From positions 1 to 36,232 of the IMG/VR virus record IMGVR_UViG_3300042346_000299: DNA of 36,232 bases. One strand, 5' to 3'. This document shows, piece by piece, positions 1 to 36,232 of the stretch (position 1 is the first letter of the stretch; every line of letters starts with the position of its first letter). Source of the stretch: a virus. The notes below the pieces were generated by a model that was given only the letters and a program-made list of their open reading frames with translations, had not been told where the DNA came from and did not search any database. The position numbers and the translations under genes were made by a program.

Positions 1-380
1 AACGCCTCGCCATAATTTTGGATTGGATGTGGGGTACTGTGCTGCCTACGCTCCAGCCTCTGGCGGACAAACAAGGTTTTGGCCGTGCATGGCAGACCAT
101 GACCACCGAGCGCACGCTGGAGGCGGCGGAGGCGGCGGCGTCGGCGGCAGCGGCCTCGCCAGCGGTGGCAGGGGTGGCGGCGGCGGCGGCGTGGGTGGCG
201 GTGACGGCGACGTATGCGGCGGCGGCGGCGGCGGCGACGGCGACGGCGAGGGCGGCGGATGCGGCGTATGCGGCGGAGGATACGGCGGATGCGTCGGATG
301 CGGCGGCGTGGGCGGCGTGGGCGGATGTCTGGCAAACCTGCGACCCCTGCGGCCTGCTGGAACGGCTGATTGAAGCATGA
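1..380 (+). CDS. Alanine-rich repeat protein, 5' end cut by window
   Basis: The frame is open from the first bases of the window, so the true start is probably upstream; the first start codon inside is a TTG at 18. The visible protein has a short conserved-looking head (about residues 1-35, rich in W and L), a long middle built from GCG-rich codons giving Ala runs broken by W, T, D and Y, and a tail ending CDPCGLLERLIEA. Proteins of this design, an Ala-repeat core with a DPxxLLxxLIE-like tail, are common in uncharacterised phages; their function is unknown. The Ala core is made of short GCGGCG-type repeats and probably changes length by slippage. A hairpin follows the stop codon. Confidence 0.6.
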   Translation, partial: RLAIILDWMWGTVLPTLQPLADKQGFGRAWQTMTTERTLEAAEAAASAAAASPAVAGVAAAAAWVAVTATYAAAAAAATATARAADAAYAAEDTADASDAAAWAAWADVWQTCDPCGLLERLIEA

Positions 381-383
381 ACC

Positions 384-404
384 AGCCCGCTTCGGCGGGC
401 TTTC
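384..404 (+). terminator. Tetraloop hairpin terminator, weak T-tract
   Basis: AGCCCGC (384-390), loop TTCG, GCGGGCT (395-401), then TTTC. It lies directly after the stop of the Ala-rich gene. The same stem and loop recur at 741-758, so this is the phage's preferred terminator hairpin. The short T-tract makes termination here uncertain. Confidence 0.6.
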
Positions 405-405
405 T

Positions 406-463
406 AGAGTGACGGGTTAGCGTCGTAATCGGGCGCGCCCGCAAATGGCCCGAAAGTCACTCT
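406..463. repeat. Inverted repeat around a GGGCGCGCCC palindrome
   Basis: AGAGTGAC (406-413) is the perfect complement of GTCACTCT (456-463), and the 10-bp palindrome GGGCGCGCCC (431-440) sits between them. A GTTAGCG box resembling the cassette core boxes further right lies at 416-422. The 157-bp gap to the next gene holds nothing else recognisable. It may be a regulatory or structural RNA element; no function can be assigned. Confidence 0.4.
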
Positions 464-537
464 GAAGCAATCCTTGTAAATCAACAAGTTAGAGGGAGTG
501 ACTTAAGAGGCCCGTTTTAACCGGAGCGAGAAAGACT

Positions 538-720
538 ATGAGCGCATACACAAGCCTGCGAGTGACGCGCAGCAAAGCAAAACAGAAGCTGATGGAGCAC
601 ATGATGGGCGAGATTTCAGACGCCCAACTTGAACAGTTCATGGATCAGCTACTGGAGCCGCGCCTTTACAACGCGGTGATCGTGCCTGACGAAGCGGACA
701 ACGACGACGAAGCCGTTTAG
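538..720 (+). CDS. Small phage protein, 60 aa
   Basis: ATG start with GGAG at 523-526, in the context AACCGGAGCGAG that also precedes several leftward genes at 2.7-3.3 kb. The product is helical and charged with an acidic C-terminus (DEADNDDEAV). No family is recognised. The stop codon is followed by GCCTAAC (722-728) and a strong terminator, so it forms its own transcription unit end. Confidence 0.65.
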   Translation: MSAYTSLRVTRSKAKQKLMEHMMGEISDAQLEQFMDQLLEPRLYNAVIVPDEADNDDEAV

Positions 721-740
721 GGCCTAACGAAGCATGACCT

Positions 741-763
741 AGCCCGCTTCGGCGGGCTTTTTT
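741..763 (+). terminator. Intrinsic terminator
   Basis: AGCCCGC (741-747), loop TTCG, GCGGGCT (752-758), then six T residues (758-763). It ends the transcript of the 60-residue gene just before the promoter at 776. Confidence 0.85.
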
Positions 764-775
764 ACGCCTACCCAC

Positions 776-804
776 TTGCACCACTCAAAGGACTGACCTA
801 TAAT
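776..804 (+). promoter_or_regulatory. Sigma70 promoter with perfect -10
   Basis: TTGCAC (776-781), 17-bp spacer, TATAAT (799-804). This is the best promoter match in the window. It lies after a terminator and before a highly structured stretch, so transcription should begin near 811 and produce the folded RNA annotated next. Confidence 0.8.
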
Positions 805-810
805 CCATGC

Positions 811-969
811 ACCTGCCGGCTTGGTAACCCGGCAGTAGCACTGTCCGGCGACCCAAACCCTTATGAGTGGGAGCGGGCTTCGTCCATGCTAGCGGAAGGT
901 CGGACAGGGCCTTTCGATAGCGGCAAACCAAGCCCAAAGCTCGCAACCACCCATAAGGGTTTTTCTTTT
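811..969 (+). ncRNA. Pseudoknotted structured RNA or leader, unknown class
   Basis: Several long complementary elements are visible. Hairpin 1 is CTGCCGG/CCGGCAG (813-819 with 829-835). A long helix pairs 855-880 with 937-962, 23 of 26 positions pairing including one G-U. CTGTCCG (841-847) pairs with CGGACAG (901-907) and crosses that helix, making a pseudoknot. CTTGG in the loop of hairpin 1 matches CCAAG (928-932). The long helix ends in a T-run (960-964, 966-969), so it can act as an intrinsic terminator. Its 3' strand contains AAGGG (955-959), the only ribosome-binding site for the TTG at 968. It could be a free small RNA or a cis-acting attenuator; I recognise no known class. Confidence 0.6.
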
Positions 970-1867
970 GGACTTCCACCCTGACGATCTTGAGAGACTG
1001 CTTCCAACACACAGGAAGCGGCCTCTCAATCTTGAAGTGACCACCGTAGGGCAGCGCATTTCCGGGCTGTTCTCTGGCGCTCAACGAAAGATCAACTGCA
1101 TCCGCGATGTAGTGTCGGGCACCGTACCATCCGATCACAACGGACGAAGACGCATAGCCAAGGCCAGAGACAGCCTGATCTTCTTCGCTGGACTCTTGGC
1201 CGATGCCCGCAGAGATGACTCACGCTCCATGTCTGCCCTTCGCTGGGAAGAACAGTTTTGGCTGGGCTCTTTCCTTCGCATGTGCAAAGCGTACTCACGC
1301 AAGGCGATAGTGTTTAACCGTGGGAACATGCAAGACTTGCCGCAGGTTGACTACTATTCTGAGGGATGCACCCTGCTGGGCCTGAGCGGGGATGAAACGG
1401 TGGATGAGGTTCTGTCAGCTATCCGCGCCGAGTTCTATCCGTACATCGAACCACATATCACTACAGAAGCACCGCAGGAAACGGAAGCAGTGGAGCACTC
1501 AGACACCCCAGAATGCAGGCCGGCGATGGGGCAAAAGAAAAAAACCACCTACCACCTGACGTTTAGCGAGTTCCAGGCGATCAAAAAACTTGCAAGGCCC
1601 TCTGATTTGCGGATTGCAGCGGGCAGACTGGCGGGTTACAAGCGGCGCGGCGATGTTGCAGGGTTCCTCAATACGCTGTATTCACTGAGGAATGGACGCC
1701 TAAGCACTCGTGGCGTTTCAAAAACTTTGAACGGCCCACGGCAGAAGTTTGGTTCTGTTGGAGAGAAGGTTATGAGCGCGGTTTTGCTGGGATCTGCTTC
1801 GATCCTTGAGGCTGCCTTCAAGCTCCACGCTTTTCTGTCTACAGGCGAAATGCCTGAAGTAAACTAA
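968..1867 (+). CDS. Unrecognised 299-aa protein after structured leader
   Basis: The start is probably TTG at 968, with AAGGG at 955-959; the first in-frame ATG is much later (1229) and would lose 87 coding-like residues. The N-terminal half is basic and helical with Arg clusters. A low-complexity acidic link (about 170-195) is followed by a basic C-terminal domain (about 200-299, HLTFSEFQAIKKLARPSDLR). No motif of a known replication, nuclease or transposase family is visible. Its translation start lies inside the 3' arm of the folded RNA, implying control by attenuation or start-site masking. Function unknown. Confidence 0.7.
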   Translation: MDFHPDDLERLLPTHRKRPLNLEVTTVGQRISGLFSGAQRKINCIRDVVSGTVPSDHNGRRRIAKARDSLIFFAGLLADARRDDSRSMSALRWEEQFWLGSFLRMCKAYSRKAIVFNRGNMQDLPQVDYYSEGCTLLGLSGDETVDEVLSAIRAEFYPYIEPHITTEAPQETEAVEHSDTPECRPAMGQKKKTTYHLTFSEFQAIKKLARPSDLRIAAGRLAGYKRRGDVAGFLNTLYSLRNGRLSTRGVSKTLNGPRQKFGSVGEKVMSAVLLGSASILEAAFKLHAFLSTGEMPEVN

Positions 1868-1884
1868 CCTAACAGAGAAGCCCA

Positions 1885-2076
1885 ATGACCACCATCGTCA
1901 ACATCACCCTCATCCAAGAGGACGGTCGGATCTCCATCCGATCTGATGCCGTGGGCCAGGACGAACAAGTTCTGTCCCTCGGCCTGCAAATTTTGGGGCA
2001 TCTGTCTTACCTTGAGATGACTAACCCCGAGATTTACACGGTGGATATGCCGACCTTGAGTGCTGGGAAGCACTAG
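1885..2076 (+). CDS. Small protein, 63 aa
   Basis: ATG with a weak GAGAAG ribosome site, 17 bp after the 299-residue gene, so likely in the same transcript. The product starts with a beta-like stretch (TTIVNITLIQEDGRISI). No family recognised. Its stop lies 3 bp from the convergent end of the leftward cassette array, with no terminator hairpin between. Confidence 0.55.
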   Translation: MTTIVNITLIQEDGRISIRSDAVGQDEQVLSLGLQILGHLSYLEMTNPEIYTVDMPTLSAGKH

Positions 2077-2079
2077 AAG

Positions 2080-2682
2080 TTAGGCCGCACTTGCCTGCAT
2101 CCTCGCCAGCGTCAACAGTCGAGGGTCGGCCTCGGTCAAGCAATCCAACAGCAGACGCTTTTCCTCAAGGTACACGAGCGCAAACGCCGGATCGTGCATC
2201 ACGATGCTGCTAGTGTTGCTGATGAGGTCCGCGCACTTGATGGTCTGCACCCACCCTGGTGCGTCTGCCAGCCGGGCACGGCTCAAAGCCTTGCGCTCAG
2301 CCCTGTTACCTTTCTCAAGGTCGCTCAACAGGCGCACGCCATCGGCCACTGCATCACCGAACTCTGCGCGAAGTTGCGTTACGGTCACGCTCTGGTCTTC
2401 CACGCAATCATGCAACCACGCTACCGAAACCATCAAGTCGGCCTGTTCTGGCGTCGCCACGGTCGCCACGATCCCGGCCACTTCAGCCAAGTGGTCGGTG
2501 TACGGGTTGCCGGTGTACTTGCGGCGCTGCGCCTTGTGCGCTTCGCGGGCAAACATCATGGCTTTGTATGCTGTTCGTTCCATCTTCTCGCGGTACGAGG
2601 TTATAGACGAATACGACTTGTCAATCTCCTCCATTCGTTTTTGAGTCTCTCGCACAATGGCGGCTATTATCTTTTCATACAT
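2080..2682 (-). CDS. Small alarmone hydrolase (MESH1/SpoT HD type)
   Basis: The 200-residue protein carries the HD-hydrolase signature of SpoT/MESH1 enzymes, which remove the 3'-pyrophosphate of ppGpp using Mn2+. Seen: H49 in AREAHKAQRRK, H91-D92 with E95-D96 in LHDCVEDQ, and D152/N156 in IKCADLISN. The synthetase domain of RelA/SpoT is absent, so it should only degrade alarmone. ATG at 2682 is chosen because CCGGAGCGAC lies just upstream; an in-frame GTG (2706) falls in the boundary box. The stop codon TAA is part of the terminal core box. It could lower ppGpp during infection, which is an inference. Confidence 0.8.
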   Translation of the reverse strand: MYEKIIAAIVRETQKRMEEIDKSYSSITSYREKMERTAYKAMMFAREAHKAQRRKYTGNPYTDHLAEVAGIVATVATPEQADLMVSVAWLHDCVEDQSVTVTQLRAEFGDAVADGVRLLSDLEKGNRAERKALSRARLADAPGWVQTIKCADLISNTSSIVMHDPAFALVYLEEKRLLLDCLTEADPRLLTLARMQASAA

Positions 2683-2694
2683 TTTGTCGCTCCG

Positions 2695-2730
2695 GTTAGG
2701 CCGCACGAAGCGGCCTATTTCACGTTAGGC
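2695..2730. repeat. Gene-less 29-bp mini-cassette between two core boxes
   Basis: Two GTTAGGC boxes (2695-2701, 2724-2730) in the same orientation enclose a hairpin, TAGGCCGC (2697-2704) with GCGGCCTA (2710-2717) and loop ACGAA. The distance between the putative G^TT crossover points is 29 bp. An equal-sized unit lies at 9873-9908. Both halves of this element reappear separated by a gene: the left half at about 3325-3344 and the right half at about 3709-3732. On the leftward transcript the hairpin could also act as a weak terminator. Confidence 0.6.
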
Positions 2731-2731
2731 G

Positions 2732-2905
2732 TCAAGGCAGCACCTTCAACGTGCTTGCGTCATAGCACTTGTAGCCCTGGAGCATTCCGCGCAGCCGCTC
2801 GCCGCCCTTCTCCTTGCACTCTTTGGTATCGGTGTAGATGCCTAGCAGCAGCACCAAAATCACAGGCACGCCCACAGCAACAACAATCTTTGTCCATCGG
2901 TCCAT
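2732..2905 (-). CDS. 57-aa single-pass membrane protein
   Basis: ATG at 2905 preceded by CCGGAGCGTGAAG; stop TGA at 2732-2734. The N-terminus MDRWTK is followed by a hydrophobic segment of about 17 residues (residues 7-23) and a charged C-terminal tail with two Cys. It is a membrane-anchored small protein, probably with the tail in the cytoplasm or periplasm depending on topology. It sits as the sole gene of one cassette unit, directly before attC site A. Function unknown. Confidence 0.65.
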   Translation of the reverse strand: MDRWTKIVVAVGVPVILVLLLGIYTDTKECKEKGGERLRGMLQGYKCYDASTLKVLP

Positions 2906-2924
2906 CTTCACGCTCCGGCTACAC

Positions 2925-3011
2925 GCCTAACCCTTCGCACAAGCTGACCGCGGGTGGCAGTGCAGCGCTCCGGCCACGCATCAGCGCGGCAGCTTTCCTC
3001 AACCGTTAGGC
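2925..3011 (+). repeat. attC-like recombination site A
   Basis: R'' GCCTAAC (2925-2931); L'' AAGCTG-A-CCGCG (2941-2952); variable loop; L' CGCGGCAGCTT (2985-2995); R' GTTAGGC (3005-3011). L'' and L' pair perfectly except for the extra A2947, the extrahelical base typical of attC, which sets the site's polarity as left to right. The R'' box matches the core box at the other end of the same unit (2724). Confidence 0.75.
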
Positions 3012-3316
3012 CCCAGGTCCACCGGTGCAATGGCCACGCCCACAGAAGGCAGCGCAGGCGTGCCGTCGATCTGCCGGGACAGCGCATTGATGATTCCGGC
3101 CGCAGTACCGGGGAACGCTGCGCAAAACTCGCGCGTTACTGGCGTGGTCATCGGGTGCAGCGCCAGCACATGCCCAAGCATCTGCTTCGCCTGCTCAGCG
3201 GTCAGCAGGTTCGTGCCGGTGCGGCCGGGCTGCCCGGGCGTGCCGTCCGGGTGCACGTCGGCAGGCACCGGCCACGTCAGGAAGCGGCTCACAAGTTCAT
3301 CAATCGTCGTCATCAT
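2999..3316 (-). CDS. Cassette-borne protein, about 105 aa
   Basis: Tandem ATG codons at 3316 and 3313 follow AGAGGA; the upstream in-frame GTG (3343) lies in the boundary repeat and is unlikely. The product starts MTTIDELVSRFLTWPVPADVH, a W-P-containing motif found in many phage small proteins of unknown role; no catalytic motif is visible. The C-terminal residues and stop lie within the R' end of attC site A, so the cassette boundary contributes the last codons. Confidence 0.6.
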   Translation of the reverse strand: MMTTIDELVSRFLTWPVPADVHPDGTPGQPGRTGTNLLTAEQAKQMLGHVLALHPMTTPVTREFCAAFPGTAAGIINALSRQIDGTPALPSVGVAIAPVDLGPNG

Positions 3317-3332
3317 TGTCCTCTCGCTCCGG

Positions 3333-3698
3333 TTAGGCCGCACGAATCACGCGCCTGAATGCTTCTCCGGTGGTGATGCCGTCCTTCTTCAACTCCGAGC
3401 CGTCGCGGCTGTAGTAGCGAACGCCGGACCACATGGCGCACAACTTGGCAGCAAACTCTGCGGCCCGCTCTTTCTCCGGCCACGCCAAAATCACTCGGTC
3501 GCGCAGGTGTTCGGGTATCCACGCGGCCCGGAAATTCGTAAGACGCTTGTAGTGCGTGTACTTCTGCACCAAACGGCCCGACTTGCTGCACCCGAAAACC
3601 TCCGGGCACTCCGCGTCTCCGTTGCATCGCTCAATCCAGACCTTTGCCCCAGTGCGCAACACCCGGTCACTTTCTACGTTCGCCACTATTCCAAACAT
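3333..3698 (-). CDS. Cassette-borne protein, 121 aa
   Basis: ATG at 3698 with GAGGA upstream. A W-rich, charged protein with two near-N-terminal Cys (ERCNGDAECPEVFGC) and motifs VILAWPEKERAAEF and MWSGVRYYSRDGSEL. No family recognised. The gene lies exactly between the separated halves of the repeat that is intact and empty at 2695-2730, as if it had been gained by, or lost from, that element. The stop TAA is the TTA of the core box at 3332. Confidence 0.65.
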   Translation of the reverse strand: MFGIVANVESDRVLRTGAKVWIERCNGDAECPEVFGCSKSGRLVQKYTHYKRLTNFRAAWIPEHLRDRVILAWPEKERAAEFAAKLCAMWSGVRYYSRDGSELKKDGITTGEAFRRVIRAA

Positions 3699-3713
3699 GG
3701 TGGTCCTCGCGGC

Positions 3714-3992
3714 CTATTTCACGTTGGGCGTCTTCCAGTGCGCCAGCGTCAGAATGCCAAGCGCGGTTATTCGATAGCGGTTGCCCGCCTTGTCCCATTC
3801 AGTCAGGCCGGCCTTCTCCAGCACGTAGCAGAGACTTTGCTGGCCAGGATGAGACTGACCACCAGCAACTGCCATAAGGCCATGCACTCTGTGGTATGTC
3901 TTCTTTAAGAAGGCACGCTCCGGCTCCAGCCGCCCAACATCGCGCTCGAAAGGAGCGCTTACATCAGCGGTGGCTTCTTCATGTTTTGGCAT
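3714..3992 (-). CDS. Cassette-borne protein, 92 aa, possible winged-helix
   Basis: ATG at 3992 is preceded by AAAGGG. The N-terminal 20 or so residues are encoded by attC site D itself, with the start codon in its variable loop and the ribosome site in its L' arm. The remainder (TYHRVHGLMAVAGGQSHPGQQSLCYVLEKAGLTEWDKAGNRYRIT followed by LGILTL) reads like a small winged-helix-type fold with a C-terminal GNRYRITALG strand pair; this is a weak guess. A shorter product starting at GTG or ATG around residues 34-40 is possible. Confidence 0.55.
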   Translation of the reverse strand: MPKHEEATADVSAPFERDVGRLEPERAFLKKTYHRVHGLMAVAGGQSHPGQQSLCYVLEKAGLTEWDKAGNRYRITALGILTLAHWKTPNVK

Positions 3993-4018
3993 GGCGCCCT
4001 TTCAGCTCAACGTTAGCG
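3932..4018 (+). repeat. attC-like recombination site D
   Basis: R'' GCCCAAC (3932-3938); L'' GAAAGG-A-GCGC (3948-3958); L' GCGCCCTTTC (3994-4003); R' GTTAGCG (4012-4018). The extra base is A3954. The unusual R'' GCCCAAC pairs with the equally unusual GTTGGGC box (3723-3729) at the start of the same unit, a strong covariation sign of a real cassette. The leftward gene 3714-3992 starts inside the variable loop. Confidence 0.75.
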
Positions 4019-4210
4019 CCCATGTCGCGGCTCGATTACCAGCTTCCTGCCATCGTCTCCGTAGATCGTGGTGCGCGTCCCGCTCGTGGCGTCAGTCACA
4101 GCGCTCCACGGCACACCGTAGTCGCTCCACATTTCAGCCGGGATCTCGCCAATTCCGTCGATCCTTACCCTCACTTCTTGGCTGTAACCTGTTCCGTATC
4201 CCGGTGCCAT
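4013..4210 (-). CDS. Cassette-borne protein, 65 aa
   Basis: ATG at 4210 with a strong AAAGGAG site (the frame is open further up but lacks a ribosome site). The product contains GYGTGYSQEVRVRIDGIGEIPAEMW, suggesting a small beta-barrel-like or SH3-like fold; no family recognised. The stop codon lies in the boundary box GTTAGCG. It is the only gene of its unit, which ends with attC site C. Confidence 0.6.
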   Translation of the reverse strand: MAPGYGTGYSQEVRVRIDGIGEIPAEMWSDYGVPWSAVTDATSGTRTTIYGDDGRKLVIEPRHGR

Positions 4211-4234
4211 TTCTTTCTCCTTTGTCACGATGGG

Positions 4235-4303
4235 CGCTAACCCTACGGTCAAGCGGACCGTTCGCATAAAGGCCGCTCACGGCCGCTTACCTCTACGTTA
4301 GGC
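4235..4303 (+). repeat. attC-like recombination site C
   Basis: R'' CGCTAAC (4235-4241); L'' AAGCGG-A-CCGT (4251-4261); L' ACGGCCGCTT (4279-4288); R' GTTAGGC (4297-4303). The extrahelical base is A4257. R'' covaries with the GTTAGCG box at the start of the unit (4012-4018). It is the shortest full site in the window at 69 bp. Confidence 0.75.
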
Positions 4304-4588
4304 ATCAGGAACCACGCCTTGCACCAAGTGCTCGACGTAGCCGGGCATCGCCTTGGCCGGGCCGCGCTTTTTGGTGCAAGCGGCGCAGCGCTCGCGTTCA
4401 TCGCCCACGCTCACATGCGAGTCGGGCACATGCACCCACGAAGACCCAGGCGAACCCGGCAGCACAAACCGGCCGCAACAGTCGCAGCGCGGCTGCCACT
4501 TCGCATGCCATCCGCGCGCCGGCTTGCTGTCATCCGTCGCTATGTCGTTCATCCAGTCTTCGTAGCTGTGTCGCTCAAGCAATCGCAT
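4298..4588 (-). CDS. Cassette-borne zinc-finger-like protein, about 96 aa
   Basis: ATG at 4588 with GGAG 9 bp upstream. Seen: two Cys pairs, CDCC followed later by CAAC, giving a CxC/CxxC plus CxxC arrangement (PRCDCCGRFV and ERCAACTKK) that could bind zinc. The sequence RGWHAKWQPRCDCCGRFVLP resembles small phage proteins of unknown role. The stop TAA is in the core box at 4297. The upstream in-frame GTG near 4618 overlaps the R'' box of the truncated attC. Confidence 0.6.
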   Translation of the reverse strand: MRLLERHSYEDWMNDIATDDSKPARGWHAKWQPRCDCCGRFVLPGSPGSSWVHVPDSHVSVGDERERCAACTKKRGPAKAMPGYVEHLVQGVVPDA

Positions 4589-4662
4589 GTTTGTTCTCCA
4601 CCACTGATGCCTAACCACTCGCTCAACGCGGACACATCGGGGCAGTTATCCTTGGTCATCAT
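4549..4662 (-). CDS. Possible 37-aa leader ORF read through the cassette junction
   Basis: Tandem ATG codons (4662, 4659) follow a good CAGGAG site and the promoter at 4684-4710, so this is the first start on the leftward transcript. The frame crosses the truncated attC box and overlaps the next gene out of frame. It looks like the 5' end of a phage gene (MTKDNCPDVSALSEW) whose remainder was displaced by cassette insertion. Confidence 0.35.
   Translation of the reverse strand: MMTKDNCPDVSALSEWLGISGGEQTCDCLSDTATKTG
4609..4640 (+). repeat. Truncated attC end of array I
   Basis: R'' GCCTAAC (4609-4615) is followed by CACTCGCTCAACGCGGACAC, which resembles the R''-L'' half of sites C and E. No L' or R' half follows; the sequence passes straight into a ribosome site and promoter of the leftward operon. 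The array therefore ends in a broken site. Confidence 0.5.
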
Positions 4663-4683
4663 TTCTCCTGTGTGTCTACATCC

Positions 4684-4710
4684 ATCTTACCCTATCCTAC
4701 CTGATAGCAA
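4684..4710 (-). promoter_or_regulatory. Leftward promoter with shared operator-like motif
   Basis: On the minus strand: GTGTAAACCCTATG, then TTGCTA (4710-4705) and TAAGAT (4689-4684) with a short 15-bp spacer, containing ATCAGGTAGG. The same order of elements (TAAACCCCTAG, TTGnCA, ATCAGGTAGG or its inversion) occurs at the rightward promoters at 10.48 and 15.82 kb, so the three are probably recognised by one regulator. It would drive cassette array I. Confidence 0.5.
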
Positions 4711-4745
4711 CATAGGGTTTACACCAGTTGAGGGTGCTTGGTACC

Positions 4746-5564
4746 CTAAATTTTGAGAGCCTTCAGGACTGACTGCCCCGTGCGGAACAGTCCTTCCCGC
4801 AGGTGGTGGTCGTTGCAGTCTCCAAGCTGATCGCTCATCCAGAACGGCCAGCCTATCTCCTTGGCTACCCTTTCGCCAGTTTGAGAGGCGTCGTGATCTG
4901 CGATGACGTAGCCCCCTGGCAAGGTCTGGGCGATCTTGAGCATGTTCCCTGCGCTGAAGCAGCAGTGAATCGTATAGCGACGTTTCCAGTTCTTCAGGAT
5001 CATGCGAAGCGAGAGCGCAGTGGCTAGACCTTCTACCAAGAAGTGCGGGCCGCGGTTATCTATCACATACTCCGCGCCGCCCGTGACCTGACCCGACAGG
5101 AACTTCTTCCCGCCCTCGGAGTCGATCAATTGAACGCCCACCAGCCTCTGCCCAATCCGCATGGGGATCACCAGCAGATGCTCTCCGTCCTTCACCCAAA
5201 CATTTCCCACCTCATCGGGAAAGCCCTTGGCTTTGAGATATGGATGAGATGCGAATTGACATTGGTGAAGTATCCAAGCTGCTTTCTTGGCCGCTTCCGC
5301 CTGCCTGCGCAAAGTCTCCTGCTCTGCTCTGCGGGCCTGCTCGGCTAGGTCGCGCCTGTTAATTTTTACGGGCTCATCAGGTCGCCAGACGGAAACAGTT
5401 ACCTCGGTGGCGTGGTTTTGACAGAAGCCGTGGTCAAGCATCCACTTGACTGTTCCGTTCTTGTGGCGCGGTTTGTCCTCAGTGGGATACCTCCTCCACA
5501 GACCGACAGGAGGCAAGTGGTCAATGAGGATGCCGTGCAACCGGCAGAAGTCTAGGAAGTTCAT
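4746..5564 (-). CDS. TOPRIM-domain DNA primase
   Basis: 272 residues. The N-terminal part (1-100) carries a charged coiled segment (RDLAEQARRAEQETLRRQ). The middle has the phage-primase pattern HPYLKAKGF (107-115), then LVIPMR and LVGVQLI...GGKKFLSG. The TOPRIM core shows E178 in FLVEGLATALS and D223/D225 in VIADHDASQTG, the metal-binding residues that make RNA primers. Start ATG overlaps the helicase stop (ATGA), so the two are translationally coupled. The N-terminal zinc-binding domain of large primases is missing. Together with the helicase it forms the replication core here; no DNA polymerase is in the window. Confidence 0.85.
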   Translation of the reverse strand: MNFLDFCRLHGILIDHLPPVGLWRRYPTEDKPRHKNGTVKWMLDHGFCQNHATEVTVSVWRPDEPVKINRRDLAEQARRAEQETLRRQAEAAKKAAWILHQCQFASHPYLKAKGFPDEVGNVWVKDGEHLLVIPMRIGQRLVGVQLIDSEGGKKFLSGQVTGGAEYVIDNRGPHFLVEGLATALSLRMILKNWKRRYTIHCCFSAGNMLKIAQTLPGGYVIADHDASQTGERVAKEIGWPFWMSDQLGDCNDHHLREGLFRTGQSVLKALKI

Positions 5565-7036
5565 CGCTTGCCCTTCAGGTACGCAATCAAACTTTTCCTA
5601 GCAAACTTCTCAAACGCTAGTGATGGTGGAATCGGATCTTTGTGCAATCCATTCGGCCACACACCAAACTTTGACTTGTAAACCGCCTTCGCCCTCCCCT
5701 CCGACCATGAACCTGACTGCACCATGTATTGACCCATGCTCCACCATGCCTGCTTCTCGTCTCGGGACATAGGGCCAAGTTCCTGCATCTCGCCGGGCAC
5801 AGAAACCACCGAACTCTTACGCTCCCGCACATGCCCGCAGTTCGTGCAGGTATCAGAACCACGCGGCCACAAAGCGCCACAGGCAGGGCACTTTGCTTCT
5901 TTCTTCTCCTTCTCGTCGGGTTCCTTCTTGGGTTTCTCTCCCTTGTCATCAAGCTCATCAATACCGCTTTCGTATATCTTCTCCCAGTCTTCTCTGAACC
6001 TTAAATAGTTGCCCGAAAAGTCAAGCCACGTTGCAAATTGTTTGGTGCTATGCGTCCGCATAACCCTGCCCATTTGCTGAATATGTGATGACAAAGACTT
6101 TGAGAATGGTCTGGCAGATATTCCGATATGCACATCGTCAACAGAGAAACCTTTGGTAAGTATGTCTACGGCGCAGATACCGTGTATCTCTGTATCAGGT
6201 TTTGAGAAGTCTTCAATAACGTCCTTCTTAAACTGATCGTCATCTCTATAAGAAATACTTACGAAGTTATATCCTTGCTCACGGAACCTACTAGCTAACT
6301 CTGCACCGTGCTCAACGCCAGCACAGAACACGATTGTTTTGACAGGCTTGCCGTATATTTCGTGAGTCTTCTTTACCCATTCGGCAACTACATCACCAAC
6401 GATTTTCATCGCCCTTGAAGAAGCCTCTGCATCTGACCATTCTCCCGCCACTTTCTTCGCTCCTTTCATATCAATCTCCTTGGAGATAAATACTTTTAGC
6501 GGGGTAAGTAGCTTTTTCTCAACCAGTTCTTTCGTTGTGATTGGGTTAATCACATTGGAATAAATCTTTCCAAGCCCCTTGGTTAGCGGGGTTGCAGATA
6601 ACCCGACAACTTTAATGTGCGGGTTATTCTTTATGAGGTCGTTGGTGGCTTTGCGGGAGCAATGGCATTCATCGATGATAAGCAGTTTGGTATCTGGTAC
6701 GGAACCCCTTGCTTCCAAGGTTTGCGCGGAGCACACCTGTATGTACTCACCGGGCCTGTAGCGCCAGTGCCCTGACTGGAGTACGCCGTGGTCAATACCG
6801 TACTTATCAAGGCGCTGAGACGTTTGATCGCAAAGAACTATGCGGTCAAGGATCATTGATGATCTTGTGCCCTTTTTTTTTGCCGCTTCAAGCAAGGCAA
6901 TAGCTACTTCAGTCTTCCCAAAACCTACAGGCGCGGCAAGTATTTGAGAGCGGTGGCCTTGTGCAAAGCCTTCTCGCAGTAGCTCAATGGCGCGGACTTG
7001 TGCCGTTCTTAGTTGTAGCGTTGTGGCCTTAGACAT
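5561..7036 (-). CDS. SF2 DEAD/DEAH-family helicase with zinc ribbon
   Basis: 491 residues from ATG at 7036 (GGTGGG just upstream). Seen: Walker A APVGFGKT (35-42), DECH box (122-125), SATP motif III (147-150), and motif VI QMGRVMR (321-327). A charged linker (KPKKEPDEKEKKE) leads to a four-cysteine zinc ribbon (C383, C386, C397, C400) and a C-terminal helical tail. This is the layout of phage replication or repair helicases of the Res-subunit/UvsW-like group. It unwinds duplex or branched DNA using ATP. It overlaps the GIY-YIG gene upstream by 8 bp and the primase downstream by 4 bp. Confidence 0.9.
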   Translation of the reverse strand: MSKATTLQLRTAQVRAIELLREGFAQGHRSQILAAPVGFGKTEVAIALLEAAKKKGTRSSMILDRIVLCDQTSQRLDKYGIDHGVLQSGHWRYRPGEYIQVCSAQTLEARGSVPDTKLLIIDECHCSRKATNDLIKNNPHIKVVGLSATPLTKGLGKIYSNVINPITTKELVEKKLLTPLKVFISKEIDMKGAKKVAGEWSDAEASSRAMKIVGDVVAEWVKKTHEIYGKPVKTIVFCAGVEHGAELASRFREQGYNFVSISYRDDDQFKKDVIEDFSKPDTEIHGICAVDILTKGFSVDDVHIGISARPFSKSLSSHIQQMGRVMRTHSTKQFATWLDFSGNYLRFREDWEKIYESGIDELDDKGEKPKKEPDEKEKKEAKCPACGALWPRGSDTCTNCGHVRERKSSVVSVPGEMQELGPMSRDEKQAWWSMGQYMVQSGSWSEGRAKAVYKSKFGVWPNGLHKDPIPPSLAFEKFARKSLIAYLKGKR

Positions 7037-7739
7037 ATTCCCACCTGCTGCCAGCACGTTCCAAGTTATTGCAAATTGCTTCTGAAATCATCTTGACATG
7101 ACCACCAACACTGCGCGATGCGGCTGCAGCACTTGGGAATAGTGCTCCGTCACTCAATCTACGAACTTGTTTGCTTCTAGATTTTGTAGCGGCTTTTTTG
7201 GCATTGCTCTTTCTCTCTTTATCTCTCTCGTCCCATTTGCGTTTTATCTCTTCGTAAGTTACGTTGTCTCCAACAAAAGCCCAAAATTCACCAGCAAATT
7301 TCCAGCCATATCGTATGGACGTTGATAAGTTATCTGCGCTCTTGACCCCGTAATGCCTTGCTACTTCGTAGCCGGATGGGAAAACAACACCATCAGAAAG
7401 CCTAACCACAGGCTTGCTTACAGAAGCTACACGCTTTGCGATTACTCCTCTGTCAAACAGGGCGCAGTCTGCTGTCTTGGAAATATTGTAGGACGGCTTG
7501 AGTTCGTCCATCACCAACTGCTCAAGCTCACGCAAATGCTTACGATCAAGCACACAAACATATATGGTGAATGTCAGTCCATCTACCCCGTACTTGGCAG
7601 CAGCATTTCTTAGGGCACTGTTAACGTGCGTTCCATTCCGAAGTTCGCGCTTGTGCATGTACAGGCGCTTCTTCACATTGGTTGCACTTCCAATGTAAAA
7701 GTTACCGGATGGAGCTTCAATCTTGTAGATTCCTAGCAT
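7029..7739 (-). CDS. GIY-YIG homing endonuclease with NUMOD repeats
   Basis: 236 residues from ATG at 7739 (GAGG upstream). The GIY-YIG nuclease domain shows GIY (3-5), YIG (15-17), R25, E73 and N85, all conserved catalytic positions. Two C-terminal NUMOD1/IENR-type DNA-binding repeats follow (about 109-156 and 190-236, both with LSDGxxFPS), separated by a Lys-rich linker. This is the layout of T4 Seg-like free-standing homing endonucleases, which nick or cut phage genomes that lack the gene. It is AT-richer than its neighbours. Its last codons form the leader of the helicase gene. Likely a recent selfish insertion. Confidence 0.9.
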   Translation of the reverse strand: MLGIYKIEAPSGNFYIGSATNVKKRLYMHKRELRNGTHVNSALRNAAAKYGVDGLTFTIYVCVLDRKHLRELEQLVMDELKPSYNISKTADCALFDRGVIAKRVASVSKPVVRLSDGVVFPSGYEVARHYGVKSADNLSTSIRYGWKFAGEFWAFVGDNVTYEEIKRKWDERDKERKSNAKKAATKSRSKQVRRLSDGALFPSAAAASRSVGGHVKMISEAICNNLERAGSRWEYV

Positions 7740-7748
7740 TTGATCCTC

Positions 7749-7780
7749 TGCCAGCACTAGCCCGCTGGCGTGGGCGTGGT
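7749..7780. repeat. 32-bp direct repeat, copy 1
   Basis: The sequence from TGCCAGCACTAG to GGGCGTGGT matches 8495-8526 with one mismatch and contains the small hairpin CCAGC/GCTGG. It lies between the GIY-YIG gene start and the cassette-like core box at 7785. The repeated block flanks the two-gene unit 7786-8462, consistent with recombination or duplication of that unit. Confidence 0.7.
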
Positions 7781-7785
7781 CTTAG

Positions 7786-8073
7786 TTAAGCGAAAGCCCA
7801 AGAGCCATCAGGAGTCGCAATACGATTCGCGGGCCAACGCACAGCAATGTCCATCACTTTGATTTCCATCCAAGCCGATCCGTCAGCCATCTCCACCACG
7901 TTGCCAAGATCGGATGAACCAACTATTGCGGACCAACGATAACTTTGACGCATGATGCTTAGAAATCTGTGGCCTTCTTCATTGCTCTTTAGAAGAATCA
8001 CTGTAGGCGGTTCCAGTTGTTCTCGCATGAATATCAAGCGAAGTTGCGCTATGCCGTCAAGAATGTCGCTCAC
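7786..8073 (-). CDS. Small protein, 95 aa, cassette-like unit
   Basis: GTG at 8073 overlaps the previous stop (GTGA) and has AAGGAGGAGG directly upstream. The product (DILDGIAQLRLIFMREQLEPPTVILL...) resembles small phage proteins of unknown function with a C-terminal WPANRIATPDGSWAF. The stop TAA lies in the GTTAAGC core box (7785-7791). No matching R'' box (GCTTAAC) remains at the other end of the unit. Confidence 0.65.
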   Translation of the reverse strand: MSDILDGIAQLRLIFMREQLEPPTVILLKSNEEGHRFLSIMRQSYRWSAIVGSSDLGNVVEMADGSAWMEIKVMDIAVRWPANRIATPDGSWAFA

Positions 8074-8462
8074 GCCTCCTCCTTCTTCATTGCTTGGGTA
8101 AGAAACTTGCGTGCCCAATCTTCTCCAATCCACCACGAGCACGCCTGCCTTGTTGGCTCAAGATGCAGCACGCCAATTTGCTCAAGAAACCAATCTGGAT
8201 AGCCGTCAGCTTGCAGTTCAGAAACAAGCAGCCCCATCTGCGGTATCTCCTCTTTCCATGCTGCAACCGTTACGTCCATCCATTTCTTTCCCAGCGCGTA
8301 GCCGTTCGTCTTTGGATCTGGCAGCGGCGCTCCGGTGGACTCATGTAAGTACATTGCCATTGCAGCATCGTCGCTGAAGTCAGCGCACTTGTAATCACTG
8401 GCAAATCGTTTGTACATCTCTGCCATGCGCAACCACTTGCCGCTGATCTTCCGCTTAGACAT
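8070..8462 (-). CDS. Phage protein, 130 aa
   Basis: ATG at 8462 with AAGGAGGAG directly upstream. The product (MSKRKISGKWLRMAEMYKRFASDYKCADFSDDAAMAMY) is mostly helical with several Trp, including WWIGEDWARKFLTQAMKKEEA at the end. No family recognised. Its ribosome site is embedded in a 26-bp copy of the 3' end of the ParB-like gene (8466-8491), so its present position arose by recombination. It forms a coupled pair with the 95-residue gene. Confidence 0.65.
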   Translation of the reverse strand: MSKRKISGKWLRMAEMYKRFASDYKCADFSDDAAMAMYLHESTGAPLPDPKTNGYALGKKWMDVTVAAWKEEIPQMGLLVSELQADGYPDWFLEQIGVLHLEPTRQACSWWIGEDWARKFLTQAMKKEEA

Positions 8463-8465
8463 CAC

Positions 8466-8491
8466 TCCTCCTTCTTCAGCTTGCGCTGCAG
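8466..8491. repeat. Copy of the ParB-like gene's 3' end
   Basis: 26 bp matching 9077-9102 with one mismatch. In the ParB-like gene this stretch encodes LQRKLKKEE and ends in the AAGGAGG ribosome site of the next gene. Here the coding part is cut off upstream and only the ribosome site still serves a gene. It is a recombination joint. Confidence 0.75.
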
Positions 8492-8494
8492 TGT

Positions 8495-8526
8495 TGCCAG
8501 CACTAGCCCGCTGGCGTGGGGGTGGT
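8495..8526. repeat. 32-bp direct repeat, copy 2
   Basis: Matches 7749-7780 with one mismatch. It abuts the ParB-tail copy at 8466-8491 on one side and leads to the palindromic core pair at 8542 on the other. Confidence 0.7.
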
Positions 8527-8541
8527 TTACCAGTTGATGTC

Positions 8542-8559
8542 GCCTAACACACGTTAGGC
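8542..8559. repeat. Minimal palindromic core-box pair
   Basis: GCCTAAC (8542-8548) and GTTAGGC (8553-8559) are separated by only ACAC and pair perfectly, extended by C8541/G8560. L'', the variable loop and L' are all missing. The right side (CACGTTAGGCGTCAA) is shared with the box at 2722-2736. It is either an attC collapsed to its core boxes or a minimal phage-type site. Confidence 0.65.
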
Positions 8560-8560
8560 G

Positions 8561-8803
8561 TCAATGCACATCCCGGTGCAGCCACACAGTCGCACCCGTG
8601 TCGGGGTCCGTGTATTCAGCCGTAGGCTCGCACCAGCAGTTTGCAAACGGCACATGCTCCAGCTTTCCGCCATTGGCGCGTTTGCCTGGGCAGTCCATGT
8701 CGGCGCACACTGTTCCGGCTGGGGCGTGGCAGTCCTCGCACTCTGGCGAGGTGACGCCTAACCCTTCGCTCAAGCGGAGCGCTGCCGGGTCGGTTTCGTT
8801 CAT
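8561..8803 (-). CDS. Cassette-borne Cys-rich protein, 80 aa
   Basis: ATG at 8803 with AAGGAG (8810-8815 on the plus strand as CTCCTT). Start codon, ribosome site and about the first 16 codons lie inside attC site E. The body has CEDCHAPAGTVCADMDC, a CxxC...CxxxxC cluster seen in small phage zinc proteins, then PFANCWCEP and a Trp-His tail (VWLHRDVH). Probably zinc-binding; role unknown. It is the only gene of the unit 8554-8842. Confidence 0.65.
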   Translation of the reverse strand: MNETDPAALRLSEGLGVTSPECEDCHAPAGTVCADMDCPGKRANGGKLEHVPFANCWCEPTAEYTDPDTGATVWLHRDVH

Positions 8804-8848
8804 TCGTGTCTCCTTGCAGGCAGCGCCCGCTTAGCTATGTCGTTAGAC
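8756..8848 (+). repeat. attC-like recombination site E
   Basis: R'' GCCTAAC (8756-8762); L'' CAAGCGG-A-GCGCTGCC (8771-8786); L' GGCAGCGCCCGCTT (8819-8832); R' GTTAGAC (8842-8848). The stem is perfect apart from the extrahelical A8778. The spacer CCTTCGCT before CAAGCGGA is nearly the spacer of classical aadA-type attC sites (from memory). R'' matches the unit's start box (8553). This is the best attC in the window. Confidence 0.85.
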
Positions 8849-9073
8849 CTCAAATCCACGCCAACAGGCGGCGCACAGCATGCGCGCATGCTCGCATCGG
8901 CTGCCTGAAAAGTTCCCGCGTCCACCGCAAATGTATTGGGTCGGCGGTCGCCTATATGGCTCGTACTCTGCAAGGTGATAGGTTTTGTCCCAAGAGTTGT
9001 AGAACTGTCCTATCACTTTGCCGTCTTCCTCAAACCGCAAAGGATGGCTTGGGTTGTCGTTGAGTCGCTTCAC
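8843..9073 (-). CDS. Cys/His-containing protein, 76 aa
   Basis: GTG at 9073 overlaps the ParB-like stop codon, with AAGGAGG 6 bp upstream, so it is translationally coupled. The C-terminal half carries ICGGRGNFSGSRCEHARMLCAACWRGFEV, a CxxG...C...CxxC arrangement resembling a treble-clef or zinc ribbon. The N-terminal half (FEEDGKVIGQFYNSWDKTYHLAEYEP) is beta-rich. The stop TAA lies in the core box at 8842. Function unknown. Confidence 0.65.
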   Translation of the reverse strand: MKRLNDNPSHPLRFEEDGKVIGQFYNSWDKTYHLAEYEPYRRPPTQYICGGRGNFSGSRCEHARMLCAACWRGFEV

Positions 9074-9861
9074 ACTTCCTCCTTCTTCAGCTTTCGCTGC
9101 AGGGATGCCACGGTTTTCTTCAACTCCGCGTTCTCCCGTTGGAAGGTGTCCCGGCTGATCTTCAGGCTCTGGTTCTCAATCTCCAGAATCCTGATCTGCT
9201 CCCGCAGTTCTGCGATGGTTTCGCCTGCCGCCTGCTTCTCCTCCTCGCTGGCTTCCATCGCTTCCACCGCAAGCCGGTCGCTCAGGCGCTGGTTCTCGGC
9301 CATTAGTTCTGCTACGGCTTCGTCCTTTTCCTCCGCCAAATTTTCAACCGGCGTCTCCACCACGGTGTTAAGTTTTACGGGCTTGGCTTTCTTCGGAGCG
9401 TTAAAATTAACGCTGCTCACCTTCTCGCCAGCGTCCTTTTCCTGCTTCACGGCCATCACCAACTGAGGTGAAACGCCACAGATGCGGGCCATCTCGTTCA
9501 CACTGAGGTCGCCCCATTCAAAGTCTTCCAAGAGCGTCATCACACACTTCCGTTTGTCTGCATTGCTCCTACGCAGGCCGTGATCCCGGTTTGCTCCCAG
9601 GCTGTAGAGGATGGCATCACGCAGGGTGCCTGTCCGCACATCGGCTTGGATGCTGGTCTTGCCCAGGCGCTTGACGGCATGGAGACGGTGGAAGCCATCG
9701 GCAAGGTAGTAGTCCACACCATCATGGAAAGCGATGACAGGCGGGAACTCGTCGCCCGCTGCCATAGCCTCGGCGTAGTCCGATACCGTATCCTCGCTGA
9801 TCGCGGCACGGGACTGGGTGCCCTTGTCAATGATGATTGATTGGATGTTGAGTTTTTTCAT
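9070..9861 (-). CDS. ParB/Srx-domain protein with C-terminal coiled coil
   Basis: 263 residues from ATG at 9861; no clear ribosome site. The N-terminal ParB/sulfiredoxin-like nuclease fold shows LADGFHRLHAVKRLG with the GFHR motif (56-59). A helix-turn-helix follows (DLSVNEMARICGVSPQLVMAVKQE, about 118-141). After a linker, residues about 185-263 form a long coiled coil (EIENQSL, ENAELKKTVASLQRKLKKEE). Such ParB-N proteins in phages act as DNA-binding regulators or nucleases. No ParA partner is present, so plasmid-type partition is not supported here. Confidence 0.8.
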   Translation of the reverse strand: MKKLNIQSIIIDKGTQSRAAISEDTVSDYAEAMAAGDEFPPVIAFHDGVDYYLADGFHRLHAVKRLGKTSIQADVRTGTLRDAILYSLGANRDHGLRRSNADKRKCVMTLLEDFEWGDLSVNEMARICGVSPQLVMAVKQEKDAGEKVSSVNFNAPKKAKPVKLNTVVETPVENLAEEKDEAVAELMAENQRLSDRLAVEAMEASEEEKQAAGETIAELREQIRILEIENQSLKISRDTFQRENAELKKTVASLQRKLKKEEV

Positions 9862-9872
9862 GGTGTTCAAAA

Positions 9873-9908
9873 GTTAGGCCGAAGGCGTGCGGCCTGTTCA
9901 CGTTAGGT
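9873..9908. repeat. Second gene-less 29-bp mini-cassette
   Basis: GTTAGGC (9873-9879) and GTTAGGT (9902-9908) in the same orientation enclose a hairpin AGGCCG/CGGCCT. The G-to-G distance is 29 bp, identical to the element at 2695-2730, and both share GCGGCCTrTTTCAC-type right halves. It separates the ParB-like gene from the 71-residue gene. Confidence 0.55.
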
Positions 9909-10118
9909 GTTTGCTAGAGCCCGCAACTCATCGGCCAGCGCCAGCAGTTGTTCTCGCGTGAGAAATGCAGAGTAGTACCCGTCGCAAGACTCCTCAATTT
10001 GAAAGCGGCCAGTCTCTTGCTTGGTCACACTGAAAACACGCGCTTTGTCCAGCGCATCCAGCAGTGTCTCGCCGCTTCTGTAGCCACCGCCAACGTCAAT
10101 GACGCATTCATTGTTCAT
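9903..10118 (-). CDS. Small protein, 71 aa
   Basis: ATG at 10118 with AAGGAG 6 bp upstream. It starts MNNECVIDVGGGYRSGETLLDALDKAR and ends in a helix FLTREQLLALADELRALAN. No family recognised. The stop TAA lies in the core box at 9902, as for the cassette genes, but no attC remains at its start side. Confidence 0.65.
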   Translation of the reverse strand: MNNECVIDVGGGYRSGETLLDALDKARVFSVTKQETGRFQIEESCDGYYSAFLTREQLLALADELRALANT

Positions 10119-10127
10119 TGGTTCTCC

Positions 10128-10442
10128 TTAAAACTCACTGTAGAACACTCGTCCTGTGCTTTTGTTCCGCACTCTTACGGAGTAGAGTCCTTCGCCGCAT
10201 GGGCCCAAGTAGTCGCCGCCAGTAAAGAAGATGTGCCGGTTGCAGTCGCAGCCGTTGTTCCCTCCGCTCCAAATCCAATTTTCTGGATCGGGCTCCCCGT
10301 CCATCAAAATTGCCTCGTGCTCACACTCACGCACTTGGCCTGTTGCGTTGTGACGGATCTCTGCCACAGTCATCACCCACCGCCCTCCCTCTATGGGATG
10401 CGTCGGTATGTTCAGTTCTTCCCACTGCTCCATGTCATTCAT
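10128..10442 (-). CDS. Small phage protein, 104 aa
   Basis: ATG at 10442 with CAGGAG upstream. It contains WIWSGGNNGCDCNRHIFFTGG, a pattern with CxC and Asn that recurs in uncharacterised proteins of proteobacterial phages. Function unknown. It is divergent from the rightward early cluster and shares the intergenic promoter/operator region. Confidence 0.7.
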   Translation of the reverse strand: MNDMEQWEELNIPTHPIEGGRWVMTVAEIRHNATGQVRECEHEAILMDGEPDPENWIWSGGNNGCDCNRHIFFTGGDYLGPCGEGLYSVRVRNKSTGRVFYSEF

Positions 10443-10466
10443 GCTACTCTCCTGTTGCCCGAATGC

Positions 10467-10513
10467 ACTAGGTATAAACCCCTAGTTGTCATCAGGTAGG
10501 TTCAGTGTAGGAT
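10467..10513 (+). promoter_or_regulatory. Rightward early promoter with inverted-repeat operator
   Basis: TTGTCA (10486-10491), 16-bp spacer, TAGGAT (10508-10513). Just upstream an inverted repeat ACTAGG (10467-10472) / CCTAGT (10481-10486) overlaps the -35, and ATCAGGTAGG fills the spacer. The arrangement resembles the promoters at 4.7 and 15.8 kb. It would drive the small-gene cluster to about 15.4 kb. Confidence 0.6.
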
Positions 10514-10533
10514 CGGGGCTCTGGAGGTGCAAG

Positions 10534-10740
10534 ATGGAAGACGAAGTGAAGGTGTTGAGAGAGCGGATCGCTGTGCTGGAGGCGCACATCCATGCTGGGA
10601 TCAACTGTGCTTTCTTCTGTGCTCTACCGGAGTGTGCCAAGTATCTATCAGGAGAACAACATGACCAAGATGCAACTAGCCAAGCACGCACTGAAGTTGT
10701 GGAACGTGCCTCATGTTCCGAAGAGCGTCAACCGTTCTAA
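10534..10740 (+). CDS. Small protein with leucine-zipper-like N-terminus, 68 aa
   Basis: ATG with GGAGGTG upstream; first gene after the promoter. MEDEVKVLRERIAVLEAHIHAG forms a heptad pattern. The last third overlaps the next gene by 80 bp in another frame and looks less coding-like, so the stop may be secondary. Confidence 0.5.
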   Translation: MEDEVKVLRERIAVLEAHIHAGINCAFFCALPECAKYLSGEQHDQDATSQARTEVVERASCSEERQPF

Positions 10741-10825
10741 CGCCCGCAAGTGGATCCGGGCCGTCGAGCGCCTGGGTGACAGGTGGGTGTACGCAAAACC
10801 AATTCCGCTGACGAGGGTGCAATGA
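10661..10825 (+). CDS. Small basic protein, 54 aa
   Basis: ATG with CAGGAG 6 bp upstream. Product MTKMQLAKHALKLWNVPHVPKSVNRSNARKWIRAV is basic and helical. This type of NRxNxRKWIxAVxxLGDRW protein occurs in phage early regions; the role is unknown. It overlaps the next tiny frame by ATGA. Confidence 0.7.
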   Translation: MTKMQLAKHALKLWNVPHVPKSVNRSNARKWIRAVERLGDRWVYAKPIPLTRVQ

Positions 10826-10902
10826 CACTTGATCACATGTGGGCGAGCGATGTCATGGCATCTTCTGCGCCTGCGGTGGTACTTGAGGAGGGAACAGAAT
10901 GA
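10822..10902 (+). CDS. 26-aa mini-ORF
   Basis: ATGA-coupled at both ends: its ATG overlaps the stop of the previous gene and its stop overlaps the start of the next. The product (MTLDHMWASDVMASSAPAVV...) has no recognisable domain. The end of its frame carries the GGAGGG ribosome site of the next gene, so it may mainly couple translation. Confidence 0.4.
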   Translation: MTLDHMWASDVMASSAPAVVLEEGTE

Positions 10903-11093
10903 AGAAACTCCCCAAAGGCCTTGACTACCAAGGCCGCTACCCCAGCCGCTACCCCGAAGCCGCCGAGGCGGCGACAGAAGTGGGCCAGGAGGACGAGGAG
11001 CAAGCCAATCTCGTTTTCTTGTGGGCCGTGGTGGCAATCCTTGTAATCACCATCATCGCCATTGGCGTGGCGATTTGGGGGGAGGGGCAATGA
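10899..11093 (+). CDS. 64-aa single-pass membrane protein
   Basis: ATG with GGAGGG upstream. A charged, Pro/Tyr/Glu-rich N-terminal part (residues 1-36) is followed by a clear membrane segment (about 37-59, LVFLWAVVAILVITIIAIGVAIW). The short tail after it predicts a C-tail-anchored topology. Function unknown; it is one of a group of tiny membrane proteins in this cluster. Confidence 0.7.
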   Translation: MKKLPKGLDYQGRYPSRYPEAAEAATEVGQEDEEQANLVFLWAVVAILVITIIAIGVAIWGEGQ

Positions 11094-11431
11094 CTGACCG
11101 TGAACTACTTGAGGCCGCTGCCAAGGCATGTGGAATCGACGGTACCTATGGGGTTGCATCAGACGATTATTACTATGATGGAAACGTCGAAGGAATCCTG
11201 ACGATTTTGCCGGACGGGCAGAGTTATGTCTGGAACCCCCTCACCGACGATGGCGATGCGCTGAGGTTGATGGTTGGTTTGCGGATGAACGTGCATCTCG
11301 ACTCCAACATGGTGGACGTTGACCCTGACGGCATATCTTGGTTCAGCGAGGCTTACGGTGATGACCCCCTCGCCGCCACCCGCCGCGCCATCGTCAGGGC
11401 TGCGGCTGAGATTGGAAGGAGCATGGAATGA
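11090..11431 (+). CDS. Phage protein, 113 aa (DUF2591-like)
   Basis: ATG overlapping the previous stop. MTDRELLEAAAKACGI, then WNPLTDDGDALRLMVGLRMNV and the C-terminal DPLAATRRAIVRAAAEIGRSM form the pattern of a widespread phage family resembling DUF2591. The biochemical role of the family is not known to me. A shortened copy of its C-terminal motif is found at 11680-11781. Confidence 0.75.
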   Translation: MTDRELLEAAAKACGIDGTYGVASDDYYYDGNVEGILTILPDGQSYVWNPLTDDGDALRLMVGLRMNVHLDSNMVDVDPDGISWFSEAYGDDPLAATRRAIVRAAAEIGRSME

Positions 11432-11589
11432 CGAAAGCAGAAGCACAGCGCGACGCCAAGTTTTTGGCTGAAGCGGAACAACGTCTAGAAGAAGGCCGCA
11501 ATGGCGACGCAACGCAGTTGGAATACTTGGCGCAGATGCTGAGCGACTGGCGTCAGGAGTTGGAAAAGTTCATCGCGCAAGGAGCATGA
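11428..11589 (+). CDS. 53-aa helical protein
   Basis: ATG overlapping the stop of the previous gene, with AAGGAG upstream. Highly charged, wholly helical (MTKAEAQRDAKFLAEAEQRL... QMLSDWRQELEKF). It is below the usual gene-calling length but has good coding character. Function unknown. Confidence 0.65.
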   Translation: MTKAEAQRDAKFLAEAEQRLEEGRNGDATQLEYLAQMLSDWRQELEKFIAQGA

Positions 11590-11590
11590 A

Positions 11591-11698
11591 ATGAAACCAG
11601 ACTATGAGCCGATTGTGGCCGCGCTGGCTGGGGCCGCGTTTGCCGTTCTATTGGGCATCCTGTTGTTGGAGGTTTGGAAATGGCTGAGACTGATCTGA
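11591..11698 (+). CDS. 35-aa membrane protein
   Basis: ATG 2 bp after the previous stop with AAGGAG upstream. One hydrophobic segment (residues 8-27, IVAALAGAAFAVLLGILLLE) ends in a Trp/Lys/Arg tail. It resembles phage mini-membrane proteins; possibly a lysis or superinfection accessory, which is speculative. Confidence 0.6.
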   Translation: MKPDYEPIVAALAGAAFAVLLGILLLEVWKWLRLI

Positions 11699-11781
11699 TT
11701 ACCCCGATTGGTAACGATCCCTACGCAGCCACCCGCCGTGCCATCGTCATGGCTGCGGCAGCAATTGGAAGGAGCATGTAA
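11680..11781 (+). pseudogene. 33-aa truncated copy of the 11090 gene's C-terminus
   Basis: MAETDLITPIGND then DPYAATRRAIVMAAAAIGRSM, matching the last 20 or so residues of the 113-residue protein (DPLAATRRAIVRAAAEIGRSM). The head is missing. It overlaps the previous gene and hands over to the next by TAATG. It may be a decayed duplicate still used for coupled translation. Confidence 0.6.
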
Positions 11782-11852
11782 TGGACCCCCTGTATCTCAT
11801 CTTCTTAGCGCTGTGCTTGATCGCAGGCATATTGCTGGGGAAAGGAAAATGA
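11781..11852 (+). CDS. 23-aa membrane mini-protein
   Basis: ATG within TAATGG, AAGGAG upstream. MDPLYLIFLALCLIAGILLGKGK is almost entirely one membrane helix with a basic end. Its stop overlaps the ATG of the next gene. Coding character is plausible, but the length makes it uncertain. Confidence 0.5.
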   Translation: MDPLYLIFLALCLIAGILLGKGK

Positions 11853-12391
11853 ACACACTACGCGAAGCCGCCCAGCAGGCGCTGGAGCAGCCGGAGCAGG
11901 ACACCGACTGCCACGCGCAGGGCATCTGCCAGCGCAGCGGGTACGGCATAGGGCAGCCGGAACAGGCCGAGCCTGATGCATATGGCTATGCCTCTCGTCT
12001 TGCGGTTGCGATTTGGGAGAAGCATTACAAAGCCACGGCTGCAAACTGGAAGCCCCTTCCCGATCTGATGGGTGTATTGACCCAGATCGACAACATGACC
12101 GCTGGTCTGACTCGTCAACAAGCACAGCCGGAGCAGGCCGAGCCGGTGGCGATTGTTGAAATCGTTGTCCCGCACCTTGAAAGCATCGGCATCAAGCACA
12201 TTCTCGGTGCCCACTTCCCGCAGGTCGGTGACTACCTCTACACCGCACCACCCCGCCGCGAGTGGGTCGGGCTGACGGACGAGGAGATTATGGAGCTGCT
12301 TGATTATGGGCAGTATGGGCGCGTCCCAGAGTATGCGCGTAACTTTGTTGATGCCATCGAAGCCAAGCTGAAGGAGAAGAACCATGACTGA
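11849..12391 (+). CDS. Phage protein, 180 aa, QPEQAEP repeats
   Basis: ATG with AAAGGA upstream. MNTLREAAQQALEQPEQ, repeated PEQAEP segments, then LYTAPPRREWVGLTDEEIMELL and a C-terminal NFVDAIEAKLKEKN helix. This modular pattern (TLREAAQ... YTAPP... GLTDEEI... AIEAKLKEKN) is very common in small proteins of betaproteobacterial phages. The role is unknown. Related heads (MTDLRTAA) occur at 22479 and 22870. Confidence 0.75.
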   Translation: MNTLREAAQQALEQPEQDTDCHAQGICQRSGYGIGQPEQAEPDAYGYASRLAVAIWEKHYKATAANWKPLPDLMGVLTQIDNMTAGLTRQQAQPEQAEPVAIVEIVVPHLESIGIKHILGAHFPQVGDYLYTAPPRREWVGLTDEEIMELLDYGQYGRVPEYARNFVDAIEAKLKEKNHD

Positions 12392-12491
12392 CTGGGTATT
12401 GATAAGCCTTTGGGCACATGGCTGGGCTACCGGCCTTTTTGTAGGGTGGGCACTTGGCGCGATGTGCCCTTGGAGCAAGAATCATGACTGA
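12384..12491 (+). CDS. 35-aa Trp-rich membrane protein
   Basis: ATG overlapping the previous stop region, with AAGGAG upstream. MTDWVLISLWAHGWATGLFVGWALGAMC is one hydrophobic, Trp-rich segment. Third tiny membrane protein of the cluster; function unknown. Confidence 0.55.
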   Translation: MTDWVLISLWAHGWATGLFVGWALGAMCPWSKNHD

Positions 12492-12555
12492 ACAAACCAA
12501 AGCCGAGCGGCCGGAGCAAGAGCCGGTGGCGTGGGCCAACAAGGACGACGAGTGA
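12484..12555 (+). CDS. 23-aa mini-ORF
   Basis: MTEQTKAERPEQEPVAW... shares the PEQEPVAW motif of larger phage proteins, so it may be the stub of a longer gene. Its stop overlaps the GTG start of the next gene. Confidence 0.4.
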   Translation: MTEQTKAERPEQEPVAWANKDDE

Positions 12556-12812
12556 AGACCAAGGACAAGACTGCCAAGCAGTACGCGGCGGAAGCCGCCA
12601 GGGCGATGGCCAACCTCAACACCTGGGGCGCTGTGGTGGCGCTGCTCGAAGGCGGCACCCTAAGCGGCGGTGAGACGTATGCGGCGCAACAGCGCGTCAT
12701 CAAGATCGCGCAGGCCGAAATGCAGAAGCACCTAGTGCAGTACGACAGGGCGTTGGCTTGCGTGGCTGCGATGACCGCACAGGCGGCTTACAACATCAAG
12801 GAAAACAAATGA
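12552..12812 (+). CDS. Small helical protein, 86 aa
   Basis: GTG overlapping the previous stop (GTGA), with AAGGAC upstream. Alanine-rich and helical (KQYAAEAARAMANLNTWGAVVALLEGGTLSGG...). The pattern AAQQRVIKIAQAEMQKHLVQYDRA is known from uncharacterised phage early proteins. Stop overlaps the next ATG. Confidence 0.65.
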   Translation: MKTKDKTAKQYAAEAARAMANLNTWGAVVALLEGGTLSGGETYAAQQRVIKIAQAEMQKHLVQYDRALACVAAMTAQAAYNIKENK

Positions 12813-13135
12813 CCAAACAACCCGAGGCTTTGTTTTTTGCTGATGTTCTTGACAGCGACCCGAGAAGTCCAGTACTTCACGTCGAAGCCGCTGAGGAGCT
12901 GCGCCGGCTGCATGCCGAGAACGAAGAGCTACGGCGCTGCGCTGAAGTTGAAGAGGTTGAAAAGTATGCAGCGGCTAACCGGCGATTTTATGCCCTGAAC
13001 GAGGAACTGCTGGAGGCGCTGAAGGAGTGCCTGCCATACGTCGGCCAAACACTGGCTAACACAGGTTCAATGGATGCGTATTACACGGAAACGAAAGCAA
13101 GCGTCGCCATCGCACGGGTGGAGGGGAACACATGA
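12809..13135 (+). CDS. Coiled-coil phage protein, 108 aa
   Basis: ATGA-coupled. MTKQPEALFFADVLD, then a heptad-rich region (AAEELRRLHAENEELRRCAEVEEVEKY, residues about 27-53), then NEELLEALKECLPYV and a C-terminal VAIARVEGN. This is a recognised type of phage small protein whose role is unknown. Confidence 0.75.
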   Translation: MTKQPEALFFADVLDSDPRSPVLHVEAAEELRRLHAENEELRRCAEVEEVEKYAAANRRFYALNEELLEALKECLPYVGQTLANTGSMDAYYTETKASVAIARVEGNT

Positions 13136-13371
13136 CCCGCGACGACATCATCCGCATGGCGCGGCAGGCGCATCAAGAGCTTGTCACGCAAGACTACCCC
13201 GGGCACTTAGGGCAGCTTGACCCCTGGACGATTCGTCTGCTTGAACGCTTCGCCGCCCTTGTCGCTGCTGCCGAGCGCGCAGCCTGCATAGACGACTGCA
13301 ACGCCGAGGCTAGGGACGACGGCACCGCACAGCGCATCGTTGAGCGTATCCGCGCAAGAGGCAAGGCATGA
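13132..13371 (+). CDS. Small paralogous protein, 79 aa (family of MTRDDIIRMAR)
   Basis: ATGA-coupled. Starts MTRDDIIRMARQAHQE and contains LLERFAALVAAAERAACIDDC and a C-terminal IVERIRARG. The same head and middle recur at 16075 and 21281 and partly at 21961, so this is a small in-genome family. Role unknown. Confidence 0.75.
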   Translation: MTRDDIIRMARQAHQELVTQDYPGHLGQLDPWTIRLLERFAALVAAAERAACIDDCNAEARDDGTAQRIVERIRARGKA

Positions 13372-14021
13372 CAACATTTACCCACACGACAACCACAAAC
13401 AAGATTGGCATCTTGCATGGTTTGTATGAGTTGGGAGTGCTTGTGGAACATCTGGGCAAAACCAAGCCAGATGATGAGCCATTCCCGTTAGAGCTTGTTC
13501 TTGACTATATGGGGCCAGAAGCGTTTTTGGTCCAGTTGCCTGCTGGGTATGACAAGGAACTGTGGCCTTATCTATTTTGGTGCGCAGGATTGGTAAGCAA
13601 TCTGCCGGCAGATGATGCGCTTCTTGATTTTCGCTTCGTGGCAGACAACTATGTCAAAGGCATTGTTTCAGAGAACGAGTTTCAGCAAGCGTATAACAAA
13701 TCAGATGCGGAGCTATCCAAACTTATTGCTATTAGAAATAGTAACCATTTACACAAGCACTATCTTAATAAAAAGACCCAAGTAGAAATTGCTTCTATTC
13801 TTTTTCCACACGATTACCCTTTGTTCAATAAGTCAAGCAAATTTACTGCTGGAGTAGTTGCTTACCAAGTAACTAATTGTGCGAGGATTTTGGCATCAAA
13901 GATTGGTGTCGTTCATGGCTTTGATTTCGACAGAGAAAAAAAAATTAAGGATAGAGCAACGAGGATGTTGAGGGAAATTTTCAAGTTGGACAAGTCACGA
14001 ACTTCAAAGGAGACAGCATGA
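13368..14021 (+). CDS. Unrecognised 217-aa protein
   Basis: ATGA-coupled at both ends. The second half is noticeably richer in A and T (Asn/Lys/Ile codons, e.g. SNHLHKHYLNKKTQVEIASILFPHDYPLFNKS) than its neighbours, hinting at separate origin. No catalytic motif is visible. It is the longest protein of the rightward early cluster. Confidence 0.7.
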   Translation: MTTFTHTTTTNKIGILHGLYELGVLVEHLGKTKPDDEPFPLELVLDYMGPEAFLVQLPAGYDKELWPYLFWCAGLVSNLPADDALLDFRFVADNYVKGIVSENEFQQAYNKSDAELSKLIAIRNSNHLHKHYLNKKTQVEIASILFPHDYPLFNKSSKFTAGVVAYQVTNCARILASKIGVVHGFDFDREKKIKDRATRMLREIFKLDKSRTSKETA

Positions 14022-14299
14022 CACCAATTACCAGAGCCGATCTTCATCGGCTACTAGATGAAGTGGTTGCACAAGAAAAAAGAGCACGAGCAAGTGCCGC
14101 TTGGATACATGGTGCTTCGTGGGTTATTGGGAGGCTTCCTGAAGAACAGGCTAGTGCGCTCATTGACGAGATGGTGGCTCTTCGTCCGTCCAAAGAGAGT
14201 TACATAAGAGCCCTTCATCCGTCTAAAGATAGTTTCATAAAGATTATTCAAATTCAAAGGAGAAAGCATGACACCGTTTCACCTAAAAAACCAGATTGA
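14018..14299 (+). CDS. 93-aa protein with internal tandem repeat
   Basis: ATGA-coupled. Helical N-terminus (TRADLHRLLDEVVAQEKRARAS). Residues about 64-82 contain two copies of (R/H)PSK(E/D)S(Y/F)I. The last 10 codons overlap the start of the next gene by 32 bp. No family recognised. Confidence 0.6.
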   Translation: MTPITRADLHRLLDEVVAQEKRARASAAWIHGASWVIGRLPEEQASALIDEMVALRPSKESYIRALHPSKDSFIKIIQIQRRKHDTVSPKKPD

Positions 14300-14516
14300 T
14301 AACTGCTTTGCACTTGCCAAAGAGTGTGGGTTTGAACTGCGCGAGCACGGGCCGCACTACACAGACGGTGAGATATATCTGTACGCTGCGCCAGAAAACA
14401 AAGTGTTTGCCAAGGATATTTGCATTCAGCGGTTCGCATCTTGGGAAATGGCAGAAGCGTTCTTCGCAGGGTATCTCAAGTGTGAGTTGGCTTACAAGGC
14501 GGGAGGGAAGAAGTGA
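14268..14516 (+). CDS. Small protein, 82 aa
   Basis: ATG with AAAGGAG 6 bp upstream. MTPFHLKNQIDNCFALAKECGFELREHG... with ICIQRFASWEMAEAFFAGYLKC. The MAEAFFxGYxxC ending is seen in several phage small proteins. Role unknown. Stop overlaps the next GTG. Confidence 0.65.
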   Translation: MTPFHLKNQIDNCFALAKECGFELREHGPHYTDGEIYLYAAPENKVFAKDICIQRFASWEMAEAFFAGYLKCELAYKAGGKK

Positions 14517-14701
14517 ACTACCTACCCCAAGACTTCGCCCGCTGTCTAAGCAACCCGTTGCTGGAGCAGTGCAAGACCTGTCAACGGAATGTGAACAACA
14601 GCCCTGTGCATCCCAAAGCAGAGTGGCAATCAATGATCGGCCCGTGGACCGGGCATGGCCCGTGTCCTAATGGAGATTTTGTGGAGAAAGAAGGAGAATG
14701 A
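14513..14701 (+). CDS. 62-aa Cys-containing protein
   Basis: GTG overlapping the previous stop (GTGA), with GGGAGG upstream. Four Cys residues (CLSNPLLEQCKTCQRN... GPCPNG) suggest a small zinc-binding protein of the kind RCLSNPLLxQCxxCxRN found widely in proteobacterial phages. Role unknown. Confidence 0.7.
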   Translation: MNYLPQDFARCLSNPLLEQCKTCQRNVNNSPVHPKAEWQSMIGPWTGHGPCPNGDFVEKEGE

Positions 14702-14702
14702 A

Positions 14703-14780
14703 ATGTCCGACATGCAACACCTGGAAAGGAACTTGCTGAACAGGCTAATATACGATTCAAGAACGAGAACAAAGGAGTAA
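14703..14780 (+). CDS. 25-aa mini-ORF
   Basis: ATG 6 bp after AAGGAG. MSDMQHLERNLLNRLIYDSRTRTKE; its end carries the AAAGGAG ribosome site of the next gene. An alternative 13-residue frame starting at 14698 (MKCPTCNTW) resembles the start of the zinc-ribbon gene at 15153, so this stretch may be the decayed relic of a zinc-ribbon gene. Confidence 0.4.
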   Translation: MSDMQHLERNLLNRLIYDSRTRTKE

Positions 14781-14785
14781 ATTAA

Positions 14786-15001
14786 ATGCAAGGTTTAGAT
14801 TGGGAAGAAACCTACGATTTAGTAAGAGGTCGTATCACATGGTTTAAATGTGTTTCTTGTGATTCTAACGGTCAACAATACTGGGATCGTGTGACTGGAG
14901 AAGGTGTAAGCAACAGTCCTAGCACTATACTGCCAGAAAATTTAGAAAGAGGGCCATGTGATGAGTGCCATGGTATTGGGTTTAAATTCAAGAGGTCTTA
15001 A
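14786..15001 (+). CDS. 71-aa DnaJ-type zinc-finger protein
   Basis: ATG with AAAGGAG upstream. Two Cys pairs, CVSC (22-25) and CDEC (about 58-61) with HGIGF, look like a DnaJ-style CxxCxGxG zinc finger in miniature. It probably binds zinc and possibly a protein or nucleic acid partner. It is AT-richer than the surrounding genes. Confidence 0.65.
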   Translation: MQGLDWEETYDLVRGRITWFKCVSCDSNGQQYWDRVTGEGVSNSPSTILPENLERGPCDECHGIGFKFKRS

Positions 15002-15042
15002 TAAATGCCTTGTATTGACAGTATGGACCCAAGGAACTTGAA

Positions 15043-15156
15043 ATGACAAAGCACCAAAAGAAAATGGAACGTGAAGCAGCCAAACGTAAAGAGTTTGCTG
15101 CGCAACCAAAAGCACGTCACCTTTGGCGGTGGCGCGGACTGAAAAGAGCGGTATGA
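15043..15156 (+). CDS. 37-aa basic protein
   Basis: ATG with AAGGAA upstream. MTKHQKKMEREAAKRKEF... RHLWRWRGLKRAV is strongly basic with Trp, consistent with nucleic-acid binding. Stop overlaps the next ATG (ATGA). The gap 15002-15042 contains a TTGACA at 15015 without a matching -10. Confidence 0.55.
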   Translation: MTKHQKKMEREAAKRKEFAAQPKARHLWRWRGLKRAV

Positions 15157-15425
15157 AATGCCCCGAGTGCGGAACATGGACGGAAGTATTGGAGTCTCGG
15201 ACAAGGACGGATGGCTCGCGCCGCCGTCGCTACCAATGTGCGAACCTACACAAGTTCAGTACAGTGGAGAAGGTGGAAGTGCTAAAGGTGGGCGGCTTGA
15301 GGCATGGGGCGAACCGGGGAAGCCGTGGCCGTTTCTGTACGTATACCGAGAAGGACGCTGCTTCATCAACACTGCCCCGCGTCGATCCGCATACGCCCAG
15401 GCCGAAGACGTTGGAGATGCCCTGA
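15153..15425 (+). CDS. NrdR-like zinc-ribbon protein, possibly frameshifted
   Basis: Residues 1-45 (MKCPECGTWTEVLESRTR, RRRRYQCANLHKFSTVE) match the N-terminal zinc ribbon of NrdR-like phage proteins, with CxxC present and a third Cys in YQCAN. After about residue 55 the frame becomes Arg/Pro-rich and less convincing, while the -1 frame over the same bases reads better (see next entry). Confidence 0.6.
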   Translation: MKCPECGTWTEVLESRTRTDGSRRRRYQCANLHKFSTVEKVEVLKVGGLRHGANRGSRGRFCTYTEKDAASSTLPRVDPHTPRPKTLEMP

Positions 15426-15430
15426 TCTAA
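15236..15430 (+). CDS. Overlapping frame, possible second gene or frameshifted tail
   Basis: In the frame shifted by -1, the stretch about 15290-15430 reads RLEAWGEPGKPWPFLYVYREG then CFINTAPRRSAYAQAEDVGDAL, which looks more protein-like than the annotated frame. The ATG at 15236 has no ribosome site. It is either a separate overlapping gene, a -1 frameshifted C-terminus of the zinc-ribbon protein, or chance. Confidence 0.4.
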   Translation: MCEPTQVQYSGEGGSAKGGRLEAWGEPGKPWPFLYVYREGRCFINTAPRRSAYAQAEDVGDALI

Positions 15431-15457
15431 AAAAAGAGCCCCGGACACCCAGGGCTC
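15429..15457 (-). terminator. Intrinsic terminator for the leftward nuclease gene
   Basis: On the minus strand GAGCCC (15457-15452) and GGGCTC (15441-15436) form the stem, followed by seven T residues (15435-15429). It lies 58 bp after the stop of the VRR-NUC gene. In the rightward direction the same hairpin closes the early small-gene cluster but has no T-run. Confidence 0.8.
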
Positions 15458-15514
15458 AACCGGAATTACAACCGGATCAGGAGAACCACAGTGGAGGACC
15501 GTGGCATTCCGATG

Positions 15515-15811
15515 CTACACACACCGCTTCAGGATGTCCAGCGCTTCATGCTCTGAGTTGACGATGTGCAAATTTTTTCCAGGCCACTCAGCGTGAAATT
15601 TAGATTCTGCTGGCGTCAGCGCCCGGGCCGAGGGCGGTTTGTCTCCGTCCTTTACTTCGAGCAGCAGCGTATGTTCACGCGTAGGCCCACGGTAGAACAC
15701 CAGAAGATCGAAGGCCCCCTCGTCGTTGATCTGCTTCACATAGGCACCGCACGCCCGTAGAGCGTCGATCACCCTTCTCTCATTGGCATCACGTCTTGCA
15801 ACTCTTCTCAT
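15515..15811 (-). CDS. VRR-NUC / PD-(D/E)XK small nuclease
   Basis: 98 residues, ATG at 15811. The compact nuclease core shows D35 in EGAFDLLVF and E52-V-K54 in LLLEVKDG, the PD-(D/E)XK metal-binding set; PPSARALTPAESKFHAEWPG follows, as in phage VRR-NUC proteins. Such stand-alone VRR-NUC proteins cut branched DNA, including Holliday junctions. It is the only leftward gene in this rightward block, with its own terminator. Its start lies at the edge of the conserved promoter motif and no ribosome site is seen, so the message may be nearly leaderless. Confidence 0.8.
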   Translation of the reverse strand: MRRVARRDANERRVIDALRACGAYVKQINDEGAFDLLVFYRGPTREHTLLLEVKDGDKPPSARALTPAESKFHAEWPGKNLHIVNSEHEALDILKRCV

Positions 15812-15855
15812 AGGGTAAACCCCTAGTTGACATACCTGATAGGTTCAGGTCCAAT
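15811..15855 (+). promoter_or_regulatory. Rightward promoter with operator, before 15878
   Basis: TTGACA (15827-15832), 17-bp spacer, TCCAAT (15850-15855). The spacer holds a perfect inverted repeat ACCTGA (15834-15839) / TCAGGT (15845-15850), a likely repressor site. Upstream is TAGGG-TAAAC-CCCTA. The elements match the promoters at 10.48 kb and, on the other strand, 4.70 kb. Confidence 0.65.
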
Positions 15856-15877
15856 CCATCACACAGGAGAACACAAC

Positions 15878-16078
15878 ATGCACCTTGATTCTAAAGATGT
15901 TGAGGCGTACTTGGAGCGACAGGCTCGGAAGTACCACAAAACTTACGAGTCCGATACCGCAGCGAACCAGGTAGCCAGCCGGCTTGGCATAGCCGTGGCG
16001 GTGATCTGGGAACTCATCATGGACCTTGACCCTGATGTAAGGGCCAAGCACGTTAAGAAGATGAAGGTGAAAGCATGA
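15878..16078 (+). CDS. Small helical protein, 66 aa
   Basis: First gene after the 15.8 kb promoter, ATG with CAGGAG. MHLDSKDVEAYLERQARKYHKTYESDTAANQVASRLGIAVAVIWELI resembles small phage regulators but no helix-turn-helix can be claimed. It ends in a basic tail (KHVKKMKVKA). Being first in the operon it could be regulatory. Confidence 0.65.
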   Translation: MHLDSKDVEAYLERQARKYHKTYESDTAANQVASRLGIAVAVIWELIMDLDPDVRAKHVKKMKVKA

Positions 16079-16308
16079 ACCGTGAACAAATAATCCGCAT
16101 GGCGCGGGAGGCTGGTGCCTCTACCGAAATCAAACACGTAACCGTTGGCAATGGTGACGGGATTGTGTTTACACCGGATGAGCTTGCCCGCTTTGCCGAC
16201 CGTGTTGCTGCACGTGCTATCTCCAGCATCGACCCGTCGCAATTCATGTCTTATCGGGAAGGCTTTGAGGCTGGAGCCGCTACCATCAAGAAAGCGGAGG
16301 GAGCATGA
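16075..16308 (+). CDS. Small paralogous protein, 77 aa (MNREQIIRMAREAG family)
   Basis: ATGA-coupled. Head MNREQIIRMAREAGAST matches the products at 13132 and 21281. The middle has LARFADRVAARA and the end is YREGFEAGAATIKKAEG. The member at this locus lacks the usual EREACAKVC segment. Role unknown. Confidence 0.75.
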   Translation: MNREQIIRMAREAGASTEIKHVTVGNGDGIVFTPDELARFADRVAARAISSIDPSQFMSYREGFEAGAATIKKAEGA

Positions 16309-16541
16309 AGTTCAGGCGAAAGTACGCATGGGAGAGTAAACCTCTCCACATCGAACCATCAGAGCTGGTTGAGGCTATCGTCCACCAAGCCAGCTTTGAT
16401 CGCAAAGGCACCATTGAATCAATGGAAGTGGAAGTCCGCACCTTGACCGAGATCGTATCTCGGATGGCAGCCAAACTCCCGGAAGCTGACATTGTAGATC
16501 TGGCCGACAGATACGGCTTTGAGCCTGCGGAGGGATCATGA
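16305..16541 (+). CDS. Small protein, 78 aa
   Basis: ATGA-coupled, GGAGGG upstream. MKFRRKYAWESKPLHIEPSELVEAIVHQASFDRKGTIESMEVEV; acidic, helical, no recognised family. The end DIVDLADRYGFEPAEG suggests a helix that could pair with a partner protein. Confidence 0.65.
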   Translation: MKFRRKYAWESKPLHIEPSELVEAIVHQASFDRKGTIESMEVEVRTLTEIVSRMAAKLPEADIVDLADRYGFEPAEGS

Positions 16542-16816
16542 CCGTTCGTACAAGTGAATACCACAGCTTGTGTGTTGAAGTGGTTGATTCTGCATGGATG
16601 AAGCCAATCGCTTCTGCCGCCGATCAGGCGTCAATAGGCCGATTTGAGGCCGCACGCAAGAAATGGGAACGAGAAAGAGCGAGGGTTGTTATTGAGGGCT
16701 TGAGCCGTGATGAGATTGTTAATTTTTCCCAGGCAACAAGCAGACCTGACGACTTGCGCGCTTTGGTAATGGTAGCTCTAGCCAAGCCCGCACAGACACA
16801 AATGGAGGGAGTATGA
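16538..16816 (+). CDS. Small protein, 92 aa
   Basis: ATGA-coupled. Basic helical middle (FEAARKKWERERARVVIEGLSRDEIVNF). No family recognised; the coding frame is supported by the overlaps on both sides. Confidence 0.65.
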   Translation: MTVRTSEYHSLCVEVVDSAWMKPIASAADQASIGRFEAARKKWERERARVVIEGLSRDEIVNFSQATSRPDDLRALVMVALAKPAQTQMEGV

Positions 16817-16992
16817 AGGCATACATCGTAGATTGGTCCAGTTCCAGGAACATTGACAAGGGCACAGTTGTGTTCACTGCAAAGTCCATCGCAGAAGCTC
16901 AGGATAAGTTCTGGGCTTGGCTGCGGGAACGGCCTGTGTACCAGCATATGTGGAGCCTGACTTTCTCAATTGAGGAAGGAGAACTGGTATGA
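16813..16992 (+). CDS. 59-aa protein
   Basis: ATG with GGAGGG upstream and ATGA overlaps on both sides. MKAYIVDWSSSRNIDKGTVVFTAKSIAEAQDKFWAWLRER reads like a compact beta-alpha-beta protein of the kind found in phages (KAYxVxxxxxxxxGxVVFAxxxxEAxxKFxxWL). Function unknown. Confidence 0.65.
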   Translation: MKAYIVDWSSSRNIDKGTVVFTAKSIAEAQDKFWAWLRERPVYQHMWSLTFSIEEGELV

Positions 16993-17186
16993 AAGTCACA
17001 CTTGAATTTAACCTGCCGAAAGAGCGTACCGAAGCAGAACTGGCTATGGCTGCTGGGGAACTGTACTCCACACTTAATCAAGTTGACCAGATTTTGAAGA
17101 GTCTCCTCAAGCACGGTGGCAACCCGGATGACTTGATACCCGAATGCCGCTCTTTGATCTTTGATGTTATCGGGAGGTTTGCATGA
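16989..17186 (+). CDS. 65-aa protein
   Basis: ATGA-coupled, AAGGAG upstream. MKVTLEFNLPKERTEAELAMAAGELYSTLNQVDQILKSLLKHG is a recognised small phage pattern (LEFNLPEEREEHELALNG-like) of unknown function, often near recombination genes. Confidence 0.7.
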   Translation: MKVTLEFNLPKERTEAELAMAAGELYSTLNQVDQILKSLLKHGGNPDDLIPECRSLIFDVIGRFA

Positions 17187-17404
17187 ACCTCACTGATTGG
17201 TTCCCTGGCTCAGTCAAGCCCGTTCGCAAGGGCGTGTACCAACGGGAGTACACCTATGGCAAATCCAAGAAACTTCAGTATTGCTACTGGAATGGTAAGG
17301 AATGGGGGTTTGGTAATTTCACTGTAGAACTAGCAAAGGAGCATGCGATTGTTTTCATTGATTCTCCACGTCAGCAACTTCCCTGGAGAGGAGTGCTGAA
17401 GTGA
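17183..17404 (+). CDS. 73-aa Trp-rich protein
   Basis: ATGA-coupled, GGGAGG upstream. WFPGSVKPVRKGVYQREYTYGKSKKLQYCYWNGKEWGFG is the WF...KPVRxGVYxR...YxYWNGxxW pattern of small beta-barrel phage proteins. No function known. Its stop overlaps the exonuclease GTG start. Confidence 0.75.
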   Translation: MNLTDWFPGSVKPVRKGVYQREYTYGKSKKLQYCYWNGKEWGFGNFTVELAKEHAIVFIDSPRQQLPWRGVLK

Positions 17405-18309
17405 AGATCACAAACAAATTTTTGCTGCCCGAGTCGGTGCTGAACGCCCTCCACCGCCCCACGTACAGCAAGGGCGATGCGCATATCTCCTGCACAGAAC
17501 TTCTGAACAGCCCTCGCATTGTTCAGCTTAAGAGGAAGCACTGGGAAGACATTGAGCAAGACGCCAGTGAGATGGTGTGGCAACTGTTCGGCTCGGCCAT
17601 CCACCACATTTTGGAACACGGCAAGGGAGACAACCACATCATCGAGGAGCGCCTGTTTGCAGAGTTCTCCGGCTGGGTTCTGTCTGGGGCTATTGATCTG
17701 CAGACCGTGACACCTGAGGGGATTGAGATCAGCGACTACAAAACTTGTGGGTCGTACTCAGTAGTCAACGAGAAGGCCGACTGGACGTACCAGTTGAACG
17801 TCTACGCTCACCTCGTTGAGAAGGTCAAGAAGATCCCCGTCACCAAACTTTCCATCGTGGCGATCATACGCGACTGGTCGTCCCGTGAAGCGCAGAAGGA
17901 GGGTTATCCCCAATCCCCAATCGTCACCATTCCCATTAAATTGTGGAGCCCGGAAGAGCGTGAGCAGTTCATCCAGTCCCGCCTGACCGATCACTCCTCG
18001 GCCATGTTCGAAGCAGACACGGAAGGTTCACTGCCTGAGTGCTCACCGGAAGAGATGTGGGAGAAATCCACGACTTGGGCCATCAAGAAAGAAGGAGGTG
18101 TGAGAGCGAAGTCAGTTCACTCAAGCGTAGAGGAGGCAAACGCTGCGCTTGCGGAGGCTGAGAAGTCTGCCAAGAAGAACGAAAAATTTGCCATCGAAAT
18201 CCGCCCCGGCGAGAGGACACGGTGCAAGTCCTACTGCCAAGTGTCCAAGTTCTGCTCCCAATTTCAAACTTACCTGAAGGAGAACCAAAGTGTTGATCAA
18301 CCTGACTGA
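17401..18309 (+). CDS. Cas4/RecB-type PD-(D/E)XK exonuclease with Fe-S cysteines
   Basis: 302 residues from GTG overlapping the previous stop, GGAG upstream. Nuclease core: GSAIHHIL (64-71), GAIDL with D99, SDYKT with D112 and K114, and the QxxxY motif Q131-Y135 typical of RecB-family exonucleases. Three clustered C-terminal Cys (C275, C279, C285) plus C31 could form the 4Fe-4S cluster of Cas4/AddB-type nucleases. It should chew one strand of duplex ends to give single strands for the annealing protein encoded at 19060. Confidence 0.85.
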   Translation: MKITNKFLLPESVLNALHRPTYSKGDAHISCTELLNSPRIVQLKRKHWEDIEQDASEMVWQLFGSAIHHILEHGKGDNHIIEERLFAEFSGWVLSGAIDLQTVTPEGIEISDYKTCGSYSVVNEKADWTYQLNVYAHLVEKVKKIPVTKLSIVAIIRDWSSREAQKEGYPQSPIVTIPIKLWSPEEREQFIQSRLTDHSSAMFEADTEGSLPECSPEEMWEKSTTWAIKKEGGVRAKSVHSSVEEANAALAEAEKSAKKNEKFAIEIRPGERTRCKSYCQVSKFCSQFQTYLKENQSVDQPD

Positions 18310-18508
18310 AGCCGAAGTGAAGTTCGTTATCCACGCCGTGCAGGAATCTGCCGCCAAAATTCTGGCGAAGCTGGAAGCCAAGCCGGTGACACCCGTGCCC
18401 GCCATTCCTGCAGCGGTTCGTCTCACCAAAGCAGGCCGTCCCGCCAAGAAGCCTGGGCGCAAGCCGGGTAAGAAGCCGGTCGTAAAAATTGTTGAGCAAG
18501 CAGCATGA
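18290..18508 (+). CDS. 72-aa basic protein with AT-hook-like tail
   Basis: GTG at 18290 with AAGGAG, overlapping the exonuclease end by 20 bp. N-terminal helix (NLTEAEVKFVIHAVQESAAKILAKLEAK), then a Pro/Ala linker, then GRPAKKPGRKPGKKP, which resembles AT-hook or histone-tail DNA-binding stretches. It probably contacts DNA near the recombination proteins. Confidence 0.7.
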   Translation: MLINLTEAEVKFVIHAVQESAAKILAKLEAKPVTPVPAIPAAVRLTKAGRPAKKPGRKPGKKPVVKIVEQAA

Positions 18509-19050
18509 TCGCAAGCCTCCTCAAACTCAACGTACAGGATCACGTTGAAAAGAAGAACGGCATAAGTCAACAAGAACTTCAAGATTTGTTGACTTATGAA
18601 TCAGAAACAGGTCAGTTCTATTGGAAAAACAGTAGAAATCCTCGTGTAAAAAATGGATCAGTTGCTGGATCTATTGATTCATCAGGGCATTTACAGATCA
18701 AAATTAACAAAAGGTGTCAACTGGCGCATAGACTTGTGTGGATATATGTTTATGGTGTCAATCCGCCAAGCCAAATTGATCACATCAATGGCAATAAACT
18801 TGACAACAGGATCACCAATCTTAGAGAAGCCAATTCAAAATTAAACGCCGAGAATAGGCGCGCAGCACCCGTTAACAATAAAACCAGCGGTCTTCTTGGG
18901 GTTACTTGGCACAAAGCGTCAAAGTCATGGACTGCGGCAATTAAAACAAACGGGAAAAGAAAACATCTTGGTTGTTTTAAGACGCCAGAAGAGGCCCACT
19001 TAGTTTATGTAAATAATAAACGGTTACTTCATGCTGGTTGTTCAATATGA
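18505..19050 (+). CDS. HNH homing endonuclease with AP2-type domain
   Basis: 181 residues. HNH core: LAHRLVW (H75, R76), IDHINGNKLDNRITNLR (D92, H93, N95, N101, N105). A C-terminal AP2/ERF-like DNA-binding segment (GLLGVTWHKASKSWTAAIK to GCFKTPEEAHLVY) follows. The first 21 residues are not part of HNH proteins; they match the start of the next gene at 12 of 21 positions (LLKLNVQDHVEKKNG against LLKLDLSKHIEKKNG). The gene is AT-rich. It is a free-standing homing endonuclease lodged at the 5' end of the annealing-protein gene. Confidence 0.88.
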   Translation: MIASLLKLNVQDHVEKKNGISQQELQDLLTYESETGQFYWKNSRNPRVKNGSVAGSIDSSGHLQIKINKRCQLAHRLVWIYVYGVNPPSQIDHINGNKLDNRITNLREANSKLNAENRRAAPVNNKTSGLLGVTWHKASKSWTAAIKTNGKRKHLGCFKTPEEAHLVYVNNKRLLHAGCSI

Positions 19051-19059
19051 GGAGTTAAA

Positions 19060-19743
19060 ATGAACATCGAACTGCTAAAACTTGACCTAAGCAAGCATAT
19101 TGAAAAGAAAAACGGCTTGTCATACTTGTCTTGGGCTTTCGCATGGGCAGAAGCCCTGAAGGCTGATCCGACTGCCACGTTCCATGTTGATACGTTCCAG
19201 CGTGCGGATGGGACAACCATTCCGTACATGGACATCAACGGAACCGCGATGGTGTGGGTTCGTACCACTCTGTTCGGTAAGGAGATGACTTGCATGCTGC
19301 CGGTCATGGACCACCGGAACAAGCCCATCCAGAACCCGGATGCGTTTCAGGTGAACACTGCCATCATGCGGTGCCTTACCAAATGTCTGGCTATGCACGG
19401 GCTTGGTCTGTACATCTACGCTGGTGAAGATCTGCCGGAAGACGATGGCGTGGTGCCTCCTCCGAAGGCCGCTCCCCCATCAAAGCCCCCGGCCAAGATG
19501 GAAGGCGAAGCCGGACGGTTCCAGATCACCGTCACAACTAAGCCTGACGCCACGAATACTGACTTCATTGATGGTGTCTGTAAGGGTGCTGTTGTTGCGC
19601 TGGAGCAGGCTACGTCTCAAGCAGAAGTCATGCAGGTCTTTCAGGTCAACCGGGCTTTGTTTGACAAGGTGAAGTCCATTGATCCTGAGTGCCACAAGGA
19701 TCTGATGTCTGCTTTCAAAACCAAGAAGGATTCTTTTCAATGA
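19060..19743 (+). CDS. DUF1071-type single-strand annealing protein
   Basis: 227 residues, ATG with GAGGAG upstream. Hallmarks: LSYLSWAFAWAEALKADPTATF, VRTTLFGKEMTCMLPVMD, and NPDAFQVNTAIMRCLTKCLAMHGLGLYIYAGEDLP. This is the pattern of DUF1071/Sak-like recombinases that anneal complementary single strands in phage recombination and end repair. A Pro-rich linker (PPPKAAPPSKPPAK, about 130-147) precedes a C-terminal helical region. Overlaps the SSB-like gene by ATGA. Confidence 0.85.
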   Translation: MNIELLKLDLSKHIEKKNGLSYLSWAFAWAEALKADPTATFHVDTFQRADGTTIPYMDINGTAMVWVRTTLFGKEMTCMLPVMDHRNKPIQNPDAFQVNTAIMRCLTKCLAMHGLGLYIYAGEDLPEDDGVVPPPKAAPPSKPPAKMEGEAGRFQITVTTKPDATNTDFIDGVCKGAVVALEQATSQAEVMQVFQVNRALFDKVKSIDPECHKDLMSAFKTKKDSFQ

Positions 19744-20018
19744 ACTACACCAACACCGGGGCGCTGTTCCCCAACCAGTACAAGAAAGACAAGCAGCCCG
19801 ACATGAAGGGCGACATCACCCTTGAGCGCTCACTCTTGAAGCAACTCCTGTCAGAGACCGACGAGGACAACATCAAGATCAAGCTGTCCGCGTGGACCCG
19901 TCAGGGCCGAAACGGTGAGTTCCTGTCCCTTGCTTACGATGCGTACCGCAAGCCAGATGAGGCTAAGGCTAAGCCCAAGCCATCAGATGATTTCGACTCG
20001 GAATCCATCCCTTTCTAG
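19740..20018 (+). CDS. SSB-like protein with acidic C-terminal tip
   Basis: 92 residues, ATG overlapping the annealing-protein stop. The body MNYTNTGALFPNQYKKDKQP and IKLSAWTRQGRNGEFLSLAYDAY suggest a reduced OB-fold-like protein. The end DDFDSESIPF closely resembles the acidic IPF tip of bacterial SSB proteins, which docks repair and replication partners. Shorter than usual SSBs; the fold call is an inference. Position after the annealing protein fits a recombination trio. Confidence 0.65.
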   Translation: MNYTNTGALFPNQYKKDKQPDMKGDITLERSLLKQLLSETDEDNIKIKLSAWTRQGRNGEFLSLAYDAYRKPDEAKAKPKPSDDFDSESIPF

Positions 20019-20019
20019 C

Positions 20020-20430
20020 ATGGACACCCTTCAATACGAGGCGATCAAGGTCGCACTTAAACAGGACAAGGAGGGTTACATCCTGACCCTCCGAGTTCAC
20101 CCTGACTCCGTGCCCGAGGAGCTTTTTCGGGACTTCTGTGGGGCCAGATATCAGGTGGTAATGGTCAGGCTTGGTGACGACGAGAAGCCCCTGAACCGGG
20201 ACAACTTCTCTGAGGTAGTCAAGCTGGCCGGGATGCTTCCTCGCAACCCAGAGTTCATAAGTTGGCTGGTCGCCACAGATCAAGTTTTTGATCGTGACGA
20301 GATTGATGCCGCTCACTGGCTAAAGGGGCAGTGCCAGATCGAATCTCGCCGGGAACTAGCTACCAACCCAGCGGCTGCGGCGAAGCTGCGTCAAATTAAC
20401 CAGGAGTTCCAAGCATGGAAAAAAGGCTAG
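20020..20430 (+). CDS. Phage protein, 136 aa
   Basis: ATG right after the previous stop; no clear ribosome site, so probably coupled. MDTLQYEAIKVALKQDKEGYILTLRVHPDSVPEELFRDFCGARYQVVMVRL is a compact alpha/beta protein found next to phage recombination genes in my recollection; function unknown. The C-terminal part is Ala-rich and helical. Confidence 0.7.
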   Translation: MDTLQYEAIKVALKQDKEGYILTLRVHPDSVPEELFRDFCGARYQVVMVRLGDDEKPLNRDNFSEVVKLAGMLPRNPEFISWLVATDQVFDRDEIDAAHWLKGQCQIESRRELATNPAAAAKLRQINQEFQAWKKG

Positions 20431-20708
20431 TCCCTTACTCGGTTCATCTCCGAGAGGACATCTACAACAAACTGAAGGATGCCGCTGGTAGACGCAAGGC
20501 ATCGGCCTTGGTTCGGGATGCCATCACCATGATTATTGAAGGTGATGACTCCTTCAACGGTGGGTATAACAAAGCAGTCAGAGACATGATCTCCTACGTT
20601 GAGCAGGATCAGTGGTGCCAGTCTATCGGGGTGGATGGGATAACCATAGCGGCTCACTTGGTAGGTGAACTGGAGAAGATGATCGTTAGCCAGAAGGTGA
20701 ACGTATGA
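20415..20708 (+). CDS. Ribbon-helix-helix protein, 97 aa
   Basis: ATG inside the end of the previous gene, GGAG upstream. MEKRLVPYSVHLREDIYNKLKDAAGRRKASALVRDAI has the beta strand (PYSVHL) plus two helices of a CopG/Arc-type ribbon-helix-helix DNA-binding domain. A possible binder of the shared operators at 4.7, 10.5 and 15.8 kb, which is speculation. The rest (DDSFNGGYNKAVRDMISY) is helical. Confidence 0.75.
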   Translation: MEKRLVPYSVHLREDIYNKLKDAAGRRKASALVRDAITMIIEGDDSFNGGYNKAVRDMISYVEQDQWCQSIGVDGITIAAHLVGELEKMIVSQKVNV

Positions 20709-20875
20709 CACCGACCAATAAGCTGCGCTTTGTGGCGCGCTCTGTCCCAGCGACGGAGTTTGGACCCAACATCAGCAAGACCGTCCGCGTCCTACAGCAG
20801 TGGTGGGAGCCGCCTTATCCGGGTTCCGCATGGGACGGCGAATGGCGGGATGTCCCACTAGAGGAGGAGAAATGA
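20705..20875 (+). CDS. 56-aa protein
   Basis: ATGA-coupled at both ends. MTPTNKLRFVARSVPATEFGPNISKTVRVLQQWWEPPYPGS then WDGEWRDVPLEEE is a highly patterned small phage protein family (KLRFVxR... RxLQQWW... GEWRDVPxEEE). Function unknown. Confidence 0.75.
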   Translation: MTPTNKLRFVARSVPATEFGPNISKTVRVLQQWWEPPYPGSAWDGEWRDVPLEEEK

Positions 20876-21066
20876 AACTATCCGTTTCCCCAACCCGCAT
20901 CGAGATCGTTGACAAGGAGAACGACCGCCTTGTTGCAACAGTGGTGGCCGTTGACGACTCAGCGGTCAAGGTGGAGTTTTTCCAGGCAGTGGGCTGGAAC
21001 GAATGGCTCAATCTGACAGACGCCGTGCGTAAGGCTATGCACATGATGGATAAGGGGGCAGTATGA
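20872..21066 (+). CDS. 64-aa protein
   Basis: ATG with GAGGAGGAG upstream. MKLSVSPTRIEIVDKENDRLVATVVAVDDSAVKVEF is beta-rich, followed by a helix (NLTDAVRKAMHMMDKG). Unrecognised. ATGA overlap with the next gene. Confidence 0.65.
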   Translation: MKLSVSPTRIEIVDKENDRLVATVVAVDDSAVKVEFFQAVGWNEWLNLTDAVRKAMHMMDKGAV

Positions 21067-21284
21067 AAAAAGGTGGACCGGCGTTTCTAAGTGCCGATTT
21101 TGAGCAGCACGAATACACAGGCATGTACCTCCGCGATTGGTTCGCTGCGAAGGCGATGCAAGCGTGGCTCACCAAATATCCAGATGACATGAGCGATAAC
21201 CGCGCTGCTGCGGGAGTGGATACTGTTGCCCGTTTTGCGTATGCAATGGCCGACGCCATGCTTAGCCAGCGGGAGAAGTCATGA
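21063..21284 (+). CDS. 73-aa protein
   Basis: ATGA-coupled. GMYLRDWFAAKAMQAWLTKYPD and VARFAYAMADAMLSQRE form the pattern of a very common small phage protein (GMxLRDxFAAxAMxGxL... AYxxADAML). Role unknown. Confidence 0.78.
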   Translation: MKKGGPAFLSADFEQHEYTGMYLRDWFAAKAMQAWLTKYPDDMSDNRAAAGVDTVARFAYAMADAMLSQREKS

Positions 21285-21505
21285 ACGAAGACATCATCAA
21301 GTTGGCGCGTGAGGCTGGCTGGCCTGACAGCCTTGTTGCGCCGGTCATCATGGCAAAGCTGGCCGAGTTCGCCGCCCTTGTCCGTGCAGATGAAAGAGAA
21401 GCCTGCGCTAAGGTGTGTGAAGCCCGCTACATGGGAGACAACAACCGTGAAGACATGGAAGCGCGTAGGTGCGCCGCCGCAATCAGAGAGAGGAGCGACA
21501 AGTGA
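21281..21505 (+). CDS. Small paralogous protein, 74 aa (full family member)
   Basis: ATGA-coupled. MNEDIIKLAREAGWPDS, LAEFAALVRADEREACAKVCEARYMGDNNRE and CAAAIRERSD. It shows the family pattern most completely (see 13132, 16075, 21961). Conserved Cys in EREACAKVCE and RRCAAAIR could be structural or redox active; no function known. Confidence 0.78.
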   Translation: MNEDIIKLAREAGWPDSLVAPVIMAKLAEFAALVRADEREACAKVCEARYMGDNNREDMEARRCAAAIRERSDK

Positions 21506-21807
21506 GTGAGCACAAAATTACAGGCTTTTCATGCCTACCACCAGCGCCCCCTCAGCCTGACCTTATAACCATCGGCAAGAACCCAGAAAACCCTATAGGG
21601 TGTTGGCCAACCAAAGAACAAGCAGTAGAAGCCTTTGCCTTCCAGTTCAAAGACCTAGCGATCAGGGCTTACGCCTTAGAGAACTATCTGGAAGTACACA
21701 AGTTTCCTGAATTGGTCCAAACAAAAGTTGTTGATGAAGAAACCAAAAATTGGAACGACGCAAACTGGCGAATGATCGGTATCTTCCGGCTGAAGGAAAA
21801 AGCATGA
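21502..21807 (+). CDS. Small phage protein, 101 aa
   Basis: GTG overlapping the previous stop, with GAGGAG upstream; preferred over the ATG at 21469, which lies inside the previous gene. GFSCLPPAPPQPDLITIGKNPENPIGCWPTKEQAVEAFAFQFKDLA, then NWNDANWRMIGIFRLKEK. No family recognised. Confidence 0.65.
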   Translation: MSEHKITGFSCLPPAPPQPDLITIGKNPENPIGCWPTKEQAVEAFAFQFKDLAIRAYALENYLEVHKFPELVQTKVVDEETKNWNDANWRMIGIFRLKEKA

Positions 21808-21983
21808 CCCCCTTCCACGATTATTCGTACTACCTCCAAGTAGCTGAAAGAAACCTAAAGCAACTGGAACAGAAATGTCTACACGAAAAATTTGATGGCG
21901 TAGACCAGCATGTGTCTGACATCATGAGAGCACTGTCTGGTGTTCTTAGGTGGGTGGAAGATGTCAAAGATGCCGCCAAGTAA
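21804..21983 (+). CDS. 59-aa helical protein
   Basis: ATGA-coupled, AAGGAA upstream. MTPFHDYSYYLQVAERNLKQLEQKCLHEKFDGVDQHVSDIMRAL is a two-helix, coiled-coil-like phage protein of the YxxxxxAExxLKxLEE type. Overlaps the next gene by 23 bp. Confidence 0.65.
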   Translation: MTPFHDYSYYLQVAERNLKQLEQKCLHEKFDGVDQHVSDIMRALSGVLRWVEDVKDAAK

Positions 21984-22242
21984 AACTTACATCAGGAGTC
22001 TTGCTACCCGAGCATGCCGGGTACGCATAGACGAACTCGGGCTCACGGGGTTCGGCCTTTCTGTAGATAGCCAAGTAGACAAAACATTGGTAGATGATTT
22101 TGACTTCATCTACTATCTTGTTTGGTTTGCCGCTATGGATGAAAGAGAAGCCTGTGCGAAACAACTTGACGCGCTTGGATGCGACCACTGCGCCGCCGCC
22201 ATCCGGGGAAGAAGTCATGTTCAGCAAGAACCACAAAAGTAA
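21961..22242 (+). CDS. Paralog-related protein, 93 aa
   Basis: ATG at 21961 within the end of the preceding gene. The C-terminal part WFAAMDEREACAKQLDALGCDHCAAAIRGRS matches the EREACAKVC...CAAAIRxR motif of the 21281 protein. The N-terminal part (MSKMPPSKTYIRSLATRACRVRIDEL) is different, so it looks like a fusion of a new head to the family tail. Confidence 0.65.
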   Translation: MSKMPPSKTYIRSLATRACRVRIDELGLTGFGLSVDSQVDKTLVDDFDFIYYLVWFAAMDEREACAKQLDALGCDHCAAAIRGRSHVQQEPQK

Positions 22243-22486
22243 GACCGCCGTAGAGCGCATGCACATAGCCCGCATCAAAGAGATGCCGTGCGGGGTGTGC
22301 GATGCTCCGCCGCCTTCAGATGCCCACCACATTGAACAAGAAAGCCACCTACTTGTAATCCCTCTGTGCCGGGATTGCCATCAGGGTGCTTTCAATGGGT
22401 TGCACGGGCAAGGCCGGATTTGGAAGACACTGAAGAAAACAGAGATGACCGTACTCAATGAAACCATCAGGAGAATGTATGACTGA
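22217..22486 (+). CDS. Ref/HNH-like zinc nuclease, 89 aa
   Basis: ATG at 22217; overlaps the previous gene by 26 bp. MPCGVCDAPPPSDAHHIEQ, then LVIPLCRDCHQGAFNGLHGQGRIW: two Cys pairs, HH, and CxxCHxxxxxNxxHG. This is the pattern of phage Ref-like and HNH nucleases (P1 Ref is RecA-dependent). Here only the catalytic finger is present, without the DNA-binding N-terminus of P1 Ref. Likely a junction or recombination nuclease. Confidence 0.75.
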   Translation: MFSKNHKSKTAVERMHIARIKEMPCGVCDAPPPSDAHHIEQESHLLVIPLCRDCHQGAFNGLHGQGRIWKTLKKTEMTVLNETIRRMYD

Positions 22487-22877
22487 TCTTCGTACTGCTG
22501 CCCAAGCTGTTGTTGAGCAGTTGAAATACGGCTGGGTTTCAGAAAGCGATCAAGTTGCTATCGACCTGAAAGCCGCCCTAGCCCAGCCGAAGCCAACTGT
22601 CAAGGAATCCTTGATGGTTCCGCAACATATCGCAGATCATCTAACAACTACCGATCTTGCGTGGCTTGAAACCCGTCGCCTTGTCCGTGTGTGGAAAGAA
22701 CTTGGACAGATGCGATGGATGGGCGCTGACGAGGGCTGGGACAAAGCAATCGAAGCCGTGCGTGCTCGCCTAGACAAAGAGTGCCAAGCCGTTCTGGAAT
22801 GGAAAGAAAAAGCGGACGACAGCGGAGAGACCGCTAAGAAAGTGTTGCACAACATGCAAGGAGTGAAGCATGACTGA
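22479..22877 (+). CDS. MTDLRTAA-family phage protein, 132 aa
   Basis: ATG overlaps the previous stop region. MTDLRTAAQAVVEQLKYGW; a middle with MVPQHIADHLTTTDLAWLETRRLVRVWKELG and an Arg/Lys-rich helical tail. The first 25 bp of the gene are identical to those of the next gene. Related in head to the 11849 protein. Role unknown. Confidence 0.7.
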   Translation: MTDLRTAAQAVVEQLKYGWVSESDQVAIDLKAALAQPKPTVKESLMVPQHIADHLTTTDLAWLETRRLVRVWKELGQMRWMGADEGWDKAIEAVRARLDKECQAVLEWKEKADDSGETAKKVLHNMQGVKHD

Positions 22878-23325
22878 TCTTCGTACTGCTGCCCTTCGGG
22901 TGCTGGAGGCATGGCAAGACCAAAAAGGCATGAAACTGTTGTGCGAGGCAATGGACGATCTAGGAACCGCCCTCGCCTATCGAGAAGACATAGCCCAAGC
23001 AGCCTTTGAGCATTGGCTGGTGGAAAAACTGCTTACCGTTACGCAAGCACAGATGGCACATGCTGATGCAACTTGTAAGCAAGACTTACAGGTTGAGCCA
23101 TGCAATAAATCTTGTGCGCCGGGGTACTGCTACTGTGAGCCAATTATCAAACCCGAGATAAAAGTAGATAACGCAGAGCCGGAGCAGGAGCCGGAACTAC
23201 GTGAACTGCTGATCAGTGCAGCCGCTATGGCGGTGGCTGCGGAGCGCAATGGGGTGTACCAAGGCGCAAGTTGGGTGGCCGATGCGGTGCTGGCGCAGCA
23301 GGGGAAGGAGCGAAACAATGGCTGA
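22870..23325 (+). CDS. MTDLRTAA-family phage protein, 151 aa
   Basis: ATG with AAGGAG. MTDLRTAALRVLEAWQDQKGMKLLCEAMDDLGTAL, a Cys-rich centre (CNKSCAPGYCYCEP) that may bind metal, EPEQEPELRELL, and an Ala-rich end. Shares an exact 25-bp start with the preceding gene, indicating duplication of the 5' end. Role unknown. Confidence 0.7.
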   Translation: MTDLRTAALRVLEAWQDQKGMKLLCEAMDDLGTALAYREDIAQAAFEHWLVEKLLTVTQAQMAHADATCKQDLQVEPCNKSCAPGYCYCEPIIKPEIKVDNAEPEQEPELRELLISAAAMAVAAERNGVYQGASWVADAVLAQQGKERNNG

Positions 23326-23566
23326 AGAAATATCACCTTTGGAAAACCACAACTGGTGGATGGAACGGCTGCGCAAAGACGCGAAAGCAAATCGGCCAGA
23401 TGCCCCGCAACCGGATGCTTGCGCCGCGTCATACACCCGCCCACCCCGCCAGTGGCAGACACTAAGCGAGGAGGAGTGCGAAGCGTTCAAAAAAGCAGTG
23501 GAAGAAAAGCTGCGTGAGAAGAACTCCACCCTGGCCTGCATTCCGGCTGTTCCTCCGGGCACATAG
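23318..23566 (+). CDS. 82-aa protein, last of the rightward operon
   Basis: ATG with AAGGAG. MAEEISPLENHNWWMERLRKDAKAN..., then RQWQTLSEEECEAFKKAVEEKLREKN, similar in layout to the small YTAPP/WVGLTDEEI phage proteins. Ends before a convergent intergenic region. Confidence 0.7.
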   Translation: MAEEISPLENHNWWMERLRKDAKANRPDAPQPDACAASYTRPPRQWQTLSEEECEAFKKAVEEKLREKNSTLACIPAVPPGT

Positions 23567-23569
23567 TTT

Positions 23570-23668
23570 TTGCCGTGTGGCTTGGTCGTTGTACGGCAAA
23601 CGGAAGGCCGGGAGCCCGGTGAGTGTTCTATCCAGTCACGACACAATAGCCCTGAGTTGCGTCAGGGC
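23570..23668. terminator. Convergent intergenic hairpins
   Basis: The 144-bp gap between convergent operons holds TTGCCGT/ACGGCAA (23570-23599, long loop), CCGGG/CCCGG, and GCCCTGA/TCAGGGC (23649-23668, loop GTTGCG). None has a strong T-run, but the last is well placed to end both operons. No tRNA or gene seen here. Confidence 0.4.
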
Positions 23669-23710
23669 CTTCCACCTAAATCTTCGCCATCTCCCGCAGT
23701 TCCTTGACGT

Positions 23711-26700
23711 TCACTGCTTCATGGACTTGCGCACTTCCTCGGCCTGCTTGGCTAGATCAGACATGATGAGCTTCATACGCTCGATGGCTTCTTTCTTCTC
23801 CGCGCCATCCATGTCCTTGTCGTTCGTAATCAACCGAATTTGCTTGCGAACATTGGCAATGTTCTTGGCAGTCTTGTCGTAGAACTTAGCCAAGGCAATC
23901 TTGTCACCCTTCTCTTCCAAGATCTCCTGAACTCTCTCTGCATCGCCCATCTCACGATAGTGGCGCATGTCAGCGTAGGCTTGGGAGATCTCTTTGGATG
24001 CGTTGTAGAACTGAGTGACGTAGGCCGACTGAGGGGCAGGTAGTTCTCTCGCCAACCCTAGGCTTGCGCGATCCAACCAACGAGCATCAGGGTACTCGCC
24101 TTCCTTGAAGGGCATCACGGCGTACGTTGAGGTAACGGAAGCCATAGCACCCAACCATCCAAAGTACCCCTTCAGCATGTAGTCCATCTGAACAGGAGAC
24201 AACTGGAACTTCTCAGGGAAGATGCTGGTTAGCCCACCCAAAGCAATACCAAGCGGACTGGTTTGATCCGTTGCCCGCTCTTGCTTTGACAAACGCTCAA
24301 GGCCAGCAGATTCAATCGGAGCCCCGCTGAACGAATCCTTGTTGGAGTAGATATCCACCAACGGCTTGAACATCTGCGGCGTCGGGTTCAAGGCGAACGT
24401 ATCCCACAAAGTCCTTGCAAGGCTTTCACCAAACTGCTTTCCTTCAGCGCCTTCATCCAAAATTTGTTCAAGGCTGCGCTCAACCAACGTACCAAATGCG
24501 CCTACCTCAAACGGCTTGGGCACCCTCAAGGCTACGTCCATGCCGGGTAACTTGATCCACCAGAAGTTATCCCGGTCCCAAGCGTCACGTTTCTTGAAGT
24601 CCTCATCATCCTTGAATGACAAGTACAACAGGGCCGAGGCAAGCATCACAGCGGTAGTAATGGTTGCAAACTGCGCCGCACGAATCTTGTCGTTGGCATC
24701 AATCTCTTTGCCGGTCGTGGCGTTGTACAACACCCGTGTTGTCGGGATGATCCCGTCTCGTCCAAGTTTGTACAGGCCCTGAATGCGGGCGTTCATGAAC
24801 GGCACCACCTGGGTGAGCAGACGGAATGCAGGCCAAGACCCTTGCATGGAGAAGTCCAGCAGATCCCGCGCCATGAACGAAGCCTGGAGATGGTTCATCC
24901 CCTTGTCTCGCATCTGTTGGTACAGAGACAAACGGTTCGCCGCTTCAGACCTGTCGCCCAAATGTTGGTACGCATCCCAAGCGTTCTTCAGACCCTTAGT
25001 GATCTTCTCCTTGGTATCAAGGATGGAATTACCCGGCACGCCTTGATCTATCAGGCGCTTGATGAGCGTAGCCTGATCGCCTTCGTATGCAGAACCAAAA
25101 TTGAAGATCGCCCCGCCAGCAAGCGCAGAGATGTAAACCGGACTGTCTTCCTTGGAAAGAGTGATCCCGTTCATCACGTTGGCTACGGGATTCTTCTTTA
25201 GATCGCTGACCGCCATCGCCGCAACGGAGTCTCGGATCAGGTTGTTAACCTTGAAGATCGGAGATGCCGTCACGCCGTACTGAAGCATGTTCTTGAAGTT
25301 ACGCGCCACATCAAGGAACTTGCTCTTTGGCCCGAGGTATCCGATAGAACTGATGGAATCCATCAGCAGATCATCGGTAACCTTGAAGTACATGGGCTGG
25401 CCGTCAACCATGACCTTTGCCATGCCAGCGTCTTGCTTGGTCAGATCCGGTCGAAGAACTCCAGCTTCGTACAGAACCTTCCCATCCTCATCAACCTTGG
25501 CCTCAATGGGTTTGCCTGACTTGATGGAGTAAACCTTACCGTCCTTCCACTCAAGACCAACCTTCAAGTTAGGAACAGCAGCACCCAATTCCACCGCATC
25601 ATCCAGCGTGGTCTTGGCCGCTGCGTTCTTCATTGAAGCAGACAGGATGTGGCTCCAGTTGCGAACCACGTTCTCCATCAGGTCACCGAAGGGCTTATCG
25701 CTTCCCTTCAGTTCCTTGGAGAAGTCCTGACTCGTCAAGCCCGAAGCAGTCTGAGCGCCAGCAATAGTCCCGTCCTCTTCCATCTTCTTGTAGAAGGGGA
25801 CGTAATAGATGTCACCGCTAAATTGGTCGTAACCTTTCTGATTGATGAGACCCTTAGCCAAGGCGATGTCCAGCACCGACTTGTTCAGTTGGTTCATCTG
25901 CCGAAGCACATCGCGATACACCTCTGCCCGAGGCTTGCCGTTCAACTCACCAGCAGAGAACTCATCTCTCCGGGCAACAAGTTGATCCATGTTGGCAATC
26001 TTGCTGCGCTTTTCTTCCGGCAAATTTGATTCGCGGTTCAGTGCCACCCACATCAGGTAACTGTCCAGTTCATTGCCAAGCGGCTTGAGGATGTCCATCA
26101 TCCCCTTGGTCTTGGCCTTGATGTTCAGTGCTCCGCCGTCATCAAACACTTGGCCGTGGAACAGCAACCCTTCAAGCCCGCCGTCAACAGACTTGGACAG
26201 ACGTGCCTGCATATAACCAAGCGGACTGTACTCCTTGATGGTGCGGAATTGGTCGGCGGTGTTCTGCGCTACGCGCTGCCAGAACCGATCTTTCATCCCG
26301 TTAATACGGTCAAGGATGGTCTTGTTCTGTGCGAAGAAGATAGGCTGGGCTAGGTTCTTCAAGTCTTGCTTGACATGGCCCAAGCCCTTCTCTGGCATGG
26401 GTTGCTTCTGAAGCGCCTTCTGCGCAGCGGCCTTGACCCCACCTATGCTCTTACGGATGTCAGCGGTAGCCCTGTCACGCAGGCTCTTTGCTTCGCCCGC
26501 TTCTTTGCCAGCGCCTTCCTTCAGTTCGCCCTTTTCAACCTTGCCAAAGATTTGCTCAGGTGATTCAACCTTCGTAAGCGCAGATTTGATGGACTGGAAC
26601 AAGTCCTTCATCCGCTTGAGCAAAGCCTGGATCAATCCAGCGGGCGGCTTCGTGGCATCGAAGTCAGAAAAGGCATCGCTCACCGCTTCTTCGGTGATCT

Positions 26701-29700
26701 TCTCCATGTCCCCGTTGTACTCACGCATGTAAGCGTCATACCGGGATTCTTCCCCTGCTTTCAGGGGTTTGCCGTCTACGTTGCTTTGCTTGAGGTACTG
26801 ATCAATCCACTTGTCCTTTGCCATCTTGGACAAAGAACTCCACTGTGCATCAGTGAAGAAGCCCAGTTCTCGCATGGCGTGGATAGCCTCGTGCCTCAGA
26901 GTCCGAACGGGGTTCGCGGCATCAGCGGCAATTCTGATGATCTGCGCGGCATAGGAGCCGGAATCAGTCATCCCGCCCAGAATCTTCAGGCCCACATCTT
27001 TCAGGCCAAACTTGTTCAGTTTGGTGCGTAAGTCTTGTTCAAAGGCTTGTACTTGCTCAGAGCGCTCTCCTGCCTTGCTAAACATTGGCAGACCGGTAGT
27101 CTGCACCTTCTCGCGCATGGCGGGGGTGACGTCGAAGCCGGGCTGCGCCAGCATCTTGAAATCGGGGTTCTTCTGGCGGTCGTAGAAGTCTCCAGCCTCC
27201 ATGTTGCCGGTGCTGGCGCGCACAATGCCATCCACCTTCACGACGCCCATTTGCCCGCCACCCACCTTTGGCAGCAGCTTCTTCAGCGCTGTAGGCACGA
27301 TGGTGTTGTAGAAGGTCTTCATGCCTTCGCCGCCAACCTTGAGGTCAAGGCCGGAGTAGCTTTCGACGACGCCCTTCTGGTCAGCGATCTTCTGCGCCAG
27401 CTCCTTGCCGACAATGCCCTCCAGCTCAGTTGCGTCTTTGGCCCGCTGCGCCGGCAGCGTGTCGCCGTTGATGTCGGTCGCCGAGATGCGATAGGTGCCG
27501 CCCGTCTCCTTGTAGGCGGTGATGCGCTCGATCTGCTTGCTCAAGTCATATCGCTCGGCGCTTTGCGTCCCGTTTACAAACGCCACCTTGTCATAGCCAC
27601 CTTCTGCGGCCATGACCATGATGCGCTTCAGCGCCAGGTTCAGCCAACCTTCGGTCTTGGTGACGAAGGGGGCGGATGGGACGGCGGCCTTCTCGGAAAC
27701 GATCTTGTCGTTCAACTCGATCAGCCGCACCAAGTCAGCCTTGTCGGCCGCCATCCGAATTGCCGATGCTTTGTTGGTCGCGTCCTTGCGGACCCCGTAC
27801 TTCTCGGCAAGACGGTCTATCTCGGCCATGTATGCATCTTCCGCAGCCTTCAGCGCCCCGGTTGCAAACCCCTTCTTCTTCCCCTCCTGCCCCCAGTCCG
27901 ATTGAATTTCCTCAACAAACAGCACGCGCTTGCCGTCGGCATCGGTGCGGTCGTTCACGCGGATGTGGGCGAGGACGTTGGGTTGGTCCCAGTGGGTGGA
28001 GCGATATTTTGGCTTGTCAACCTTTACGCGCTCTGGAGCGAACTCTCCGCCGTTAAACCCCAGCGCCGCGAGACCTGCCGCAGACGCTTCGCGGTTAAGT
28101 TCGTAGCTGCTGTCGGACTGGTCAACGCGATCAACCGGCAACGTCAGCAGCACCTCGCGGTAGTTGGTGCCGCCGGGGAGGGCGTATTGGCCGTACTTGG
28201 TGTCCTTTACGCCGGCCGCGTCAATGAGTCGGTTTCGCTCTTCAATACTAATCTCATTGCGCTCAAACGCTTCATACGCCGCATTTCGATCGGCAATCAC
28301 CGCATCAGGAGATCGCCCAAGCACCACCTCCTCAACCTTAACTCCTCCTTGCTGGAGATAGTTGAGAAGCGATTCCTTGGTAACAGCGCCTTTCTGAAGA
28401 TCAAGCCAGTCTTTTACACCAGACGACTCAATTTCCTCTGGCTTGACGCCCTTCTGGGTCAGGCCGTTGATGTATGCCTTCCATGATGCAGCAGGGGCTT
28501 TGTTTGAACCAGCCTCAATTTTTTTCTCAAGCTCAGAGTACAACCCCAGTTCGGAGCGTTTTCCGCCAAGAGATTTCCGTTCTTGTGCTGACGGGGTAGG
28601 CGCAGCGGCTTCTACCACCGGCTCTACAGGCGGCGCATCGGCCACGGGAGCCTCTGCAACAGGGGCCACGGGCGGAACTTCAACGGCAGGTTCTACGGGG
28701 GCCTCTGCCACGGGTGCAGCGGGCGCTTCGGCGGCAGGCGCTTCTGCCACGGGTGGCGCTTCTACCTCTGGCGTAACAGGCGGCACCTCGGGTGCAGCAA
28801 TTGTTTCAGCAGCAGGCTTTTCTTCCGCAGGCTTCTCAGCAGGCCGAGCAGGAGTACGCAATGCTCCAGCTACACCACCCAAACCAACGCCGCCAACCGC
28901 CGCCATACCGGCAGTCTGCCCCAAGCCTTCAAGCAAACTTTGCTCAGGCTTCACCTCGCGCATGGCAAGGTTGGCACCAAATTTACCGCCAGTCTCTTCG
29001 GCAATCTCACTTGCGCCCTCACCAGCAGCACCCTTCAGAGCGCCAACCACACGCCCGCTTGTGCCCTTAACACCAGCAAAACTCTCTTCCAGCGTCCGTG
29101 CGCCAGGAAGCCTTTGGGCCAAGAGAGAAATGATCGAACCACTTGCACCAGCAGCACGCGCCAAATTTATCGCGCCCTGCGCAGCGTCAGGTTCAGTAGC
29201 GCCTTTGCTAACCAGTTCCTTGTAGATGTCCTCGTAAGCCTGTGAACCTACGTCAGCACCTTGCTGCACCGCTCCAGCGCCAATAGCCGCCTTCGTGCCA
29301 CGTTCAGCAGCAGATTTAGTCACGGCTTCCACTGCTTCCTTGGCAGCGGTGCCAGTCAACCCTTGCGCGGCGGCAGTGGCCTTGGCAGCAGTGCCAATTT
29401 GTGCAACCCTAGCTGCACCAAACGGAACAAGAAGTTGAGGAGCCTGTTCTGCAAGGAAAGAAGTAAGCAGCGCCGGGTCTTTGACCGTCTCACCAAAGGC
29501 AGTCTTGAACGCTTCCCACTGTCCCTTCTGTTCAGCGGTCTGGATCTTCTGCGCCCGCTCTTGCTCCCGCGCTTTCAAGCCAGAAGACTTCATCTCCTCG
29601 CCGTACTGACGAATATCCTTGCCAAGCCCAAGCGCACCAGTGTCGGCAAAATTACCGGTAGCTAGACCGTACAACTGCCCCGGCAACTGAACAAGATTAC

Positions 29701-29959
29701 CTGCTCCGCTGACAACACTGGCCGCAATGTCCTTGGCCGCTTCGCCAAAGGTTCGCTCTTTGGATGCTACAGGTGGAGGAGCTACAGGCGCACCAAAGCC
29801 TTCAACTCCAAACCGCTGCCGGATAGCAAACTGAGTAGCCTGATTGGCCCCCGTGTAGTTTTGATCCAGCGGAGCATGCCGCTCAAAGATAGCCCGCTTT
29901 GTGGCTTCGTTGGCGTTGATGTAATTCGGGTCGCGCAGGATCTCCGACAGCGTTGGCAT
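23711..29959 (-). CDS. Giant polyvalent virion protein, 2082 aa
   Basis: ATG at 29959 with GTGAGG. Domains in order: head with two copies of a DPNY/DQNYT-ANxATxxAI motif (1-50); Ala-rich helices with hydrophobic stretches; a Pro/Ala/Glu/Val linker (about 367-453); an LPD-type segment HWDQPNVLAHIRVND...FVEEIQSDWGQ (about 650-690); a metallopeptidase-like HEAIH (about 1023-1027); an LPD38-like stretch ASPIFKVNNLIRDS (about 1563-1580); a membrane-like helix (about 1760); and a charged coiled-coil end. Such proteins are packed in podovirus-type heads and ejected with DNA, acting on the envelope and host proteins. Individual domain functions are inferred. Confidence 0.8.
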   Translation of the reverse strand: MPTLSEILRDPNYINANEATKRAIFERHAPLDQNYTGANQATQFAIRQRFGVEGFGAPVAPPPVASKERTFGEAAKDIAASVVSGAGNLVQLPGQLYGLATGNFADTGALGLGKDIRQYGEEMKSSGLKAREQERAQKIQTAEQKGQWEAFKTAFGETVKDPALLTSFLAEQAPQLLVPFGAARVAQIGTAAKATAAAQGLTGTAAKEAVEAVTKSAAERGTKAAIGAGAVQQGADVGSQAYEDIYKELVSKGATEPDAAQGAINLARAAGASGSIISLLAQRLPGARTLEESFAGVKGTSGRVVGALKGAAGEGASEIAEETGGKFGANLAMREVKPEQSLLEGLGQTAGMAAVGGVGLGGVAGALRTPARPAEKPAEEKPAAETIAAPEVPPVTPEVEAPPVAEAPAAEAPAAPVAEAPVEPAVEVPPVAPVAEAPVADAPPVEPVVEAAAPTPSAQERKSLGGKRSELGLYSELEKKIEAGSNKAPAASWKAYINGLTQKGVKPEEIESSGVKDWLDLQKGAVTKESLLNYLQQGGVKVEEVVLGRSPDAVIADRNAAYEAFERNEISIEERNRLIDAAGVKDTKYGQYALPGGTNYREVLLTLPVDRVDQSDSSYELNREASAAGLAALGFNGGEFAPERVKVDKPKYRSTHWDQPNVLAHIRVNDRTDADGKRVLFVEEIQSDWGQEGKKKGFATGALKAAEDAYMAEIDRLAEKYGVRKDATNKASAIRMAADKADLVRLIELNDKIVSEKAAVPSAPFVTKTEGWLNLALKRIMVMAAEGGYDKVAFVNGTQSAERYDLSKQIERITAYKETGGTYRISATDINGDTLPAQRAKDATELEGIVGKELAQKIADQKGVVESYSGLDLKVGGEGMKTFYNTIVPTALKKLLPKVGGGQMGVVKVDGIVRASTGNMEAGDFYDRQKNPDFKMLAQPGFDVTPAMREKVQTTGLPMFSKAGERSEQVQAFEQDLRTKLNKFGLKDVGLKILGGMTDSGSYAAQIIRIAADAANPVRTLRHEAIHAMRELGFFTDAQWSSLSKMAKDKWIDQYLKQSNVDGKPLKAGEESRYDAYMREYNGDMEKITEEAVSDAFSDFDATKPPAGLIQALLKRMKDLFQSIKSALTKVESPEQIFGKVEKGELKEGAGKEAGEAKSLRDRATADIRKSIGGVKAAAQKALQKQPMPEKGLGHVKQDLKNLAQPIFFAQNKTILDRINGMKDRFWQRVAQNTADQFRTIKEYSPLGYMQARLSKSVDGGLEGLLFHGQVFDDGGALNIKAKTKGMMDILKPLGNELDSYLMWVALNRESNLPEEKRSKIANMDQLVARRDEFSAGELNGKPRAEVYRDVLRQMNQLNKSVLDIALAKGLINQKGYDQFSGDIYYVPFYKKMEEDGTIAGAQTASGLTSQDFSKELKGSDKPFGDLMENVVRNWSHILSASMKNAAAKTTLDDAVELGAAVPNLKVGLEWKDGKVYSIKSGKPIEAKVDEDGKVLYEAGVLRPDLTKQDAGMAKVMVDGQPMYFKVTDDLLMDSISSIGYLGPKSKFLDVARNFKNMLQYGVTASPIFKVNNLIRDSVAAMAVSDLKKNPVANVMNGITLSKEDSPVYISALAGGAIFNFGSAYEGDQATLIKRLIDQGVPGNSILDTKEKITKGLKNAWDAYQHLGDRSEAANRLSLYQQMRDKGMNHLQASFMARDLLDFSMQGSWPAFRLLTQVVPFMNARIQGLYKLGRDGIIPTTRVLYNATTGKEIDANDKIRAAQFATITTAVMLASALLYLSFKDDEDFKKRDAWDRDNFWWIKLPGMDVALRVPKPFEVGAFGTLVERSLEQILDEGAEGKQFGESLARTLWDTFALNPTPQMFKPLVDIYSNKDSFSGAPIESAGLERLSKQERATDQTSPLGIALGGLTSIFPEKFQLSPVQMDYMLKGYFGWLGAMASVTSTYAVMPFKEGEYPDARWLDRASLGLARELPAPQSAYVTQFYNASKEISQAYADMRHYREMGDAERVQEILEEKGDKIALAKFYDKTAKNIANVRKQIRLITNDKDMDGAEKKEAIERMKLIMSDLAKQAEEVRKSMKQ

Positions 29960-29966
29960 CAGCGCC

Positions 29967-31712
29967 TCACTTCAGCAAAGGATTGTTCTTGTCTACTGTA
30001 CCTTGAGGAGCACCAGTTGGGGAGCCTTGACCCGCAAAACGAGACCCTGCGCCCTGCAACTCACGCTGAATCAGCATATTCCTAATCTCGTAATTTGATG
30101 GCTCAGGCTGACCGGCCTCTCTTGCACGCCTCTTGATGGCCGCCATTTCCATCATCCCCGCTTGGGTATCAATGTATTTTGATACGTTGTCTGCGGCTTG
30201 ATCGTAAGTTAGAACTCCTCTTGCCTCTACGTTAGGAGATCTTGCAGCAGCAATCTTTGCAAGATTTTCTACTGACGGGGCTTGCCCGGGGAATAGTTGC
30301 TGGAGTAGTTGAATTGTTTCACTTGGTTTGCCTGCACTAATAAGTGAAGCCCGGGCTTGTCGTTCCGTTGCCGCCGTCTTGCGAAGATCCAGCCCCTGAC
30401 TAAACTCCTTATCCGCAATAGCACGCTTAGCCGCCGCTTCAGCCCCACGGCTTTGCAGAATCTTGTCGTCCAATTCGTTGACGCGACCATATTCATTGTT
30501 AGCCAGGGCAACTTGCCTCTGTGCTTCCAGCATCTGCGTGTTGCGTACAGCGGCGTCCAAAGTGCGCTGCATTTGCTGTGCTTGAGCGTATTCCTTGCGG
30601 GCTGCTTCGGCCATGCCTTCTTGTTGGCCCATGATACTTGCCAGCCCACGGGCTAACGATCCTGCGCCCTGCCCTCGGCGTGTGTCAATCCCGCCCGCCA
30701 ACGCAAGCAGTGCCTGTGGGTTCTCCCAAAAATTACGTTGAGAACGAGCCAAAGCAGCGTCTCGTCTTTCCATAGCCTCACGGCGGAACTCTTCTGATTC
30801 CCTCTGCTGGGCTTCAATTTGCGCCCGCGCCAAATCTGCAAGCCCTTGCTCCGCCCTTGTCAAAGACTCCGGCCTTGCCTTGCGCCCCTCTAGTGCTGCA
30901 CGCTGAGCCTCATAAAATTGACGCTCTTCTGGGGTCATGCCGGTTTGAGGGATTGCAATCCCAGTGGATGCTTGTGCTGCTTGCTGGCGTTGCGGCTGAC
31001 TTTGCTGGGGCCGTACTGCAGCGCGAGGAGATGCCATGATGCCACGCGGACCTTGCCTGTTCGTCAGTGCCTGTGCTTCAGGCGACATAACAGGAACGGG
31101 CGCAGGCGCTCGGGCAAGCATACGGGACAGTTCATCTCCCGTATCAGTCGTGCTTTCAACTGGGGCAGGGAAGCGTTCTGCAAATGACCGGCCAATACCT
31201 TGTTGACGAGACAGCGCCATGCGCTTTTGCGCCCGCGCCATACGCTCACGCAAGGGCAGGCTTGGATCATCCGATATATCCTCAGTCTCGCCGCCATCTT
31301 CAAACGCAACAGCGCCTCCACCAGAGTAGCCCTGCATCTCGCCGCCGGCATTACTAGGTTGAATTGCCTGAAGCGCGTTGCCTATGGCCATATCCTTGAC
31401 CGTTGCGCCACCTTGCCCAGCAGCTTGCGCCATCGCAGCTTGATTAGCCTGCGCCTTTTGCATCTGCAATTCTTGTGTCTGCTTGGTAATCAGCCCAAGC
31501 AACGGGCCACTCGGGCGCTGTTGGAACAGTGCAATCAGTTGAGGCAACTGCATGCCTTGATACTGATTTATTTCCGCAGCAGGCGTGGCCGCTCCAGGCT
31601 TGGGCATCATCCCCGGAATCTGTCCAGGCATCGGCGCTTGACCGGGCATCATCCCGGCCATCGGCATTTGACCGGGCATCGGAGAAGATTGAAGACTTGC
31701 AATTCCGTTCAT
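29967..31712 (-). CDS. Virion protein with Met/Pro/Gln-rich head, about 581 aa
   Basis: Start chosen at ATG 31712 because AAGGA is correctly spaced; the ATG at 31718 abuts it. Residues about 1-45 repeat MPGQ/MMPGQAPMPGQIPG. A helical part (LLGLITKQTQELQMQKAQANQAAMAQAAGQGG) follows, with a GGG(A)VAFEDGG motif common in internal virion proteins, then long Gln/Arg-rich helices. No enzyme motif seen. Lies 7 bp upstream of the giant protein gene and probably packs with it. Confidence 0.7.
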   Translation of the reverse strand: MNGIASLQSSPMPGQMPMAGMMPGQAPMPGQIPGMMPKPGAATPAAEINQYQGMQLPQLIALFQQRPSGPLLGLITKQTQELQMQKAQANQAAMAQAAGQGGATVKDMAIGNALQAIQPSNAGGEMQGYSGGGAVAFEDGGETEDISDDPSLPLRERMARAQKRMALSRQQGIGRSFAERFPAPVESTTDTGDELSRMLARAPAPVPVMSPEAQALTNRQGPRGIMASPRAAVRPQQSQPQRQQAAQASTGIAIPQTGMTPEERQFYEAQRAALEGRKARPESLTRAEQGLADLARAQIEAQQRESEEFRREAMERRDAALARSQRNFWENPQALLALAGGIDTRRGQGAGSLARGLASIMGQQEGMAEAARKEYAQAQQMQRTLDAAVRNTQMLEAQRQVALANNEYGRVNELDDKILQSRGAEAAAKRAIADKEFSQGLDLRKTAATERQARASLISAGKPSETIQLLQQLFPGQAPSVENLAKIAAARSPNVEARGVLTYDQAADNVSKYIDTQAGMMEMAAIKRRAREAGQPEPSNYEIRNMLIQRELQGAGSRFAGQGSPTGAPQGTVDKNNPLLK

Positions 31713-31724
31713 GTTCATTCCTTA

Positions 31725-33065
31725 CTACTTCGGCTGAAGAGCCTGCCACAGCCCCAACCCAGCAAGCCCACCTGAAAGTGCAGACCACATAGGAGACTGC
31801 CCTTGTGTTGATGAGTACGGCGCGGCTTGAAGAGGCAATCCTCCTAGCAAACTCTGCATGTAAGTAGCCTGTTGGTACGGGAACTTCACAGAGTCTTGCC
31901 ACTGCTGGAAACCAAAGTCCAGAGGCTGCTGAGCCAACTGCTGCTGCGTTTGCCCGCCCATCAGTTGAGCCTGCAAATTTTGCAATTGAGTGCCGGCTTG
32001 CTGTGCGCCAATGTTGCTGATTGTGCTAGAAGCATTCAGCATTGGTTGCAGCGCTTGCAATCCAAAACTTGCACCAAACTGTTTTGACTGCTCAGACCCT
32101 TGCTGCGCCTGAAGCCCCAGCCCAGACTCTGCCAACCGCTGATTTACAGCGCGGTCGTATGCAGACTGCAAACCTTTGGTGGTTACATCTTCCAGTTGCT
32201 GTTGCAGATTCCTCTGCCGCTCGGCTTCCATGATGGCTTGCCTAGAACCACCATACGCTCCCGCTTGAGCCAGTCGGCTTTGCTCTTGCTCACGAGCAAC
32301 GTCCGCTTGCCTACGCATCTCGCGGGCAGTGATATCAGTCACAGCAGACTGATACGGGCTCATGTACTCTTCAACAGACTTCAAAGAACCCAGACCAGTG
32401 TTAAACGTGGTCGGCGTGAATGACATGCCAGAGGCTTTGTCAAACACTTGCTTTGCATAGTCTGTTGCAGTCTGGTACTGCCCCGGCAGTGTTAGAGACT
32501 TCAGCCCTTCAAATGCCTGCTTCTGAAGATCAGATGGCCCTGCGAACCTTGTTCCTGTGAATGCTTGGAACGGCAAGTTTGCCGCCGCCTGCCCCTTGGC
32601 AAGCATGTCGTATACGAACGGCGCAAAATTAGGACTCAGCGTTGACTGAGATGCAGGAATGGTTGTGGTTGTTGCAGATACAGATGTGGGCGCAACACCT
32701 GTATACCCCTGTCCCTTCATCCAATCGATATCAGACTGAGCAACTCCTGCCGCCTTTAATTCATTTGGGTCAAGACCTTGTGCATTGAAAAATTGGATCT
32801 TCTGAGCGGGCGTATACGACTCCCATCCGGCAGGCAGAGTTACGCCTGCACTTGATGCCATCTGTTGTGGAGTGGGCGCAGGAGCGGGCGTTGGAGTGGG
32901 AGCATTGCCTGTGTATCCTTGGGATTGCATCCAATTGATATCACTTTGCCCAACTCCAGCCGCCAGAAGTTGATTCGGCGTAACATTGTTAGCGTTGAAC
33001 CACGAAATTTTTTGCTGCGGAGTGTAAGACTCCCATCCAGCCGGAGTATTAGGCAAAGCCATCAT
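31725..33065 (-). CDS. Virion protein with two N-terminal tandem repeats, 446 aa
   Basis: ATG overlaps the previous stop (ATGA), GGGAGG upstream. Two about 45-residue repeats, each GWESYTPxQKIxxFNA then AAGVxQSDIxWMxxQGYTG, are joined by a Pro/Thr linker. The rest is Gln/Ala-rich helix (RREADVAREQ-like, QQQLEDVTTKGLQSAYDRAV). This resembles internal or tail-tube accessory proteins of podoviruses; no catalytic motif visible. Confidence 0.7.
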   Translation of the reverse strand: MMALPNTPAGWESYTPQQKISWFNANNVTPNQLLAAGVGQSDINWMQSQGYTGNAPTPTPAPAPTPQQMASSAGVTLPAGWESYTPAQKIQFFNAQGLDPNELKAAGVAQSDIDWMKGQGYTGVAPTSVSATTTTIPASQSTLSPNFAPFVYDMLAKGQAAANLPFQAFTGTRFAGPSDLQKQAFEGLKSLTLPGQYQTATDYAKQVFDKASGMSFTPTTFNTGLGSLKSVEEYMSPYQSAVTDITAREMRRQADVAREQEQSRLAQAGAYGGSRQAIMEAERQRNLQQQLEDVTTKGLQSAYDRAVNQRLAESGLGLQAQQGSEQSKQFGASFGLQALQPMLNASSTISNIGAQQAGTQLQNLQAQLMGGQTQQQLAQQPLDFGFQQWQDSVKFPYQQATYMQSLLGGLPLQAAPYSSTQGQSPMWSALSGGLAGLGLWQALQPK

Positions 33066-33814
33066 GCCCTCCCTTGCAACTTGTTCATAATGGCGTACAT
33101 CCTATCTGGACCGCCATGTTGGTCAACTACATGCTTGGGCACGTAGGCTTCTCCGCTTGATACTTTGGCCGGCGTTACACCTTTCGGCCCGTGAATTACA
33201 GCGGGGGTGAGATCACGCCTGCCAGTAGGATCAGGCGGTCCACCAATCATCCTTGCGCCCGGTACAAGCTGCTGAATGCCTCGCGGCCCACCCGCTCCAT
33301 CAACGGCTTTCTTGGTCATCACAAAACCACCGTCTTCCATCTGCACCTTGCCGCCATTTGCGTAAGCCTGCATCAGCCCGCCATTGGCAGCATAGCGGAC
33401 GATAGGCCCGTACTTGCCTTGTTCAGTAGTAGCCGTTAGTGGGCGAGATGGGCCAGCATACGCCTGCGTTGTGCCGCCGCCGTACTGTTGCCCTTTGTCC
33501 CTATCAAGATACGACAAGAGCGCCATCAGGCCAGCAAGACCTGCTTTGGATGACATTACATCTGCGGCACCACCAAACAAATCTTTTACCCAGCTTGGTA
33601 GGGTTTTTGCCCAGTTTGAATTTTGCCAGTTCATTGAAGCATTAACTGGGCTACCACCGGGGCCTTGAGTAGACTCTACCGTGGGATAGTTTCTTCCCTC
33701 ATTACTGTAGTCTACTTCCAAAACATCAGGCAAATTTTCATAGTCAATGGGATCAGACTCCCACCCAAAAGATGGAAGATTTTCGTAATCAATAGGATCT
33801 GTTTCCCAACTCAT
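33062..33814 (-). CDS. Virion-associated protein, 250 aa
   Basis: ATG with GAGAGG. Residues 1-30 hold two copies of W-E-(T/S)-DPIDYENLP. The C-terminal half has Gly-rich GGLMQAYANGGKVQMEDGGFVMTKKAVDGAGG and GPKGVTPAKVSSGEAYVP, the style of phage internal virion proteins; a VPKHVVDQHGG motif follows. No enzyme motif. Coupled to the 446-residue gene. Confidence 0.7.
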   Translation of the reverse strand: MSWETDPIDYENLPSFGWESDPIDYENLPDVLEVDYSNEGRNYPTVESTQGPGGSPVNASMNWQNSNWAKTLPSWVKDLFGGAADVMSSKAGLAGLMALLSYLDRDKGQQYGGGTTQAYAGPSRPLTATTEQGKYGPIVRYAANGGLMQAYANGGKVQMEDGGFVMTKKAVDGAGGPRGIQQLVPGARMIGGPPDPTGRRDLTPAVIHGPKGVTPAKVSSGEAYVPKHVVDQHGGPDRMYAIMNKLQGRA

Positions 33815-33815
33815 A

Positions 33816-35381
33816 TCAACCTCTCAATTTGTACATCAGACCAAACGGCGATTCTGGTGTGCCGCGTGCCAAGCTCGTTCCTGTTGCCGTCCTAGTAGGC
33901 TGCTGTTGATTCGCCATTGCGCCCATCATTGCAAATAGTGCTGACAAGTCCAGTCCCGACCCTGCACTCGAAGGGGCCGGCGATCTAGGCGCAGGCGCTG
34001 GTGCTCTAGGCGCAGGCGCGGGTGCTCTAGGTGCTGGTGTGGGTGCAACGGCTACTGGCAATCCAACGGACAAATCTGGTTCTTGAATAGTCGTTCCTTC
34101 CAGCTTTTCATCTGGACTAATAGTCGTCACCGTGCCAATGTCTCGGATGCTACGCGGAGCGGTAATGTCCCCTTGATTTGGAATAGTTCCCGTCACGTTA
34201 ATAGACTGCATATATAGATCCGGGAAGTACTCCTGCATCACGCTATCAATGATTACTGGGTCGTCAATGTTTGCCTCAAGAAAACGCGACATTTCCTGCG
34301 GAGACATGGAAGTCTTGGGATCTATGATTGAAGCCGGCGCTGGATATTTACCCAACAATCTATCTTCTTCAGCGTACTTTTCTTGAGTTGGATCAGAATC
34401 ATAATAGGCGTCTGACGTTGTTCCGTAAGGATCAAGCGCCCATGATGGCAGATCGCCGTAGTCATCATCACTGCCGCCTTCATTGGTATCAAACATTCCA
34501 GAAGGAATCTCACCAGCAACTTGACCCAGCACTCTTCCCGTGTCTTGAGGCGTTCCAAAAATATCCAGAAGTTGCTGCGTTGTGGCGTCCGTTGTTTTAA
34601 CTCCTGGCTCTTTGGGCAACGACATATTCCCGCGGGCAGCACCAGTAGCTAACCCCAAAATTGCACTTGGGTCTCCCTTGATTGCTCTGCTTACTTGCCC
34701 TGCTTTACCAATATAACCACCAATTGTTTTAAGGTCCTTTGGAATTTCTCCGCCAAATTCTTTTGTTTGTGACAAAGCATTTAGCAACTGCATTGGATCT
34801 TTGGACTTTGCCGCAGAAGCAACGGCTGCATATTTGCCTGCACTTTGTAGTGCAGACACAGTTGCTTTATCAAGACCAGGAATCTTATCTGCAAGTGGCA
34901 ACCCAGAAGCAAGGGCCCCAAGAATGTTACCTTGCTCTGCTGCACTTAACGCATTTATTGCGCGAACAAACGGGGCAAGAGGAGTGAACTGAAGAATAGG
35001 CCCAAGATCAGCGGCTGCTTTTTTGAGGCTTCCAGTAAAACCACCCCAAAAACTTGTATTTGGGTTTTCTTTTAGTACACCTTTGCCAATCACCTTGCCT
35101 GTTATTGGATCAAGCTGTTCATACGAATCTCCAAACGTACTTCCTTCTTTGTATCGTCTTACACCATACACTGGTGTCTTTGAATACATTTGTCCTTCTT
35201 CCCCATGACCAGATTGATCCGTGCCATAAATTGGGTCTAAGATGAATCCATCTTTTTTTACTACCCCATAGTTTGATGGTTCCCAAAAAGGCGCATTGGT
35301 GTCCGTGGTCATGCGCACGATGTCATCCATCGTGGTGCCTTGTCCACTAGCCATTAACTGGTCAATGTAATCTTCACCCAT
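33816..35381 (-). CDS. Virion-associated protein, about 521 aa
   Basis: ATG at 35381 is chosen because the frame upstream of it only overlaps the coding end of the neighbouring structural gene. Ala/Gly/Lys-rich helical middle (ALSAAEQGNILGALASGLPL), an acidic region (EGGSDDDYGDLPSWALDPYG), then RAPAPAP tandem repeats (near 450) and an end LARGTPESPFGLMYKLRG. Its coding is AT-richer than the other virion genes. No enzyme motif. Confidence 0.7.
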   Translation of the reverse strand: MGEDYIDQLMASGQGTTMDDIVRMTTDTNAPFWEPSNYGVVKKDGFILDPIYGTDQSGHGEEGQMYSKTPVYGVRRYKEGSTFGDSYEQLDPITGKVIGKGVLKENPNTSFWGGFTGSLKKAAADLGPILQFTPLAPFVRAINALSAAEQGNILGALASGLPLADKIPGLDKATVSALQSAGKYAAVASAAKSKDPMQLLNALSQTKEFGGEIPKDLKTIGGYIGKAGQVSRAIKGDPSAILGLATGAARGNMSLPKEPGVKTTDATTQQLLDIFGTPQDTGRVLGQVAGEIPSGMFDTNEGGSDDDYGDLPSWALDPYGTTSDAYYDSDPTQEKYAEEDRLLGKYPAPASIIDPKTSMSPQEMSRFLEANIDDPVIIDSVMQEYFPDLYMQSINVTGTIPNQGDITAPRSIRDIGTVTTISPDEKLEGTTIQEPDLSVGLPVAVAPTPAPRAPAPAPRAPAPAPRSPAPSSAGSGLDLSALFAMMGAMANQQQPTRTATGTSLARGTPESPFGLMYKLRG

Positions 35382-35392
35382 GTCTTCACCAG

Positions 35393-36232
35393 TTATTGAG
35401 TCAAATCGTAGAAGGTTAAAGACCCGATGGCCGCACCGGAGGAGCCCGACAGCACCCGGATGCCCAGCGTATAGATATCGCTCGTCCCCGTCAAGGAGGA
35501 ACCCAACTGAAGATCCCAGTTGTACGCCGCAGGCTGGTTGATCGTCCCGCTGGACTGGTTTGTGGCTTTCACGTACTGGATATCTACGATGGTGCCTACC
35601 GTCATGGCCGTGGCAGAGGTGTCCATTTCCACGTTGGCATCGCTTGCTACCGCAGCCCAAGAAGCCCCAGTCAGCCCTGTGCTGTTCTTTGCCAGGATAA
35701 CCTCAAAGTCATCCCCCGTCGAGGTCGGCATCACGTTAAATTTTACGGGCAGCACCACTGCGTTCAGCGCGGTGGAAGCCAGCCGGATGGACACCAGAGG
35801 GACAAATGTCGTGCCAATCGAAGTTCTGGTCGTTGTCCTGCGGGCAACGTGCTCAATGGAGGTCTGCTCGTACCCGCCTTCTGAAACCACCGAGGAGCAA
35901 ATTTGCTTCATGGACGAAGCGCTTGCCGTCGCTGCGGTGTTGGTAATCTCGTACCTGACCGGCAAAATTGCCGTGGTCATGTAAACAGAAGTGATGTCGT
36001 TTGCATTCTCAAACGTGTGGCAGACGATGTACTGACCGTCAATGATGAACCCACAACGAACCGAACCTACCCCAAGCCACTCAAAGTCCATCCACAAAAT
36101 TTGTGCTTTGGTCAGGTCTAGGGTAAACCCTGAGTCTCCTGTTCCATCAAGTTTGTCGCCGTTCCAATCCGCTTGGTTGACCGCCCGCGCATCACTGACA
36201 GATCCTGAGATGTAAGACCGCAGGACAAAGGA
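35393..36232 (-). CDS. Structural protein, N-terminus beyond window edge
   Basis: The frame is open to the right edge: upstream of the first internal start, codons for LRSYISGSVSDARAVNQADW and KLDGTGDSGFTLDLTKAQILWMDFEWLGVGSVRCGF continue. These are the hallmarks of a widespread tailed-phage structural protein (LxxxVSGSVxDxR... WNxDKLDGTG... WLGVGxVR), beta-rich, possibly a tail or head decoration component. About 279 residues are visible. The stop precedes the next gene by 11 bp. Confidence 0.75.
   Translation of the reverse strand, partial: SFVLRSYISGSVSDARAVNQADWNGDKLDGTGDSGFTLDLTKAQILWMDFEWLGVGSVRCGFIIDGQYIVCHTFENANDITSVYMTTAILPVRYEITNTAATASASSMKQICSSVVSEGGYEQTSIEHVARRTTTRTSIGTTFVPLVSIRLASTALNAVVLPVKFNVMPTSTGDDFEVILAKNSTGLTGASWAAVASDANVEMDTSATAMTVGTIVDIQYVKATNQSSGTINQPAAYNWDLQLGSSLTGTSDIYTLGIRVLSGSSGAAIGSLTFYDLTQ

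Follow-up and report, generated by a model that had tools for sequence, protein, structure and literature searches.

Gene capture by integrons is regarded as a bacterial trait, and phages are seen as carrying integrons only occasionally. Clusters of attC sites without intI (CALINs) have been described in the virulent phages TJE1, PH101 and P12002L, and five of the six phage attC sites tested were recombined by IntI1 (Qi et al. 2023, PMC9892861). Complete integrons were reported in Vibrio, Shewanella and P1 prophages in the same study. In bacteria, recombination selects the bottom strand of attC, and a cassette at attI thereby normally comes to lie in the orientation in which Pc can express it (PMC8946536).

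We analysed a 36,232-base linear virus (IMG/VR record IMGVR_UViG_3300042346_000299; the whole stretch is called the window here), which has virion structural genes, a primase gene and a Sak-like annealing gene. Like the published CALINs, it combines an attC array with the absence of an integrase: no tyrosine recombinase gene, intI included, was found within the 36-kb fragment, whereas some array-bearing relatives have intI. It differs from them in that its cassette genes are all inverted, whereas those of TJE1 are sense-oriented, and in that it is part of a large metagenomic phage set with IntI-coding relatives. We consider it highly probable that this region is a CALIN-type branch of a phage-specific integron, with the integrase supplied in trans. 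A megablast search of INPHARED with 12 kb of the window gave no match, as did Rfam. Helicase relatives in INPHARED are less than 60% identical, too distant to point to a host.

attC sites and cassette turnover

The array lies between position 2076 and the primase gene and consists of small minus-strand genes with attC sites on the plus strand between them (Table 1). A preliminary description, made from the sequence alone, had listed three full attC sites and a truncated one, each full site with a single extrahelical A, and had proposed a covariance model as a check. We used model R1, which was trained solely on 22 bacterial attC sites, shows strong covariation and replaced a loose scan for R''/L''/L'/R' boxes. 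All listed sites were recovered (E-values of 4e-11, 4e-11 and 0.003 for the full sites and 0.28 for the truncated one; values are rough because calibration was short), the extrahelical A was located in the L'' arm of every full site, and a further site was found at 8756–8848. Every R1 match in the window is on the plus strand. In 652 kb of control sequence (40 loci, most of them phage relatives without an array), R1 gave only two matches, both in TJE1, whose sites an early attC regular expression had missed.

Table 1. Features of the cassette array, the second cassette spot and their neighbours in the window.
Feature	Position	Strand	Remarks
Small gene, left neighbour of array	1885–2076	+	Ends at 2076
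Whole inserted array	2077–4743		Missing in seven relatives, where the 1885–2076 gene abuts the primase gene
Left-most array core GTTAGGC	2079–2085	+	Same left edge GAAGTTAGGC in L006
HD-domain (HD_4) phosphohydrolase gene	2080–2706	-	PF13328, E 1e-12; phrog_990, E 7e-39
attI-like element	2695–2730	+	GTTAGGCCGCACGAAGCGGCCTATTTCAC followed by GTTAGGC; can be aligned with the attI that precedes intI in phages
Cassette gene A', 57 aa	2732–2905	-	48% identical relative within array of IntI-coding phage L391
attC 1	2925–3011	+	R1 E 3.9e-11
Cassette gene B	2999–3316	-	Ribosome-binding site CCGGAGCGAGAGG beside core 3332
Gene C	3333–3698	-	Between two halves of attI-like element (3332 and 3709)
attI-like element, right half	3709–3729	+	GCGGCCTATTTCAC followed by GTTGGGC; start core of cassette D
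Cassette gene D	3714–3992	-	Start codon within attC 2
attC 2	3932–4018	+	R1 match 3932–4019, E 0.0029; weak site
Cassette gene E	4013–4267	-	Open frame begins within attC 3
attC 3	4235–4303	+	R1 E 4e-11
Cassette gene F	4298–4618	-	Zinc-ribbon-like, with two CxxC motifs; L094 array has a copy 90% identical in protein
Truncated attC	4609–4640	+	R'' and L'' only; R1 match 4609–4651, E 0.28, alone not significant
Primase gene, right neighbour of array	4746–5564	-	Flanks insert
Collapsed attC relic	8542–8559	+	GCCTAACACACGTTAGGC; left edge of second cassette spot
Cassette gene G, 80 aa	8561–8803	-	AAGGAG and ATG within attC 4
attC 4	8756–8848	+	R1 E 1.9e-10; absent from preliminary description
Cassette gene H	8843–9073	-	Stop codon in core of attC 4
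attI-like element	9873–9908	+	GTTAGGCCGAAGGCGTGCGGCCTGTTCAC followed by GTTAGGT; likeness to phage attI

A CALIN has at least two attC sites (R''-L''-L'-R' with an extrahelical base) within 4 kb and one small ORF between sites. The window has three full sites at 2925–4303, and the units between 3723 and 4609 each hold one small ORF. The match between the core of a unit and the R'' box of its own attC, also pointed out in the preliminary description, is real (GTTGGGC at 3723 with GCCCAAC at 3932; GTTAGCG at 4012 with CGCTAAC at 4235). However, it is valid in either reading direction and therefore shows circularisation, not orientation, and it was left out of the polarity calls.

Comparison with related contigs revealed cassette turnover. 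In seven helicase relatives (L010, L011, L012, L014, L016, L017 and L020) the neighbouring genes lie side by side, so 2077–4743 is an insert. In L006, one different cassette is bounded on the left by the same edge (GAAGTTAGGCCGCACGAAGCGGCCTATTTCACGTTAGGC) and on the right by the same truncated attC, which is the conserved right edge of the array. Together, the empty sites and the alternative cassette at the same locus show that cassette content turns over. Most of L093–L101 have a full-length version of the truncated site, of which the window retains the left half. A second cassette spot holds attC 4, and 8500–9076 is missing from the corresponding position in L006.

The units do not always move as a whole. 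Cassette F (4297–4615) resembles L094 3559–3882, with DNA likeness from the start core to R'', and both flanking attC sites differ between the two contigs. Conversely, attC 1 together with some 18 nt of leader on its 5' side (2905–3015) is found at 88–97% identity between different genes in L098, L116, L124 and L171. L097 and L098 have a cassette and its attC in common and diverge from the following G/TT (the slash marks the breakpoint). Since cassette F has moved without either attC and attC 1 has varying genes, gene bodies and attC modules appear to recombine separately as well, which simple attC x attI insertion would not predict.

The preliminary description had named an alarmone hydrolase among the cargo; the assignment of 2080–2706 to the HD_4 phosphohydrolases is sound, and the product is likely (p)ppGpp-hydrolase-like. 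This gene has its TAA stop codon within a core, and its borders in the window are attI-like repeats instead of a full attC; an 85% identical relative adjoins an attC in L152. Cassette gene E has a better start codon at 4210, an ATG after AAAGGAG. Gene G, whose leader MNETDPAALRLSEGLG is encoded by the L''/R'' arm of attC 4, has a relative in the IntI-coding phage L357.

Inverted orientation of the cassette genes

In CALINs, the ORF is typically, though not strictly necessarily, sense to its attC. In the window, all attC sites are polarised to the plus strand, both by the extrahelical base and by R1, and all cassette genes are on the minus strand; every unit is thus antisense. This inversion was overlooked in the preliminary description.

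We compared viral and bacterial arrays obtained by scanning for one attC end motif, which gave 83 viral and more than 120 bacterial stretches (many from Rubrivivax and other Burkholderiales). The coding strand was called from codon usage in the stretch to the left of every attC found by the model. Viral arrays had 103 antisense units, 1 sense unit and 12 unclear ones, and viral IntI loci had 102, 2 and 18, respectively; combined, 205 callable units are antisense and 3 are sense. In bacterial arrays, 50 units were sense and 6 antisense, with 88 of 144 uncallable. Calls with a codon model derived from bacteria pointed the same way (antisense to sense, 85:1 for viral arrays and 80:2 for viral IntI loci; sense to antisense, 32:3 for bacterial arrays).

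In many phage units, the attC also contains the translation start. An antisense ATG that has a ribosome-binding site, lies within the attC and opens a frame of 50 codons or more was found in 31 of 116 and 23 of 122 viral sites compared to 1 of 144 bacterial ones, and the sense-strand control gave 0–1. The L''/R'' arm of such sites encodes a leader, for example ..LSEGLG or ..VERGVRP. In the window, attC 2 and attC 4 are of this type and hold the starts of genes D and G, respectively.

Sedentary chromosomal integrons of bacteria (for example Rubrivivax, Vibrio) have the same attC architecture, attI beside intI, the same intI-attI-attC geometry and the same IntI family. However, their cassette genes point away from attI and those of the phages toward attI and intI; their intI is divergent and that of the phages co-oriented; and, among attC sites with the shared end motif, theirs have long paired terminal stems where those of phages often have open coding loops. 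In atypical integrons such as that of Treponema, intI has the same direction as the cassettes, and intI itself is flipped. The Treponema layout has intI and cassette genes on one strand as in the phages, but the phages keep the standard arrangement of intI, attI and attC and have flipped cassette genes. Although phage CALINs have already been published, we did not find a description of this inverted layout or of the phage IntI clade described below in the literature searched, the scope of which excluded preprints and most subscription journals.

Integron integrases and attI sites in related phages

Three array-bearing contigs carry an integron integrase above the TIGR02249 cut-off. An alignment-based scan of IMG/VR found 249 viral stretches encoding integron-integrase relatives, and the best 80 of the 249 loci, ranked by match to proteobacterial-type queries, were fetched. 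All 63 viral IntI proteins examined match TIGR02249 (first member 427 bits, cut-off 265), and the catalytic R, H-R, H and Y are invariant over the 63; their best solved relative is IntI4 (2a3v). In the tree, 53 of the 63 form one clade (support 100/98), which is still exclusive when the set includes 71 bacterial IntI proteins, 30 of them added from across the phylum (SH-aLRT 98). The remaining 10 group among bacterial ones. One named relative may be Virus Rctr41k, in which a gene annotated as xerD-like (KX853513.1, 4725–5639) is 48% identical to a phage-clade IntI.

In 56 of 57 viral loci, intI has the same orientation as the genes upstream of it; in 28 of 32 Burkholderiales loci, it is divergent. 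In IntI-coding phages, 124 of 125 attC sites are on the strand opposite intI. Therefore, the bacterial intI/attI/attC geometry is kept and only the cassette genes are flipped. One phage, L327, has several attC sites 3' of intI (9538–10966) as well as upstream, and in this it differs from the other IntI phages. Directly 3' of intI, 24 of 39 loci have a phage integrase gene and 5 have a serine recombinase gene. A lambda-type terminase is present in 12 of 27 contigs, which include one array-less relative, and a portal gene in 13 of 26; the GpA and portal families were used instead of Terminase_6N, which matched few contigs. These genes indicate that the IntI carriers are temperate phages. It should also be noted that the Vibrio, Shewanella and P1 prophages, which likewise have intI, attI and attC within a phage genome, are among the INPHARED matches to the phage-clade IntI. 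With IntI less than 60% identical to the viral clade, they appear to be captured bacterial integrons.

Upstream of intI, relatives have in common GTGTTACGCCGC...GCGGTCGAATTSAM followed by GTTRGGC. This phage attI is conserved up to G/TT, after which close relatives diverge. The window contains attI-like repeats at 2695–2730, 3332/3709 and 9873–9908, which had been overlooked. Gene C interrupts one of these elements and the HD gene adjoins another. The element at 2695–2730 precedes different cassettes in L083, L086 and L088, where its right side varies, and the pattern at 3709–3729 is found in 10 viral stretches. The likeness of 2695–2730 and 9873–9908 to phage attI has a shuffle p of about 0.001 or lower with the core excluded, for a resemblance noticed post hoc. 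This apparent kinship of the window elements with phage attI is the softest link in our case.

A probable phage branch of integrons and its alternatives

Under the trans-acting reading, an IntI-family recombinase would act on the folded single-stranded attC (the bottom strand, as in bacterial integrons) at G/TTRRRY, and small promoterless genes would be inserted at attI-like or attC sites. The gene of a phage cassette is inverted, with its start codon in or beside the attC at the 5' end and its stop codon in the core at the 3' end, which would make the cassette self-contained for translation. Owing to the flipped gene, the same recombination would deliver cassettes along the direction of the phage operon, and transcription of the array as one operon would come from the phage side and run toward attI. 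A consensus scan found no promoter for the array on the minus strand. In temperate relatives the array ends in intI on the same strand. The phage studied here has retained cassettes and attI-like sites, and since intI is absent from the 36-kb fragment, a co-resident prophage or the host would supply the integrase. Many related phages encode a phage-only-clade integrase, so this trans-acting enzyme may itself be phage-borne. The suggestion in the preliminary description that the phage acquires cassettes through host machinery thus holds for the integron-type cassettes and their turnover, but a host origin of the machinery is not established. A broader picture, in which a phage-only IntI clade with its attI is combined with inverted cassettes, attC sites doubling as translation-start modules, an operon ending in intI and a cassette pool common to IntI-coding temperate and IntI-less phages, seems to us reasonably probable.

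The contrast in orientation disfavours passive capture, in which a host integron integrase has put ordinary bacterial cassettes into the phage and no phage-specific system exists. Bacterial cassettes are sense and phage cassettes nearly all antisense; in addition, phage cargo is short and mostly without a Pfam match, the phages encode an IntI clade of their own, and relatives of the window's cassettes A' and G occur in phages that encode IntI. We consider passive capture distinctly unlikely, although the same attC end motif is abundant in arrays of Rubrivivax and other Burkholderiales, IntI relatives occur in 111 of 300 Burkholderiales genomes, and virulent-phage CALINs are known, with sense-oriented genes in TJE1 (PMC9892861). 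It is also conceivable, if improbable, that the attC-like sites are translation start and stop hairpins that no longer recombine, with turnover by homologous recombination at repeats. Such hairpins would account for start codons and ribosome-binding sites within attC loops, for stop codons in core boxes and for the separate movement of cassette F and attC 1. However, translation requires none of the conserved fit to the bacterial attC model, extrahelical base and paired cores, attI breakpoints fall at G/TT beside an intact intI, and the catalytic residues of IntI are invariant in all 63 members. A chance origin of the sites, as hairpins around the common word GTTAGGC, was rejected on the R1 scores, with E-values down to 4e-11 in the window, and is extremely improbable. 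While the loose structural scan alone gives about one match per shuffled window, R1 has no match in about 650 kb of array-less relatives except the two in TJE1.

If the phage-specific integron is real, phages seem to have their own dedicated version of integron gene capture. Such a branch, with an integrase clade of its own and cassettes in reverse, would account for a source of phage accessory-gene turnover and let cassettes pass between phages and the integrons of bacteria. It would also raise the question of why the gene is flipped relative to attC. Cassette orientation at attI depends on the strand selectivity of attC (PMC8946536), and the phage layout offers a way to test what follows for expression and replication.

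The cargo is probably accessory and perhaps serves anti-defence. The 98 proteins from viral arrays average about 120 aa and mostly lack a match in Pfam; a cytosine methyltransferase is among them. In PADLOC, the matches listed were all to cytosine methyltransferase models, with one member each. The array of the IntI phage L310 (9959–17056) contains two N6/N4 and one MT-A70 methyltransferase genes, which suggests anti-restriction cargo.

Outside the cassette spots, the window has two homing-endonuclease-like genes, one GIY-YIG-like in appearance as judged by eye (7029–7757) and one matching HNH families (18505–19050). A long GGC-rich, triplet-like stretch at 121–330 gives an alanine-rich repeat in the protein encoded at 18–380.
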